From assembly GCF_003641145.1 (NCBI RefSeq), contig NZ_CP032744.1:620001-684000 (forward strand): a DNA stretch of 64,000 bases, in the 5' to 3' direction. A program made the position numbers and the translations under genes. Within the stretch, counting starts at the first letter, position 1. Each line of letters starts with the position of its first letter. Source of the stretch: Lactiplantibacillus paraplantarum. Its GTDB lineage: Bacteria; Bacillota; Bacilli; Lactobacillales; Lactobacillaceae. Positions 1 to 64,000 of this stretch are shown piece after piece. The notes beneath the pieces are model-generated. The model saw nothing but the letters and a program-made list of their open reading frames with translations. It searched no databases and had not been told where the DNA came from.

Positions 1-384
1 CGTGATGCCCTCCGTACGCAATCTAAACATGAGATCATTAGCACTCATGCCATTTTTAAGAGCCGTACTGACTAGTAACTGGCCGTTTTTGATCAGCAGT
101 TGGGGCTGACCGTCAATCAGTTGTTTCACGTAGCGGTTGTGATGCGTGAGAAATCGAAGGACTAGCACGAGTAATGTCCAAATCAGCAAAACTAAAATAT
201 ATTGCAAGACGGTTACGCTAGTACTATAAATCATACCGCCGACGATTGCGCCAAGGACGTAGTTTTGAACTTGGTCGAGGGCACTGATTGGAGCGAGATT
301 ACTTTTACCAGATAAGTTGATTTGCAAGATGATGGTTAATAATCCAAGCGCTAGTTTGATCGTCACATCCCAGTATGAAAACAT
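1..384 (-). CDS. DUF421 (YetF-type) membrane protein, 3' part missing
   Basis: The reading frame is open from an ATG at 384 to the window edge, so the first 128 codons of a minus-strand gene are visible. It starts MFSYWDVTIKLALGLL, has three hydrophobic segments (about residues 8-25, 40-60 and 62-82), and continues into a soluble part with LIDGQPQLLIKNGQL, the pattern of the YetF/DUF421 family. These are small membrane proteins with a cytoplasmic C-terminal domain of unknown function. The ATG directly follows the stop of the DUF3290 gene, so the two are co-transcribed and probably translationally coupled. The C-terminus lies outside the window. Family call is fairly sure; function is unknown. 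Confidence 0.82.
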   Translation of the reverse strand, partial: MFSYWDVTIKLALGLLTIILQINLSGKSNLAPISALDQVQNYVLGAIVGGMIYSTSVTVLQYILVLLIWTLLVLVLRFLTHHNRYVKQLIDGQPQLLIKNGQLLVSTALKNGMSANDLMFRLRTEGIT

Positions 385-837
385 TTATTGCCCCTCCTTA
401 ACGTAATTGATCGTTGACTGAATTGGTGTTGCTTTAGTCAGCGTATAGCTATTGCCATCCGGATTGACCGTCACGTTGTAGATGTGGTCATGAACTTTAA
501 TCAGCATGCCACTGCTGACAGAACTCGTGTTGGACCACACGGCGGTTTTACTGACGTTTTGTTCCTTAGCCACGCGTTGCATAATTTGTGTGACCTGTGA
601 TTTTTGATTGAAACTGTTTTGAAGGGTCTGCCACTCATTAAATTGAATGCCAACGAGTAACAATAATAACAAAACCATGATAATGAATAAGTCACGGTAT
701 TTGAGATCCGTTTTGTGGCGATACCATAGCCAGCTGAGTACGGCAATCATCAAAATAATGATACCAATAGCGGCCAGTTGAACGAGAGCGTGATTACTAT
801 TTTGGTGAATTAAGTAGTTGTATGAATAAAAAGTCAT
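385..837 (-). CDS. DUF3290 family membrane protein
   Basis: This 150-residue protein has two hydrophobic segments (about residues 20-39 and 50-64) and then a soluble C-terminal domain of about 85 residues. Such proteins are typical DUF3290 members and are commonly found next to DUF421 genes in lactobacilli, as here. The ATG at 837 has a good ribosome site (AAGGAGG) a few bases upstream. It is first in a two-gene minus-strand operon with the DUF421 gene. The biochemical role is not known; the constant pairing suggests that the two membrane proteins work together. Confidence 0.8.
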   Translation of the reverse strand: MTFYSYNYLIHQNSNHALVQLAAIGIIILMIAVLSWLWYRHKTDLKYRDLFIIMVLLLLLLVGIQFNEWQTLQNSFNQKSQVTQIMQRVAKEQNVSKTAVWSNTSSVSSGMLIKVHDHIYNVTVNPDGNSYTLTKATPIQSTINYVKEGQ

Positions 838-858
838 GATGGCCTCCTTATAAGATTT

Positions 859-886
859 ATTATAGCAATTTTTAGTAGTGACTGAA
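859..886 (-). promoter_or_regulatory. Promoter for DUF3290-DUF421 operon
   Basis: On the minus strand a perfect TATAAT (plus coordinates 859-864) lies 16 bases after TTCAGT (881-886), about 20 bases before the ribosome site of the DUF3290 gene. The -35 is weak, so the call rests on the -10 and its position. Confidence 0.5.
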
Positions 887-984
887 TTAACTGGTATTGC
901 AAAATTAGCATATAATCGTGCTTATGCTAACGAACTAACGCTTGAAAATACACTAATTAATGGATTTTCTTAGTAAATTTTACT

Positions 985-1011
985 TTGTAAAGCGTGTCAA
1001 TGTTGTATACT
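985..1011 (+). promoter_or_regulatory. Promoter for pgm
   Basis: TTGTAA (985-990) and TATACT (1006-1011) lie about 45 bases upstream of the pgm start. The spacer is short (15 bases), so one hexamer may be offset by a base or two. The only genes upstream are divergent, so a promoter is needed here. Confidence 0.55.
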
Positions 1012-1055
1012 ATTTTTGTAAGCACTAACAAATATCGGAATTGGAGATGGTTTTT

Positions 1056-2783
1056 GTGAGTTGGCAGGATACTTATAATACCTGGAAAAACCAAGCGACA
1101 CTTGAAACAAGTTTAAAACAAGAATTAACGGGCATGGCTGGTGATGACGCTGCTTTAGAAGATGCCTTTTATGAACCAATGGAATTCGGAACGGCGGGGA
1201 TGCGTGGGGTGCTTGGACCTGGCATCAATCGGATGAATATTTATACGGTTCGCCAAGCAACGGAAGGGTTAGCGCGTTTCATGGATACCTTGTCAGCTGA
1301 GGTCAAGGAACGTGGTGTAGCCATCAGCTTTGATTCCCGTCACCATTCAGAAGATTTTGCTCATGAATCTGCCCGCGTGTTAGGCCAGCATGGCATTAAA
1401 TCGTACGTTTTTGAAAGTTTGCGGCCCACTCCAGAACTTTCATTTACGGTTCGGCACTTGCATACTTACGCAGGAATTATGATTACGGCGAGTCACAATC
1501 CGAAGCAATACAACGGCTACAAGATCTACGGAGAAGATGGTGGTCAAATGCCACCAAAGGAATCCGATCTCATTACGTCATACATTCGTAAGGTTGACGA
1601 TGTCTTTGCGATTGCCGTCGCTGATGAACAACAATTATTAGCTGATAAGACGGAAACCATCATCGGTGATGACGTCGATCAGGACTACTTAGCCAAGGTC
1701 AAGGAAGTCACGATCAATCAAAAATTAGTGGATGAATTCGGTAAGGATATGAAGTTAGTCTTTACACCATTGCATGGAACTGGCCGGATGCTTGGTGAGA
1801 AAGCCTTGAAGAATGCTGGGTTTAAAAATTTCAGTGTCGTTAAAGAACAGGCTGTCGCCGATCCTGAATTTTCAACGGTCAAATTCCCCAACCCTGAATT
1901 TCCAGAAGCCTTTAAGATGGCCATTGATCTAGGTAAAAAGGAAGACGCAGATGTCTTGATTGCGGTTGATCCCGATGCTGACCGGTTAGGAACGGCTGTT
2001 CGTCAACCTAATGGTGAATATGTCCTGTTAACTGGTAATCAAATTGCCGCCGTCTTGTTACACTACATCTTACAGGCCAACAAGGATGCGGGAACGTTGC
2101 CAACCAACGCGGCTGCAGTTAAGTCGATCGTCTCAAGCGAATTTGCAACCAAAGTCGCTGCTTCATACGGTGTTACGATGATCAATGTCTTGACTGGTTT
2201 TAAGTATATTGCTGAACAGATCGAACACTTTGAAGCCACTGGTGAACATACTTACATGTTTGGCTTTGAAGAAAGTTATGGTTACTTGATTAAGCCATTC
2301 GTTCATGACAAGGACGCCATCCAAACGACAGTGCTCTTAGCCGAAGTTGCTGCCTACTATAAGCAACAAGGTAAGAACCTCTATGATGGGTTACAAGACT
2401 TGTTCAAGGAATATGGCTATTTCCGCGAACAAACCACGTCCGAAGAATTTGACGGGGTCGGTGGTAGCGATAAGATTGCCGCCTTAATGACTAAGTTCCG
2501 TAATGAAACGCCAACGGACTTTGCGGGCTACGATGTTACTGGGACCGAAGATTTCCAGAGTCAGACCGAAAGCTTGGCGGACGGTCACACGACACCAATT
2601 GCTTTGCCACAAGCGAACGTCTTGAAATATCATTTGACTGATGGCACTTGGATTGCCATTCGGCCGTCCGGTACAGAGCCTAAAATTAAGTTCTACATCG
2701 GGACATTAGGTGTCACCTTAGATGAAGCTAATGACAAATTAGCGAAGTTTGAAGCTGCCATTCAAGCATTTATTAAAGAATAG
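1056..2783 (+). CDS. pgm: Phosphoglucomutase / phosphomannomutase
   Basis: Cytoplasmic alpha-D-phosphohexomutase that interconverts glucose-1-phosphate and glucose-6-phosphate, linking glycolysis to UDP-glucose and wall polysaccharide synthesis. It has the family's active-site loop ITASHNPKQYNGYK (phosphoserine near residue 146), the metal loop DPDADR (near residue 306) and the sugar-phosphate loop RPSGTEPKIK near the C-terminus. At about 575 residues it matches the long Firmicutes PgcA-type enzymes. The frame can be read from a TTG at 1041, but GTG 1056 is preferred: the TTGGAG ribosome site overlaps the upstream codons and sits 7-9 bases before the GTG. It stands alone, with its own promoter and a strong terminator. 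Confidence 0.95.
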   Translation: MSWQDTYNTWKNQATLETSLKQELTGMAGDDAALEDAFYEPMEFGTAGMRGVLGPGINRMNIYTVRQATEGLARFMDTLSAEVKERGVAISFDSRHHSEDFAHESARVLGQHGIKSYVFESLRPTPELSFTVRHLHTYAGIMITASHNPKQYNGYKIYGEDGGQMPPKESDLITSYIRKVDDVFAIAVADEQQLLADKTETIIGDDVDQDYLAKVKEVTINQKLVDEFGKDMKLVFTPLHGTGRMLGEKALKNAGFKNFSVVKEQAVADPEFSTVKFPNPEFPEAFKMAIDLGKKEDADVLIAVDPDADRLGTAVRQPNGEYVLLTGNQIAAVLLHYILQANKDAGTLPTNAAAVKSIVSSEFATKVAASYGVTMINVLTGFKYIAEQIEHFEATGEHTYMFGFEESYGYLIKPFVHDKDAIQTTVLLAEVAAYYKQQGKNLYDGLQDLFKEYGYFREQTTSEEFDGVGGSDKIAALMTKFRNETPTDFAGYDVTGTEDFQSQTESLADGHTTPIALPQANVLKYHLTDGTWIAIRPSGTEPKIKFYIGTLGVTLDEANDKLAKFEAAIQAFIKE

Positions 2784-2834
2784 AACACCGACTTAATCAG
2801 ATGTTGCGTACAACCTGGGACTAGTCGTTATAGA

Positions 2835-2889
2835 AAATAAATAGGGCCACCCGAAATCAACTTATAATTTCGAGCGGTCCTATTTATTT
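2835..2889. terminator. Bidirectional terminator between pgm and EAL gene
   Basis: Long hairpin: AAATAAATAGG at the left pairs with CCTATTTATTT at the right, with a GC-rich inner stem and an AT loop. It lies between two convergent genes and can serve both. Confidence 0.85.
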
Positions 2890-2905
2890 GTAGGTCGTGG
2901 TGGTG

Positions 2906-3622
2906 CTATTTGGTGGGATATTCAAAATTGACCGGGTCACCAGGTAAGCGTAATAACTGTGGTTTGCCGTAGTAGTAACCCTGCCGAAGATTAATATCAA
3001 AATGACTACTCAATTGATCATCTTCAGCATCTTCAATCCCTTCTAGAATTAAGCGAAGGCCATACTCACTACTGATAGCGCGCCAAAAATGAAGTTTTTG
3101 CTGAATCTTTGGATCTTTAATATCCCTACGAAAATTTTGGAGCGCAAATTTTAATTCGGAAGCTAGTGGTAAAATCTCTTGAATACTCTTAAAATCATTA
3201 ATGCCCGTACCAACATCATCGAGTGAAATTTGCATCCCGTGTTCAATGAATCCCCGTAAGTGTGGAATCAACATCGTGTCAGAGTAGCTTTTAGGGCTAC
3301 GTTCTTCAGTTAATTCGACAACTAATTTAGCAGGGTACAGTTGTACCTGACTTTGGATGATGGCTTTGGCGACCGTTGTATCCATTAGTTGTTCACGACT
3401 AATGTTGACTGCACAATAGCGAACCTTAAGCCCTAGAATTTTAGTGGTTGCAATAAGTAGGTCAGAAGTAACTTGTGAGCTGATGGCAGTAAAAGATTCG
3501 GGCAGACGCCAGCCGTCTGGTGTTAGTTGTTTGATTAATAATTCGTATCCGTAAACCGTATTGTTGAGTAAGTTAAGTTGTGGCTGTACGAAATAGCGGT
3601 AAATTGGTTGCATAAGTTCCAT
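2906..3622 (-). CDS. EAL-domain protein (c-di-GMP phosphodiesterase-like)
   Basis: Single-domain EAL protein of 238 residues with no transmembrane, GGDEF or PAS part. The motifs appear in order: YELL for EAL, VNIS, VELTEE, LDDVGTG, LKFALQN where active enzymes have K-I-D, LEGIE, and RQGYYYGKP. The metal-binding Glu/Asn/Asp and the final Gln are kept, but the Asp of the KxD motif is replaced by Ala in KFA. That Asp is a metal ligand in characterised EAL enzymes as I recall, so activity is uncertain and the protein may be a c-di-GMP sensor or an effector of another kind. A paralogue with the same change lies at 61097-61768. It is transcribed divergently from the flavoprotein gene at 3767. Confidence 0.85.
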   Translation of the reverse strand: MELMQPIYRYFVQPQLNLLNNTVYGYELLIKQLTPDGWRLPESFTAISSQVTSDLLIATTKILGLKVRYCAVNISREQLMDTTVAKAIIQSQVQLYPAKLVVELTEERSPKSYSDTMLIPHLRGFIEHGMQISLDDVGTGINDFKSIQEILPLASELKFALQNFRRDIKDPKIQQKLHFWRAISSEYGLRLILEGIEDAEDDQLSSHFDINLRQGYYYGKPQLLRLPGDPVNFEYPTK

Positions 3623-3678
3623 CGCCTTTTATAATGAGTTTTAAAGCATTGAATCGTTTTAATATTAACCGAATCGCT

Positions 3679-3695
3679 GTATACTCTAAGTATAC
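3679..3695. promoter_or_regulatory. Palindrome with back-to-back -10 elements
   Basis: GTATACT-CTA-AGTATAC is a perfect 7+7 inverted repeat in the divergent region between the EAL gene and the oxidase gene. It holds TATACT on both strands, so it could provide both -10 boxes, or an operator over both promoters. The -35 boxes are weak. Confidence 0.45.
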
Positions 3696-3766
3696 GTCAA
3701 CTTAAATAAATGTTTAACTGAATCTTAGTTAAATTTTAATTTTTAATGAAAGCTGTGGTCGAAAAA

Positions 3767-5125
3767 ATGAAAGTTGCCATTATTGGCTGTACACATGCGG
3801 GGATTGCCGCCATGAAACAAATTTTGAAATACTATCCGGGGACTGAAATTACCGTCTATGAACGGCACGCGGATATTTCATACATGTCTTGTGGGACTTA
3901 TTTACACTTAGGGGGTACTATTAAGGACTTGGATCAGGCGCTATATGCTAATTCGACGGAATTCAGTGAACAGGGTGTGCAGATGCGGATGCAGTATGAC
4001 GTGATTAATGTTAATGCTGATAAACATACAATTTTGGCTCAAAATTTACAGACTAAGGAATTACAAACGGATCACTATGATAAATTAATTATGGCAACGG
4101 GATCGATTACTGCGATTCCGGCTATTCCCGGCGTGGAGAATCCGAAAGTCATGCTTTGCAAGACTTGTGAACAGGCCCAGCAACTGTATGAAGCGGCTCA
4201 GCATGCGCATCATATTGCCATTGTTGGTGGTGGTTATTCGGGAGTAGAACTTGCTGAGGGTTATGTGAAATCAGGTCACGCTGTAACGCTATTTCAACGC
4301 GGTTCGCATTTGATTAATGAGTATCTTGATCCGCAACTCTCCGAAAAAGTCGAGAAATTATTGACAACAAACGGTATTCAAGTTAAAACCAACGCGCAAG
4401 TGATGGCTTTCAGTGATACGGCTGATAATCGGCTACGGGTAACGACTGCTAATGGTGAAGAAACGTTTGATATGGCTGTTATTTGCCCAGGGGTGATTCC
4501 TCAATCGGAACTATTAGCGGGGCAAGTTAATCGAACTAAGCAGGGTGCGATTGTGACGGACCGTTATATGGGAACATCTAACCCAGATATTTATGCGGCT
4601 GGTGATGTGACGGAAGTGAACTTTAATCCAACCAAGGATCATGCCTACATGCCATTGGTGTCACATGCGATTCGGCAAGGTGCACTAGCCGGAATCAATA
4701 TTTTTGATAAACGCTTAGGTTCGATTGGTACGCAAGCAACGACTGGAATGTTAATTTTTGACCAGACCGTAGCTTGTGCGGGAATGACCCTAACAGCAGC
4801 TAAGGCAGCTAACTTTGATGCCAAAGAAGCCTTTTATGAGGGCAACTATCGTCCAGATTTTATGCCGACCACGGAGAAGGTCATGATTACCCTTGTGTAT
4901 GATCAACAGACGCGGAAAGTTCTGGGTGGTCAATTAATCAGTGCGCATGAAGTTTCCCAGTCAGCAAATACGTTGTCGGTAGTGATTCACAATGGTAATA
5001 CAATTGATGAATTGGCCTTCATGGATATGTTATTCTCACCAAACTTTGATGAGCCATTCAATTATTTGAATTTAGTGGCCCAAGCTGCCGTTGACCAGGA
5101 ACATGGCTATCGGCGGAATAATTAA
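3767..5125 (+). CDS. nox: NADH oxidase / CoA-disulfide reductase-type flavoprotein
   Basis: FAD- and NAD(P)H-dependent oxidoreductase of the Nox/CoADR group, about 452 residues. The N-terminal FAD site is KVAIIGCTHAG (an altered GxGxxG), followed by YMSCGTYLHLGG, whose Cys is the redox-active residue at the position used in water-forming NADH oxidases. The NAD site GGGYSGVELAE lies near residue 160, the second FAD motif DIYAAGDV near residue 278, and a dimerisation domain ends the protein. In lactic acid bacteria these enzymes reoxidise NADH with O2. The frame extends to an ATG at 3746, but family members begin MKV-IIGCTHAG, so 3767 is preferred; neither start has a clear ribosome site. Nox and CoA-disulfide reductase cannot be told apart by eye. 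Confidence 0.85.
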   Translation: MKVAIIGCTHAGIAAMKQILKYYPGTEITVYERHADISYMSCGTYLHLGGTIKDLDQALYANSTEFSEQGVQMRMQYDVINVNADKHTILAQNLQTKELQTDHYDKLIMATGSITAIPAIPGVENPKVMLCKTCEQAQQLYEAAQHAHHIAIVGGGYSGVELAEGYVKSGHAVTLFQRGSHLINEYLDPQLSEKVEKLLTTNGIQVKTNAQVMAFSDTADNRLRVTTANGEETFDMAVICPGVIPQSELLAGQVNRTKQGAIVTDRYMGTSNPDIYAAGDVTEVNFNPTKDHAYMPLVSHAIRQGALAGINIFDKRLGSIGTQATTGMLIFDQTVACAGMTLTAAKAANFDAKEAFYEGNYRPDFMPTTEKVMITLVYDQQTRKVLGGQLISAHEVSQSANTLSVVIHNGNTIDELAFMDMLFSPNFDEPFNYLNLVAQAAVDQEHGYRRNN

Positions 5126-5300
5126 TACAGCTAATATTATTAAGTTCGGCATGAAAATTGGTGTACCAGGCCAATTTTTATATTGCTGTGTGGCAGCGAC
5201 GGATGTACCAACCAAAGCGGTTGAGATTAAAGCGCATCTGCTAACGAAGGATTTAAGTTGGTTGTGGGCATGCTGTGACCATGATTGGTGACGAAATAAT

Positions 5301-5836
5301 TAGTCTAATACGCATTGTGTTAGTTATTGTTTAGTATGAATCATGATTAAAACATGCCAGTTAGTTGGCTTGCTATTCGTCAGTATATGCGCGTCCTAGG
5401 CCGACTTCCGGGGCTGGGTGCCAATTGCTGGAACAGGGCGGACGTCGATTTGAACTCACGCAGAAGCCCGCTGCGCAATTTCAAATACGAGTCTTCTTCT
5501 AGCCCGGGGAAATCACCCGGACAAGAAGAACTTCGCCCTTGAGCATTGGCACCCAGCCCCTCCAGTCTCAGTCTGACCCGAACACGTTTCGTCAATATGG
5601 CATTAGGGCGTGGAAGACCAGTATTTGAGACGTGGACTTCGGCTCAAATCTGTGTCCACCACGTTCCAGCAATTGGCAGGAATGCCTGTAAGCCGGCGTA
5701 GAACGAGCTAATTAAAGAATTTTCCGCCAAATTGCACGCTTTTCAGCGGGACTTAGCTGGTAGCTTTTAAACTTAGAAATAGCCATTTTTAATCGTGATT
5801 CATGACAAATCAACTAGCACAATGTGCAGTCTAATA
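5301..5836. repeat. Non-coding repeat element, copy A, with terminal inverted repeats
   Basis: An 800-base gap without a gene holds this element of about 535 bases. Its left end (5301-5357) and right end (5782-5836) are near-perfect inverted repeats of each other; shared blocks are CATTGTG, TAGTT, ATGAATCA and GATTAAAA. The inside is GC-richer than the flanks. Segment 5571-5712 matches 8033-8170 in reverse orientation at roughly four-fifths identity by eye; segment 5343-5425 matches 8528-8605 in reverse; segment 5351-5495 matches 15103-15262 directly. There is no transposase and no conserved open frame, so this looks like a MITE-like or structured intergenic repeat family. Confidence 0.8.
5403..5567 (+). 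repeat. Large hairpin inside repeat copy A
   Basis: Outer stem: GGGGCTGGGTGCCAAT (5410-5425) pairs perfectly, 16 of 16, with ATTGGCACCCAGCCCC (5545-5560). GACT/AGTC continues it outward past a symmetric TCC/TCC bulge. Inner stem: TTCTTCTAGCCCGGG (about 5491-5507) pairs with CCCGGACAAGAAGAA (about 5516-5530). It could form a cruciform or a long folded RNA. Confidence 0.8.
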
Positions 5837-5850
5837 TGCAATAGTAAAGG

Positions 5851-5899
5851 TGGCCCTAAGACAGTCAGTCAACAAGACTAACTGTCTTAGGGCCATTTT
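5851..5899. terminator. Terminator downstream of the dipeptidase gene
   Basis: TGGCCCTAAGACAGT (5851-5865) pairs perfectly with ACTGTCTTAGGGCCA (5881-5895). The T-run is clearer on the plus strand. It lies just past the stop of the minus-strand dipeptidase gene and next to the end of repeat copy A. Confidence 0.85.
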
Positions 5900-5925
5900 A
5901 TCGTTTGAATTGAAACTTGGTGCAG

Positions 5926-6483
5926 TTAAGCATAATCGTTGGGATTGGCTGCTAATGGCTGATAAGCGTCCATTTCTGTATCGCGATAATCCCACCATTC
6001 GTTAACATAGCCGACAAAACCAGCTGTTGTCATCGCAGTATCTAAGAGTTGATAATTTTTTGCTTGGATTGTTGTCTTGGGGGCATCGCGGTGAGCTGCG
6101 GCCGTGAAGTCATCAAATTCAGTGGGCATCAATAATTCACTGCCATCCGGATGCGCTAAGGTCAAGTCCAAGGTGACACCCTTTTGATGACTAAAATTAG
6201 GATCAGGTTGGGCGACAAATTCGGGATCCGGATAGACTTCGAATAAGCGACGTTGGGCGCTGACTGGACGATAGGCATCCCAAACTTTGAGACGATAACC
6301 GTGTTGTTTAACAATTGCACTGGCTTGAGCAAGTTTGTTAGCCGTTCCAGTGCGGACGATGGCCGTAGTAAAATCGTAAATCACTTGGTGGGTAAAATTA
6401 TTGGTGGTGGCATAGCGTAGGTCAACAATGATTTCAGGGTCTAAACGTTGTATGTTTGTAAAGCCAGTTAATGTTTGGTCCAT
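5926..6483 (-). CDS. ddpX: D-alanyl-D-alanine dipeptidase (VanX/DdpX family, M15)
   Basis: Zinc dipeptidase of the VanX family, 185 residues, no signal peptide, so cytoplasmic. It would cut D-Ala-D-Ala and leave only D-Ala-D-Lac for wall precursors, which fits the natural vancomycin resistance of L. plantarum (the gene is called aad there). Motifs: DAYRPVSAQ (the substrate Arg), SHQKGVTLDLTL (first zinc His and Asp, 7 residues apart as in VanX) and NEWWDYRD. In VanX and DdpX the last motif is EWWH and the His is the third zinc ligand; here it is Asp. The catalytic Glu is kept. GGAGG precedes the ATG. It stands alone, with no vanH or ligase beside it, bracketed by repeats A and B. Confidence 0.88.
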   Translation of the reverse strand: MDQTLTGFTNIQRLDPEIIVDLRYATTNNFTHQVIYDFTTAIVRTGTANKLAQASAIVKQHGYRLKVWDAYRPVSAQRRLFEVYPDPEFVAQPDPNFSHQKGVTLDLTLAHPDGSELLMPTEFDDFTAAAHRDAPKTTIQAKNYQLLDTAMTTAGFVGYVNEWWDYRDTEMDAYQPLAANPNDYA

Positions 6484-6525
6484 AGTGGGTCCTCCTCAGA
6501 GTTTAGTTAGCGACGCAGTGTGTGT

Positions 6526-6572
6526 GTTAATTTGTGACAGCTCAACTAGCACAGTGCGTTCATACTCATTGT
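6526..6572. repeat. Solo terminal-repeat-like end
   Basis: The stretch TGACAGCTCAACTAGCACAG and the bases around it resemble the right end of repeat copy A (TGACAAATCAACTAGCACAA) at 17 of 20 positions. No second end is seen nearby, so it may be a solo remnant. It lies in the divergent region between the dipeptidase and MFS genes. Confidence 0.5.
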
Positions 6573-6704
6573 AGCCGATTGGCTATTATTTTACTGATCA
6601 TAAGGGCTGCGGTTATCTCAAACTTTCTGCTAGCTTTCAATCCAGGTCCCTGATAAGATGGAAAGCGGTGCAATTTTAACAATTAATCGAAGAGGTGAGG
6701 TCGC

Positions 6705-7895
6705 ATGGATCGGCAAACACGGCGTGCAATTTTAATTTTAGTTTTTAGTGAATTTTTAGTTTGTTTAGGGATCAGTTTGGTCATTCCAGTTATGCCGTTT
6801 ATTAAAAATGAACTGCACTTAACCGCTACTGACATGGGAATTATGAACGCGTTATTTGCGTTGGCTCAATTTGTGGCCTCCCCGATTATTGGTCGGGTTT
6901 CAGATAAGATTGGGCGTAAGCCTGTGTTAACGGTTGGGCTAGTTTTATACATGGTTTCAGAAGTATTATTCGCACTGACTAACCAGTTATGGGTCTTCAA
7001 TATTTCTCGGATTGTTGGTGGCTTATCAGCCGCGATGGTCGTACCAACGGCCATGGCATTAGCGTCTGATATTACGACGAAACGGCAACGGGCCAAAGTT
7101 ATTGGTTGGCTATCAGCGGCTTTTAGTGGTGGCTTGATTCTTGGCCCTGGTATCGGCGGGGTACTGGCTGGAATTAGTTATAAAACGCCATTTTGGGTCG
7201 CTGGGGCGTTAGGGTTACTCAGCGCAATCGTGTTAGTTATTTTATTACCGGCGGATCGGCAGATTGATCCTGATCGCGAGGCAACTACTACGACAACGGG
7301 CCATCATCCGATGACCCGGGCCTTTTGGACGGTGCCCATTATTATTTTGTTTACAATGATTTTAGTTTCTTCCTTTGGCCTACAAGGGTTTGAAAGCATT
7401 TATAGTATTTACGTGAATGAAGTTTTTCATTTTAGTCTAAGTAACATTGCGTTGGTCTTAACCTTAAATGGTCTAATCTCACTCTTTTTGCAAGTTGCGT
7501 TATTTGATACATTTGTTCAACGCTGGGGTGAACGGCGGGTGATTCGCGTATGTTTTGCGGCGGCTGCGATTTGTACTATTTGGATCACACAGGCCCACTC
7601 TAAAGTGACAGTCATGATTGCGACCTTAGTTATTTTTTCAGCATTCGATCTTCTCCGGCCCGCCATCACGACCTTACTGACTAAAGCGAGCGAGGCCAAT
7701 CAAGGCCTAATTAATGGTCTCAACATGTCCTTAACGAGTGTGGGGAACATTGTTGGGCCAATTATGTCGGGGATGCTACTCGATATGAATTATCATTATC
7801 CATACTTGGTGGTGGCTGGTTTCTTGATTGTTTCTTACTTAATGGCATTCATGTTGCGATTGCCGAACCAAACGCACGCGCATCAGCAAAGCTAA
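6705..7895 (+). CDS. MFS drug exporter (DHA1, 12 TM)
   Basis: Membrane exporter of the major facilitator superfamily, 396 residues with about 12 predicted membrane helices. Motif A (GRVSDKIGRKPV) lies between helices 2 and 3 near residue 65, and motif C, typical of proton-driven exporters, reads SGGLILGPGIGG near residue 146. A hydrophilic central loop (PADRQIDPDREATTTT) separates the two halves. It resembles the NorA/TetA-type multidrug group, but the substrate cannot be read from sequence. GAGGTGAG precedes the ATG. It is a single gene, divergent from the dipeptidase, with repeat copy B starting 13 bases past its stop. Confidence 0.88.
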   Translation: MDRQTRRAILILVFSEFLVCLGISLVIPVMPFIKNELHLTATDMGIMNALFALAQFVASPIIGRVSDKIGRKPVLTVGLVLYMVSEVLFALTNQLWVFNISRIVGGLSAAMVVPTAMALASDITTKRQRAKVIGWLSAAFSGGLILGPGIGGVLAGISYKTPFWVAGALGLLSAIVLVILLPADRQIDPDREATTTTTGHHPMTRAFWTVPIIILFTMILVSSFGLQGFESIYSIYVNEVFHFSLSNIALVLTLNGLISLFLQVALFDTFVQRWGERRVIRVCFAAAAICTIWITQAHSKVTVMIATLVIFSAFDLLRPAITTLLTKASEANQGLINGLNMSLTSVGNIVGPIMSGMLLDMNYHYPYLVVAGFLIVSYLMAFMLRLPNQTHAHQQS

Positions 7896-7908
7896 GACTA
7901 ATTAACCG

Positions 7909-8605
7909 TAATACGCGTTGTGCTAGTTAATTATTCGTGAAGCATGATTTAAATGTGCCGCTTGGTTAGAGTCAAAAACAGCCAGCTCAGACCCGCTGGA
8001 AACAGTTCGAGTTCGTGTAAACCTGCTTAGTTCGCGCTTTCTACGCCGATTTCCAGACATTTCTGCCAATTTCTGGAACGCGATAGACACAGATTTAAGC
8101 CGCAAACCACGTCTTAAATACTGGTCTTCCACGGGTTATACAATATTGTCGAAACGTGTTCGGGTCAGACAGGAACTTCTGGTTAGCTAGGCTAATCCTA
8201 AGTTCCAACCCGTCTGAACCTTACACTCTCGAAGTGCTGAGCATTGTCAGAACTACCTTTCAGTTGGACAGTGTTCGAATGGCAGATATGGACGTACCTA
8301 TATTTTGATGGACTGATTGTTATTTTCCTTAATGGTCATTTTGTTAGCTAACTATCAGACTGAGAATGATATTGTGGCAATTCAACTATTTTTCAATCAC
8401 CGTATTAGTATTGAAATGTCCTAAAATGGTCAATGACAATTTACTGTTTAATCAAAGTCCTGGTATCAAAACATTCAGCGACTATTTGTATTAAATTGAG
8501 TGGTCGTTCATCAGCTATTCGAGCGGCACCCACCCCCGGAGGTCGGACTAGGGTGAGCATGTGTTGACGAATAGCAATCTAACCAAGCGGCCCGTTTTAA
8601 TCATA
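7909..8605. repeat. Non-coding repeat element, copy B (inverted and interrupted)
   Basis: This fills most of an 816-base gap. The left end (7909-7970) carries the same outer repeat as copy A (AATACGCGTTGTG, TAGTTA, CATGATT), and GCCGCTTGGTTAGA at its inner edge is the exact complement of TCTAACCAAGCGGC at the right (8578-8591). 8033-8170 and 8528-8605 match copy A in reverse orientation. Between them, 8221-8527 has no match to copy A and no gene; it may be an insertion. The outermost part of the right end is missing. Confidence 0.75.
8163..8220 (+). repeat. Hairpin inside repeat copy B
   Basis: TCAGAC (8165-8170) pairs with GTCTGA (8212-8217), GGAACTT with AAGTTCC, and AGC with GCT around a short loop, giving one long imperfect stem. 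It occupies the place of the large hairpin in copy A but differs in sequence, so the structure may be kept while the sequence changes. Confidence 0.65.
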
Positions 8606-8648
8606 AGTGAGCTTAAAAAATAGTACGTATCGTAATATAATATCGTTC

Positions 8649-8685
8649 AAAGCGCTCCGGTTTGCGTCTCCGGGGCGCTTTTGTT
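8649..8685 (+). terminator. Terminator
   Basis: AAAGCGCTCCGG pairs with CCGGGGCGCTTT around TTTGCGTCT, followed by TTTTGTT. It lies 750 bases past the MFS gene, so it either ends transcription through repeat B or protects the next gene. A TATAAT at 8636-8641 just before it has no good -35. Confidence 0.8.
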
Positions 8686-8711
8686 ACACTTAGGCCAAAT
8701 TAGATCAAGGG

Positions 8712-9371
8712 ATGGTGGTTGCAATGGGGATGCATCAATATTTACAGAGTTTAAGTAATTTAGAAACGATTCAACGGGCACCAGGTTTCTTTAAGTATCA
8801 AAATCATTCGGTTGCGGCGCACTCATTCAAAGTTGCCGAAGTGGCCCAATTCTTAGGTGACGTTGAAGAAAACGCTGGCCAGACTGTTGATTGGCGTGCT
8901 TTGTACGAAAAGGCGTTGAACCACGACTATAATGAACGGTTTATCGGTGACATTAAGACACCGGTCAAATATGCAACCCCAACCTTACGGACGATGCTAG
9001 CGGATGTTGAGCATAAACTGTCACAAAATTTTGTGCAAAATGAGATTCCAGCCGAATTTCAGGCGGCCTATTCGCGGCGTCTCTCAGAAGGTAAAGATGA
9101 AACTTTGGAAGGCCAGATCTTGTCGGTGGCGGATAAGATCGACTTGTTGTACGAGTCATTTGGTGAAATTCAAAAAGGTAATCCTGAGCCAGTTTTTACG
9201 GACATTTATCAAGAAAGCTTAAAAACAATCGTCGCCTTTAAAAAGATGACTAGTGTTCAATATTTCCTAAAAGCAGTATTACCAGAGATGTTAGCGGAGC
9301 CATTTACACATCAAGATCAATTACAGGCCCTGACGACTCAAATTTTGACGGCTGTGCCGCAATCTGATTAA
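8712..9371 (+). CDS. HD-domain phosphohydrolase (YfbR-like 5'-nucleotidase)
   Basis: Cytoplasmic HD-superfamily protein of up to 219 residues. Metal ligands are visible in order: HSFKVAEVAQ (first His), NHDYNE (the HD pair), GDIKTPVKY, which is close to the conserved motif of YfbR-type deoxynucleoside 5'-monophosphatases, and VADKIDLL (a late Asp). A role in removing nucleoside monophosphates is likely by family, but the substrate is inferred. The start is uncertain: ATG 8712 has AAGGG too close, while ATG 8724 has GGTGG five bases upstream and may be the true one. The SOS-type region of uvrB follows directly. Confidence 0.8.
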   Translation: MVVAMGMHQYLQSLSNLETIQRAPGFFKYQNHSVAAHSFKVAEVAQFLGDVEENAGQTVDWRALYEKALNHDYNERFIGDIKTPVKYATPTLRTMLADVEHKLSQNFVQNEIPAEFQAAYSRRLSEGKDETLEGQILSVADKIDLLYESFGEIQKGNPEPVFTDIYQESLKTIVAFKKMTSVQYFLKAVLPEMLAEPFTHQDQLQALTTQILTAVPQSD

Positions 9372-9374
9372 TGG

Positions 9375-9400
9375 CGAAAGTATGTTCGATGTGCTAAAAT
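9375..9400 (+). promoter_or_regulatory. LexA (SOS) box and -10 for uvrBA
   Basis: CGAAAGTATGTTCG (9375-9388) matches the Gram-positive LexA/DinR consensus CGAACRNRYGTTYG at 13 of 14 positions. It is followed by a TAAAAT (9395-9400) that could be the -10. uvrB is a classic SOS gene, which supports the call. Confidence 0.75.
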
Positions 9401-9418
9401 TAAATGCGATTTGAATGT

Positions 9419-9449
9419 GATAGGGAAGCGCGGGCTTGCCTATTTTTTA
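9419..9449 (+). terminator. Terminator-like hairpin between HD gene and uvrB
   Basis: ATAGGGAAGC pairs with GCTTGCCTAT with one mismatch around GCGG, followed by six T. It ends the HD gene, but it also lies downstream of the LexA-box promoter and so within the uvrB leader if that promoter is used. Confidence 0.75.
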
Positions 9450-9519
9450 TGGTGCGACAGCAAGCTTTAGTTAGCAACAGATGATATGAACGGGTGACCG
9501 TTTCAAAGGAGGACTACGT

Positions 9520-11523
9520 TTGATTGATCGGGTAGATAATAATCATTTTGACTTAGTTTCGGATTACCAACCAACGGGCGATCAACCCCAAGCAATTAAG
9601 CAACTAACTGCTGGTATTGAAGCCGGCGAAAAGGAGCAGATTCTGCTAGGGGCAACTGGGACTGGGAAGACATTTACAATTTCGAATGTGATTGCACAAG
9701 TAAATAAACCGACACTGATCTTGTCGCATAACAAGACGTTAGCAGGACAATTATACGGGGAATTCAAGAAGTTTTTCCCAAACAACGCCGTTGAATATTT
9801 CGTGAGTTATTACGATTATTATCAACCTGAAGCATACGTGCCTTCGAGTGATACTTATATCGAAAAGGATTCAGCAATTAACGATGAAATTGACAAGTTA
9901 CGGCATTCGGCAACTAGCTCGTTACTGGAACGTAATGATGTAATTGTCGTGGCATCGGTTTCCAGTATTTTTGGTTTAGGGGATCCTCACGAGTATCAAG
10001 ATCACGTGGTATCACTGCGGGTCGGCATGGAGATTGATCGTAACGACCTATTGCGTAAATTAGTCGATATTCAGTTTGATCGCAACGACATTGACTTTCA
10101 GCGGGGGCGTTTCCGGGTTCATGGGGATGTCGTGGAAATCTTTCCAGCATCGCGTGATGACCACGCGTTGCGCGTTGAATTCTTTGGTGATGAGATCGAC
10201 CGAATTCGCGAAATTGATGCTTTGACCGGCGAGATTGTTGCCGATCGCGAACACGTTGCTATCTTCCCGGCGACCCACTTTATGACGAACGATGCGATTA
10301 TGGAACACGCTATTAAAGGCATTGAGGACGAACTGGATGGCCGTTTGAAGGAATTAACAGCTGATGGTAAGTTACTAGAAGCGCAGCGACTTAAGCAACG
10401 GACAACTTATGATATCGAAATGCTGAAAGAAATGGGCTACACTAGCGGTATTGAAAATTATTCGCGCTTCATGGATGGTCGTAAACCCGGTGAACCGCCG
10501 TATACATTACTGGATTTCTTCCCGAAGGACTTTTTACTAGTGGTCGATGAGTCGCACGTGACGATGCCACAGGTTCGAGGGATGTATAACGGGGACCGGG
10601 CACGTAAGCAAATGTTAGTCGATTATGGTTTCCGGTTGCCTAGTGCGCTGGATAATCGACCACTGAAGCTTGAAGAAGTGGAACAACATATTAATCAAGT
10701 TGTTTATATGTCGGCGACGCCCGGGCCTTATGAAATGGACCGTACGAAACACGTGGCCCAACAAATTATTCGACCGACTGGCCTGCTAGATCCAACGATT
10801 GAAGTCCGACCAATTATGGGCCAAATTGATGACTTAGTGGGTGAAATCAATAAGCGAATTGAAGTTAACGAACGGGTCTTTGTAACTACGTTGACCAAGA
10901 AAATGGCGGAGGATTTAACTGACTACCTCAAGGATTTAGGAATCAAGGTGCGGTACTTGCACAGTGATATTAAGACGTTGGAACGGACGCAGATCATTCG
11001 AGATTTACGATTAGGAAAGTTCGACGTATTAGTTGGAATCAACTTGTTGCGGGAAGGGATCGATGTCCCAGAAGTTTCATTAGTGGCGATACTGGATGCC
11101 GATAAGGAAGGGTTCCTCCGCAACGAACGTTCATTGATTCAAACGATCGGTCGGGCGGCTCGTAATGAACATGGTTCAGTGATTATGTATGCTGATAAAA
11201 CGACTGATTCAATGCAGGCGGCGATCGATGAGACCGCGCGTCGTCGGGCCGTACAGATGAAGTATAATGAAGATCATCATATTACACCACATACTATCAA
11301 GAAAGCTATTCCAGAATTAATTGCTTCGACGAAGACCACTGAAGACACTGGTAAGAAGGACGATTTCCTAGAAACTGATTTTGATGATATGACCCATGAA
11401 CAACAGTTAGATATGATTAGTAAGCTAGAAGAACAGATGAAGACCGCCGCTAAGAAGCTCGACTTTGAACAAGCTGCGACGCTACGTGATACGGTCATGG
11501 AACTAAAAGCACAGATTAGCTAG
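9520..11523 (+). CDS. uvrB: Excinuclease ABC subunit B
   Basis: DNA-damage recognition helicase of nucleotide excision repair; it works with UvrA and UvrC in the cytoplasm. The Walker A motif GATGTGKT is at residues 44-51, the beta-hairpin that probes damaged DNA ([12 protein letters not shown]) near residue 95, the DEAD-like VVDESH near 340, helicase motif VI (QTIGRAARN) near 545, and a C-terminal UVR domain ([20 protein letters not shown]) that contacts UvrC. 667 residues is normal length. It starts at TTG 9520 with AAAGGAGGA six bases upstream. A short inverted repeat (AACGG/CCGTT, 9489-9502) lies just before the ribosome site. Operon with uvrA, 34 bases apart; SOS control is likely. Confidence 0.97.
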
Positions 11524-11557
11524 CAAGTTGCTGGCTTGAGATTGAGGAGGTCTTTTT

Positions 11558-14413
11558 TTGGCAAATGATAAGATTGTCATTCATGGTGCGCGAGCCCATA
11601 ACTTAAAGGATATCGATGTCACCATTCCCCGTGATAAATTAGTCGTAATTACGGGGTTATCTGGCTCTGGTAAGAGCTCATTAGCGTTTGATACGTTGTA
11701 CGCGGAAGGACAACGTCGGTATGTGGAAAGCCTGTCAGCGTACGCGCGTCAATTCTTAGGGCAGATGCAAAAACCAGATGTTGATTCGATTGACGGGCTT
11801 AGTCCGGCTATTTCGATTGACCAAAAAACCACGTCGAAAAATCCCCGGTCAACGGTCGGAACCGTCACCGAAATCAATGACTACTTACGGTTATTGTGGG
11901 CACGAGTCGGGGAACCAATCTGTCCAAATGATGGGACACCGATTGCAAGTCAGACCGTTGAGCAGATGGTTGACCGGATTCAAAAATTACCAGAGCGAAC
12001 GAAGTTACAGATCTTATCGCCGATTGTCCGCCAGAAAAAGGGTGAGCATAAAAAGATCTTTGAAAAGATCAAACGAGAAGGTTTTGTACGTGTCCGCGTT
12101 GATGGTGAAACTCATGATATCAGTGAGACCTTTGAACTGAACAAGAATCAACAGCATACAATTGAAATTGTTATCGACCGAATTGTCGTGAAGTCTGGCG
12201 ATCGTTCCCGGTTGTTTGACTCCTTTGAAGCGGCATTACGATTGAGTGGCGGCTATGCGATTGCGGATGTGATTGGCGACGAGCCCATCATGTTTTCAGA
12301 ACATTATGCCTGTCCAATCTGTGGGTTTACCGTCGGCGAGCTTGAACCCCGTCTATTCTCGTTCAATGCGCCCCAGGGAGCTTGCCCAGACTGTGAAGGG
12401 CTAGGAATTAAGTTGGAGGTCGATGAGGATCTCGTGGTTCCTGACAAATCCCTGACTTTGGCCGAGGGTGCTTTAGCACCTTGGAATCCAATCAGTTCTC
12501 AGTACTATCCCGAAATGTTGAAGCAAGCCTGCGAACAGTTAGCAATTCCGATGGATGTCCCGTATGAGGATTTGTCCAAGGCTGACCAACAAACGGTTCT
12601 TTATGGTTCCAACGGCAAGACCTTCCATTTCCACTATCAAAATGACTTTGGTGGTGTGCGGGATGTTGACGCAGTCTTTGAAGGCGTCATTAATAATGTT
12701 GATCGCCGTTATCATGAAACCAATAGTGATTTTACACGCGATGTCATGCGTAAATACATGACGGAACTCACTTGTCAGACTTGTCATGGGTTCCGGTTAA
12801 ATCGTAAGGCCCTATCAGTTAAAGTCGGTGGCGAACATATCGGAATGGTTTCTGACTTAGCAATCGGCAAGGAACTTGATTTCTTCAATGGGTTGAGCTT
12901 GTCAGAACAAAGCCTGGTAATTGCCAAGCCCATCTTAAAGGAAATTCGGGATCGGCTGTCTTTCTTGCAAAATGTGGGGCTAGCGTATTTGACGTTAAGC
13001 CGTTCTGCGCGAACGTTATCTGGTGGGGAAGCTCAACGGATTCGGTTGGCGACTCAGATTGGCTCTAATTTATCCGGCGTACTCTATATTTTGGACGAGC
13101 CATCGATTGGTCTTCATCAGCGCGATAATGACCGGTTGATTGGTTCCTTGAAGAAGATGCGTGATCTGGGCAATACCTTAATCGTGGTTGAACACGATGA
13201 AGATACGATGCGTGCGGCTGATTACATTGTTGATATTGGCCCCGGTGCTGGTGAAAATGGCGGTGAAGTAATGGCAGCCGGAACGCCGAAGCAGGTGGCG
13301 CGTTCACGTAAGTCATTGACTGGTCAATATTTATCTGGCAAACGGTTTATTCCATTACCTGAATCTCGGCGTCCCGGTAATGGCAAGAAGATTCGGATTA
13401 CCGGCGCGGCTGAAAATAATCTCAAAAAAATCGATGTTGATTTTCCTTTGGGCGAATTTGTCGTGGTCACGGGGGTCTCTGGTTCTGGTAAGTCGACACT
13501 AGTTAATGACGTCTTAAAACGAGTCTTGGCACAAAAGTTGAATCGGAATTCGGAAAAACCTGGTAAGTACAAGAGCGTTAGTGGCATTAAAAATATTGAA
13601 CGGTTAGTTAATATTGACCAAAGCCCGATTGGACGAACACCACGCAGTAACCCGGCTACCTATACTGGCGTTTTCGACAATATTCGTGACTTGTTTGCGC
13701 AAACAAATGAAGCCAAATTACGTGGGTATAAGAAGGGACGCTTTAGCTTTAATACTAAGGGTGGCCGCTGTGAAGCCTGTCATGGTGATGGTATTTTGAA
13801 GATTGAAATGAATTTCTTGCCCGATGTCTTCGTACCGTGTGAGGTTTGCCATGGTCAACAGTATAATTCAGAAACGTTAGAAGTTGAATATAAAGGGAAA
13901 AATATTGCGGATGTCTTAAAAATGACGGCTTCAGAAGCTGTTAAGTTCTTTGAACCAATTCCTAAGATTCGGCGCAAATTACAAACGCTAGTTGATGTTG
14001 GTTTAGGGTATGTTAAGTTGGGCCAACCCGCAACCACTTTATCAGGAGGGGAAGCCCAACGGATGAAGTTAGCTTCCGAATTGCATAAGCAACAAGCGGG
14101 TAAGAATTTCTATATTCTAGACGAACCAACAACTGGGCTGCATAGTGAAGATATTCGGCGGTTAATTGGGGTCTTGGATCGGTTAGTGGATGCAGGTAAC
14201 ACGGTGTTGATTATTGAACATAATCTGGATGTCGTGAAGTCAGCGGATTATTTGATTGATTTAGGACCAGAAGGTGGCGATGGCGGTGGGACGGTCGTGG
14301 CCACCGGTACTCCGGAACAAGTGGCTGAGGTAGCTGAAAGTTATACTGGCCAATACTTGAAACCAGTCTTGGAACGTGACCGGGCCCGTGAAGCAACTGT
14401 ACCTGCTAAATAG
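11558..14413 (+). CDS. uvrA: Excinuclease ABC subunit A
   Basis: ATPase that loads UvrB on damaged DNA, 951 residues. It has two ABC modules: Walker [10 protein letters not shown] at residues 33-41 and GVSGSGKST near 640, each with an LSGGEAQR signature. Each module carries a zinc site: CPIC...CPDC near 250-280, and CEAC...CEVC near 740-767. The start is TTG 11558, seven bases after TTGAGGAGG; the protein begins [17 protein letters not shown] as in other UvrA proteins. It is co-transcribed with uvrB. Nothing unusual is seen. Confidence 0.98.
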
Positions 14414-14473
14414 GTGGCAATGTGCTACACTTGAGTTTGTAATGTAATTTTAATTTAGAGGAGTTGTTTGTAC

Positions 14474-14950
14474 ATGGCTAAAGTAGAAAGTTTTACATTA
14501 GATCATACCAAAGTTTTAGCACCTTATGTTCGTAAAATTACGGTGGAAAATGGTCCTAAGGGTGATGCCATCACTAATTTTGATTTGCGGTTAGTTCAAC
14601 CTAATAAGACTGCGATTGATACAGCGGGCTTACACACGATTGAACACATGTTAGCTGGATTATTGCGTGATCGGATGGATGGCGTGATCGACTGCTCACC
14701 ATTTGGTTGCCGGACTGGTTTTCATTTGATCACTTGGGGTGAACATGACACCGTGGAAGTTGCTAAGGCATTGAAGTCCTCATTAGAATTCATTGCTGGT
14801 CCAGCTAAGTGGGAAGATGTTCAAGGAACGACGATTGATAGTTGTGGGAATTATAAGGATCATTCGTTGTTCTCAGCTAAGGAATGGGCTAAGCTGATCT
14901 TATCACAAGGAATTTCATCGGATCCATTCGTTCGCAAAGTCGTTGAATAG
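14474..14950 (+). CDS. luxS: S-ribosylhomocysteine lyase
   Basis: Converts S-ribosylhomocysteine to homocysteine and DPD, the precursor of autoinducer-2, in the activated methyl cycle. Metal ligands are in HTIEH (His 54 and His 58) and at Cys 124 in [10 protein letters not shown]; the catalytic Cys is in SPFGCRTGF (Cys 79). 158 residues is the usual length. ATG 14474 is preferred over TTG 14468 because GAGGAG sits about 10 bases before the ATG and the family begins MAKVES-F. Single gene followed by a strong terminator. The promoter is not clear from sequence. Confidence 0.97.
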
Positions 14951-14990
14951 TCTGAAATTTTAAAATTAAGCGTAGTTGATAGTGCTAATC

Positions 14991-15035
14991 AAAATGGGTC
15001 TAACTTTCGGTAACCGAAAGCTAGACCCATTTTTT
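14991..15035 (+). terminator. luxS terminator
   Basis: AAAATGGGTCTAACTTTCG pairs with CGAAAGCTAGACCCATTTTT around GTAAC, with one internal mismatch, and is followed by a T-run. Confidence 0.92.
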
Positions 15036-15102
15036 GATGAACATTCAAGTAGCAGATCAAGCTGAGGTGCACGAATTTATGTGGCATGAATTCTTGTCAG
15101 AA

Positions 15103-15262
15103 GATGTCAATTAGTTAGAGACTTGTTCGTCAGTATGCGCGTACCTAGTTCCGATCTCCAGGGCGGGGTACCGATCGTTACAAACAACGTGCTTGTCATC
15201 GATTGGCACTCACGCAGCAAAATACCGCGTCGTCTCAAACACGGGTCTTATTCTCAGTCGGC
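15103..15262. repeat. Non-coding repeat element, copy C (truncated)
   Basis: Direct match to copy A: TTCGTCAGTAT, GCGCGT, CCTAG, CCGA, ACTCACGCAG and GGGTCTT recur in the same order and spacing as in 5351-5495. The outer terminal repeats and the 5571-5712 segment are missing. It lies in a 569-base gap between luxS and argG. Confidence 0.7.
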
Positions 15263-15373
15263 CACTTTTGACTTTAAGGTTGAGTGGCGTCTGGTCATTA
15301 TCAGTAGCAACTAATATCATTTTGAAAATTAGAAATACTGAGTAAGATAATAATAAAAAATATGCTAATTCAA

Positions 15374-15434
15374 GTGAATATATGCATAAATATTCTTAAA
15401 TATAATGAATATTCCGTAAATAACGAATATTTCA
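15374..15434. promoter_or_regulatory. ArgR (ARG box) operator cluster
   Basis: AT-rich inverted half-sites of the ARG-box type: GTGAATATATGCATAAATATTC is spread over 15374-15395, and TGAATATTC, CGAATATTTCAC follow over 15405-15434. The consensus is TGAAT/ATTCA-like. They lie directly upstream of the -35 of argG, where ArgR with arginine would repress. Confidence 0.75.
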
Positions 15435-15443
15435 CGAAAATAG

Positions 15444-15472
15444 TTGCATAAAATTAAAGCCGGTGGTACGAT
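15444..15472 (+). promoter_or_regulatory. argGH promoter
   Basis: TTGCAT (15444-15449), exactly 17 bases, TACGAT (15467-15472), 48 bases before the argG start and directly downstream of the ARG boxes. Confidence 0.75.
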
Positions 15473-15519
15473 ACTGTCATTGAGAAAAGCAGTGATAAAA
15501 ATTTCGGAGGTACAAATCA

Positions 15520-16755
15520 ATGGTCAAACAAAATGATAAAATTATTCTCGCTTATTCTGGTGGTTTAGATACGTCAGTTGCTATTAGTTGGTTAAAAGAT
15601 AAGGGCTACGATGTTGTGGCTTGTGGTATCGATGTTGGTGAAGGTAAGGACATGGATGCTATCAAAGAAAAGGCATTGAAATTAGGGGCAGTTTCATCAT
15701 ATATGATTGACGCCAAGCAAGAATTTGCTGAAGAATATGCTTTGATTGCCTTGCAAGGGCACACCTTATATGAAGGGGAATATCCGTTAGTTTCAGCACT
15801 TTCACGGCCACTGATTGCCAAGAAGTTAGTGACGTTGGCCAAGCAAGAACACGCCGTAGCCATTGCTCATGGCTGTACTGGTAAGGGGAATGACCAAGTT
15901 CGGTTTGAAGTTGCGATTCATGCGTTGGCACCCGACATTAAGATTGAAGCGCCTGTTCGTGACTGGCACTGGTCACGGGAAGAAGAAATTGATTATGCCA
16001 AAGAACATAATATTCCCGTGCCAATCAATCTTGACAGTCCTTATTCCATCGATGAAAACTTATGGGGCCGGGCTAACGAATGTGGTATTTTAGAAGACCC
16101 GTGGCAAGGAGCGCCCGCCGATGCGTTTGATCGGACGAAAGCACTAGCTGACACACCGGACACGCCAACCACCCTTGAGATTACCTTTGAAGCCGGGGTG
16201 CCAGTCGCTCTGGATGGTGAATCTTTAAATCTAGCAGATCTGATAATCAAGTTAGATAAAATCGCTGGTGAACACGGGATTGGTCGGATTGACCATATTG
16301 AAAACCGGTTAGTCGGTATCAAATCTCGTGAAGTCTACGAAGCACCAGCCGCAACAGTTTTACTCAAAGCACATAAAGACTTAGAGGATTTAACGTTTGA
16401 ACGGGAATTAGCCCACTTTAAGCCAATTATTGAACAAAAATTAGCAGATACCATTTATAACGGTCTTTGGTTCTCACCGTTAATGGAAGCAATGGTTGCT
16501 TTCTTGAAGCAGACACAACAAGTGGTTAACGGTGTCGTTCGGGTACAGCTTTTCAAGGGCAATGTTATTACTGAAGGCCGGAAGTCACCTAACTCCCTTT
16601 ACGATACGAACTTAGCAACATACACTTCAGCAGATTCATTTGACCAGCAGGCGGCGGTTGGTTTTATCAAATTATGGGGCTTGCCAACGCAAGTCAACGC
16701 TCAGGTTCAAGCGAAGGCTAAGGCTGAAGCCAAGACCAATAAGGCCCACGCCTAA
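15520..16755 (+). CDS. argG: Argininosuccinate synthase
   Basis: Joins citrulline and aspartate with ATP in the seventh step of arginine synthesis. The P-loop-like ATP site AYSGGLDTS is at residues 11-19; [13 protein letters not shown] near residue 117 and [17 protein letters not shown] near residue 172 are conserved substrate regions. 411 residues is normal. Ribosome site CGGAGGT precedes the ATG. The stop overlaps the start of argH (ATGA), so the pair is translationally coupled. Upstream ARG boxes indicate arginine repression. Confidence 0.97.
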
Positions 16756-18158
16756 TGAGTACAAAGAAACTATGGGGTGGTCGTTTTACAGAAACGGGTG
16801 CCAAGTATGTTGATGACTTTGGGGCGTCCATTAGCTTCGACCAGCTGCTTGCCGCAGAAGATATTGCTGGTTCATTGGCACACGTTAAGATGTTGAAGAA
16901 GACGGGCATCTTACCTGCTCAAGATGTTGATCAGATTGTGGCTGGCCTAGAAACTTTGGCAGAACGCCAGAAACAGGGTAAGCTGGAATTTTCAACGGTC
17001 AACGAAGATATTCATATGAATATTGAATCATTATTAACTGAAGAAATTGGGCCGGTGGCTGGCAAATTGCACACAGCTCGTTCACGGAATGATCAAGTTG
17101 CTACGGATTTTCACTTGTATTTGAAGCATCAGCTACCGTTGATCTTAGACCGGCTACATGAGCTGGAAACGGTGTTGGTAGCTAAAGCGAGTGAAAACGT
17201 AGAGACGGTGATGCCAGGGTATACGCATTTGCAACACGCCCAACCGATTTCATATGCGCACTATTTGTTAGCTTATTATCAAATGTTCAAGCGTGACATG
17301 GACCGGTTTGAATTTAACATGCAACATACGGACATTTCGCCATTGGGTGCTGCTGCGCTAGCCGGGACGACTTTCCCAATTGATCGGGAATATAGTGCTA
17401 AATTATTAGGATTCAGTGAAGTTTATCATAATAGTTTAGATGCTGTTTCTGACCGAGACTTTGTCCTTGAATTTCTCAGCAACGCGTCAATTTTGATGAT
17501 GCACCTCTCGCGGTTTTGTGAAGAAATTGTCAGTTGGAGTAGTTATGAGTTCAAGTACATTAGCTTAAGTGATCAATTTTCAACTGGCAGTTCAATTATG
17601 CCGCAAAAGAAAAATCCGGATATGGCTGAATTGATTCGGGGCAAATCCGGGCGAGTCTACGGCAACCTAATGGGGCTATTGACCGTGATGAAGGGCATTC
17701 CATTGGCCTATAACAAGGATCTCCAGGAAGATAAAGAGGGGGCGTTTGATACCGTTACGACCGTGTTGACGAGTCTTCATGTCTTTACTGGAATGATAGC
17801 AACGTTGACGGTTAATGAAGACCGAATGGCGGATGCAACAACTAATGATTTCTCAAACGCGACTGAGTTAGCAGATTATCTTGCCAATAAAGGGATTCCA
17901 TTCCGCCAAGCACATGCGATTGTTGGCAAATTAGTCTTGGATGGCTTAAAAAAGAAGCGGCCATTGCAAGCAATTTCGCTCAGCGAGTATCAGGCTATCT
18001 CACCACTGATTCAAGAAGATGTTTATCATGATTTAGATGCTAAAGTTGCGGTGGAGCGGCGGCATTCACTTGGTGGTACTGGTTTTGATCAAATTAAGCA
18101 GGAATTGCAACGGGCACAAGCGCAATTGGCAGCTTACCAATCAGCAACCATCGATTAA
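16755..18158 (+). CDS. argH: Argininosuccinate lyase
   Basis: Splits argininosuccinate into arginine and fumarate, the last step of arginine synthesis. It belongs to the fumarase/aspartase superfamily: the signature [12 protein letters not shown] lies near residue 277, [10 protein letters not shown] near 107 and YTHLQHAQP near 155. 467 residues is usual. It overlaps argG by one base of ATG/TAA and ends at a terminator, so argGH is a two-gene operon. Confidence 0.97.
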
Positions 18159-18198
18159 TTAATGTTTATCAATTTGACCATTGATATTATTTTCGAAG

Positions 18199-18242
18199 CG
18201 ACCTCTAAGTGGCGGATTATCGACACTTAGCGGCCGTTTTTA
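18199..18242 (+). terminator. argGH terminator
   Basis: CGACCTCTAAGTG pairs with CACTTAGCGGCCG (two mismatches) around a 12-base loop, followed by TTTTT. Confidence 0.82.
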
Positions 18243-18371
18243 GTATGAAATATAGTAATAATCGGCGTTTTAGAAAATCCTTAAGCTGCAATAAAGTCTA
18301 TCAGAAAAATTGGAAACTCTTACATTAACTGGTAAGATGGAATTAATATCGGATATGGGAGATGTTGATGT

Positions 18372-18908
18372 ATGTTTAATGATCATCGATGGGGTTTTGA
18401 TTGGACCGAGTTTATGACGGGAATTATTTTCTTGATTGCCGCTTACTTTGTAATCAAGCAACCTCAGGCAGCACTGCTAAGCTTAGTCTTTTTATTTGCA
18501 ATTGCCGCAATTATTAGTGGGATCACGACGATTGGTGGTTACACCAAGTTGCGTCGTGAAACTGGTCTTCGAGCGAATTTTGCCCTTGTGTTTGCGATTA
18601 TTGATATTCTAGTGGGGTTACTATTTTTATTCCACGCCCCAACTGGTGTTTTAGTACTTGGTTATGTTTTTGCTTTTTGGTTCTTAATCGACTCAATTGA
18701 ACGTCTGACCGTAGTTTCACATTTACGAGTCTTCGGGACGGGATATTATGTTTTATCATTGATTTTGGACATTATTAGCTTGGCATTAGGAATTTTATTA
18801 GTGATCAATCCAATGATTGCAGTGATTAGCTTTAACGTGTTAGTTAGTTTTTACTTCGCTGTCTTTGGAATCAACGCAATCTTAATCGCGTTTGCTCGAC
18901 GTAATTAG
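18372..18908 (+). CDS. HdeD/DUF308 family membrane protein
   Basis: A 178-residue protein with six hydrophobic segments grouped in three pairs, the shape of the HdeD/DUF308 family, which has a loose internal repeat (ILFIAAYFVIKQP-like and ILLVINPMIAV-like units). HdeD in E. coli is linked to acid resistance; the role here is unknown. A GGGAGAT ribosome site precedes the ATG at 18372. Monocistronic; a weak hairpin (GGCC...GGCC, about 18978-19000) follows. Confidence 0.8.
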   Translation: MFNDHRWGFDWTEFMTGIIFLIAAYFVIKQPQAALLSLVFLFAIAAIISGITTIGGYTKLRRETGLRANFALVFAIIDILVGLLFLFHAPTGVLVLGYVFAFWFLIDSIERLTVVSHLRVFGTGYYVLSLILDIISLALGILLVINPMIAVISFNVLVSFYFAVFGINAILIAFARRN

Positions 18909-19119
18909 TTTCATCAGTGTTTGGCGCGTTAGCGATTCATGGGTTCGGTTGTTACGAGTGTTCATTCGTAGTGCTGGCCTGGCGTTAACGGGCCATTTTT
19001 GTAGCATGATTTTAACGGATTATCCGCATCAAACGATGGGGTTAGTGATCCGTCAGTAGAAATGACACGCCCGGTGTGTTATACTACCAACAATATGGAC
19101 AAGAGGGGGCAAATACAAC

Positions 19120-20004
19120 ATGGCAGAATCATTACAACTAGTAATTATTTCTGGGATGAGCGGTGCTGGTAAGACAGTTGCTGTCCAAAGCTTTGAGGAC
19201 CTGGGCTATTTTTGCATTGATAATATGCCACCAGCGTTATTACCGAAGTTCTCAGAATTAGTTGAGGAGTCGGGTAAAATAAAAAAAGTAGCGCTAGTAA
19301 TTGATTTACGTTCGCGGGCTTTTTATGATGAAATCATGGACATGTTGGCTAACTTAGACAACACGGACTTTGTGTCGACTCGGATTCTGTTTTTAGATGC
19401 TTCCAACGAAGAATTGGTTTCACGGTACAAAGAAACGCGTCGGTCACATCCACTGGCCATGGAGGGGCGCGTAATGGATGGCGTGCGCAAGGAACGCGAA
19501 CTATTAGCACCGCTGAAAGATCGGGCTTCATACGTCATTGATACGTCGACGTTGACGCCCCGTGAACTGCGCGAATCAATTTTTGATAAATTTGAAACGG
19601 ACCAGGATGAGACTTTTCATATCGAGATGTTATCCTTTGGGTTTAAATATGGCTTACCTATTGATGCGGATATCGTTATGGATGTGCGGTTCTTACCAAA
19701 TCCGTACTATATTCCAGAATTGAAGAAGCAGACGGGCTTGGATAAGCCCGTGGTAGATTACGTCATGCAGCAGCCAGCGACGGAAGCCTTCTATCAACAG
19801 TTTTTAGGCATGTTGGAGAGTATTATGCCTGGCTATGAAGCTGAGGGTAAGAGTAGTCTAACGATTGCAATCGGTTGTACGGGTGGACAACACCGCTCCG
19901 TTGCTTTGACGCAACGTATCGGTGAAGCTCTGGCTAAGCACTACAAGGTGCATATTAGTCACCGTGATATTGATAAACGAAAGGAAACTGTTAATCGCTC
20001 ATGA
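19120..20004 (+). CDS. rapZ: RNase adapter / nucleotide-binding protein RapZ (YvcJ)
   Basis: P-loop protein of 294 residues: Walker A GMSGAGKT at residues 12-19, then [12 protein letters not shown], a family hallmark. The C-terminal domain has [11 protein letters not shown] near residue 248, part of the RNA/GlcN6P-binding half in E. coli RapZ. In Bacillus the YvcJ homologue binds and hydrolyses nucleotides and affects competence; E. coli RapZ tunes glmS through a small RNA. Whether it acts on amino-sugar supply here is inference. It overlaps yvcK by four bases (ATGA) in a rapZ-yvcK-whiA operon. GGGGG precedes the ATG. Confidence 0.95.
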
Positions 20005-21002
20005 GAAAATACACATTTAAGACCCAGCGGCCTAAAATTGTGGTGATTGGCGGGGGGACCGGCTTACCGGTCGTTCTGAATGGTCTGCGTAAACAGGCTG
20101 TGGATATTACTGCAGTAGTGACGGTTGCTGATGACGGTGGTTCGTCCGGTATTATTCGCAATTACGTTAACGTGGTCCCACCTGGTGACATTCGTAACGT
20201 GATGGTGGCTTTATCGAATTGGCCCCACTTATATAAAGATATTTTTCAGTATCGTTTTCAGGGTGATGATCAGTTCTTTGCTGGTCACGCGATCGGTAAT
20301 TTGGTGATTGCAGCGCTGACGGAAATGAAGTCAGGGGTTTTTGACGCGGTCCAAGAACTATCTAACATGATGCAAGTAGATGGTCATGTCTTTCCAGCTG
20401 CAAACGAAGCACTAACGTTACATGGTAAGTTTAGTGACGGTACGGAGTTAGTGGGTGAAGCTGAGATCACGGCGGCGCACAAATTACTAGAGCGCGTCTG
20501 GGTCACTGATAAGGATGGCAAGGAACCACAAGCCGTCCAACCCGTCATTGATGCAATTATGGCGGCAGATCAGATTGTCTTGGGTCCAGGGAGCTTATTT
20601 ACCAGTATTTTGCCGAACTTAACGATTCGTAATATTGGTCAGGCCGTTTGCAAGTCTGATGCGGAAGTCGTCTATATTTGCAATATTATGACGCAAAAAG
20701 GTGAAACGGATCATTTTTCTGATGCTGATCATGTCCGGGTTTTAAACCGACACTTGGGTCAAGACTTTATCAATACGGTTTTGGTTAATACTGAAGAAGT
20801 GCCAGAAGATTATATGGACTTTCATAAGTTTAATGAAGTTTCACGCCAGGTAAGCCACGATTTTCGCGGCTTACGGGAACAAAATTGTCGTGTCATCTCA
20901 TCGAATTTTTTGAAACTTCGTGATAATGGGGCTTTTCATGATGGCGACCAAGTCGTCGCTGAACTAATGAATTTAGTCGGTCATTCCGACGTTTTAAGAT
21001 AA
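20001..21002 (+). CDS. yvcK: Gluconeogenesis factor YvcK (UDP-sugar-binding, CofD-like fold)
   Basis: Cytoplasmic protein of the YvcK/CofD-like family, 333 residues. Motifs: [17 protein letters not shown] at the N-terminus, [12 protein letters not shown] near residue 46, [13 protein letters not shown] near 65, and [13 protein letters not shown] near 195. In Bacillus it binds UDP-GlcNAc and is needed for growth on gluconeogenic carbon and for correct wall synthesis. It sits between rapZ and whiA, as in most Firmicutes, overlapping rapZ by four bases. Confidence 0.95.
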
Positions 21003-21014
21003 GGGGGTTGCGGC

Positions 21015-21947
21015 ATGTCCTACGCCAGTGACGTTAAGAAAGAATTGACTAACCTCGCTGTCCATCGCGAGAATGCTAAGGCTGAATTAATGGCTTTGAT
21101 TCGAATGAATGGGGCGATTAGCATTGCTAACCACCACTTTATTTTGAATATTCAGACGGAAAATCCGGCCATCGCGCGGCGTATTTACCGGCTACTCAAA
21201 CAATTTTACGACGTTGATAGTGAATTGATCGTTCGACGTAAAATGAAGTTAAATAAAAATAATTTGTACATTGTGCGTTTAAAGACGGGTACGGATATGG
21301 TGTTAGGCGATTTGGGGATTTTGAAGGATTATCAAATTGTCGAGGTTGCGCCAACGGAAGTGCTAACGGATGACGCGGCCGTCCGGTCCTATTTACGGGG
21401 TGCTTTTTTGGCGGGAGGCTCAGTGAATAATCCTGAAACTTCCCGGTATCATTTGGAAATTTACTCACTGTATGAGGAACACAATCATATGATTTCAGAA
21501 ATGATGAATCAGTATGGTTTGAACTCGCGAACGACTGATCGGCGTGGCGGCTTTATTACGTACATCAAGGAAGCGGAAAAAATCGCGGACTTTTTGTCAT
21601 TAGTTGGTGCTACGAATGCCATGCTTAAATTCGAGGATATTCGGATTATGCGTGATATGCGTAACTCGGTTAATCGGTTAGTCAACTGTGAAAATGCCAA
21701 TATGGATAAAGTGGCCAATGCGTCTAGCAAACAGATTGAAAATATTTTACTGATTGATGCAACGGTGGGGTTACAACAGTTACCGCCGAAATTGCAAGAA
21801 GTAGCGGTTGCTCGATTGGAACACCGTGAAGTTAGTCTTAAGGAATTGGGAACTTTAGTTCCAGGCGGGCCAATCTCTAAATCCGGTATCAATCATCGCT
21901 TACGCAAGATTAATCAATTTGCCGAACAGCTACAAAAAGATGCCTAA
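21015..21947 (+). CDS. whiA: DNA-binding protein WhiA
   Basis: 310 residues: an N-terminal part with a degenerate LAGLIDADG fold ([23 protein letters not shown] is split over two such motifs near residues 116-137), and a C-terminal helix-turn-helix ([21 protein letters not shown] near 275). WhiA regulates division and chromosome segregation in Firmicutes and sporulation in Streptomyces. GGGGGT lies before the ATG, 12 bases after the yvcK stop. Last gene of the operon. Confidence 0.96.
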
Positions 21948-21991
21948 ATACAGGCCATCCGTCTTGAGAGTTGCGCTGAATAGTTATTGAG

Positions 21992-22033
21992 AAGCTTACT
22001 GACACTCTTTTGGGAGTGTCAGTAAGCTTTTTA
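21992..22033 (+). terminator. rapZ-yvcK-whiA terminator
   Basis: AAGCTTACTGACACTC pairs perfectly with GAGTGTCAGTAAGCTT around TTTTGG, followed by TTTATTT. Confidence 0.95.
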
Positions 22034-22079
22034 TTTAGGACGGGTGTTGTCGCCAATCTTTTAGGATCAGAAAAAACAC

Positions 22080-22109
22080 TTGACAAAAGTAAGTGAAGCT
22101 ATTTATACT
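22080..22109 (+). promoter_or_regulatory. Promoter of the Cys-rich leader
   Basis: Perfect TTGACA (22080-22085), 18 bases, TATACT (22104-22109). The start of transcription would be near 22116, just before the leader reading frame. Confidence 0.85.
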
Positions 22110-22131
22110 GAACACATCTTATGAAATCGGA

Positions 22132-22230
22132 GAGACGTAATCATGCAAAAATTAGCGACGCAAATGATGATGTGCTGCCCATGTTGTGAATCAAACAACA
22201 TGGCTATTTGCGTTGAATTACAAGCGTCTC
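22132..22230 (+). promoter_or_regulatory. Three nested stems across the leader peptide
   Basis: GAGACG (22132-22137) can pair with CGTCTC (22225-22230), ACGCAAAT (22158-22165) with ATTTGCGT (22206-22213), and CCATGTTGT (22179-22187) with ACAACATGG (22195-22203). All three are perfect. The outer stem covers part of the leader's ribosome site; the inner stem starts within the Cys codons, so a stalled ribosome would change the fold. Confidence 0.6.
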
Positions 22231-22244
22231 TGCATCAAAAATAA
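22143..22244 (+). CDS. Cys/Met-rich leader peptide (33 aa), candidate attenuator
   Basis: A small frame too short for ordinary gene finders: ATG at 22143 with GGAGAG nine bases upstream, stop TAA at 22242. It encodes MQKLATQMMMCCPCCESNNM and 13 further residues. Five of 33 codons are Cys and five are Met; codons 8-15 read Met-Met-Met-Cys-Cys-Pro-Cys-Cys. A strong promoter lies upstream and a strong terminator follows 29 bases after the stop, before the peptide-binding lipoprotein gene, the layout of a translational attenuator. No signal peptide or membrane segment is seen. A role as a free metal-binding peptide is possible but less likely. Function is inference; the frame, promoter and terminator are seen. 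Confidence 0.65.
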   Translation: MQKLATQMMMCCPCCESNNMAICVELQASLHQK

Positions 22245-22272
22245 CGAATTTGAGTCAAATCGTTAATTTTGA

Positions 22273-22316
22273 AACGCCTGCTTGGAATCTGACGAGATTC
22301 TAAGCAGGCGTTTTTT
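22273..22316 (+). terminator. Terminator between leader peptide and lipoprotein gene
   Basis: AACGCCTGCTTGGAATCT pairs with AGATTCTAAGCAGGCGTT at 17 of 18 positions around GACG, followed by six T. A weaker hairpin (AACGAATTTGA with TCAAATCGTT, 22243-22264) precedes it. No convincing promoter lies between it and the lipoprotein gene at 22381, so read-through probably controls that gene. Confidence 0.9.
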
Positions 22317-22380
22317 GTTTAGGCCGATGGGAATAAGTAAATCAATAACAATTAAAATGGGAATGTAAGGGGCGAGAAGT

Positions 22381-24033
22381 TTGAAGAAGCGATCAGTGTT
22401 AGCGATTATGATGAGTCTAGTATTAGTGACGGTGCTGGCAGCGTGTGGGAAGCAAAGTACTCAGTCTACTGGCAGTGGCAAGTATGCAAGTAGTCAGGTT
22501 TTAAACTTGTCGTACCCTAGTTCGTTGGATTCAATTGATATTTCCAACATGTCGGGATACGGGAGCACTGGTAATATTTTTGAAAGTCTATACCGGTTAG
22601 GGAAGAATGGAAGTATTACGCCTGGATTAGCCAAATCGACTAAGGTTTCAAAGGACGGCAAGACATATACCTTTACGATTCGCAATGCGAAGTGGAGTGA
22701 CGGGGCCAAGATAACCGCACAGGATTTTGTGTATTCTTGGAAGCGCACGGTGACCCCCGCAACTAAATCACAATATGCTTATCTCTTTTCAGGGGTGAAG
22801 AATGCGGATGCGATTGTCGCTGGCAAAAAATCGCCAAGTACGTTGGGTGTCAAAGCTCAAGGTAAGCATACTTTTATCGTCACCTTGGATAAGCCAATTA
22901 CTTACTTTAAGAAGTTGATGACTTACCCGCTATTTGGACCAATCAGCGAAAAGGCGGTCAAAAAATGGGGTAGCAAGTACGCAACCAAAGCCCAATATAT
23001 GCTATACAGTGGGCCATTTAAATTAACTGGCTGGACAGGAACCAATAATAGTTGGCAATTTGTTAAGAATAATCAATATTGGGATAAAAAAGCAGTTCAT
23101 TTACAAAAAATTAACTATACAGTTAATGAAAGTACGACAACAACGCTGAACTTGTTCCAAGAAAAGAAGCTGGACTTAACGCAATTAGCAAGCGAGCAAG
23201 TGAAGAATATGAAGACTAGTGCTGATTATACGACTTATCCATATTCGATCACGGCGTTCCTAGTCTATAATTTCCAAGACAGTAACGCGACCATCAAAAA
23301 AGCGCTCAATAACGCTAAGATTCGCCAAGCCATTTCTCTTTCTATTAATCGGAAAACGTTAGTCAAGAATGTGATTGGCGATGCGTCAACGGTCTCGAAG
23401 ACGTTTGTTCCACAAGATTTAGCCAAAAATCCCAAAAATGGTAAGGATTTTGCGGATGAATCAACGGTTAAAAATTCAACGTCATATAACAAAGCCCTTG
23501 CCAAAAAGCTATGGCAACAAGGACTTAAGGAAACCGGTATCAAGAAACTATCTATTAAATTATTAACTTCTAATGATGAACCGAATAAGCCAATTTCACA
23601 GTATTTGAAATCAGCACTAGAAAAGAATCTCGATGGGTTAACGGTTAATTTATCCAATATTCCATCAAAAGTTGCTTCAAGCCGTGCTCAAAGTGGTGAT
23701 TTTGATATTTACCTCAGTGGTTGGGGAGCTGATTTCAATGATCCAATCTCACACTTGCAAATTATGACTAGCAATAGCGGTTATAACTACGGTAAGTACA
23801 ATAGTAGTACGTATAATGCGCTAGTTAATAAAGCCCAAAATCAAGATGCTAACAACGCTAATGCGCGTTGGCAAGATATGATTAGTGCTGAGAAGACGAT
23901 CATGCAAGACCAAGGAATTACGCCATTGTATCAAACGGTATACTCATATTTGCAAAATCCAAAGGCCAAGGGCATTATTCATAATACTGCTGGTACGCAG
24001 TGGAATTATAAGTATGCTTATATTGCAAAATAA
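22381..24033 (+). CDS. Peptide ABC transporter substrate-binding lipoprotein (OppA family)
   Basis: 550-residue extracellular lipoprotein: signal peptide with lipobox LAAC (Cys 22) and a family-5 solute-binding domain across the rest (YSWKRTVTP, AKWSDGAKITAQDFVYSW near residues 100-120, and GWGADFNDPISHLQIMTS near 447). Such proteins capture oligopeptides for an Opp permease. No permease or ATPase gene is next to it, so it must share one encoded elsewhere. Start is TTG 22381 after AAGGGGCG. It lies downstream of the Cys-rich leader and its terminator, so its supply of peptides may be tied to cysteine or methionine status (inference). A strong terminator follows. Confidence 0.92.
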   Translation: MKKRSVLAIMMSLVLVTVLAACGKQSTQSTGSGKYASSQVLNLSYPSSLDSIDISNMSGYGSTGNIFESLYRLGKNGSITPGLAKSTKVSKDGKTYTFTIRNAKWSDGAKITAQDFVYSWKRTVTPATKSQYAYLFSGVKNADAIVAGKKSPSTLGVKAQGKHTFIVTLDKPITYFKKLMTYPLFGPISEKAVKKWGSKYATKAQYMLYSGPFKLTGWTGTNNSWQFVKNNQYWDKKAVHLQKINYTVNESTTTTLNLFQEKKLDLTQLASEQVKNMKTSADYTTYPYSITAFLVYNFQDSNATIKKALNNAKIRQAISLSINRKTLVKNVIGDASTVSKTFVPQDLAKNPKNGKDFADESTVKNSTSYNKALAKKLWQQGLKETGIKKLSIKLLTSNDEPNKPISQYLKSALEKNLDGLTVNLSNIPSKVASSRAQSGDFDIYLSGWGADFNDPISHLQIMTSNSGYNYGKYNSSTYNALVNKAQNQDANNANARWQDMISAEKTIMQDQGITPLYQTVYSYLQNPKAKGIIHNTAGTQWNYKYAYIAK

Positions 24034-24131
24034 TTAGCTAGTTGTAACAAAACTTTGACTGAATTTTTGCTAACCGAATAGCGATTATTCGTGATGTTGC
24101 TGTAAGCTGTTTGCATCTATAAACTAATCAA

Positions 24132-24188
24132 GCGTCCCACCACTACTCGTCAAGCTTATCTTGCTGAGTAGTGGTGGGACGCTTTGCA
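24132..24188. terminator. Terminator after OppA-type gene
   Basis: GCGTCCCACCACTACTC pairs perfectly with GAGTAGTGGTGGGACGC around a 17-base loop. It lies between convergent genes; the T-run on the plus side is weak. Confidence 0.88.
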
Positions 24189-24243
24189 ATTTTGATACAA
24201 AACCAAGACGTGGATTGATGGCGCTGTAAATAGAGTGTTACCC

Positions 24244-25212
24244 CTATTCCACGTGGTTGACCACGTATTTGATTGGTTGATGTTGATCCATCGCGATGAC
24301 ATTTTCTGCAACGATGGTTGCCATACCATCACGGGCCTCGACCGTGGCATTACCAAGGTGGGGTGTCAAAATGACGTTATCCATGGTAGTCAAGCCGGGT
24401 GTTACTTGGGGCTCATGTTCATAAACGTCCAGTGCGGCACTGGCGATTTGATGATTTTGTAGCGCTGTTACTAATGCTTGTTCATCGACGATGGGGCCCC
24501 GAGCAGCATTGATTAAAAGCGCTGTTGATTTCATTTTGGTGAAGGCGGTACTACCAATCAGATGGGTGGTTTTCGCAGTGAGCGGCAAATGCAAGCTAAC
24601 AATGTCGGCACGTTGCAAAAGTTCATCCTGAGAGACGAAGGTCGCTCCCAGCTGTGTTTCACGGCTAATTGGCAAGCGGTGGTGTTGGCTATATAAGATT
24701 GGCATATCAAAAGCATGGAGTCGTTTGGCAACTTCTTGACCAATCTGGCCAAGGCCTAAGATACCGAGTGTCTTATTTTGCAAGTTGTGGCCGAGAAAGA
24801 ACAGCGGTGCCCAACCGGCGAATCCACTAGTGCGCATTAAGCGGTCACCTTCAACAATTCGATGGGCTAAGCTGATAATCAGTCCAACGGTGGATTCAGC
24901 AGTTGCAACTGCTGAAACGTTAGGCGTATTGGTCACTGGAATATGGCGCTTAGCCGCCGCAATGGTATCGATGTTATTAGTACCCGCGCCAAAATTTGCA
25001 ATTAGTTTGAGGTGCGGAGCATGAGCCAAGACATCTTGATCAACTTGAGTTGAAAGCGGGGTAATCAGATAGTCAGCATCTGCGACTCGTCGGATGAGCT
25101 CTGCGTGACTGATTAGTTGCTTACCGGTGTAAGTATCGATGATTAACTGATTTTGTAAAAGTAACGTATTAGCCTGGGCTGGTAGTTGACCAGCGATAAA
25201 AACTTTTGTCAT
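24244..25212 (-). CDS. D-isomer-specific 2-hydroxyacid dehydrogenase
   Basis: NAD-dependent cytoplasmic dehydrogenase of 322 residues. The Rossmann motif GILGLGQIGQEVAKRL is near residue 148; catalytic Arg in NAARGPIVDE (near 238), Glu in YEHEP (near 265) and His in TPHLGNAT (near 284) are all present. It is closest in pattern to glyoxylate/hydroxypyruvate reductases and phosphoglycerate-dehydrogenase-like proteins of lactobacilli; D-lactate dehydrogenase is less likely from the motifs. It lacks the ACT domain of SerA. Substrate is unknown. GGGAGTC precedes the ATG. Confidence 0.88.
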   Translation of the reverse strand: MTKVFIAGQLPAQANTLLLQNQLIIDTYTGKQLISHAELIRRVADADYLITPLSTQVDQDVLAHAPHLKLIANFGAGTNNIDTIAAAKRHIPVTNTPNVSAVATAESTVGLIISLAHRIVEGDRLMRTSGFAGWAPLFFLGHNLQNKTLGILGLGQIGQEVAKRLHAFDMPILYSQHHRLPISRETQLGATFVSQDELLQRADIVSLHLPLTAKTTHLIGSTAFTKMKSTALLINAARGPIVDEQALVTALQNHQIASAALDVYEHEPQVTPGLTTMDNVILTPHLGNATVEARDGMATIVAENVIAMDQHQPIKYVVNHVE

Positions 25213-25332
25213 GAATGAGACTCCCTTGTACTTTGAGTTCGTTTAGCTCAGACAAAATTGGTTATCAGAGTTAAGCGATACGTTTATGTGCAGTATGGGC
25301 TAACGAAAAGTTAATGACAAGTCTTAAGCAGC

Positions 25333-25368
25333 AAAAAAGCTGGGTCAACGTAAAGTTAGCCCAGCTTG
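25333..25368 (-). terminator. clpP terminator
   Basis: On the minus strand AAGCTGGGC pairs with the complementary CCCAGCTT around a 14-base loop and runs into TTTTTT (plus A-run 25333-25338). Confidence 0.9.
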
Positions 25369-25379
25369 AAAATATTAGC

Positions 25380-25970
25380 TTATTTTAAATTGTTGTTTTC
25401 CATAATATCGTCGATCAAACCATATTCTTTAGCTTCTTGTGCGCTTAAGTAGTTATCACGTTCAGTATCATGGTTCAACTTCTCAACGGATTGTCCAGAG
25501 TTGTCAGCTAAAATCTGGTTGATCTTCTTACGAGTCTTCAAGATTTCTTCGGCAACAATTTCAATTTCCGTTTGTTGTCCTTGAGCACCGCCGGATGGTT
25601 GGTGGATCAAGATTTCTGAGTTAGGTAAAGCAAAACGCTTGCCCTTAGTACCAGATGAAGCTAAGACACTGGCCATGGAAGCTGCCATCCCCATAACGAT
25701 GGTTTGAACATCAGACTTGATGAAGTTCATCGTATCGTAGATTGCTAAGCCGGCAGTAACGACACCACCTGGTGAATTAATATAAAGGTAGATGTCCTTG
25801 CCTGAATCTTGGGCATCCAAGAAGAGTAATTGGGCGATGATCGCATTCGCCATGTTATCTTCAATGGGACCGGATAGCATAATGATACGGTCCTTTAATA
25901 GTCGTGAATAGATGTCATAAGCACGTTCACCACGTGATGACTGTTCAATAACTGTAGGAACTGGATACAT
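25380..25970 (-). CDS. clpP: ATP-dependent Clp protease proteolytic subunit
   Basis: Tetradecameric serine protease that works with ClpC, ClpE or ClpX in protein quality control. The catalytic triad is complete: Ser 98 in GMAASMAS, His 123 in [13 protein letters not shown], Asp 172 in TERDNYLS. 196 residues is typical, with the usual N-terminal processing region. A GGAGG ribosome site lies before the ATG. It is a single gene with its own promoter overlapped by a CtsR box and a strong terminator, so heat and stress induction are expected. Confidence 0.98.
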
Positions 25971-26027
25971 GATTTGTTAGCCTCCTAAGGTTGCATTATT
26001 TGATTAGCTGATTGCTAATATAAATGT

Positions 26028-26057
26028 AGTTTACCGCTAAGGTCAGTGAAGGTCAAA
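26028..26057 (-). promoter_or_regulatory. clpP promoter with CtsR box
   Basis: Minus strand: TTGACC (plus 26051-26056), exactly 17 bases, TAAACT (26028-26033). On the plus strand GGTCAGT-GAA-GGTCAAA (26041-26057) matches the CtsR heptad direct repeat RGTCAAA-NAN-RGTCAAA, with two changes in the first half. The operator covers the -35 and spacer. Confidence 0.82.
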
Positions 26058-26094
26058 AGAAAAACCTCAAAAACAAAATTCCGTTTTTGAAGTC

Positions 26095-26160
26095 AACGTG
26101 GTATACTTAGGTTTCTATCATATACGGCTTGAGATTGGGGGATCCCAATCTCTTTTTTTG
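26095..26160 (+). ncRNA. Orphan promoter-terminator unit (possible short RNA)
   Basis: An extended -10 (TGGTATACT, 26099-26107) is followed by a perfect terminator, GAGATTGGG/CCCAATCTC around GGAT (26131-26152), and seven T. The transcript would be only about 45 bases with no reading frame. A second hairpin (CTCAAAAAC/GTTTTTGAA, about 26067-26091) lies before it. It may be a tiny regulatory RNA, a terminator guarding clpP from antisense reads, or a relic. Confidence 0.45.
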
Positions 26161-26525
26161 TTCAGAATTAGCGGTGTGAATTGCCTTAGGGGGAGGCGTC
26201 TCAAGTCGGGAATGTAAGTCAAGTGGCAGTTAGTGTTAACGTATTGCTAATATGCTGACGTAAATCGTTGACCAATACTTGTTTGTACGTATTAGTGATG
26301 ACAATTAAATGTTTAGCTGTTATTAAAGTCGTTGAACGACTACACTGGTATATGGTTCAAATAAATTGAAGTTAGGCCATTCGCATAGTTAACGCTATTA
26401 GTAATCGCCGTGCTATGGACCAGTTGTCCGTGATTAGCTAGTACGATACTTGTGGTTCGGTCGAAATTCAGTTACTATATGAAGGTGTCAGTGGTATAGG
26501 CCAACAACTATAATTAATGCGGGTA
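26161..26525. other. Gap without a gene
   Basis: 365 bases between the orphan terminator and the tRNA. No frame with a ribosome site was found. The only structure noted is a small palindrome, AGTCGT-TGA-ACGACT, at 26327-26341. Confidence 0.6.
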
Positions 26526-26555
26526 CAAAAAAAGCTGAGAACTATTTCTCAGCTA
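26526..26555 (-). terminator. tRNA-Arg terminator
   Basis: Minus strand: AGCTGAGAA, short loop, TTCTCAGCT, then seven T (plus A-run 26527-26533), directly past the tRNA 3' end. Confidence 0.9.
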
Positions 26556-26560
26556 ACTGA

Positions 26561-26632
26561 TGCGCCCGGAGGGAATCGAACCCCCATTTCAAGAACCGGA
26601 ATCTTACGTGCGATCCATTACACTACGGGCGC
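26561..26632 (-). tRNA. tRNA-Arg (anticodon CCG)
   Basis: The reverse complement folds as a complete tRNA: acceptor GCGCCCG/CGGGCGC, D arm GTGT...GCAC, anticodon stem TAAGA with loop TTCCGGT (anticodon CCG, reads CGG), T arm with TTCGATT, discriminator A. The 3' CCA is not encoded (TCA follows). A possible TATAAT on the minus strand (plus 26644-26649) lies just upstream. Single-gene unit between clpP and rpoN. Confidence 0.95.
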
Positions 26633-26713
26633 CTAAACAACATATTATATTCTAGCGAATAATGGATAAAAACACAAGGGTTTTACATAAAAATTTATTT
26701 TGGAGGTGCTTTT

Positions 26714-28048
26714 ATGGCACTGGGACAAGGATTTCGCCAGCAACAACGGCAATCACAGAAGTTAGCGATGACTCAGCGACTGCAACAATCGATTCAGATG
26801 TTGCAATTTAATGTAGAAGAATTACGTGACTTTCTGACGCAAAAAGCCCTCGAAAATCCACTGATTGATGTGGATACCAATTGGAATAATAATCATACGA
26901 GTTTGAGTGCAGCTAAAAATGTAACGACGAAGGCTGATTTCATTGAGCGGGTGTCGACTTCAAATCAGCACTCGTTATTCGAATATTTATTGGATCAGAT
27001 TCATCTGACGTTACGTGATACCCATTTGCGGCAAATTGTCTTGTACTTGATTGAGTATGTTGATGTCAATGGGTACTTACGGATCGATGAAGCACAGGCT
27101 CGGCAGGCAACTAAGGCGACGCCCATTGAACTATTGGATGCTATTACCTTATTACAGCAACTTGATCCACCAGGTGTTGGGGCACGTAGCTTGCAGGAAG
27201 CATTAATGTTGCAAACCGAAAATGATGACCATGCCCCCAACTTGGCTTACATCATCTTAGAAGAAGACTTCGAGGCGTTTGTCAATCGGCAGTGGGAGTT
27301 GTTGGCTAAGAAATATCAAGTTGAACTTGCTGATATTTCAAGCATTTATGACTACGTTCGCACGCTCACACCAGTACCTGGCGCGGCAATTGGACAGGAC
27401 ACGACCGGGTATATTTTTCCAGACCTGGTTGTGACCAATCAGAACGGACAACTAGCGCTAAGGACAGCTTCAATGGCACAGCCAGTTGTGAAGTTTCGTA
27501 GCCGATATTACCAACAGATGGGGCAGCATGATGATCAGGAAGTGACGGAGTATCTGAAAGAAAAGAAAAGTGAATATGATTGGATTGCTAGTAGTTTGGC
27601 ACAACGTGAGGCAACGATATTTCGGGTTGGAACGGTCATTATTGAACATCAAGCTGACTTTTTCTTAGAAAAAACAACGGATTTACAACCATTATTGCTT
27701 CGCGATGTTGCGCAACAGCTAAAGGTTCATGAGTCAACGATCAGTCGTAGCATTAACGGTAAATATATTCAGACCGATTTCGGGATGTTTGAACTTAAAC
27801 GTTTCTTTACTAAAGCGGTCAGTAAACGTCCCACTGGTGGCAAAGTAGTATCGGCAGATAGTGTTCAGCATCGAATCATGGCCCTAATTGAGCAAGAAAA
27901 TAAAGAAAAACCGCTTTCAGACCAAAAAATTGTTCAGATTCTTAATGCGGAAAATGTCGAACTTTCTCGGCGGACCGTCGCTAAATATCGCGAAAATCTT
28001 AACATTCCGCCTTCGTCAAAGCGAAAACAATACTTGAGAACCGAATAA
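26714..28048 (+). CDS. rpoN: RNA polymerase sigma-54 factor
   Basis: Alternative sigma factor that needs an activator ATPase; in lactobacilli it mainly serves mannose-class PTS genes. 444 residues: Gln-rich region I at the N-terminus (QGFRQQQRQSQKLAMTQRLQQSIQMLQ over two motifs, residues 5-31), core-binding region, helix-turn-helix (LKVHESTISRSINGKY near 336) and the C-terminal RpoN box SRRTVAKYRE near 423 (consensus ARRTVAKYRE). TGGAGGT precedes the ATG. No -12/-24 promoters were seen in this window, so its targets lie elsewhere. Confidence 0.96.
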   Translation: MALGQGFRQQQRQSQKLAMTQRLQQSIQMLQFNVEELRDFLTQKALENPLIDVDTNWNNNHTSLSAAKNVTTKADFIERVSTSNQHSLFEYLLDQIHLTLRDTHLRQIVLYLIEYVDVNGYLRIDEAQARQATKATPIELLDAITLLQQLDPPGVGARSLQEALMLQTENDDHAPNLAYIILEEDFEAFVNRQWELLAKKYQVELADISSIYDYVRTLTPVPGAAIGQDTTGYIFPDLVVTNQNGQLALRTASMAQPVVKFRSRYYQQMGQHDDQEVTEYLKEKKSEYDWIASSLAQREATIFRVGTVIIEHQADFFLEKTTDLQPLLLRDVAQQLKVHESTISRSINGKYIQTDFGMFELKRFFTKAVSKRPTGGKVVSADSVQHRIMALIEQENKEKPLSDQKIVQILNAENVELSRRTVAKYRENLNIPPSSKRKQYLRTE

Positions 28049-28101
28049 TAATTAAATGCGGTATTTGGACCAGTCGGGTATAAGTTTAATTGGGGTTTCA
28101 T

Positions 28102-28130
28102 TTGCAACCATCTTATGAACCTGTTATAAT
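28102..28130 (+). promoter_or_regulatory. Promoter of the cggR-gap operon
   Basis: TTGCAA (28102-28107), exactly 17 bases, perfect TATAAT (28125-28130). It lies about 138 bases before cggR, leaving a leader of about 130 bases. The leader has a three-codon frame with a good ribosome site (GAGAGGT, then ATG CAA CAT TGA at 28153). Confidence 0.88.
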
Positions 28131-28207
28131 TCATGTTGTGGTAAGAGAGGTATGCAACATTGATTTCTTAGTGAATTTGCGTTGTGTGCTTTGTTTTTTG
28201 AAGTCTT

Positions 28208-28243
28208 TGGGTCGTTTTTCGACATAGCTGGACCAGACCCGTC
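28208..28243 (+). promoter_or_regulatory. CggR operator
   Basis: The Bacillus consensus is CGGGAC-N6-TGTC-N4-CGGGAC-N6-TGTC. Here TGGGTC-N6-CGAC-N4-CTGGAC-N6-CGTC keeps every spacing. It lies about 70 bases downstream of the promoter and just before cggR, so bound CggR would act as a roadblock to elongation. Confidence 0.82.
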
Positions 28244-28267
28244 CCACTAGAGAGCAGGTTGAATGCC

Positions 28268-29299
28268 ATGCATTCAGATATTCAATGGATTGAGGCAATT
28301 GCCCCAGATATGGTTGATATGCTGAGTCGTCGTTACTTAGTATTAAGAACCATTAATTGGATGGCCCCAGTTGGACGTCGACTATTAGCTCAGACACTAG
28401 GCGTTAGCGAACGGACGTTACGGACTGAAACGGATACGTTGCGGAAGCTTGATTTGATTATGACGAACAAATCAGGTATGCAAGTTACCCAACAAGGTCA
28501 GGACGTGCTAGTCGGCTTAAGTCATTTTATGGATGAGTTAATGGGCATTCGCCAGAAGGAACGACAGTTGGCGCAACACTTTAATATTAAGCGTTGCATC
28601 ATCGTTTCTGGTGATTCCGATCGACAGTTGAAAGTTATTGGGACCATGGGCGAAGAAGTGAACCAGCTATTACAGCAGTTATTGCCGGAAGGACATAACA
28701 TTATTGCTGTCATGGGTGGGCATACCATGGAGCACGTAGCAAGTCATTTAACTAATAGATTAGGTGACAAACGTGATTTGCTATTTGTTCCGGCGCGTGG
28801 CGGTGTTGGTGAATCGGTTGCGATTCAAGCAAATACCATTGCGTCACAAATGGCACAACATACTGGCGGTAAATTCCGCTCATTGTTTGTACCAGAACAG
28901 GTCAGTGAACGAACGTATGAACCACTTCTCAAGGAACCAAGTATTCAAGAGGTGTTGGCGATTATCGGGCAAGCTAACGTGGTCGTGCATAGTATCGGTG
29001 AAGCCATCTCAATGGCCCATCGCCGTAATATGTCGGAGGACCAAATAAAGGTGTTACGCAGTCGTGATGCGATTGGCGAAGCCTTTGGTTATTTCTTCGA
29101 TGAGAAGGGTAACGTGGTCTATCGAATTCCACGAATTGGGTTGCAAATCGGAGAACTGGCCCATCGGGAGATTATACTCGCCATTGCGGGTGGCGCTTCA
29201 AAAGCGACCGCAATCGCCGCGTATATGAGGAACATTGCACCTAAACAGACGTGTTTAATCACGGATGAGGGTGCGGCTAACTTGATTTTAAAAAAGTAA
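28268..29299 (+). CDS. cggR: Central glycolytic genes regulator
   Basis: SorC/DeoR-family repressor of the downstream glycolytic genes; in Bacillus it is released by fructose-1,6-bisphosphate. 343 residues: an N-terminal winged helix (LLAQTLGVSERTLRTETDTL near residue 38) and a C-terminal sugar-binding domain with GGHTMEHVA near 157 and VGIGGA-like ILAIAGGASKA near 311. The frame extends to TTG 28259, but ATG 28268 is preferred because AGCAGG is better spaced from it. First gene of cggR-gap-pgk-tpiA-eno, with its own operator upstream. Confidence 0.94.
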   Translation: MHSDIQWIEAIAPDMVDMLSRRYLVLRTINWMAPVGRRLLAQTLGVSERTLRTETDTLRKLDLIMTNKSGMQVTQQGQDVLVGLSHFMDELMGIRQKERQLAQHFNIKRCIIVSGDSDRQLKVIGTMGEEVNQLLQQLLPEGHNIIAVMGGHTMEHVASHLTNRLGDKRDLLFVPARGGVGESVAIQANTIASQMAQHTGGKFRSLFVPEQVSERTYEPLLKEPSIQEVLAIIGQANVVVHSIGEAISMAHRRNMSEDQIKVLRSRDAIGEAFGYFFDEKGNVVYRIPRIGLQIGELAHREIILAIAGGASKATAIAAYMRNIAPKQTCLITDEGAANLILKK

Positions 29300-29365
29300 T
29301 CTTCTATAGTGAAGTTGCTTTTTAAAATAAAACTATTTTTATTTCCACAAGGAGGAAATTCTAGT

Positions 29366-30388
29366 ATGTCTGTAAAAATTGGTATTAATGGTTTCGGACG
29401 TATCGGTCGTTTAGCATTCCGTCGTATCTTAGAACTTGGTGAAAAGTCAAGTGATATCGAAGTTGTTGCTATTAACGATTTAACTTCACCTGCATTGTTG
29501 GCTCATCTTTTGAAGTATGACTCAACTCATGGTACTTTGAACGCTGACGTTTCAGCAACCGACGATTCAATCGTTGTTAACGGTAAGAACTACCGTGTTT
29601 ATGCTGAACCACAAGCACAAAATATTCCTTGGGTTAAGAACGACGGTGTTGACTTCGTTCTCGAATGTACTGGTTTCTACACTTCAAAGGCTAAGTCACA
29701 AGCTCACTTGGACGCTGGTGCAAAGCGTGTCTTGATTTCTGCTCCTGCTGGCTCAGACTTGAAGACCATCGTTTACAACGTTAACGATGACATCTTGACT
29801 GCAGATGACCGTATCGTTTCTGCTGGTTCATGTACTACTAACTGCCTTGCACCATTAGCATTCTTTGAAAACAAAGAATTCGGTATCAAGGTTGGTACTA
29901 TGACTACTATCCATGCTTACACTTCAACTCAAATGTTACTTGACGGCCCTGTACGTGGTGGTAACTTCCGTGCTGCCCGTGCTGCCGGTGTAAACACTAT
30001 TCCTCATTCAACTGGTGCTGCTAAGGCTCTTGGCTTAGTTATCCCAGAATTGAACGGTAAATTACAAGGCCATGCACAACGTGTTGGTGTTGTTGATGGT
30101 TCATTAACTGAATTAGTTGCTATCTTAGACAAGAAAGTTACTGCTGACGAAGTTAACGCCGCAATCAAGAAGTATACTGAAGGTAACGAATCATTCGGTT
30201 ACAACGATGACGAAATCGTTTCATCTGATGTTATCGGTACTACTTTCGGTTCAATCTTCGATCCTACTCAAACAGAAGTTACTTCTGATGGTGACAACCA
30301 ATTAGTTAAGACTGTTGCTTGGTACGATAACGAATACGGCTTCACTTGCCAAATGGTACGTACTTTATTGAAGTTCGCCACTCTCTAA
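29366..30388 (+). CDS. gap: Glyceraldehyde-3-phosphate dehydrogenase
   Basis: Oxidises glyceraldehyde-3-phosphate to 1,3-bisphosphoglycerate with NAD. 340 residues: the Rossmann motif [10 protein letters not shown] is at the N-terminus; the active-site SAGSCTTNC has catalytic Cys 156; the partner His is in [13 protein letters not shown] 29366 with AAGGAGGA is clearly the start; the open frame upstream to 29309 is incidental. Codon use is strongly biased (GGT, AAC, GTT), a mark of very high expression. Second gene of the cggR operon, followed by a terminator hairpin. Confidence 0.98.
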
Positions 30389-30431
30389 TATCTGTTAGAT
30401 AGTTAAGAACTTTAAAACCGCATATGGTTTT

Positions 30432-30471
30432 GACGGCGGGGGGAGGCAAAACTCCTCTTGCCGTTTTTTTA
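30432..30471 (+). terminator. Terminator between gap and pgk
   Basis: ACGGC and an inner GGAG pair with CTCC and GCCGT around GCAAAA, followed by seven T. A small hairpin (AAAACCGCATATGGTTTT, about 30414-30431) comes before it. No promoter is obvious between it and pgk, so it probably lets only part of the transcripts through. Confidence 0.85.
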
Positions 30472-30507
30472 ATTTCAGCAGTCACGAATTCTAGGAGGAT
30501 TTTAACA

Positions 30508-32495
<1,988 letters not shown>

Positions 32496-32504
32496 TAATA
32501 GTTA

Positions 32505-32533
32505 TTGCAAGTTGGTTGACAAAATTCTACAAT
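32505..32533 (+). promoter_or_regulatory. Internal promoter for eno
   Basis: TTGCAA (32505-32510), exactly 17 bases, TACAAT (32528-32533), with a leader of about 38 bases before eno. A TTGACA at 32516 has no matching -10. It would let eno be expressed apart from the CggR-controlled part. Confidence 0.75.
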
Positions 32534-32564
32534 AAGTGTGAAACAAATAACAAGCCAATTTTAA

Positions 32565-33905
<1,341 letters not shown>

Positions 33906-33920
33906 TTTGAAGTTCTAATG

Positions 33921-33953
33921 AAAACGCCGTTCCTATTGGGGCGGCGTTTTTAT
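33921..33953 (+). terminator. Glycolytic operon terminator
   Basis: AAAACGCCG pairs with CGGCGTTTT around TTCCTATTGGGG, followed by a T-run. Confidence 0.9.
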
Positions 33954-34052
33954 TATACATAATTTAAAGAACACCCGTTTGATTTTACCGTCTTGATGAG
34001 CCGATATCGTGGTAAAATAAAAGCATGTGCATTTTTAGTAAGGAGAATCGGA

Positions 34053-34928
34053 ATGGATGACTTTCAGCAACAAATTAATCAGTGGTCTGATTGGCAAGGA
34101 CTACAGACTAACGTAATGGCCTTTGAACCACTGATTCAGCAAATTTATGCCAGTGAGAATGAACCGTTTAAAACACCAGAACCAATGGTGGATTCAGTGG
34201 TAGCCCGATTCAATGTCGGCTCAACGCAGATTGCAATTTTTCCACCGAGTGAAGTGGCTTCACGGACGCGGGATTATTACCAAGCAACTCGCTTTGGCCT
34301 TACCCGAATGGCACGCCTAAAATTAGGCGCACCACAATTACGGCATGCTGGTTTTATTTTTGATAAGTATCAGTTCTATTATGTGATTGTTCAACCACTA
34401 CAAGGAATTCCGTTAACTGAGTTTTGTGTGACTGCCCAGCCGTTAGCGAAGTCGACATTAGGTCGACAAATAGGCACGATTCTAACACAACTCAATACCG
34501 AAGTTCCAAATTTCAGTCATGTCGAAACGCGACCAGTCGATTGGGCGATGTTTGGCAACGACTTTGTTGCTGAACGTACGGCGTGGTTACAACAGCGACC
34601 CGTGACGACTAATCAATTTGTCCATGGTAACCTGACTGGCGATAACTTAATCGTGACGAGCGGACAACTAGGCCTCCAACGCTTTAGTTCAGCTCGCCCA
34701 GCAGCTCGACAAACGGAGTTAGTACCGTTGATTTTGCAAGCATTTAATAATGATGCAGACTTGTTAGCCGGATTTAAAGCGACTTATCAAACCACTGACT
34801 TGGCGAGTGATTTATTATTAGGATTACTATTACGCTGGGATGGTCCGCAACAAGTACAACAACTAATCTCTGATCAAGCTGTGACTTTAGCGAGGGTTCA
34901 ACAGGTTGTTGAACAAGTAATTCAGTAA
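34053..34928 (+). CDS. Aminoglycoside-phosphotransferase-like (kinase-fold) protein, degenerate
   Basis: 291 residues, cytoplasmic. The segment FVHGNLTGDNLIV near residue 195 matches the Brenner motif HGDLxxxN of APH/choline-kinase-fold enzymes, but the catalytic Asp is Asn; the following Asp-Phe-Gly-like metal site is replaced by LQRFSSARPA. An upstream KYQFYYVIVQPLQGIPL (near 110) resembles the hinge strand. So it looks like a pseudokinase or a distant member. ATG 34053 follows AAGGAGAATCGG and is preferred over the upstream frame. TAAAAT at 34014 may be its -10. It is 19 bases from the ClC gene, probably one operon. I do not recognise a specific function. Confidence 0.65.
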   Translation: MDDFQQQINQWSDWQGLQTNVMAFEPLIQQIYASENEPFKTPEPMVDSVVARFNVGSTQIAIFPPSEVASRTRDYYQATRFGLTRMARLKLGAPQLRHAGFIFDKYQFYYVIVQPLQGIPLTEFCVTAQPLAKSTLGRQIGTILTQLNTEVPNFSHVETRPVDWAMFGNDFVAERTAWLQQRPVTTNQFVHGNLTGDNLIVTSGQLGLQRFSSARPAARQTELVPLILQAFNNDADLLAGFKATYQTTDLASDLLLGLLLRWDGPQQVQQLISDQAVTLARVQQVVEQVIQ

Positions 34929-34947
34929 ATGAGAGGGGGCGCTGGCT

Positions 34948-36498
34948 GTGACACAACGTTCGCTGGCAACTAAGCATCATTTTGATTTTACACGCTTTAG
35001 CTCCATTGGACGGGGGTTAATTGTCGGTATTTTTGCTGGTATTATCGTTAGCCTATTTCGGTTTTGTATCGAACGTGGGCTGGTCTTTGTCCAATGGACG
35101 TACAACCAGATGCATACGAACTGGTGGTTATTATTGCCTTGGATTCTAGGCACGATTCTTGTTGCGGTATTTGTGGGGTGGCTAGTTAAGCAAGTACCAG
35201 ACATCAAGGGGTCTGGGATTCCACAAGTTGAAGGTCAACTAGCTGGTGAACTGGACTATGCTTGGTGGCCGGTACTTTGGCGCAAGTTTGTGGGCGGCAT
35301 TTTAGGTATTGGTTCGGGACTATTTCTAGGTCGTGAGGGGCCTTCGATTCAATTAGGAGCGACAATTGGACAGGGGGTAGCAGCCAAGTTACATCAAACG
35401 GGTGCTGATCGGCGTTCATTAATTGCCGGTGGTGCGGCGGCTGGTTTATCGGCGGCGTTTAACGCACCAATTGCTAGTACGCTGTTCGTCTTAGAAGAGG
35501 TTTACCATAATTTTTCGCCAATTATTTGGACAACGGCGCTAGTCAGTGCCATGGCGAGTAACTTTGTGTCACTAAACTTCTTTGGCTTAGTTCCTGTGCT
35601 ACATATTCCATATGGGCAGAACTTGCCGTTGAGTCAGTATGGTAATCTGATTGGTTTAGGCATCTTTTTAGGTGTGTTTGGTTATCTTTATCAGAATGTG
35701 ACACTGGCTATGCCTAGTTGGTATGGTAAATTACGATTGCCAAGTTGGCTGAATGGCTTAGTCCCGTTCTTACTAGTTATTCCAATTGGGCTGCTGTGGC
35801 CGCAACTATTAGGCGGGGGCAACGCGGTTATTTTAAACCTAGCAGCGACGACGCCCGCACTGGTAGCTCTGATTGGGATCTTTATTTTACGCTTTGTATT
35901 TTCAACGATCTCATATGGATCTGGCTTACCAGGTGGGATTTTTCTGCCAATCTTATCTTTAGGGGCTATTTTAGGGGCCATCTATGCGCAAACGATGGTG
36001 GCTGTCGGTTGGATGCCCGCTAGTTTTATTCCCAACTTTATTATTTTTGCCATGGCGGGCTATTTTGCTGGTATTGGGAAAGCGCCGTTTACGGCTATTC
36101 TTTTGATTACAGAAATGGTGGGAACTTTACATCATCTTATGCCACTAGCCGTTGTATCGATGACGGCATACCTTGTTGTTGACTTACTGGGTGGTGCGCC
36201 AATCTATGAAGCGCTGCTGGAAAAATTGATTCAGCCGCGTCTACCCGAGCACAGTGGCGTGCAAGATCGTTTGGAGCTGCCGATATTCGAAGGCTCCAAA
36301 TTAGAAGGCCATCAAGTTCGTGATTTTAAATGGCCGGCTGAATCTTTACTGATTGCGATTCGGCGGGGTGAACGCCAAGTTATTCCCCACGGGGATACCC
36401 TAATGCGCGCTGGGGACACCTTAATCATCTTAACGGATCGGAACAACCGTGCGTGGGTGCGGCATCAAATTGCACATTTAATGGCGGCAACCCCCTGA
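34948..36498 (+). CDS. ClC-type chloride transporter with TrkA-C domain
   Basis: Membrane protein of 516 residues with about 10-12 helices. The ClC selectivity motifs are present: GSGIPQVE near residue 89, GREGPSIQLG near 129 (with the gating Glu), and GLPGGIFLPILSLGA near 328. The gating Glu suggests a Cl-/H+ exchanger. After residue 430 comes a cytoplasmic TrkA-C/RCK-C domain (LEGHQVRDF...RAGDTLIILTD), which often binds nucleotides such as c-di-AMP in Firmicutes; that ligand is inference here. GTG 34948 follows GAGAGGGGGC. Confidence 0.92.
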   Translation: MTQRSLATKHHFDFTRFSSIGRGLIVGIFAGIIVSLFRFCIERGLVFVQWTYNQMHTNWWLLLPWILGTILVAVFVGWLVKQVPDIKGSGIPQVEGQLAGELDYAWWPVLWRKFVGGILGIGSGLFLGREGPSIQLGATIGQGVAAKLHQTGADRRSLIAGGAAAGLSAAFNAPIASTLFVLEEVYHNFSPIIWTTALVSAMASNFVSLNFFGLVPVLHIPYGQNLPLSQYGNLIGLGIFLGVFGYLYQNVTLAMPSWYGKLRLPSWLNGLVPFLLVIPIGLLWPQLLGGGNAVILNLAATTPALVALIGIFILRFVFSTISYGSGLPGGIFLPILSLGAILGAIYAQTMVAVGWMPASFIPNFIIFAMAGYFAGIGKAPFTAILLITEMVGTLHHLMPLAVVSMTAYLVVDLLGGAPIYEALLEKLIQPRLPEHSGVQDRLELPIFEGSKLEGHQVRDFKWPAESLLIAIRRGERQVIPHGDTLMRAGDTLIILTDRNNRAWVRHQIAHLMAATP

Positions 36499-36500
36499 GT

Positions 36501-36527
36501 CCTGAACAAATCAATGAATTGTTCAGG
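36501..36527 (+). repeat. Hairpin after the ClC gene
   Basis: CCTGAACAA pairs perfectly with TTGTTCAGG around a 9-base loop, two bases past the ClC stop. It has no T-run, so it is more likely an mRNA-stabilising or weak stop signal than a full terminator. Confidence 0.6.
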
Positions 36528-36597
36528 ATACTGGAAAAATAAGGCAAAATATGTTAAATTGTTATAGACATAGCGGAGGCTTTAGGAGGCACATTTC

Positions 36598-36834
36598 TTG
36601 TATAATTTATTGTTAACGTTAATACTGGTTGTTTCCGTCTTGATTATCATTGCGGTGATGATGCAACCATCCAAAACTAATGATGCCATGTCTTCATTAA
36701 CCGGTGGTGCTGATGACTTGTTTGCCAAGCAGAAGCCCCGCGGTTTTGAAGCGTTCATGCAGAAGGTAACCGTGGTATTAGGAATCGCATTCTTTATCCT
36801 GGCGTTAGCTTTAGCATGGTACTCATCGAAGTAA
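36598..36834 (+). CDS. secG: Preprotein translocase subunit SecG
   Basis: Small partner of SecYE, 78 residues with two membrane helices (about residues 2-20 and 56-75) joined by a polar loop holding TGGADDLFAKQKPRGFE, the conserved SecG loop. Start is TTG 36598 with TTAGGAGGC upstream. Located before an esterase gene, rnr and smpB, the common Firmicutes order. A terminator follows at once. Confidence 0.95.
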   Translation: MYNLLLTLILVVSVLIIIAVMMQPSKTNDAMSSLTGGADDLFAKQKPRGFEAFMQKVTVVLGIAFFILALALAWYSSK

Positions 36835-36841
36835 TTGACCG

Positions 36842-36871
36842 TCCTCCTGTGATTTCAGGAGGCTTTTTTTT
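36842..36871 (+). terminator. secG terminator
   Basis: CCTCCT (36843-36848) pairs with AGGAGG (36857-36862) around GTGATTTC and is followed by CTTTTTTTT. Confidence 0.85.
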
Positions 36872-36887
36872 AAGGTAGGTGGTAATG

Positions 36888-37634
36888 ATGTTGAAACAAC
36901 CTGAACCGTTTTACTTTGAACACGGTGCGCGCGCCGTCATTCTGTTGCACGCCTATGCGGGAAGTGCCAATGATGTTCGAATGTTAGCACGGGCTTTAGA
37001 ACGGGCCGATTACACGGTTTATGGGCCTCAGTTTAGTGGCCATGCGACTGATGATCCGCGTGACATTTTAGCACAAACGCCCGCGCAATGGTGGCAGGAT
37101 ACGCAACAAGCAATATCATTTATGCGCCAAAAAGGCTATACTAAAATTAGTATCTTCGGTCTATCGTTAGGCGGTATTTTTGCAACAGCTGCGTTGGAAC
37201 GAGATCCGCAGTTAGTGGGCGGTGGGACGTTTAGCTCACCATTATTCGCTGGCAACCGTAGTGATGTCGCCGAAATGTTTATTACACTCAGTCACCATCA
37301 ATTAGCGCATAGTCAATTTTCAATTGCTGAACGGGAACAGATTTTAACAGCTTTGCCGGATCAGGTTCGGCGACAATTACAGGCAATCAACACCTTTACG
37401 ACAGCTGAAGTGACGGCCAAGCTAGACGCTGTGACCCAGCCTTTCTTTATTGGTCAGGGTGGCCAAGATGAGTTAATTGATGCAGCAGTGGCGCGACGCT
37501 TGCGTGATCAATTATCACAAGTACCAGTTGATTTCCACTGGTATGCGGATGCTGGCCACGTCATCACCGTGAACAATGCCCATCACCAATTGGAACAAGA
37601 TGTCTTAACATATTTAAAAACTATTTATAAATGA
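36888..37634 (+). CDS. Carboxylesterase (Est30-type alpha/beta hydrolase)
   Basis: Cytoplasmic alpha/beta hydrolase of about 248 residues. Nucleophile Ser in GLSLGG near residue 96, Asp in GGQDELID near 194, His in DAGHVITV near 224; the oxyanion region HAYAGSAND lies near residue 20. It fits the Geobacillus Est30 carboxylesterase group. As I recall, the esterase gene at this place in L. plantarum (between secG and rnr) was shown to hydrolyse feruloyl esters. ATG 36888 is preferred: AGGTGG lies five bases before it, while the GTG at 36879 overlaps the ribosome site. It is nine bases before rnr, so one operon. Confidence 0.9.
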   Translation: MLKQPEPFYFEHGARAVILLHAYAGSANDVRMLARALERADYTVYGPQFSGHATDDPRDILAQTPAQWWQDTQQAISFMRQKGYTKISIFGLSLGGIFATAALERDPQLVGGGTFSSPLFAGNRSDVAEMFITLSHHQLAHSQFSIAEREQILTALPDQVRRQLQAINTFTTAEVTAKLDAVTQPFFIGQGGQDELIDAAVARRLRDQLSQVPVDFHWYADAGHVITVNNAHHQLEQDVLTYLKTIYK

Positions 37635-37642
37635 GGTAAATA

Positions 37643-40045
37643 ATGTCAGAAGCAAACTTACAAGAACAAATCCTGACTTTTTTGCAGGCTCATCCCGATC
37701 GCACTTATAGTGTCGAACAATTAACGGATGAATTGCATTTTACAGGCGCAACGGCGTTTACTTTTCTAGTAAAAGAACTTGCGAATATGGAACGTAAAAA
37801 ATTAGTTAGTACCGATGACCATGATCACTTCAAGCTGATTCAAGAGACGAAGACCGTTGAAGGCTCGTTTCATGGTAATGACAAGGGCTTCGGGTTCGTA
37901 CGTTACGATCCAGAATTGCCAGATATATACATTAATCCGGACAATACGCAGTTTGCGATTACCGGTGATGATGTAGCGGTTGAAATTATTCGGCCAGCCC
38001 GTCCCGGTTCCGATCGCGGCCCTGAAGGTAAAATCGTCAGCATCGTTAAGCGTAACTATACCCAAATTGTTGGTGCATATACGCCTAGCACTGATGAGGC
38101 TGGGTTCATTGGCTCCGTGGCGATTAAAGACAAGAAATTATCTAAATATCAGTTACTGATTACTGATCAAGGCTTGCACCCGACTGAAGGCGAAGTCATC
38201 ATTGCTGAAGTGGCTGCTTATCCCGAAGCTCAGCATCCAACGCGGATGATTGGGATCGCTAAGCAGGTGATTGGGAGTGTTGATGATCCTGGGATGGACG
38301 TCTTACAAGTGGTCTACCAACATGATGTTCCTTCAGTCTTCCCAGAAGAAGTGACGGATGAAGCTAATCGGATTCCGGATTACGTGACTGATGAGGAAAA
38401 GGCCGGCCGGGTCGACATTACGGACCAGCCATTAGTAACGATTGATGGCGCCGAATCTAAAGACTTGGATGACGCGGTCGTTGCTTGGCGCTTGCCAAAT
38501 GGGAACTTCCATCTAGGTGTTCACATTGCGGATGTCAGCCATTATGTCACCGAGAACTCTGAGTTAGACCGGGAAGCCTTCAAACGTGGGACATCGGTTT
38601 ACTTAACTGACCGTGTGATTCCAATGTTGCCACGGCGGCTATCCAATGGGATTTGTTCCTTAAATCCTGATGTTGAACGGTTAGCCATGAGTTGTGAGAT
38701 GGAAATTGATCAAACTGGGGAAATCGTTAACCATAAGATCTTCCAAAGTGTGATTCGTTCGCACGCTCGGATGACTTATGACGCCGTTAATCAGATTCTC
38801 GAAGCCCATGACCCCAAGACGCGTGAAAAGTATGCGGACTTGGTCGACATGTTTGATACGATGGGCGACTTACACCGCATCTTGTACAAGCATCGTCGTC
38901 ATCGTGGTGCCATTGATTTTGATGATAACGAAGCTAAAATTATCGTTGACGAAGCCGGTCATCCAATTGACATTCAATTACGGGTACGGGGCTTAGCTGA
39001 ACGAATGATCGAAAGTTTCATGTTAGCAGCTAACGAAACGGTTGCTAAGAATTATAGTCAACTCAAGGTTCCGTTTATCTACCGGGTGCACGAAACGCCT
39101 GATAGTGACCGGATGCTGAGTTTCTTTGAATTCGTTACTAACTTTGGTGTTAGTGTCAAGGGGAGTTCTAAGGACGTTAAGCCGAAGATGCTCCAAGACG
39201 TCTTGAAGAAGGTTGCTGGTAAGCCAGAAGAAGCTATGGTCTCGGTTATGATGCTGCGGAGTATGAAGCAGGCTCGGTACGCTGACCAGTCGCTTGGTCA
39301 CTTTGGGTTAGCGGCGCCATATTATACCCACTTTACGTCGCCAATTCGACGTTACCCAGATATGATGGTGCACCGTTTGATTCGTCATTATGCTGAAAAT
39401 GGTACTGGTGAAGATGCCCGGGCCCGTTACCGCGATAACTTGCCAAATATCGCGGAAACAACTTCTGATCATGAACGGCGTGGTATTGATACTGAACGCG
39501 ATGTTGATTCGATGAAGAAGGCTGAATATATGGCCGATCATGTTGGTGAAACGTTTGAAGCCGTTGTCGATTCAGTTATGAAGTTCGGTTTGTTCGTTGA
39601 ACTAGAAAATACCGTTGAAGGCTTAGTTCATATTAGTACGATGGACGACGACTACTACGAATATGTTGAAAAGCAACTAGCGTTAGTTGGTCGTAAGACA
39701 AAACGGACGTTTAGGATTGGTCAACCCGTCAAAGTTCAATTGATGCGGGTTGATAAGAATCAACGCGAAGTCGACTTTAAGTTGTTGAATCCAGAAGAAG
39801 CACCGAAGACCGATTTATTACCAAAACGGGAACATCATGATAACTATCGTGGTAATAACCGTCGTGGTGGTAATACTAGTAATTATCGTCGCAATGGCAA
39901 TAATAATAATCGGAGCAATGATCATCGTGATGGTAATAACAATAACCATCGTAATGGCAATAGCAATGGTCGTCGGAATAACAATAATAACAATCACAGT
40001 AGTAACAACAATAATCGGCGGTCAACAACCGATCGTCGACGTTAA
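37643..40045 (+). CDS. rnr: Ribonuclease R with Asn/Arg-rich tail
   Basis: 3'-5' exoribonuclease that degrades structured RNA and, with tmRNA and SmpB, defective mRNA. 800 residues: N-terminal winged helix (residues 8-70), cold-shock domains, RNB catalytic domain with the Asp cluster SKDLDDAV near 275 and GVHIADVSHYV near 292, S1 domain (about 630-712). After residue 726 comes an unusual 74-residue low-complexity tail of Asn, Arg, Gly, His and Ser with no acidic core, longer and more Asn-rich than the Lys-rich tail of most RNase R proteins. GAGGT precedes the ATG. smpB follows after 25 bases. Confidence 0.96.
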   Translation: MSEANLQEQILTFLQAHPDRTYSVEQLTDELHFTGATAFTFLVKELANMERKKLVSTDDHDHFKLIQETKTVEGSFHGNDKGFGFVRYDPELPDIYINPDNTQFAITGDDVAVEIIRPARPGSDRGPEGKIVSIVKRNYTQIVGAYTPSTDEAGFIGSVAIKDKKLSKYQLLITDQGLHPTEGEVIIAEVAAYPEAQHPTRMIGIAKQVIGSVDDPGMDVLQVVYQHDVPSVFPEEVTDEANRIPDYVTDEEKAGRVDITDQPLVTIDGAESKDLDDAVVAWRLPNGNFHLGVHIADVSHYVTENSELDREAFKRGTSVYLTDRVIPMLPRRLSNGICSLNPDVERLAMSCEMEIDQTGEIVNHKIFQSVIRSHARMTYDAVNQILEAHDPKTREKYADLVDMFDTMGDLHRILYKHRRHRGAIDFDDNEAKIIVDEAGHPIDIQLRVRGLAERMIESFMLAANETVAKNYSQLKVPFIYRVHETPDSDRMLSFFEFVTNFGVSVKGSSKDVKPKMLQDVLKKVAGKPEEAMVSVMMLRSMKQARYADQSLGHFGLAAPYYTHFTSPIRRYPDMMVHRLIRHYAENGTGEDARARYRDNLPNIAETTSDHERRGIDTERDVDSMKKAEYMADHVGETFEAVVDSVMKFGLFVELENTVEGLVHISTMDDDYYEYVEKQLALVGRKTKRTFRIGQPVKVQLMRVDKNQREVDFKLLNPEEAPKTDLLPKREHHDNYRGNNRRGGNTSNYRRNGNNNNRSNDHRDGNNNNHRNGNSNGRRNNNNNNHSSNNNNRRSTTDRRR

Positions 40046-40070
40046 TTTTTAAGTAAGGGGATGTGCGGCA

Positions 40071-40541
40071 ATGGCCAAACAACACGGTAAGCACCCAGAT
40101 ACCGCCCTCGCTCAAAATCGGAAAGCACGCCATGACTACGCTGTTGAGGAAACCTATGAAGCTGGTATTGCGCTGACGGGGACGGAAATCAAATCCGTTC
40201 GCGATCGGCGGGTCAACTTAAAGGATGGTTTCGTTCAAGTTCGCAACGGTGAAGCCTGGATGCAAAACGTTCACATTAGTCCGTTTAAAGAGGGTAACCG
40301 TTATAACGTTGACCCGTTGCGGTCCCGGAAACTATTGCTGCATAAGAAAGAAATCAGTAAGTTAGGTGCAGCAACGATGACTAAGGGTGTGACGATTATT
40401 CCACTTAAGATGTATCTCAAGCATGGATTTGCGAAAGTCTTAATTGGAGTCGCTCACGGGAAACGGGAATACGACAAACGGCAAGATATTAAGAAACGCG
40501 AACAGCAGCGTCAAATCGACCGGGTTATGAAACATTACTAG
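40071..40541 (+). CDS. smpB: SsrA-binding protein
   Basis: Binds tmRNA and brings it to stalled ribosomes. 156 residues: [20 protein letters not shown] at the N-terminus, [20 protein letters not shown] near 66, and a basic C-terminal tail ([18 protein letters not shown]) that enters the mRNA channel. AAGGGGAT precedes the ATG. Co-transcribed with rnr; the pair acts in trans-translation. The ssrA gene itself is not in this window. Confidence 0.97.
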
Positions 40542-40551
40542 GCTCGTCATT

Positions 40552-40600
40552 AATAGCACTCATAACGATTCAGATTCAATCGTTATGAGGCTATTTTTTT
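40552..40600 (+). terminator. rnr-smpB terminator
   Basis: AATAGCACTCATAACGAT pairs with ATCGTTATGAGGCTATT with one mismatch, followed by seven T. Confidence 0.93.
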
Positions 40601-40676
40601 GTGTCTCATCATAGCTCGGAAAATTTTAAAACATAAAATTGGCTGATTTTTCATCAGAATCTTTTTAAAAACAACC

Positions 40677-40703
40677 AATTTACTTTATTTTATTAAGTAA
40701 ATT
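40677..40703. promoter_or_regulatory. Inverted repeat upstream of glutamine transporter genes
   Basis: AATTTACTT, nine bases, AAGTAAATT: a perfect 9+9 palindrome in an AT-rich region, about 55 bases upstream of the -35. It has operator-like form; the regulator is unknown. Confidence 0.5.
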
Positions 40704-40756
40704 ACTAATGATAGCGACCTCATTAAAGCTAAATTAAAAAAATATAATAAAACAGA

Positions 40757-40785
40757 TTGGTCGCGAGGCATGAATTATGTTATAT
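40757..40785 (+). promoter_or_regulatory. Promoter of glutamine transporter operon
   Basis: TTGGTC (40757-40762), 17 bases, TTATAT (40780-40785), about 45 bases before the start codon of the SBP-permease gene. Confidence 0.65.
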
Positions 40786-40830
40786 TTTATGACATACCGT
40801 TCCGGTAAACTATTTGAGGAGGTCTCGTCG

Positions 40831-42267
40831 ATGAGAAAGTGGCATGTTGCGGTTGTCATGTTGTTAGCAGCGCTGGGAAGCTGGTTTGCGGTTGGTACCC
40901 AGGCACAGGCTAAGACGTACACCATTGCAACGGATACAACCTTTGCGCCGTTCGAATTTCAGGTCAAGGGTGGTCAGTACAAGGGAATTGATATTGATAT
41001 TTTAAAGGCGATTGCCAAAAAAGAGAATTTCAATTATAAATTAAAAGCACTTAGTTTTGGTGCCGCTGTCCAGCAACTTAGTGCGAACCAAGTTGACGGG
41101 GTGATTGCCGGAATGAATATTACGGCCGAACGGAAGCAGACGTTTGATTTTTCAGACGCTTACTATACGTCCGGAGTGGTTATGGCTGTTGCCAAAGATA
41201 GTAAGGTCAAAACGTTTAAGGATTTAAAAGGCAAAACCGTCGCCCTTAAAACAGGGACAGCCGGTGCGACCTATGCGAAATCGATTCAAAGCAAGTATGG
41301 GTTTAAAATCAAGTATTTCAACGACTCAAATAACATGTATAACGATGTTAAGGTCGGTAATTCAGCGGCTTGTTTTGAAGATTATCCTGTGATGTCGTAC
41401 GGTATCAAGAACGGTATTGCGTTGAAGATCGTTTCTAAGCAACACGAAGCGGGCGACTATGGTTTCGCGGTTAAAAAGGGTAAAAATGCGGAACTGTTAA
41501 AAAAATTTAACGCTGGTCTCAAAGCGATTAAAGCGGATGGGACTTACAAAAAGATCATTAATAAGTACTTGAAGTCTAGTGAAGCCTCTTTGACTGGCGA
41601 AGATGCAAGTAGTCGGACATTTGTTGGGCTTTTTACCCAAAACTTGGACACGATTGGTTCAGGACTATGGATGACGCTTGAATTAACCGTTATTTCAATT
41701 ATTTTAGCCACTATCCTAGGATTGATTCTTGGTGTCTTGGGTGTGATGCCTGGTAAGCTTGGTCCGGCCATCTCAAGTACAATTATTTATATTTTCCGCG
41801 GAATGCCGTTAATGGTGTTGGCCTTCTTTATTTACATTGGTTTTCCAGATTTGATTGGTCATGGGTTTAAGATTCCCGCCTTCGTTGCTGGGATGATTAC
41901 CTTGATGCTGAATGAAGGGGCGTATACGGGGGCCTTCGTTAAGGGCGGCTTTGCTGCCGTTGATGATGGTCAAATGGAAGCGGCCCGCTCACTAGGATTG
42001 CCATACTGGACCGCCATGCGCAAGGTCATTATGCCACAGGGAATTCGCATTATGATTCCATCATTCATTAACCAATTTATTATCACATTGAAGGATACGT
42101 CGATTCTGTCAGTTATCGGGATTGTAGAATTGACGCAAACTGGGACGTTGATTATCGCCCGTAACTTTGAAGGCTTTAAGATTTGGTTGATGATTGCGAT
42201 TATTTACTTGATTATCATTACGTTATTAACATGGTTGTCTAACTGGGTTCAAAGGAGGATTAACTAA
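40831..42267 (+). CDS. Glutamine-type ABC transporter, fused substrate-binding and permease protein
   Basis: 478-residue fusion. A signal sequence (residues 1-27, ending near TQAQAKT) leads to a family-3 solute-binding domain ([31 protein letters not shown], about residues 28-235), then a permease domain with about five helices and the EAA loop [21 protein letters not shown] near 385-405. Both functions in one chain are typical of GlnPQ in lactic acid bacteria. Polar amino acid uptake is sure; glutamine or glutamate as substrate is by family. ATG 40831 after TGAGGAGG is the start; the frame upstream is not coding. Two bases before glnQ. Confidence 0.92.
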
Positions 42268-42269
42268 GC

Positions 42270-43004
42270 ATGGCGAAAGTAATTGTCAAAGATTTGCACA
42301 AGAGTTACGGTGATAACGAAGTCTTGAAGGGGTTAAACCTCGAAGTTCAAGATAACGAAGTCGTCTGCATGATTGGACCATCTGGCTCAGGCAAGAGCAC
42401 GTTTTTACGGTGTTTAAATGATTTGGAAGTTCCGACACAAGGCCAAGTTGTTATTAGTGGTTATGACCTTTCCGACAAAGGGACGAATATTAATTTGGTC
42501 CGTGAAAATATTGGGATGGTGTTTCAACATTTTAACTTATTCCCACATTTGTCAGTGTTACAAAACATCACTTTAGCGCCGACTCAACTCAAAAAAGAAA
42601 GCCAACAGGAAGCTGAGAAAACGGCTCGTGATTTGCTTGCAACGGTTGGATTGTCCGATAAAGCGGATGCCATGCCTAAATCCTTATCTGGTGGTCAGAA
42701 GCAACGAGTGGCGATTGCCCGTGCACTAGCCATGCATCCGAAAATCATGCTGTTTGATGAACCAACATCAGCACTTGACCCGGAAATGGTCGGTGATGTG
42801 TTGGATGTTATGAAAAAATTGGCGGCGGACGGTATGACGATGATCGTGGTCACCCATGAAATGGGCTTTGCTAAGGAAGTCGCTGATCGGGTCGTCTTCA
42901 TGGCGGACGGTTTGATTCAGGAGACGGGGAAGCCAGACGATGTATTCGAACATCCACAAAGCCCTCGGTTACAAGATTTCTTACAAAAAGTTATTAATGT
43001 TTAG
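42270..43004 (+). CDS. glnQ: Glutamine-type ABC transporter ATPase
   Basis: Cytoplasmic ATPase partner of the fused protein upstream, 244 residues: Walker [10 protein letters not shown] near residue 37, Q-loop FQHFNLFPH near 88, signature LSGGQKQR near 139, Walker [14 protein letters not shown] near 159, switch His in [11 protein letters not shown]. The pattern HFNLFPH and TSALDPE is that of polar amino acid ATPases. AAAGGAGG lies at the end of the previous gene, so translation is coupled. Confidence 0.95.
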
Positions 43005-43019
43005 AAATTATTGCTAAAA

Positions 43020-43052
43020 AAGGATCTCGGAATAAATTCCGGGGTCCTTTTT
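43020..43052 (+). terminator. Glutamine transporter terminator
   Basis: AGGATCTCGGAAT pairs with ATTCCGGGGTCCT (two wobble or mismatch positions) and is followed by TTTTT. It lies between convergent genes. Confidence 0.85.
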
Positions 43053-43079
43053 GGTCGCACTCATTCATCCTAGAAGGAA

Positions 43080-43643
43080 TTAGTGTTGTGCCGCTTTGTG
43101 GCGTGGTGTTAACGTATAGTTACTTTCACCGAAACTAACCTTTAAGCCTTTTTTAGCAACTGGAGCTTGATTACGATTGGTTGGTTTTTGCCAGTGATCT
43201 AAGATGGCTGCAATGCAAATGCAGAGTGGTTCTGTTGATTGATCAGTAATTGCTAATTCAAATGCTTCGCCATTCGTAGTGACAACGGGGCGCATCGTCA
43301 TGATCAGTTCAGTACCATGATAGATACGGTAATTTTCAGCACTTAAACTGCCCATGATAATCCAACGAAGTTTACGAACATACAACATTTCGTGCCAGAA
43401 TCCTAATGTTTTACTGATCGAACCGACATTTTGACGGTTATAATATAAATCAAATTTCGGCAATAATCCAAGGGACGTCTGCCGAATCTCAGCAAGTAGT
43501 TCACCTTGAATAGCATATAAACTAAGCGCGTCTTGGCGCCGCCCCCAGCGTCCCACTAAGAGGTAATGGGACTGATTATGCGCATCGCGAACAATTCGCG
43601 CACCCTGGGCAAAGCTATTGCGGCTGAAATATAGTTTGCGCAT
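43080..43643 (-). CDS. LURP-one-related (tubby-like fold) protein
   Basis: 187-residue soluble protein with repeated short beta-strand patterns (LYAIQGELLAEIRQTSLG, FDLYYNRQNVGSISKTLG, NYRIYHGTELIMTMR), as in the LURP-one/YxjI family, whose fold resembles tubby C-terminal domains. The last 30 residues are basic. Its role is not known. ATG 43643 is preferred over TTG 43649, since GGAGG ends six bases before the ATG. It is followed upstream by the HAD gene on the same strand, 23 bases away, so they may form an operon. Confidence 0.65.
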   Translation of the reverse strand: MRKLYFSRNSFAQGARIVRDAHNQSHYLLVGRWGRRQDALSLYAIQGELLAEIRQTSLGLLPKFDLYYNRQNVGSISKTLGFWHEMLYVRKLRWIIMGSLSAENYRIYHGTELIMTMRPVVTTNGEAFELAITDQSTEPLCICIAAILDHWQKPTNRNQAPVAKKGLKVSFGESNYTLTPRHKAAQH

Positions 43644-43666
43644 CTTCAACCTCCGTTCTCTAGAAA

Positions 43667-44536
43667 CTATTGTTTAGCGAGTACTTCCAGGATGGCTTTG
43701 CCGACACCGTCATTGACATTCGTATCGGTAATGTAGCGTGCTAGTTGTTTGACTTCGGGACTAGCATTACCCATGGCGTAACTCACACCGGCCAATTCCA
43801 GCATTGAGACGTCATTATTATTATCGCCAATTGCCATGACATCACTCATTGGTGTGTTAAGCATATTGGCGTATCGTTCTACGGCGATTCCCTTTTGGGC
43901 ATTAATATTGTTGATTTCAATATTGGATGCAGATGAGGAAGTGATCTTGAGGGACGAGTGTTTGGCAAGAATTTCGTCACTGAGCGGCTTGAGTTTGCTA
44001 GGACCGGCTTCACTGAAGGCAATGATCTTCATGACGTGTTTAGTGGGATCCGCTAGTAATTCGTTGTAATTAGCCACATAATTAATATCCATCAACTCTA
44101 AGCGCGCTGAAGCAAGTGAAACGGCAATTTTGAAAGTTGTATCTGGATTTAAATTAGTTAGGAGATGGGCAATTTGCTCGATTCGTTTGGCCTTGCTGTT
44201 AGAGTAAATACCGTCACTACCAACGACTTCGAAGTAGTAACCTTTGGAAGTTAAGGTATGGAACACGGCCCGGGCGACACTATTGGTGATTGGAACCATG
44301 TCGAGCATTTTACCGGAGGCATCGTAAACTTCCGCACCATTTAGAGTGATCAGAGGAGCAGTAATACCTTGGGCGGCCAGGAGTGGCTGGGCTTCAGAGA
44401 ACCGGCGTCCGGTTGAAACGATAAAGTGCACGCCTTGCTGTTGTGCTTGACGGATGGCTTCAGCGTTAAAATCCGAAACGACCATTTCGTTGTTGAGTAA
44501 TGTTCCGTCCATATCAGAGGCGATAATCGAAATCAT
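43667..44536 (-). CDS. Cof-type HAD phosphatase
   Basis: Haloacid-dehalogenase hydrolase of the Cof/YidA group, 289 residues. Motif I is SDMDGTLLN at residue 7, motif II VSTGRRF near 40, the Lys of motif III lies in the cap region, and motif IV is AIGDNNNDVSMLELAG near 237. Such enzymes dephosphorylate sugar phosphates or cofactors such as PLP and FMN; substrate is not known. AAGGATG lies before the ATG. Downstream is the LURP-like gene. Confidence 0.9.
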   Translation of the reverse strand: MISIIASDMDGTLLNNEMVVSDFNAEAIRQAQQQGVHFIVSTGRRFSEAQPLLAAQGITAPLITLNGAEVYDASGKMLDMVPITNSVARAVFHTLTSKGYYFEVVGSDGIYSNSKAKRIEQIAHLLTNLNPDTTFKIAVSLASARLELMDINYVANYNELLADPTKHVMKIIAFSEAGPSKLKPLSDEILAKHSSLKITSSSASNIEINNINAQKGIAVERYANMLNTPMSDVMAIGDNNNDVSMLELAGVSYAMGNASPEVKQLARYITDTNVNDGVGKAILEVLAKQ

Positions 44537-44651
44537 GTTGTCACATCCTTAGTTGTTTTAATAATTACATTCTAACATGTTTGCGTCTGAATACAGAATT
44601 ATTATCATTAGTGGTTTTGGTTATGATACAATAAAGCAAGAGGTGTTAAGG

Positions 44652-45344
44652 ATGAAAGCGTTTATTCACACGGACTGGTGGGACGTCTTAAAACCAGAGT
44701 TTGAGAAGCCGTATTACCACCAATTACACGAATTTTTGAAAAATGAATACCGGACGAAAAATATTCACCCAGATATGTATAATATTTTTCAGGCCTTTGA
44801 ATGGACGCCGTTTGCAGATACAAAGGTTGTTATTTTAGGTCAAGACCCATATCATGGCCCTGGTCAGGCACACGGACTGAGCTTTTCCGTACTTCCCGGT
44901 GTAGCTGTGCCACCATCGTTAGTTAATATCTACAAAGAATTACAAGACGATGTTGGCTGTACGCCGGTAGATCATGGTTATTTGGAGAGTTGGGCCAAGC
45001 AGGGGGTCCTATTACTGAACTCTGTGTTGACTGTTCAAAATGGCGTGGCTTTTTCCCATGCTGGTAAGGGCTGGGAACAGCTGACTGACGTTGCTATTCG
45101 ACGGTTATCAGAACGGTCAACCCCAGTGGTCTTTATTTTGTGGGGCAAGGCGGCGCGGTCTAAGATTAAGCTGATTGATACGCAGACGAACGTGGTGTTA
45201 CAAGCACCGCATCCTAGTCCACTGTCAGCTTATCGGGGCTTCTTCGGTTCTAAACCATTTTCAAAGACTAACATTGCGTTAACATCCTTCGGCGAACAGC
45301 CAATTAATTGGCAGTTACCAGCGCACGTCAATCTAGAGCATTAA
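44652..45344 (+). CDS. ung: Uracil-DNA glycosylase
   Basis: Base-excision repair enzyme removing uracil from DNA, 230 residues. The water-activating motif [18 protein letters not shown] (catalytic Asp) is near residue 66 and the C-terminal [13 protein letters not shown] (His and minor-groove loop) near 187. ATG 44652 is chosen because the protein family starts close to the [10 protein letters not shown] region; the longer frame to 44577 is not supported. 23 bases before pta. Confidence 0.97.
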
Positions 45345-45367
45345 TTAATTTATTGGAGGGTTATCAC

Positions 45368-46345
45368 ATGGATTTATTTGAGTCATTAGCACAAAAAATT
45401 ACTGGTAAAGATCAAACAATTGTTTTCCCTGAAGGAACTGAACCCCGAATTGTCGGTGCGGCGGCGCGATTAGCAGCAGATGGTCTCGTCAAGCCAATCG
45501 TTTTAGGCCCAGTAGACAAGGTTCAGGCTGTGGCTAACGATTTGAATGCTGATTTAGCGGGTGTTCAAGTTCTTGATCCTGCGACATACCCGGCTGAAGA
45601 TAAACAAGCGATGCTGGACGCCCTGGTAGAACGGCGGAAAGGTAAGAATACGCCGGAACAAGCAAGTAAGATGCTAGAAGATGAAAATTATTTTGGAACA
45701 ATGCTTGTTTATATGGGGAAAGCGGATGGGATGGTCTCAGGTGCCATCCATCCAACTGGTGATACGGTACGGCCAGCTTTACAAATTATTAAGACTAAGC
45801 CTGGTTCACACCGGATTTCTGGGGCTTTCATTATGCAAAAGGGTGAAGAACGCTATGTCTTTGCTGATTGTGCCATCAACATTGACCCAGATGCGGACAC
45901 GTTAGCAGAAATTGCCACTCAGAGTGCCGCGACTGCTAAGGTCTTTGATATTGATCCGAAAGTTGCAATGCTTAGCTTCTCGACTAAGGGTTCAGCAAAG
46001 GGTGATATGGTGACTAAGGTTCAGGAAGCAACGGCAAAGGCCCAGGCTGCTGAACCTGAATTAGCCATCGATGGGGAACTTCAATTTGATGCCGCCTTCG
46101 TTGAAAAAGTTGGTTTGCAAAAAGCACCGGGTTCTAAAGTGGCTGGTCATGCCAACGTCTTTGTTTTCCCAGAACTCCAATCTGGTAATATTGGTTATAA
46201 AATTGCGCAACGGTTTGGTCATTTTGAAGCCGTGGGCCCGGTCTTACAAGGCCTAAATAAGCCGGTTTCCGACTTATCACGTGGATGCAGTGAAGAAGAC
46301 GTCTATAAGGTTGCAATCATTACAGCGGCCCAAGGATTAGCTTAA
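45368..46345 (+). CDS. pta: Phosphate acetyltransferase
   Basis: Interconverts acetyl-CoA and acetyl phosphate, part of acetate and ATP formation in heterolactic and pyruvate metabolism. 325 residues: IVFPEGTEPRIVGAA near residue 18, GMVSGAIHPTGDTVRPALQI near 124 (phosphate and CoA region), and FVFPELQSGNIGYKIAQR near 270. TGGAGGG precedes ATG 45368; the open frame upstream overlaps ung and is not coding. Probably co-transcribed with ung; ends at a strong terminator. Confidence 0.97.
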   Translation: MDLFESLAQKITGKDQTIVFPEGTEPRIVGAAARLAADGLVKPIVLGPVDKVQAVANDLNADLAGVQVLDPATYPAEDKQAMLDALVERRKGKNTPEQASKMLEDENYFGTMLVYMGKADGMVSGAIHPTGDTVRPALQIIKTKPGSHRISGAFIMQKGEERYVFADCAINIDPDADTLAEIATQSAATAKVFDIDPKVAMLSFSTKGSAKGDMVTKVQEATAKAQAAEPELAIDGELQFDAAFVEKVGLQKAPGSKVAGHANVFVFPELQSGNIGYKIAQRFGHFEAVGPVLQGLNKPVSDLSRGCSEEDVYKVAIITAAQGLA

Positions 46346-46363
46346 ACGACCATTTAGTTTGTT

Positions 46364-46412
46364 AAACGAGGGAAACTTCAGAGCTTGTACTTTGAAGTTT
46401 CCCTCGTTTTTT
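46364..46412 (+). terminator. pta terminator
   Basis: ACGAGGGAAACTTCA pairs perfectly with TGAAGTTTCCCTCGT around a 12-base loop and ends in six T. Its right arm overlaps the next promoter. Confidence 0.95.
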
Positions 46413-46419
46413 CTATAAT
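46391..46419 (+). promoter_or_regulatory. tsaE promoter overlapping the pta terminator
   Basis: TTTGAA (46391-46396), exactly 17 bases, perfect TATAAT (46414-46419). The -35 and spacer are the right arm of the terminator stem, so end of one unit and start of the next share the same bases. Confidence 0.72.
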
Positions 46420-46453
46420 AAAAGCAGTTAATTGGATGAGGAGTTGGAAGAAT

Positions 46454-46915
46454 ATGGAATCAATCACGGTGACGTCGCCGGAAGCTACCATGGCAATTGG
46501 GACAAAGCTAGGCCAATTAGTACAGCCCGGCGATCTGATCTTACTAGATGGTGATTTAGGTGCTGGTAAGACAACTTTTACAAAGGGGTTAGCTAAGGGC
46601 CTTGGGATTCCCAATAACGTTAAGAGTCCGACTTTTACGCTTATTCGTGAATATCATCAAGGACGATTGCCGCTGTATCATATGGATGTTTACCGCCTAG
46701 AAGATGGTGGTGCGGAAGATTTAGGGTTAGATGAATATTTTGATGGTGATGGAGTCAGCGTTGTGGAGTGGTCACAGTTTATTGACGACCTCTTGCCAGC
46801 GACGTACTTGCGAATTGCCATTAGCCGAAACACGGATGCTGACGATCAGCGGATTATGACATTTAAAGCCGCGGGTGAACATTATCAACAATTGGTTGAT
46901 CAATTGAAGGAGTGA
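46454..46915 (+). CDS. tsaE: tRNA threonylcarbamoyladenosine ATPase TsaE
   Basis: ATPase of the TsaBDE complex that makes t6A37 in tRNAs reading ANN codons. 153 residues: Walker A GDLGAGKTTFTKGLAKGL near residue 36, NVKSPTFTLIREY near 55, YHMDVYRLE near 75, and VVEWSQF near 103. Start ATG 46454 after GAGGAGTTGG. tsaB and tsaD are not in this window. It overlaps the GNAT gene's upstream codons, so the two are coupled. Confidence 0.94.
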   Translation: MESITVTSPEATMAIGTKLGQLVQPGDLILLDGDLGAGKTTFTKGLAKGLGIPNNVKSPTFTLIREYHQGRLPLYHMDVYRLEDGGAEDLGLDEYFDGDGVSVVEWSQFIDDLLPATYLRIAISRNTDADDQRIMTFKAAGEHYQQLVDQLKE

Positions 46916-46920
46916 CAACG

Positions 46921-47436
46921 ATGGCAGAAGAAGTTGTCGATGTACGACCTGCTGAAGTTGCGGATGCAACGCAACTATTAGCGCTGCTAGCTCAATTGGG
47001 ACGCGAAAGCAACACCTTTACGGTTGATGAAGGTATTGAAGATTTAAGTGAGACTGATGAACAGGAACAAATTGCACATATTAATGGTACAACGACCAAT
47101 ATTATTTTTGTTGCAACGCTAGCGTCACAACTGATCGGTGTTAGTACGGTGCAAGCCAGTACCGACTTTAGTGCTGCCCAGGGCGAGGTCGGGGTTGCGG
47201 TCCTGAAAGAATTTTGGGGCATGGGTCTCGGTACGGCCCTAATTGAGGAAGTCCTAGATTGGGCACGGAATTACAGTACATTGGAACGACTAGTGTTAAC
47301 TGTTCAGCTGCGAAACGTGCGTGCAATCAAGCTGTATCGGCGTTTGGGTTTTGAAAACTGCACCTCAACAAGTTATGACGTGGTCGATCCTACCGGTAAA
47401 CGGGTTGCAGCCATTGATATGGAAATGTGGGTTTAA
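46921..47436 (+). CDS. GNAT-family N-acetyltransferase
   Basis: 171-residue acetyl-CoA-dependent acetyltransferase. The CoA-binding motif A reads VAVLKEFWGMGLGTALIEEVL near residue 93, and motif B LRNVRAIKLYRRLGFENC near 131. It resembles the YkkB/RimI-like group, but the target is unknown. ATG 46921 with AGGAG eight bases upstream is preferred over GTG 46912, which overlaps the tsaE stop. In many Firmicutes rimI lies near tsa genes, yet the motifs do not prove RimI here. Confidence 0.85.
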   Translation: MAEEVVDVRPAEVADATQLLALLAQLGRESNTFTVDEGIEDLSETDEQEQIAHINGTTTNIIFVATLASQLIGVSTVQASTDFSAAQGEVGVAVLKEFWGMGLGTALIEEVLDWARNYSTLERLVLTVQLRNVRAIKLYRRLGFENCTSTSYDVVDPTGKRVAAIDMEMWV

Positions 47437-47622
47437 GGTTGCCCTTGCTGCTAAAGTAGTTAGCAATCGTTAGCCTTGTGAGGACAGCGGCGGGCTTTTG
47501 GTTAAGACTAATGTTGAACAATCAGCCGTTCTTGGATGTTGGTGTTTGAAAAATAATGATGTGGCGTCTGGTCCGTTGAGGCTGCAGTAAATTAATACTA
47601 GCTGGGATGCGATAGTAGCCGA

Positions 47623-47651
47623 TAAAAAAGGTCCAGCACGATTGCTGGACT
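47623..47651 (-). terminator. Exonuclease gene terminator
   Basis: Minus strand: GTCCAGCA and TGCTGGAC stem with a 4-base loop, followed by six T (plus A-run 47624-47629). Confidence 0.9.
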
Positions 47652-47665
47652 CAAATTAAGCAGTG

Positions 47666-48214
47666 TTAACCTTGAACACGAACAAAGGGTTTAAGCTGCT
47701 CAGCACCAAAGGCTTGGGCTTCAGTGAGTAAAATATTGGCACAGGCGAGACTATCATCTAAAGCATTGTGGTGATGTTGTAAGTCGATATCGAGTGCCCG
47801 ACAAAGGGTATCCAGTTTATGATTTGGTAACTCTGGATAGAATTTTTGACTGGTTTTAACAGTATCCATGGATAAATATTCTGGCGTGCTGATGCCATAA
47901 TGGGCGAGCGTATTGCGCAATACGCCGATGTCAAATGGCGCGTTATGGGCAATCACGAGGCGATCTCGTTGGAAGAAGGGAGCAATATGTTCCCAAACTT
48001 CCGGAAACTTGGGTGCCTCCGCGACGTCTTCTTCATGAATGCCATGGATTTGGACGTTGCGCCAGAAAAAGTCACTTTCCGGTTTGATGAGTGTATAAAA
48101 CTCATCGCTGATTTGGTTGTTGCGAACAACCGTTAGTGCGAGTGAACAAGCACTGTCACGTTTCGCATTAGCCGTTTCAAAGTCCATTGCGACAAAGTTC
48201 AAAGTTGCCACCAC
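47666..48214 (-). CDS. DnaQ-like 3'-5' exonuclease (DNA polymerase III epsilon type)
   Basis: Single-domain DEDDh exonuclease of 182 residues. ExoI motif AMDFETANAKRDSAC at residue 8, ExoII AHNAPFDIGVLRNTL near 89, ExoIII HHHNALDDSLACANIL near 145. It is a stand-alone proofreading-type or RNA/DNA-trimming nuclease; replicative PolC carries its own exonuclease, so this is accessory. It and exoA lie on the same strand, 50 bases apart, and may act in repair together. Confidence 0.9.
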   Translation of the reverse strand: MVATLNFVAMDFETANAKRDSACSLALTVVRNNQISDEFYTLIKPESDFFWRNVQIHGIHEEDVAEAPKFPEVWEHIAPFFQRDRLVIAHNAPFDIGVLRNTLAHYGISTPEYLSMDTVKTSQKFYPELPNHKLDTLCRALDIDLQHHHNALDDSLACANILLTEAQAFGAEQLKPFVRVQG

Positions 48215-48264
48215 CGTTTCTAAAGAATAGAGTTATCGTACAAAGGATCTTGTCAAATTTCAAG

Positions 48265-49029
48265 TTAATGGTTCGGTAAAATAATGTCGAGTTCGACTGG
48301 ACAGTGATCAGAGCCGAAAACATTGTTAAGAATCCGGGCATTCAATAGCTGATTGTCGAGTTGTTGTGACGTTATAAAATAATCAATCCGCCAACCAGAA
48401 TTGTTGTCGCGAGCATGACCACGATAACTCCACCATGAGTATATATTCGTTTGATCAGGATAGAAGTGCCGGAACGTGTCAGTATAGCCGTTCGCAAGTA
48501 GGCGGTCGAACTTGGCCCGTTCTTCATCTGTGAAGCCGGCGCTGTGATGATTACTGCGCCAGTTCTTCAAATCGATATTTTCGTGGGCAACATTGAGGTC
48601 GCCACAAAAAATCAATGGTTTATCAGCACTCAGACGATTGATATAGGCGAGAAAAGCATCTTCCCATTGTTGTCGGTAGTCGAGTCGTTTTAATTCACCG
48701 CCTGAATTGGGCGTGTAGCACGTCAGAACGTAGTAGTCGGCGTATTCAAGCGTGATGACGCGGCCTTCAGTATCAAATTCTGGTACGCCGATACCATAAG
48801 TTACATTGAGCGGTTCGTACTTTGTAAAGATTGCCGTACCAGAGTAACCTTTACGTTCGGCATAATTCCAGTATTGATAGTAACCCGGGAAGTCCAGCTC
48901 GATTTGACCAGCTTGTAGTTTCGTTTCTTGTACACAGAAAAAATCGGCATCGAGGGTATTAAAAGTTGTGACAAAGCCGTGTTTGACGGCGGCCCGGAGT
49001 CCGTTAACGTTCCAAGAGATAAGTTTCAC
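48265..49029 (-). CDS. exoA: Exodeoxyribonuclease III / AP endonuclease
   Basis: Cuts DNA at abasic sites, the step after uracil removal by Ung. 254 residues: KLISWNVNGLRAAVKHG (catalytic Asn) at the start, CVQETKLQ (metal Glu) near 34, CGDLNVAHENIDL near 149, and GSDHCPVELD at the end (catalytic Asp-His). The start is taken as GTG 49029 with AAAGG upstream. An ATG at 49062 is in frame but directly abuts the likely -10, so it would lie before the transcription start. Confidence 0.93.
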   Translation of the reverse strand: MKLISWNVNGLRAAVKHGFVTTFNTLDADFFCVQETKLQAGQIELDFPGYYQYWNYAERKGYSGTAIFTKYEPLNVTYGIGVPEFDTEGRVITLEYADYYVLTCYTPNSGGELKRLDYRQQWEDAFLAYINRLSADKPLIFCGDLNVAHENIDLKNWRSNHHSAGFTDEERAKFDRLLANGYTDTFRHFYPDQTNIYSWWSYRGHARDNNSGWRIDYFITSQQLDNQLLNARILNNVFGSDHCPVELDIILPNH

Positions 49030-49062
49030 GTGAGTTTCAGACCTTTCAAGTAATTTACTCAT

Positions 49063-49071
49063 ATTGTAACA
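49063..49071 (-). promoter_or_regulatory. exoA promoter (extended -10)
   Basis: On the minus strand TGTTACAAT (plus 49063-49071) is an extended -10 of the TGNTATAAT type. No good -35 is present. Its position rules out an ATG start at 49062. Confidence 0.55.
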
Positions 49072-49380
49072 CGGGTGGTGCCGGTTATTTTAATAACAAA
49101 TATGGTCATGAACTAAAACCTAGCAGCTGAAGTTGTGTAGTGGACTGCTGGGGGTGTTCGAGTTGATGTCCGGGGTCGGAAGACTAGCATAGGCCTGTAC
49201 TGGCGGATGGCTAGTCAGCCTAATGAAATAATTCTTGTGTTAATAGTCATTAACCTGATGTGCAACGTTAAGGTCGTCACTTAAGTTTAAATCCTATTTA
49301 ATTAGATGGACTAAATGAATTTAATATCTTGATTAGTAAGGGTGAATTAAAAAGCGGTTAATAAAATTGGAGGAATTTCG
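49072..49380. other. Gap without a gene
   Basis: About 310 bases between divergent exoA and the Gfo/Idh gene. GACTAGC (49183) and GCTAGTC (49211) could form a small stem. I see no frame with a ribosome site and no clear match to the repeat family at 5.3 kb. Confidence 0.55.
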
Positions 49381-50283
49381 ATGTTAAAAATTGGTGTCAT
49401 TGGATTAGGTAATATTTCTCAAAAGGCTTATTTGCCAGTAATGGCCGCGATGCAGGATCAGTATGAATTTCATCTGACAACACGTAACCCGGAAAAACGG
49501 GCACAACTAGCGACCATGTATGGGTTTCAGCATACGCATGCGACGTTAGCTGAGTTGATGGCGGTCAAACCGGCGGCCGTATTTGTGCATACGCCGACGA
49601 GTACTCACGCCGCTATCATTAAGCAATTATTATTAGCTGGTATTCACGTTTATGTTGATAAGCCGGTGGCAACGGATCTTCAAGTTGTACAAAATCTGTA
49701 TGATTTAGCAGCATCTCGGCATCTATTGTTGACTTGCGGTTTCAATCGGCGCTTTGCGCCCTTGAACCAGCAATTAAAGGCCTTACCGGATAAACGGATG
49801 CTGGTAGCTGAAAAGGTCCGCGAAGCTGGTGGTCAAGATCCGGAGACAGCCGTTTTTGATCTCATGATTCACATGGTTGACACGGGGTTGTTCTTGTTGG
49901 ATGAACCACTTGAACAAACTGGTGGTCGTATAACGACTACGGCGACTGGTGCATTGGCGCAAGGTTATTTAACGGTTCAGACGGCGCATCAACAATTGCA
50001 GGTTGTGACGAACATGTATGGTGGTGTCAATCTTGAGCAAGTGACGGTGCAAACAACTGATCAACGGGTTGTTGTGACTGATTTAAGTGCCAAAACAGTG
50101 TTGACCACCGCCACAACCACGACCACGAATTTTCCAGATTGGACGCCAACATTGGAAAAGCGGGGATTTGCGCCATTGATTCGTGCGTTTCTAACGGCGG
50201 TGGCGACGCATGGTCCCAATCCAATCGATCCAACCTCTGCAATTACGAGTCACGCGGTGTGCCGTCATTTATTAAGTGACTAA
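49381..50283 (+). CDS. Gfo/Idh/MocA family oxidoreductase
   Basis: NAD(P)-dependent sugar or cyclitol dehydrogenase, 300 residues. N-terminal Rossmann fold KIGVIGLGNISQKAYLPV, then VHTPTSTHAAI near 60 and HVYVDKPVATD near 90, which carries the family's catalytic EKP-like Lys (here DKP). The shorter C-terminal half (compared with about 340 in many members) fits the small MviM-like group. Substrate is unknown. TGGAGGAAT precedes the ATG. Single gene. Confidence 0.88.
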   Translation: MLKIGVIGLGNISQKAYLPVMAAMQDQYEFHLTTRNPEKRAQLATMYGFQHTHATLAELMAVKPAAVFVHTPTSTHAAIIKQLLLAGIHVYVDKPVATDLQVVQNLYDLAASRHLLLTCGFNRRFAPLNQQLKALPDKRMLVAEKVREAGGQDPETAVFDLMIHMVDTGLFLLDEPLEQTGGRITTTATGALAQGYLTVQTAHQQLQVVTNMYGGVNLEQVTVQTTDQRVVVTDLSAKTVLTTATTTTTNFPDWTPTLEKRGFAPLIRAFLTAVATHGPNPIDPTSAITSHAVCRHLLSD

Positions 50284-50339
50284 AAAGTGATAAAATTAAA
50301 TGATAGACTTACAAATTTCAACATGGTTATAGCGTTCAA

Positions 50340-50406
50340 ATAGCGTTTTGAAGTAAATATCTTCTGCTTACACTAGTTTTATAGCGGTGTAAGCCTAAAA
50401 ACGCTA
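50340..50406 (+). promoter_or_regulatory. Nested hairpin upstream of murB
   Basis: ATAGCGTTTT (50340-50349) pairs perfectly with AAAACGCTAT (50397-50406), and inside it GCTTACA (50366-50372) with TGTAAGC (50388-50394). There is no T-run after it, so it is not a plain terminator. It could be a structured leader or an operator for murB. Confidence 0.55.
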
Positions 50407-50468
50407 TGCAATTAAATTGTTTGTTAATGTAAGTGAATTAAATTGAAACACGAAAGGAACTTTTCACC

Positions 50469-51377
50469 ATGACCAAAGATGTCTTGGCCACTTTTCCAGC
50501 CATTGAAATTAAAAAAGATGAATCACTAAGTCATTATACGAATACTAAAACAGGCGGTCCCGCTGATTACGTGGCATTTCCTAAGTCAATTAGTGAAACC
50601 AAAGCCTTAATTACTTATGCCAACGACCAGCATTTACCGCTGACGGTTATTGGTAATGCGAGCAATTTGATTGTCAAAGACGGTGGCATCCGTGGTTTGA
50701 CGATTATTTTGACTCGTATGAATCAGATTCATGCTAGTGAGAATAAAGTTGTCGCTGAGGCGGGGGCCGCTATCATAGCGACGACCAAGGTTGCCTGTGG
50801 TGCCAGTTTAACCGGTCTAGAATTTGCGGCTGGTATCCCTGGGAGCGTTGGTGGCGCGATTTTTATGAACGCCGGCGCTTATGGTGGTGAAATGAGTGAG
50901 GTTGTTGAAACGGTGACGGTCTTAACGCCAACAGGGCAGCTTAAAACATTGGATCATGCTGAGTTAGACTTTGGGTATCGTCACAGTAGTATTCAGGATT
51001 ATGATGATATTGTTGTATCAGTGACGTTTGGCCTCAAATCAGGAAATCAAACTAAGATTCAGGCCCGGATGGATGAATTGAATACGTTGCGAGCAGCCAA
51101 ACAGCCATTAGAGTGGCCCTCGTGTGGGAGTGTTTTTAAGCGACCAACGGGGTACTTTACTGGTAAACTAATTCATGATGCTGGTTTACAAGGACACAAA
51201 ATCGGTGGTGCTGAAGTTTCTAAAAAGCACGCGGGTTTTATTATTAACGTTGATCATGCAACGGCAACGGACTATATGGATATGATTCATTACGTCCAAA
51301 AAGTTGTATTTGAACGTTTTGGCGTCCATCTTCAGACGGAAGTTCGAATTATTGGTGAAGATGTCGCTCAAGGTTAG
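50469..51377 (+). CDS. murB: UDP-N-acetylenolpyruvoylglucosamine reductase
   Basis: FAD enzyme that makes UDP-MurNAc for peptidoglycan with NADPH. 302 residues, type II (short) form: [14 protein letters not shown] near residue 26, FAD motif [15 protein letters not shown] near 61, [20 protein letters not shown] near 120, catalytic Ser in CGSVFKRP near 221, and TEVRIIGE at the C-terminus (catalytic Glu). AAAGGAAC lies before the ATG. The hairpin at 50340-50406 lies in its leader region. The antiporter gene follows after 33 bases. Confidence 0.97.
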
Positions 51378-51410
51378 TTATGTCAATTTAACAAAGGGGG
51401 CAACCACTAG

Positions 51411-53549
51411 ATGCCGATTATCGAGTTAGTGATTTTACTGGCATGTTTAGTGCTGCTGTCGAATGTGTTGAGCCACTATCTAGTCGCAATCCCGGTCAGT
51501 TTAATTCAAGTCGGGCTGGGGCTGGTGGTGGCTTTATTATTAAATGTACAAGTTAAACTGCAAACGGACTGGTTTATGCTCGTCTTTATTGCACCCATGC
51601 TGTACAACGACGGCAGAGAATTTCCAAAACAAGAACTGTGGGAATTACGCGGGGCGATTTTTGCGAATGCAATCGTGCTTGTTTTTATTACCACAATTTT
51701 AGGCGGCTTTTTGATTCACGTGTTAATACCGACTATCCCACTAGCGGTCGGCATTGCGTTAGCGGCCATCCTTTCACCAACTGATCCAATTGCCGTGCAG
51801 TCGATCTCAGAAGGGGTCAAGTTACCCAAAGAAATTTTGCATTTGGTTAGTGGTGAAAGCTTAATTAATGATGCTAGTGGGTTGATTGGGTTCAAGTATG
51901 CGTTAGCTGCAGCAGTTACCGGGACTTTTGTATTAGGTCAAGCCATTGGCGATTTCTTCTATATTAGTCTGGTTGGATTGGCTGTGGGTCTAGCGTTGAT
52001 CACAATTATTCAATTGATTCGTGATATTTTACGGCGCGAAGGTATTAACGATATCGTGTTCAACGTCGTATTGCAAATTTTGACGCCGTTTGCAATTTAC
52101 TTTATTGCTGAAGAATGGTTCCACGCTTCCGGAGTAGTTGCAGTTGTAGCTGCTGGGGTATTATCGCACTTGCAAAATTCACACGAAAGTGAAGATGCAC
52201 CGGAGCTCCGGTTGGTCACGGAACGAGTCTGGAATGTAGTTGTCTACTTATTGAATGGGATCGTCTTCTTGATCCTTGGTATCGAGTTACCGGTTGCAAC
52301 TCAGGCAACTATCAAAGGGGCCCATACGAACACGTTCCATGCGGTCTTTGATGTGTTAATCGTCTGGGGCATTCTGTTATTGATTCGGGTTGCTTGGACG
52401 TATGCATACATGCTGTTTAACTGGTTACGACATCATAAAAAGGTTAAACCAAGCTTGCGGATTGCCGCGTTATCAGGGCTATCGGGTGTTCGTGGTGCGA
52501 TTACGATGGCCGGGGTGTTTACAATTCCGACCGTGATTGCGACTGGTGAAGCTTTTCCGGAACGATCATTGGTCTTGTTCATTGCTGCTGGTGTGATTAT
52601 CGTTAGTTTGATTGCTGCGGCTGCCATTTTACCGTTGATGGCTGCCAAATCGTTGCCATTTGTGACGCGTGGTTCTAGTCCCGATGAAGATGATGCGGTC
52701 CTAGCTGATGGACCGGACGAGGTCGGTGAAACTGACGTTACGGATAACCAGACGCAACAATTGACATATAAACAAGCGCGGATCTATATTTTACAGTTGG
52801 CAATTCAAAATATTGAAGAGCATCGTCGTCCAGAGAACCAACGAGCCGCTTATGATCTGATTTTGGACCAACAATTTCAAATGCGGCGTTTGGAAGTTGC
52901 TTCCCAGACGGCGGATGAGTTAGCACCAATGTTAACGGATGAATTACAATTACGACTGGTCGCGTTGAATGGTGAACGGGCGGCTGTCAGAGAGTTGATG
53001 GCTAATAAGCAAACGACGAAATTAGCTGGTCAAGTTTATTTACGGCGCGTTGATCGCCGTGAACAGCGGTTCTTACAAGCAACTCATAAACCAGGATTGC
53101 CGACATTGCGATCATTGCGTTTGTTAATTGCGCGTGCCATGCAAGGCATCCGTTTGTGGCTGGCACCAGGCGATAGTGATGCGCTCAGGGCGGCACTATT
53201 AGATATTCAGCGTGAGGCTTCCAAAGCGGCAATCAAGGCATTATCGCAGTACTTAAAGCAGGCGAATGTTGATGAACAACAGTTTGATCGGCAGGCACTA
53301 TATCATCTAATCGTTCATTACCGGAACCGTATTGAGAATGCTAAAAATGATCACACACTATCACGTGATGATTATGAACAACAACTTCACGGATTACGGA
53401 TCAAGAGTTTAGGAGCCGAACGTGCGGGGGTCCAACATCTATTGGAGAGTGGCCAGATAAGTCTACGCACCGCGGCGAAGTTACGGCAGTTCATTAATTA
53501 CTCGGAGAACTTATTAATGCTCAATGATATTGAGGCCGATGATGATTAG
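51411..53549 (+). CDS. CPA1-family Na+/H+ antiporter
   Basis: Membrane cation/proton antiporter of 712 residues with about 12 helices (residues 1-425). Core motifs AAILSPTDPIAVQS near 120 and SGESLINDASGLIGF near 147 hold the ion-binding Asp residues of the NhaP/YjcE group. Residues 430-712 form a long, charged, mostly helical cytoplasmic tail, probably regulatory. Na+ and K+ cannot be told apart from sequence. AAAGGGGGC precedes the ATG. Close behind murB, possibly co-transcribed; the MarR gene after it has its own promoter. Confidence 0.92.
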   Translation: MPIIELVILLACLVLLSNVLSHYLVAIPVSLIQVGLGLVVALLLNVQVKLQTDWFMLVFIAPMLYNDGREFPKQELWELRGAIFANAIVLVFITTILGGFLIHVLIPTIPLAVGIALAAILSPTDPIAVQSISEGVKLPKEILHLVSGESLINDASGLIGFKYALAAAVTGTFVLGQAIGDFFYISLVGLAVGLALITIIQLIRDILRREGINDIVFNVVLQILTPFAIYFIAEEWFHASGVVAVVAAGVLSHLQNSHESEDAPELRLVTERVWNVVVYLLNGIVFLILGIELPVATQATIKGAHTNTFHAVFDVLIVWGILLLIRVAWTYAYMLFNWLRHHKKVKPSLRIAALSGLSGVRGAITMAGVFTIPTVIATGEAFPERSLVLFIAAGVIIVSLIAAAAILPLMAAKSLPFVTRGSSPDEDDAVLADGPDEVGETDVTDNQTQQLTYKQARIYILQLAIQNIEEHRRPENQRAAYDLILDQQFQMRRLEVASQTADELAPMLTDELQLRLVALNGERAAVRELMANKQTTKLAGQVYLRRVDRREQRFLQATHKPGLPTLRSLRLLIARAMQGIRLWLAPGDSDALRAALLDIQREASKAAIKALSQYLKQANVDEQQFDRQALYHLIVHYRNRIENAKNDHTLSRDDYEQQLHGLRIKSLGAERAGVQHLLESGQISLRTAAKLRQFINYSENLLMLNDIEADDD

Positions 53550-53562
53550 TTAACTTTTTAGA

Positions 53563-53590
53563 TTGTAAATCAGTAGTTCTAGGTTATAAT
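53563..53590 (+). promoter_or_regulatory. Promoter of the MarR gene
   Basis: TTGTAA (53563-53568), 16 bases, perfect TATAAT (53585-53590), about 97 bases before the start codon. Confidence 0.7.
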
Positions 53591-53687
53591 GATGTTAGAG
53601 TAGTATTGATGGTGAATGGTTAGGTCTACAAATTAATCATTACTTGAAATGGACGAATAAGGGCGACCTTACAGGGGGGACATCATT

Positions 53688-54200
53688 ATGACAGAATCAG
53701 AAATTCATGAACGTTTTGTAGATACCTACATGCATATTTTAAAGTACGTTGGCGACTTTGTGTCTGTCCCAACACGGCCGTATAAGATAACATTTGAGGC
53801 TTATACTGTTATGCGGATGATTGCAACGAGTGATGAGTCGTTAACATTGGTTAAAATTGCTAAGGAACAGCGAGTTTCACGGAGTGCGATTGCACGACAA
53901 ATCAATGTATTATTGGATTTGAAATACATTGAACAGACCACAAATACTCATGATCGACGTATTAAGTATTTATCGTTAACGCCAGCGGGGCTCAAAGTTG
54001 AACAAGAAATTACGACGGCCTCGGACGAACGGTTTCATCAGTGGGTCCAAGTCTATGGCGAAGAGCGGGCTAGCGATACGTTGCGTTATATCAATGATGC
54101 GGAGCAAAAAGCGACGCAATTAGGCTTTAGTGGTTTTAGTGGCTTACATGATAAGCGGGGCCGTCATACAGAATATAGCGATCCAAAAACTAAGGATTAG
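53688..54200 (+). CDS. MarR-family transcriptional regulator
   Basis: 170-residue winged-helix regulator: LTLVKIAKEQRVSRSAIARQINVLLDLKYIEQ is spread over residues 55-86 as the DNA-binding helices, followed by the wing THDRRIKYLSLTPAG (the DxR wing motif). The N-terminal and C-terminal helices would form the dimer. Ligand and targets are unknown; the neighbours are a Na+/H+ antiporter upstream and a convergent DUF1361 gene. GGGGGG precedes the ATG after a leader of about 90 bases. Confidence 0.9.
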   Translation: MTESEIHERFVDTYMHILKYVGDFVSVPTRPYKITFEAYTVMRMIATSDESLTLVKIAKEQRVSRSAIARQINVLLDLKYIEQTTNTHDRRIKYLSLTPAGLKVEQEITTASDERFHQWVQVYGEERASDTLRYINDAEQKATQLGFSGFSGLHDKRGRHTEYSDPKTKD

Positions 54201-54222
54201 CTAATATTAAGCTAATAATAAG

Positions 54223-54268
54223 AACCGCCGTGTGAATTGAGTATTAGCTCAATTTACACGGCGGTTTT
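54223..54268. terminator. Bidirectional terminator between MarR and DUF1361 genes
   Basis: AACCGCCGTGTGAATTGAG pairs with CTCAATTTACACGGCGGTT with one mismatch around TATTAG; T-run on the plus side, A-run on the other. Confidence 0.92.
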
Positions 54269-54275
54269 GATTTGG

Positions 54276-54941
54276 TTACGAGTCATTCTCGGCCTGATGG
54301 GGAGTTGTTGGCATAGTAAATCGCCAAGCTGCGTAGATGATTAATTGCAGTAGCCACATCATTAACACGAAGGCGAGCATCTTTAAGGACCACATCTCAA
54401 GCAATTGTTTTACAATATACTGAGGTGTAATCAGCAAGTAGATCGAATGTAGGCGTAAAAAGCGACCAACATAGACGCCGACACTCGCAAATAAGAAAAG
54501 CGCTGCACAAATGATGCTACGACTAGCAGGTAATCGGCTCAATCGCAGTCGATAGGTCAGTTGCCTAGCGACTCGATCCACACCCCAAGTCCCAATGATG
54601 GTTGCCACCATCATTGGACCAACTAGATAGGCAAAATCACGCCACATAGGTAAATCGAACCGTAGTAAGCCGTTGATTCCATAAGGCTTTAACAGGCTGA
54701 GGTGGAATAAGTCGGTCATCAAGTATGGTGCGTTCGGGTAGAAAAGCAACCAAATGACTGTCATGAACCAGAATAGTAACGGCCCCCGGCGCTCAGTTAG
54801 CCAAAAGCTCAACTCGATTGGGACATAAGCCAAGATAGAATTAAGTAGTAAAAAATGAAATGCACCGTGTAAATCGACTGCGGCAAAAATAAAGAATCCC
54901 CAAAATGCTAGCCGAACAAGCCAGCGCTGTAACTTAGTCAT
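54276..54941 (-). CDS. DUF1361 family membrane protein
   Basis: 221 residues with about six to seven membrane helices. LLNSILAYVPIELSFWLTER near residue 31 and LLFYPNAPYLMTDLFHLS near 65 are the conserved patterns of DUF1361. Function is unknown. It is divergent from cdaA, 185 bases away, and convergent with the MarR gene. A GAAAGGAAG ribosome site precedes the ATG. Confidence 0.85.
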   Translation of the reverse strand: MTKLQRWLVRLAFWGFFIFAAVDLHGAFHFLLLNSILAYVPIELSFWLTERRGPLLFWFMTVIWLLFYPNAPYLMTDLFHLSLLKPYGINGLLRFDLPMWRDFAYLVGPMMVATIIGTWGVDRVARQLTYRLRLSRLPASRSIICAALFLFASVGVYVGRFLRLHSIYLLITPQYIVKQLLEMWSLKMLAFVLMMWLLQLIIYAAWRFTMPTTPHQAENDS

Positions 54942-55082
54942 TTAGTCACTTCCTTTCTACCTTAATTTTAACAGAAATATTAAACGAGCTATATTAAATA
55001 ACATCAAGCTTAATATTTATTCAAAAATATGGTTAAAAAGCGCCTTCGCTACTTAAATCGCACCGCGAGAACTAGGCTGCCG

Positions 55083-55091
55083 TGCTATAAT
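55083..55091 (+). promoter_or_regulatory. cdaA promoter (extended -10)
   Basis: TGCTATAAT (55083-55091) is a full extended -10; no -35 is evident at the right distance. It lies 36 bases before the cdaA start. Confidence 0.6.
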
Positions 55092-55126
55092 GTGAAAGTA
55101 AATGATTTTCATGAGGAGGAGGACTA

Positions 55127-55969
55127 ATGACTTTCAATTGGAGCGGTTTATTGACCTTACAAAACTTTGTCCGGCTCCTTGACATTCTGGCGGTATGGTT
55201 TGTCATTTATGAGCTGATTGTGTTGTTAAGAGGCACTAAAGCCGTACAACTATTTCGCGGAATTGTTGTTATTGCCATTATTAAGGCTGTGAGTGTCTTG
55301 ATTGGTCTGGACACAGTTTCGTGGATTATGGACCAAATTATCAACTGGGCAGTTATTGCAATGGTTATTATATTTCAGCCTGAAATTCGACGCGGGCTGG
55401 AACACTTAGGTCGGGGTTCCATGTTTGCGCGTGGTAAGCGTCAAAATGAAGACGAAGAGCGGATGATTACCGAACTGGATAAAGCGATTCAATATATGGC
55501 TAAGCGACGCATCGGAGCTTTAATGTCGATTAAGCTGGATACTGGCTTAGAAGATTATATTGAGACTGGGATTGCCTTAGATGCCGATATTACGGGTGAA
55601 TTGTTAATTAACATATTTATTCCGAATACGCCGTTACATGATGGTGCCGTGATTATTCAGGATAATCAGATCAAGGTTGCCGCAGCGTATTTACCGCTGT
55701 CGGAAAGTAATCTGATTCCTAAAGAATTAGGAACTAGACACCGGGCAGCCGTTGGTATTAGCGAAGTAACGGATGCACTTACCATTGTTATCTCGGAAGA
55801 AACGGGTGAAGTCTCGATTACGAAGGATAACGAGTTGATGCGTGGTATGACACGTGAAAATTACTTGCGGTATTTCCGTCAAGTTTTATTGACGCCTGAG
55901 GATTCAACTAAACAAAATGCGCTCCAGAGTTGGTTTGGACGGATTTTCGGAGGAGGTCCCCGAAAATGA
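55127..55969 (+). CDS. cdaA: Diadenylate cyclase CdaA
   Basis: Membrane-bound c-di-AMP synthase of 280 residues. Three N-terminal helices (about residues 13-75) are followed by the DAC domain with TPLHDGAVII (DGA motif, near 171) and LGTRHRAAVG (RHR motif, near 206), both intact. c-di-AMP controls potassium and osmolyte balance and wall strength. GAGGAGGA precedes the ATG. It overlaps cdaR by four bases (ATGA), and glmM follows: the conserved cdaA-cdaR-glmM operon. Confidence 0.97.
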   Translation: MTFNWSGLLTLQNFVRLLDILAVWFVIYELIVLLRGTKAVQLFRGIVVIAIIKAVSVLIGLDTVSWIMDQIINWAVIAMVIIFQPEIRRGLEHLGRGSMFARGKRQNEDEERMITELDKAIQYMAKRRIGALMSIKLDTGLEDYIETGIALDADITGELLINIFIPNTPLHDGAVIIQDNQIKVAAAYLPLSESNLIPKELGTRHRAAVGISEVTDALTIVISEETGEVSITKDNELMRGMTRENYLRYFRQVLLTPEDSTKQNALQSWFGRIFGGGPRK

Positions 55970-56943
55970 AAAAATTTATGAGTAGTAATTGGTCCATGCG
56001 TCTCTTAGCGCTGTTGTGTGCGCTAGTCCTCTTTGCTTACGTTAATTCGTTGAAGAGTACGCATAATGCCAGCGTCTTAACTAATAGTTCGTCAAAAACA
56101 ACGTTGACTTCTAACCGTAAAGTCACAATCAGTGCACCGTTAGAATTGAATGTTAATAGTACCAAATATTTTGTGACGGGTTATCCTGAAAATATAAAGG
56201 TAACAATTGAAGGACCGGCAGCCTTGGTAACAACGACTGCCAATACGCAGAACTTTAAAGTGTCCGCTAATTTGTCTAAGTTGGCGGTGGGTCGGCATAG
56301 CGTTAAGGTGGAAGTTGACGGGTTGAACAAGGAATTGAGTTATGGGCTCAATCAAAAGTACATCCATGTTAACATCCAACCACGACGGACAGCTACTTAC
56401 AAAGTCAGTGCGGACTTCAATAAAGCGAACGTTGCGGATGGTTACGAAGTTGGTTCAGCACGACTTGGAACTTCATCTGTTAAGGTCACGGGAGCTGTCA
56501 GTGAAGTTAGCAAGGTGGCAAAGGTTGTTGCGGTTGTTAACACCAATAAGAATTTAGAGAAGTCTGTGAACCAACAAGCGATCATTGAAGCGTTAGATGC
56601 CAATGGTCAGAATTTGAATGTCGTCTTGACGCCGTCAACCACGTCGGTGTATATTCCCATTACACAGGCGACGACGACTAAGGACGTGCCGATTGACTTG
56701 AAAGCCAGTGGCAAGACCACGGCGGACACGAGTTATTCGTTCTCATCTGATACGAAGTCGGTGACGGTCACGGGTACTAAGGCAGCGTTAGCGAAGTTGA
56801 AGTCCTTGCCAGTTAACGTTGATGTGACGGATGTGGATGCGACTACGACTAAGACGGTTGATGTTTCAACCAGTGATGAGGATGGAATTTCTTCGGTTAG
56901 TCCAACATCGCTCAAGGTAAAGATTACAGTTAAAAATGATTAA
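55966..56943 (+). CDS. cdaR: CdaA regulatory protein CdaR (YbbR repeats)
   Basis: 325-residue membrane-anchored extracellular protein. One N-terminal helix (residues 10-27) is followed by about three YbbR domains, each with a pattern like PVNVDVTDVDATTTKTVDV; the protein is rich in Thr, Ser, Lys and Val. It modulates CdaA activity in other Firmicutes. Its ATG 55966 overlaps the cdaA stop, with GGAGGAGG inside cdaA, so the longer frame to 55930 is not used. 31 bases before glmM. Confidence 0.94.
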   Translation: MKKFMSSNWSMRLLALLCALVLFAYVNSLKSTHNASVLTNSSSKTTLTSNRKVTISAPLELNVNSTKYFVTGYPENIKVTIEGPAALVTTTANTQNFKVSANLSKLAVGRHSVKVEVDGLNKELSYGLNQKYIHVNIQPRRTATYKVSADFNKANVADGYEVGSARLGTSSVKVTGAVSEVSKVAKVVAVVNTNKNLEKSVNQQAIIEALDANGQNLNVVLTPSTTSVYIPITQATTTKDVPIDLKASGKTTADTSYSFSSDTKSVTVTGTKAALAKLKSLPVNVDVTDVDATTTKTVDVSTSDEDGISSVSPTSLKVKITVKND

Positions 56944-56974
56944 TCATGACACTTTTGAAATGAGGTAAATTATA

Positions 56975-58330
56975 ATGAAATATTTTGGTACTGATGGTGT
57001 TCGGGGAATTGCAAACTCAGGGTTAACACCTGAAATGGCTTTTCGTTTAGGTCGTGCTGGTGGCTACGTGTTAACGGAACATGCGGAAAATAAGAGTACG
57101 CAGCCACGTGTCTTGGTTGCACGCGATACCCGGATTTCGGGCCAAATGCTGGAAGAAGCTTTGATTGCAGGGTTACTCTCAGCGGGAATTGAAGTTTTAC
57201 GCTTAGGTGTGATTACGACACCCGGTGTAGCTTATTTAGTCCGGATTCAGGATGCTGATGCGGGTGTGATGATTTCAGCCTCTCATAATCCGGTTGAAGA
57301 TAATGGGATTAAGTTCTTTGGTGGCGATGGTTTCAAATTATCTGATGCCAAGGAAGAAGAAATCGAAGAATTATTGGATCAGCCTAAAGATACCTTACCA
57401 CGGCCGGCCGCGGAAGGTCTTGGAACGGTTGCTGATTTTCCAGAAGGTAATCTCAAGTATTCACAATTCCTAGAACAAACGATTCCAGATGACTTAAGTG
57501 GTATTCATCTAGCAGTTGATGGTGCCAATGGCTCAACGAGCAACTTGGTTTCACGGATCTTTGCGGATCTAAATGTTGATTTTGACACGATGGCGACGGC
57601 TCCAGATGGTTTGAACATCAACAAAGGTGTTGGTTCGACCCATCCCGAAGCGTTATCAAAATTCGTTGTTGAAAAAGGCGCCCAAGTTGGGTTAGCTTTT
57701 GATGGTGATGGCGACCGGTGTATTGCTGTTGATGAACTTGGAAATGTCATCGATGGTGACAAAATCATGTACATTTGTGGAAAGTTTCTAAGTGAACGGG
57801 GGAAGTTAAAGCAGGATACGGTTGTCACAACGGTGATGAGCAATCTTGGTTTATACAAGGCTTTAGAGGCAGCTGGTTTGCACAGTAAGCAGACTAAAGT
57901 TGGCGACCGGTACGTTGTTGAAGAAATGTTGAAAGATGGCTATAACTTGGGTGGCGAACAGTCTGGTCACGTGGTCTTCTTAGACTTTAATACGACTGGT
58001 GACGGCATGTTGACTGGGATTCAATTATTACATGTGATGAAGGAAACTGGTAAGAAGTTATCCGAATTAGCTGCTGAAGTGACAACTTACCCACAAAAGT
58101 TAGTGAATGTTAAGGTTCAGGATAAGAAGGCTGCTTTAAGTAACGATAAGATCAAGGCCGTCATTAAAGATGTTGAAAATGAAATGGCCGGCGATGGTCG
58201 AGTTTTAGTACGGCCTTCTGGGACGCAAGATCTATTACGGGTCATGGCAGAAGCGAAGACTGATGAACTGGTCAGTGCCTACGTTGATCGGATTGTCACC
58301 GTTGTTAAAGCTGAAGTTGGCGTTGAATAA
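56975..58330 (+). CDS. glmM: Phosphoglucosamine mutase
   Basis: Converts glucosamine-6-phosphate to glucosamine-1-phosphate for UDP-GlcNAc. 451 residues: [10 protein letters not shown] at the start, [13 protein letters not shown] (phosphoserine near 103), metal loop AFDGDGDRC near 241, GGEQSGHV near 325, and [12 protein letters not shown] near 410. In other Firmicutes GlmM binds and inhibits CdaA, linking wall precursor supply to c-di-AMP. Third gene of cdaA-cdaR-glmM, with a terminator behind it. Confidence 0.97.
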
Positions 58331-58353
58331 TTAATTTATTAGTAAGACCATTC

Positions 58354-58388
58354 AAAAAGTCGTTGCTCTGATGAGTAACGACTTTTTT
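58354..58388 (+). terminator. cdaA-cdaR-glmM terminator
   Basis: AAAAGTCGTTGCTC pairs with GAGTAACGACTTTT (one mismatch) around TGAT, followed by TTTTTT. Confidence 0.9.
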
Positions 58389-58570
58389 GTTGCAATTTAA
58401 ACGGCATGGGCATCATATTAGTTGAAGTCGTCATTCTGATAGCATTATTAACTGCTTAAAACCAAAAATAGCCAGTCAAATTGACGCGCGGAGGCTGTCG
58501 TTGTAAGGCTACTTAAAGGCCATTTTTAGTACTAGTTCCTGATAGATTAGTGGATACGACGCCTGATCAC

Positions 58571-58671
58571 CTAGGTCACCAGTACCTAGCAATTACTAAC
58601 GACGAACATGTTAGTCGTTAGTTTGGTATTAATCATGATTCATAGTAAGTAACTAGCATAATACATTAGTA
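58571..58671. repeat. Repeat remnant, copy D (terminal end with hairpins)
   Basis: 58629-58671 resembles the right end of copy A: ATGATTCAT, AACTAGCA and AAT appear in the same order. Just before it are two hairpins: ACTAACGAC/GTCGTTAGT (58595-58622, perfect 9+9) and CTAGGT/ACCTAG (58571-58589). No internal match to copy A was found. It lies in the 749-base gap between glmM and glmS; 58389-58570 holds nothing I can name. Confidence 0.5.
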
Positions 58672-58762
58672 GCGCTTAAGGGTTCAAGTGAACCAGTTTA
58701 AATGCAAAAAAGTTACAAAAAAATCGAAAATCGGTGCTGACCTTGATTTATAAGCATTTGAG

Positions 58763-58863
58763 ATTGGTATACACGCTAACTAACACATATACCAATATAA
58801 TATATTGTTGACTTTTATCAGATGTAACGGTAAAGTTAACTTGTTTCTAGGAAATATACCAAT
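58763..58863 (+). promoter_or_regulatory. Three ATTGGTATA operator half-sites around the glmS promoter
   Basis: ATTGGTATA (58763-58771) and its complement TATACCAAT (58788-58796) face each other; a second TATACCAAT lies at 58855-58863, between promoter and ribozyme. The half-site resembles the Bacillus NagR (YvoA, GntR family) box that begins ATTGGTATAGA, a regulator that answers GlcN6P. That regulator is a guess from sequence likeness. Confidence 0.6.
58808..58836 (+). promoter_or_regulatory. glmS promoter
   Basis: TTGACT (58808-58813), exactly 17 bases, TAAAGT (58831-58836). The leader would be about 240 bases and contains the ribozyme. Confidence 0.65.
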
Positions 58864-58899
58864 CGGAGGATAAACTAGACCAATTGTTAATTGGTTAAA

Positions 58900-59045
58900 G
58901 CGGAATAGCGCCAGGACTTTAGAATCTAAAGTTGACGAGGATGACGTTTATCGATAATCGACGGGTGACGTCAGGGACTGCACTCTACAGGTCAATTACA
59001 AAAACTAGTTGTGAAGCTAGTGACAGATATTTTGACCACGCAGCT
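58900..59045 (+). ncRNA. glmS ribozyme
   Basis: The conserved core of the GlcN6P-activated self-cleaving RNA is present: AGCGCCAGGACTTTAG (cut site expected between A 58907 and G 58908), CTAAAGTTGACGAGG, GTTTATCGATAATCGACGGG (core pseudoknot region), then GACTG/CAGGTC and ACTAG/CTAGT stems matching P3 and P4. It lies directly upstream of glmS. When GlcN6P is high the leader cuts itself and the glmS message is degraded. The 3' limit is approximate. Confidence 0.92.
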
Positions 59046-59079
59046 AGAAACAATTCAAACAGTAAAGGAAGATTAATTT

Positions 59080-60897
59080 ATGTGTGGAATTGTTGGTGTA
59101 ACGGGTAAAGATAGTGCAGTATCAATCTTATTGAACGGATTGGAAAAGTTGGAATACCGGGGCTATGATTCAGCTGGTATTTATGTTAATGATCAGGATG
59201 GTCATGACTATTTAGTTAAGGAAAAAGGCCGAATTGATGACTTGCGTAAAGAAGTTGGCGAAGCAGTTCATGGTTCAACCGGGATTGGCCATACGCGCTG
59301 GGCGACTCACGGTGAACCAAGTGTTGCCAATGCGCATCCGCAAGTTTCTGCGGATGGCCGTTTCTACTTGGTTCATAATGGTGTGATCGAAAACTTTGAA
59401 GACTTGAAGCAAGCTTATTTAAGTGATGTAACGTTCAAGTCACAGACCGATACGGAAGTCATTGTTCAATTAGTTGACCGCTTTGTAACCAAAGAAGGTT
59501 TGAGTACGTTGGCGGCTTTTCGTAAGACATTAGGTCTATTAGGTCATTCATCGTACGGTTTCTTGTTGATGGATAAGGAAGATCCTGACACCTTATACGT
59601 TGCTAAGAATAAGAGCCCGTTATTGATTGGGGTTGGTAAAGACTTCAATGTGGTTTGCTCAGATAGTCTGGCAATGTTAGACCAAACTAAAGATTTCTTG
59701 GAATTACATGATGGTGAAATCGTGGTTGTGAAACCCGATGAAATCAAGATTACTAATCAGGCTGGCGAACCAGTTGAACGGAAGCCATTCCATGTCGACA
59801 TTGACGCCGCTCAAGCTGACAAGGGAACTTACCCATTCTACATGTTAAAAGAAATCGACGAACAACCAAACGTGATGCGGAAATTATCCCAAGTCTATCT
59901 AAATGATGCTGGTGATCCAGTGATTAATGCTGACTTGCTGACAGCCCTCAAAGCCGCAGACCGGCTCTACATTGTGGCTGCCGGAACTAGTTATCATGCT
60001 GGCTTGGTCGGTGCTAAGTTATTCGAATCATTAGCAAATGTCCCAACTGAAGTTCACGTTTCGTCAGAATTTGCTTATAACCAGCCGTTGCTATCAGCAC
60101 ATCCATTCTTCATCTTCCTGACCCAGTCTGGTGAAACTGCTGATAGTCGTGAAGTGTTGTTGAATGTTAATGATCAACATTTCCCAAGTTTGACGATTAC
60201 GAACGTACCAAACTCAACGCTTTCACGGGAAGCAACGTACACGTTGTTATTGCACGCTGGTCCAGAAATTGCGGTCGCTTCAACCAAAGCCTATACCGCG
60301 CAGATTGCGTTACAAGCAATTCTGGCCAAAGCGTTAGGTCTTGCCGTTGAGCAACCAGCCGCAATGGCGTTCGACGTTAAACAACAATTGGCGTTAGTTG
60401 CCAATGGGATGCAAGGCTTGGTCGATGAAAAAGCAACTTTTGAAAAGATTGCGAAGAGTGCTTTATTGAATACCCCCAATGCTTTTTACATTGGTCGGGG
60501 GCTAGATTACGCGGTTTCATTGGAGACCGCCTTGAAGCTCAAGGAAATCTCTTATGTTCAAGCTGAGGGCTTCGCTTCTGGTGAATTAAAGCATGGGACG
60601 ATTGCCTTGATTGAAAAAGACACGCCGGTGATTGGAATTATCACCCAGAAGAACACGGCTGGTCTGACTCGTTCTAATTTACAAGAAGTCGCTGCTCGGG
60701 GGGCTAAGACGATCACGATCGTCACCGATGGTTTAGCTAAAGATGGTGATACGGTGGTTTTACCAACTGTTGATGAACGGTTAACAGCTTTGCTCAGCGT
60801 TGTTCCTGGCCAACTATTAGCTTACTACACGAGCTTAAATAAGGGCTTAGATGTGGATAAGCCACGGAACCTTGCTAAGAGTGTTACGGTTGAATAA
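59080..60897 (+). CDS. glmS: Glutamine-fructose-6-phosphate aminotransferase
   Basis: Makes glucosamine-6-phosphate from fructose-6-phosphate and glutamine, the entry step to UDP-GlcNAc. 605 residues: the N-terminal Cys 2 (MCGIVGVTG) is the glutaminase nucleophile, GHTRWATHGEP near 70 binds glutamine, and two SIS domains (AAGTSYHAG near 304, TQSGETADSREVL near 349) bind the sugar; it ends with KSVTVE. AAAGGAAG precedes the ATG. It is controlled by the ribozyme in its leader and possibly by a repressor at the three half-sites. Separate from the glmM operon. Confidence 0.98.
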   Translation: MCGIVGVTGKDSAVSILLNGLEKLEYRGYDSAGIYVNDQDGHDYLVKEKGRIDDLRKEVGEAVHGSTGIGHTRWATHGEPSVANAHPQVSADGRFYLVHNGVIENFEDLKQAYLSDVTFKSQTDTEVIVQLVDRFVTKEGLSTLAAFRKTLGLLGHSSYGFLLMDKEDPDTLYVAKNKSPLLIGVGKDFNVVCSDSLAMLDQTKDFLELHDGEIVVVKPDEIKITNQAGEPVERKPFHVDIDAAQADKGTYPFYMLKEIDEQPNVMRKLSQVYLNDAGDPVINADLLTALKAADRLYIVAAGTSYHAGLVGAKLFESLANVPTEVHVSSEFAYNQPLLSAHPFFIFLTQSGETADSREVLLNVNDQHFPSLTITNVPNSTLSREATYTLLLHAGPEIAVASTKAYTAQIALQAILAKALGLAVEQPAAMAFDVKQQLALVANGMQGLVDEKATFEKIAKSALLNTPNAFYIGRGLDYAVSLETALKLKEISYVQAEGFASGELKHGTIALIEKDTPVIGIITQKNTAGLTRSNLQEVAARGAKTITIVTDGLAKDGDTVVLPTVDERLTALLSVVPGQLLAYYTSLNKGLDVDKPRNLAKSVTVE

Positions 60898-60922
60898 TTA
60901 AAATAAGTGTGTGGGCACTAAG

Positions 60923-60959
60923 AAACGTCACTACTATTCGATGATAGTGGCGTTTTTTT
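60923..60959 (+). terminator. glmS terminator
   Basis: AACGTCACTACTAT pairs with ATAGTGGCGTT with small mismatches around TCGATG, followed by seven T. Confidence 0.88.
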
Positions 60960-61009
60960 GATTGTAAAAAAACGTATATAATAATAAACTATTGATTTTG
61001 ATAAGAAGG

Positions 61010-61039
61010 TTGTAAACGCTATATGGATTTTGGTATGAT
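61010..61039 (+). promoter_or_regulatory. Promoter of second EAL gene with cre-like site
   Basis: TTGTAA (61010-61015), 18 bases, TATGAT (61034-61039). TTGTAAACGCTATAT (61010-61024) matches the CcpA site WTGNAANCGNWNNCW at 14 of 15 positions and overlaps the -35, so carbon catabolite repression is plausible. Confidence 0.6.
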
Positions 61040-61096
61040 AAAGTAAGCGATTGCGATAAAATGACTGATTAATCAGAATATTGGGGATGAGTGTTA

Positions 61097-61768
61097 ATGT
61101 TGAAATATAAGTATTTTGCACAGCCAATTAACAACCTTGTGACCAACCAAACGATTTTGTATGAGTTATTATTACGACAGTGGGATGAAGAGCAACGTTG
61201 CTGGCAAATACCAGCGACGTTTGAACTAACACCGGCTGAATTAATTCAATTGTTAGATTGCGCTATTAAGGAATTGAATAATCATCATGTTTCTATTAAC
61301 TTAACAGCACGTCAGTTTGCTAACCCGGCTTTTCAGGTTGCAATTAGCCGCTATGTGCATGCACACCTGTTACCTCGAGAATTGACCGTCGAACTGGTAG
61401 CGACGCCGGCATTAAGTGATTTACGGCAATTAAGCGTTGGGTACCGGGCGGCCGGTGTGCTGCTTGCTTTTGACGATGTTGGTTCTGATAATTTATTTCA
61501 GCAGATTAAATGGATGTTACCATACGTGAATACGGTTAAATTTGCGTTACAAAATATGCGCCCATTAGGGACCGCGACTACGGATACAATTGTTGCTACA
61601 CTTAAATTCTGGTTCGACAAAGCCGAAGAGCAGCAAATGCTGTTTACTTTTGAGGGTATTGAATCAGCAGCGGATGTTCAACTGGCTAATCATCTAGGTA
61701 TTACGCGTGGACAAGGTTATTACTTTTCCAAGCCCCAATTACCCGTGACGTTTATGCAACAACGTTGA
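61097..61768 (+). CDS. EAL-domain protein (second paralogue)
   Basis: Stand-alone EAL domain of 223 residues. Motifs in order: YELLLR, INLTARQF, VELVATP (usual ELTE changed), AFDDVGSDN (usual DDFGTG changed), VKFALQN in place of K-I-D, FEGIES, RGQGYYFSKP. Like the protein at 2906-3622 it keeps the Glu, Asn, double Asp, Lys and Gln but has lost the Asp of KxD; it has more changes in the active-site loops and is less likely to be active. ATG 61097 is preferred over GTG 61091. A promoter with a cre-like site lies upstream. Single gene. Confidence 0.83.
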   Translation: MLKYKYFAQPINNLVTNQTILYELLLRQWDEEQRCWQIPATFELTPAELIQLLDCAIKELNNHHVSINLTARQFANPAFQVAISRYVHAHLLPRELTVELVATPALSDLRQLSVGYRAAGVLLAFDDVGSDNLFQQIKWMLPYVNTVKFALQNMRPLGTATTDTIVATLKFWFDKAEEQQMLFTFEGIESAADVQLANHLGITRGQGYYFSKPQLPVTFMQQR

Positions 61769-61900
61769 TATGCTACAATAGAATTACTATGCAATATGAC
61801 TGGACGGTTATGTTGTTGATGAAACTTAATTGGCTAAGCAGTCACTGGACGAGATGATACTCGTTGTGCTGGCTAAGTACAAAAGATGGGGTGGATACTT

Positions 61901-62719
61901 GTGGCAATCAAATTAATTGCAACGGACTTGAACGGGACATTATTGCATCAAGATCAACGTTTTGACCAAGACCGATTTAAGCGTATTTTGATGCAGTTAA
62001 AGACGCTCAGTGTCCCCGTAGTACTTTCATCTGGCAATCAGTACGCTCATCTGCAGCAGTTATTTAAGAACGTTATGTCGGATAATCTCATCGTGGTTGC
62101 TGAGAATGGGGCGTCGATCTATGCGCATGATCAATTGATTTTTGACGGTAGCTTGTCAGCAGACCAACAACGACAATTTGTGACGGTTGATCGTCATCAA
62201 CCACTATTCAAGGATGCTTATGTGATTTTAGTTGGTAGTCACGGATCTTATACCGAAGTAGGAGCGCCTGACAAGTTAGTTGCGATGGCGCGGCAGTTTT
62301 ATGATAATTTACACTTAGTCGCGGACCTTACAAGCGTGGACGATAAGATTAAAAAAATCAGTGTTTCAACGCAACCGGCGCAAGCTGCTGATTTGGTTAC
62401 GCAGGCCAATCACTATTTTGGTGGTCAGTTACGGGCACATGATAGTGGTTATGGCGTTGTGGATTTGGTTGATCAGCGAGTAGGTAAGTTACCCGCAATT
62501 CAATTTCTGGCTGCTCAATATGGTCTGACCGCAGCTGATATAATGGCCTTTGGTGATGGCGCTAATGACGTGCCGTTGTTGCAATATGCAGCGCATAGTT
62601 ACGCGATGATTAATGCGCCGGCAGAAATTCAAGCAACGGCACAACACGTGACGACCCTTGATAACGAACACGATGGGGTGTTAGCTACTATTGAACAACG
62701 AGTCTTGCAGTCGTTTTAG
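61901..62719 (+). CDS. Cof-type HAD phosphatase with DxN motif I
   Basis: HAD-family hydrolase of 272 residues, related to the Cof/YidA group. Motif I is ATDLNGTLLHQD, with Asn where most members have the second, acid-base Asp (DxD). Motif II is VLSSGNQYAHL near 46, motif III Lys in DDKIKKISVS near 153, and motif IV AFGDGANDVPLLQYA near 214. The change may slow or alter activity, though Asn variants occur in some Cof proteins. GTG 61901 after GGGGTGG is preferred over ATG 61886, which overlaps that site. Substrate unknown. Confidence 0.88.
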   Translation: MAIKLIATDLNGTLLHQDQRFDQDRFKRILMQLKTLSVPVVLSSGNQYAHLQQLFKNVMSDNLIVVAENGASIYAHDQLIFDGSLSADQQRQFVTVDRHQPLFKDAYVILVGSHGSYTEVGAPDKLVAMARQFYDNLHLVADLTSVDDKIKKISVSTQPAQAADLVTQANHYFGGQLRAHDSGYGVVDLVDQRVGKLPAIQFLAAQYGLTAADIMAFGDGANDVPLLQYAAHSYAMINAPAEIQATAQHVTTLDNEHDGVLATIEQRVLQSF

Positions 62720-62755
62720 ATAACTCAGTACTAAATATGAAACGAACTTAACCCT

Positions 62756-62800
62756 AAAAAGGTGCGTGCCAGAATAGCTGCTGGCACGCACCCTTTTTTC
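62756..62800. terminator. Bidirectional terminator between HAD and TetR genes
   Basis: GGTGCGTGCCAG pairs perfectly with CTGGCACGCACC around AATAGCTG, with A-run on the left and CTTTTTT on the right. Confidence 0.95.
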
Positions 62801-62847
62801 TGTGGGCATTGTTGGTATCGTGACAAAACGATTCGCGATGAGTTTAA

Positions 62848-63438
62848 TTATTGAAGCGGTCGATTAGGGTAGAAGAACTGTTGAATGCCGTAAACGTCAA
62901 GTGAAACGACGCGTTGTTTGAGCTCATCTAATGATAAACCTAAGTCACCTTTAAAATATAGTCGAAAAAAGGTTAAGTTATTGTGGATAAGAAAACTTGA
63001 GCAGACCTTAGCATCAACCGGGGATAAATGATAGTTTGTTTGAATTGTCGCTGTGAGACCGTTGACTACGGCTGCGTGAATTTTACGCGAGAGAAAGCTG
63101 TAATCATCGTTGAGTAAAATGACACGGTGAAAATCCTCAGATTGCCGAAAATAGGCTACTAAGCGATCAAAAATTAAGCCAGATTGTGAGAAAGTTTGTT
63201 TGAAATCCTGAGGGTCAATGAGGGCCAGAATCTTATCAGCGCCTTCTTGAATAAACGTTTCTGCAAGATCATCAATAGAATCAAAGTGTAAGTAAAAGGT
63301 TTTACGATTGATATTTGCGACTGTTGTTAATTCTTTAACGGTAATATCGCGGTAGCGTGGGTATTTTAACGCAAGTGTGCGAAACGCGGCTTTGAGGGCA
63401 GTCAGGGTGCGCTGGACACGTAAATCAGTAGCTGGCAT
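62848..63438 (-). CDS. TetR-family transcriptional regulator
   Basis: 196 residues. The N-terminal helix-turn-helix has ITVKELTTVANINRKTFYLHFDSIDDL over residues 33-59, with the TetR pattern NRKTFYxHF. The C-terminal ligand domain is of the DhaS/TetR_C_8 type common in lactobacilli (FLIHNNLTFFRLYFKGDL near 148). Target genes are not evident; the gene lies alone. AAGGGAG precedes the ATG. Its upstream region to about 63680 holds only possible promoter elements and no gene. Confidence 0.87.
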   Translation of the reverse strand: MPATDLRVQRTLTALKAAFRTLALKYPRYRDITVKELTTVANINRKTFYLHFDSIDDLAETFIQEGADKILALIDPQDFKQTFSQSGLIFDRLVAYFRQSEDFHRVILLNDDYSFLSRKIHAAVVNGLTATIQTNYHLSPVDAKVCSSFLIHNNLTFFRLYFKGDLGLSLDELKQRVVSLDVYGIQQFFYPNRPLQ

Positions 63439-63679
63439 TATTGGTCTCCCTTTTACAAAGATTAAAGTTGATCACGCGGTCGTGAAAACTAATTAGCGTA
63501 AATGGTTAGATTAGTAACGAATGGCTAAGATAGGCCACACATGGTCATTATAGTTATCATAGCATACTTTAACCGTGTGTACTGAAGAAGGGGTGTGCAC
63601 GGGAAAGGTTAGGGATGATAAGAAATAAATGGCCGGAGCAGCTTATTTGGGAGCGTGTTTTGACATTTTTGATCGTAGA

Positions 63680-63722
63680 TAAAAGAGACTTGTTCAAGAA
63701 ATAATCCTTGAAAAAAGTCTCC
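63680..63722 (-). terminator. Terminator of the galM-like gene
   Basis: Minus strand: GAGACTT and inner TCAAG pair with CTTGA and AAGTCTC around ATTATTT, then TTTTATC. It lies about 55 bases past the stop of the partial gene. Confidence 0.75.
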
Positions 63723-63774
63723 TGGTTTATCTCGTATGATTAACGGATGAGATTAGATTTTTATTCACGTTAAG

Positions 63775-64000
63775 CTAAACATCGTAAATATTTGAAAAAC
63801 GGTAAGCCGTTTGATAAGTCACGGGAACGTTGGGTTTGATAATGATACTGCCGAATGCTTGATGGTGAATCGCATCAGGTAATTTTTGTGCTTGTAGCGA
63901 TAAGCCAAGTTGGGAACGCATCGGTTTACCACCATTGATTCGGTAACGATCATCACGATAATTAGTGGCGCTAGAAATTACAACGGCTGGGGCGTTAGTC
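63775..64000 (-). CDS. galM: Aldose 1-epimerase, 3' end only
   Basis: A minus-strand frame is open from the window edge to a TAG at 63775 and shows the last 74 residues of a protein. GLSLQAQKLPDAIHHQAFG, then IIIKPNVPVTYQTAYRFS, is the C-terminal pattern of galactose mutarotase (GLxLETQxxPDxxNHPxFP, LxPGExYxxxTxYxFS). The enzyme interconverts the anomers of galactose or glucose. The catalytic residues lie outside the window. Confidence 0.8.
   Translation of the reverse strand, partial: TNAPAVVISSATNYRDDRYRINGGKPMRSQLGLSLQAQKLPDAIHHQAFGSIIIKPNVPVTYQTAYRFSNIYDV

Follow-up and report, generated by a model that had tools for sequence, protein, structure and literature searches.

What would a promoter, a cysteine-rich frame of 33 codons and an intrinsic terminator be doing between whiA and the gene of a peptide-binding lipoprotein? 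The question arises from a window of 64,000 nucleotides of Lactiplantibacillus paraplantarum (the whole stretch of DNA analysed; contig NZ_CP032744.1), in which a leader comprising these elements (22080-22322, with an 18-bp terminator) sits 5' of an OppA-type gene at 22381-24033, whiA ending at 21947 (Table 1). A preliminary description made from the letters alone had proposed a cysteine, or cysteine plus methionine, attenuator. From the analysis described below, we consider it highly probable that the leader is a ribosome-mediated transcription attenuator which reads the supply of cysteinyl-tRNA and turns oppA on at cysteine shortage.

Table 1. Positions of the leader elements and of the downstream gene in the window.
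Feature	Position	Strand	Basis or remark
Promoter, sigma-70 type	22080..22109	+	TTGACA-18-TATACT, 11/12 consensus matches
Leader ribosome-binding site and 5' strand of outer stem P1	22129..22138	+	Fold, covariation
Leader peptide frame	22143..22244	+	33 codons plus stop TAA, 5 Cys codons
Control codons UGC UGC CCA UGU UGU (Cys Cys Pro Cys Cys)	22173..22187	+	Same amino acids in 22/22 genus leaders
Hairpin P3 (CCAUGUUGU/ACAACAUGG)	22179..22203	+	Made by the Cys codons themselves; fold
Proposed antiterminator, 5' strand (UUUGCGUUGAAUUACAAGC)	22207..22225	+	Conservation, folding
Outer stem P1, 3' strand (GCGUCUCU)	22224..22231	+	Late in frame; fold, covariation
Hairpin P4, frame-to-terminator interval	22235..22272	+	Fold
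Intrinsic terminator	22271..22314	+	5' arm and loop nearly invariant, 3' arm variable
Proposed antiterminator, 3' strand (GCUUGGAAUCUGACGAGA)	22280..22297	+	Terminator 5' arm and loop
OppA-type peptide-binding lipoprotein gene, proposed regulated gene	22381..24033	+	550 aa, TTG start

The promoter, which had been called near consensus, and the 33-codon frame with its ribosome site and MMMCCPCC run are as first described, with GGAG at 22129, ten bases 5' of the ATG. The codons occupy 22143-22241 and the stop 22242-22244, giving the peptide MQKLATQMMMCCPCCESNNMAICVELQASLHQK; a fifth invariant cysteine codon, at 22209, had been missed. At the cysteine frequency of the window's long open reading frames (70 in 15617 residues), the chance of finding at least four cysteines in a given run of five codons is about 2e-9. 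The minimum-energy fold of the leader (-76.6 kcal/mol, z = -7.8), which none of 200 shuffled sequences equalled, contains both the nested stems and the 18-bp terminator that had been drawn beforehand. A simple consensus scan after 22317 found no promoter-like site between terminator and lipoprotein gene, in agreement with the earlier view that oppA lacks a clear promoter of its own, and the whiA transcript apparently terminates at a strong hairpin and U-run near 21989-22031 (judged by eye). Sequence searches of NCBIfam and PDB match the lipoprotein to peptide-binding proteins, the best PDB chain being 5kzt (E 1.2e-107). Membership of a known Rfam family was rejected for the leader, as none matches: the T-box family RF00230 gave no match there at gathering score, nor at E up to 5, and the only matches at gathering score in the whole window, a glmS element and a tRNA, lie away from it. 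The glmS riboswitch/ribozyme is located at 58896-59047.

A DNA search of 60 relatives revealed the leader in 21/21 Lactiplantibacillus genomes, our own included. The sole match among 39 other relatives (G036) was judged by eye to be spurious, lying among ribosomal-protein genes, and no distant DNA match of the leader was found in plasmids. One genome of the genus, G001, carries two copies, giving 22 genus leaders. A pattern scan of named genomes returned 18 stretches, comprising 14 Lactiplantibacillus records, one Lactobacillus bin, two Liquorilactobacillus and one Pediococcus, and the genes behind all 18 start like the window's lipoprotein (N-terminus, by eye). Alignment of the 22 leaders revealed that the CCPCC amino acids are invariant, with the second cysteine codon being TGC in 11 leaders and TGT in the other 11; the conservation of the cysteine codons in relatives, on which the attenuator proposal depended, thus includes a synonymous change. 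The N-terminus of the peptide varies through insertions and deletions and its C-terminal half is well conserved. The motif TGYTGYNNNTGYTGY was rejected as a marker on its own and is by itself uninformative because it gave 36 matches in our own genome against 22 for the reversed control.

Searches across Lactobacillaceae extended the picture beyond the genus. At E <= 0.01, a profile of leader peptides picked up 28 out of 397 family genomes. Of these, 21 belong to the genus, one is G192, where the match precedes the ABC operon, four are from genera g5 and g48 and have it before oppA-type genes, and two are chance matches. The matches in G263 and G232 were rejected on account of surroundings without the arrangement of frame, terminator and oppA. 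The g5 and g48 peptides recur in Pediococcus damnosus, Liquorilactobacillus satsumensis and L. uvarum, and an order-wide HMM search with the peptide (198 genomes) found only our own leader. For the OppA protein, 201 family genomes were searched and 89 gave a match with E <= 1e-130; the best 69 of these 89 were examined and treated as orthologues. The 480 bases upstream of the best match in each of the 69 genomes, together with those of one paralogue from our own genome, made up 70 regions, in which matches starting at query residue 9-37 were scanned from the match start and cover less true upstream DNA. A cysteine-cluster frame, defined by a length of 15-50 codons, a ribosome-like site and three or more cysteines within seven codons, was present in 54/69 genomes, and the region of the own-genome paralogue had none. 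Shuffling the 70 regions gave a mean of 1.05 such frames and a maximum of 5 in 100 rounds, and the reverse strand gave 0. No such frame preceded OppA paralogues in Lactobacillaceae (0/20) or OppA genes of another family (0/20 loci; 58 genomes, 41 matches at E 1e-110), and the 36 genomes of one further family gave no OppA match as good as E 1e-120.

These frames span 12 of the 17 genera examined, or 11 if the doubtful g12, represented by L215, is set aside; the search for the cysteine run in other lactobacilli that the preliminary description had called for came out in favour of its proposal. The frames of L198, L202 and L215 may be due to chance. An automatic finder placed a terminator in 50 of 53 family leaders (all except L190, L198 and L215). 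Between genera, the peptides have little in common beyond the cysteine cluster, the spacing of which appears as CCPCC, CCC, CxCC or CCxMC, and the C-terminus differs. A hairpin like P3, which we regard as a candidate pause hairpin, is also found in Pediococcus and Liquorilactobacillus leaders. Among the 15 of 69 regions that have no cysteine frame, six hold a T-box (E <= 0.001, one above gathering score) and nine hold nothing recognised. The frame is present in L181 and absent from L172, which has a T-box instead; the contigs of both begin nearby. The Liquorilactobacillus satsumensis-type genome G227 (L132, L194) has a CCPCC leader at one oppA-type gene and a T-box at the best match to the window's gene.

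Among amino-acid clusters in the 70 regions, cysteine is the most in excess (53 vs 0.8 in shuffles), which upholds the proposed attenuator with cysteine as its common element, and methionine comes second (12 vs 0.3). The second leader copy of G001 precedes an operon encoding two permeases, an ATPase and a binding protein, whose best solved relatives, 2yjp (E 2e-77) and 1xt8 (4e-70), we take to be L-cysteine receptors; NCBIfam gave only sub-threshold matches for this protein, to several amino-acid binding proteins including those for cystine. The binding protein occurs in 35 of 201 family genomes and is absent from our own (E <= 1e-40). Scanning of 34 of these 35 operon loci (L081, with no match to the first permease, was left out) revealed cysteine-cluster frames at three, namely L071, L075 and L085, the last resembling the genus peptide. 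T-boxes read by eye at other loci comprised six with specifier UGC and bulge UGGA and seven with AUG and UGGU, which presumably fit a cysteine tRNA with U73 and a methionine tRNA with A73, respectively; only those of L086 and L087 reach the Rfam gathering score. The regulator of this operon differs by genus across L063-L097, being a UGC-type T-box, an AUG-type T-box, a cysteine-codon leader or nothing recognised. The presence of a second copy at a cysteine-type ABC operon, together with the T-box specifiers, places both genes in sulfur amino-acid supply.

A variant compatible with the cysteine attenuator is that the leader responds to methionine in addition to cysteine, or primarily to methionine. 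The MMM run that precedes CC in 18 of the 22 genus leaders speaks for this, as do the methionine clusters and the T-boxes at the OppA matches of g48 and g51, which were read by eye as AUG/A73. However, the run is broken in L011, L018, L020 and L023, and the 53 regions with cysteine clusters include many leaders without an adjoining methionine run, for which reasons we hold a role for methionine to be unlikely.

Folding and alignment both bear on the outer stem P1, in which the leader's ribosome site pairs with the late part of the frame. One of the six counted pairs occurs as AU, UA, CG, GC and UG, another as CG and UA, and the changes hit the wobble bases of a serine and an alanine codon. Both partners are changed in ten alignment cells and the stem has a covariation score of 0.255, values each equalled by 0/500 shuffles; the number of pairs with two-sided change (2) was equalled by 198/500 shuffles and the number of pair types by 74/500. 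As P1 covaries, we conclude that the hidden ribosome site is real, as the preliminary description had supposed. Its claim of three nested stems stands in part: all three are in the minimum-energy fold, the outer one covaries and relatives preserve the inner one. The middle stem has its 5' strand where the frame varies and, by eye, this strand shows little conservation.

The terminator revealed a further asymmetry. Its 5' arm and loop vary in only 1 of 22 columns against 7 of 16 for the 3' arm (Fisher p = 0.005, with columns that are not independent), and a plain terminator offers no obvious reason for such a frozen 5' arm and loop. The stretch 22207-22225, in the 3' part of the frame, is complementary to 22280-22297, a possible pairing that the preliminary description had not noted: 12 Watson-Crick pairs are constant across the 22 leaders, to which wobbles and three mismatched positions are added in our own leader. 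Changes fall only at wobbles or mismatches: G-U becomes A-U in two leaders and U-G becomes C-G in two, and in two leaders an A-C mismatch becomes G-C with loss of the neighbouring U-G. In register, 83% of the cells are paired, compared with 22-44% when the strands are slid by one to three columns, and four of the six codons in the 5' strand never vary, third position included. Two-sided covariation was absent from this helix among the 22 leaders, the 3' strand being invariant, and the shuffle control is uninformative because one strand does not vary. Identification by duplex energy alone was rejected as not significant, the energies being no better than those of shuffles (p 0.01-0.46 in 13 leaders, 0.43 in our own; the terminator position of L147 was assigned by hand). 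Conservation and modelled folding support 22207-22225 and 22280-22297 as the strands of a candidate antiterminator; raw duplex energy and the folding model that lets P1 form do not.

Comparison between genomes shows, at the level of sequence, conserved cysteine codons, a terminator, a covarying P1 and frozen antiterminator strands, and a mechanism can be proposed on this basis. Transcription would start near 22117. With ample cysteinyl-tRNA, the ribosome would pass the cysteine codons towards the stop and cover or pass the 5' antiterminator strand, allowing the terminator to form; with no ribosome loaded, P1, P2 and P3 would sequester the same strand, with the same result, and oppA expression would be low in either case. 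If cysteinyl-tRNA became scarce, we infer that the ribosome would stall on UGC UGC CCA UGU UGU and keep the inner stems open, upon which 22207-22225 would pair with 22280-22297 and block the top of the terminator, and RNA polymerase would read through into the peptide-binding gene.

This proposal was modelled by folding the leaders without a ribosome, with a stalled ribosome and only the 3' RNA free, and with the 5' RNA also free. For the 22 genus leaders, with RNA extending to about the terminator loop, the antiterminator core had a mean probability of 0.02-0.06 without a ribosome. The value was 0.90-0.98 when the ribosome stood at the first or the fourth cysteine codon and only the RNA 3' of it could pair, the lowest single leader at the first codon being L015 (0.38). 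With three more bases of RNA, enough for the terminator's top hairpin to close, the core stood at 0.65-0.70, and about 0.22 remained for the outer part of the helix. A codon scan placed the end of the effective stall window about eight codons past the last cysteine of the cluster; with the ribosome at the stop, the antiterminator helix is excluded by construction. When the RNA 5' of the stalled ribosome was free to pair, P1 won and the antiterminator fell to 0.01-0.07 at the cysteine codons; the two helices cross and overlap by about two bases, and the folding program cannot represent such a crossing. An initiating second ribosome, we infer, might also cover P1. The models thus predict an antiterminator that is absent without a ribosome and that forms on stalling only if the RNA behind the ribosome stays unpaired.

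Extension of the folding to 50 family leaders revealed that upstream pairing of the terminator 5' arm in the stalled state lies above the mean of shuffles in 46, above the value without a ribosome in 40 and above that with a ribosome at the stop in 49. Taken singly, 27 of the 50 reach p <= 0.05 (our own leader, 0.08), several lie below their shuffles, e.g. L197, L203 and L208, and in 10 the fold without a ribosome pairs the arm as much as the stalled state does. The Wilcoxon p of 5e-11 over the 50 leaders is too good, as species of one genus are related.

The conserved frame might alternatively encode a functional small cysteine-rich protein, or a nascent peptide acting as a sensor of metal or redox state, with the terminator ending its own transcript or answering the chemistry of the peptide. 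Cysteine clusters could bind metal, a metal site would likewise keep its cysteines amid drift, and within Lactiplantibacillus the peptide is well conserved over its C-terminal half. That conservation is, however, also one of nucleotides, at synonymous sites of the antiterminator strand, whereas between genera the peptide changes beyond the cysteine cluster, including cysteine spacing and C-terminus. In addition, the type of operon behind the second copy in G001 bears UGC-type T-boxes (read by eye) in other genera, which points to a tRNA as the signal, and we consider a peptide function very improbable. Least probable of all is a self-standing small or dual-function RNA with its 3' end at the terminator, oppA being served by another, unseen promoter: a strong promoter and a terminator do bound a compact structured RNA, and the invariant terminator loop could serve as a seed, but the proposed antiterminator would account for that loop, no promoter-like site precedes oppA, and an oppA-type gene lies downstream in 18/18 pattern-scan stretches and in 54/69 regions.

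The cysteine attenuator has classical counterparts in the trp, his and leu leaders of enterobacteria, where transcription attenuation is mediated by the ribosome. Like these, it combines a short frame of control codons and mutually exclusive terminator and antiterminator structures (the latter proposed here) with an amino-acid-related gene downstream; it differs in its cysteine control codons, the uptake lipoprotein gene, the Firmicute host and the outer stem over the leader's ribosome site. T-boxes likewise sense tRNA charging and control terminators. They are found at the matching gene and at the ABC operon in other genera, whereas sensing by the leader described here would go through a translating ribosome. 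In mycobacteria, upstream frames with cysteine-codon clusters lie ahead of cysteine-related genes, and cysteine-directed attenuation has been proposed for them in a paper on leaderless transcripts (Shell et al. 2015, PMC4633059). The cysteine-codon clusters and the cysteine-related genes behind them are shared features; the lactobacillar frame differs in possessing its own ribosome site, in being followed by an intrinsic terminator with a likely antiterminator, and in preceding a peptide-uptake gene. Judged by mechanism, the terminator/antiterminator form of cysteine attenuation across lactobacilli looks new. A later experimental paper reportedly followed the mycobacterial work.

The usual view is that Firmicutes sense amino-acid shortage by T-boxes; a large part of Lactobacillaceae seems to sense cysteine via translating ribosomes. 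Annotation alone would not tie this OppA gene to sulfur, and its suggested role is the uptake of cysteine-bearing peptides. The cysteine-attenuator reading accounts for a conserved short frame in lactobacilli, and the dozens of natural variants of one switch could serve studies of attenuator evolution. More tentatively, and with slightly less than even confidence, we propose a Lactobacillaceae-wide family of cysteine-codon attenuators with fast-changing sequence and fixed architecture, which would replace T-boxes in sulfur amino-acid supply and could precede other genes such as those of the cysteine-type ABC operon; a second input would come, in Lactiplantibacillus, from the covarying stem that covers the ribosome site, making the switch responsive also to the ease of leader translation.

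Two minor features accompany the leaders. A second short frame with Gly-Cys-Pro-Cys (SPGCPC) lies between terminator and oppA in the Pediococcus-type regions L163 (-103), L164 (-91) and L165 (-113), in L131 and in L146; it occurs in three of six g5 regions plus L131, and is possibly a second control. The -35 region of the promoter, TTGACAAAAGTAAG (22080-22093), is kept in all 21 Lactiplantibacillus leaders preceding oppA, with an invariance that extends well past the -35 hexamer. Our own genome holds one exact copy and four with one mismatch (reversed control, 3). A similar stretch was seen by eye ahead of the ABC operon in L080, and TTGACAAAAGTAAG may be an operator.
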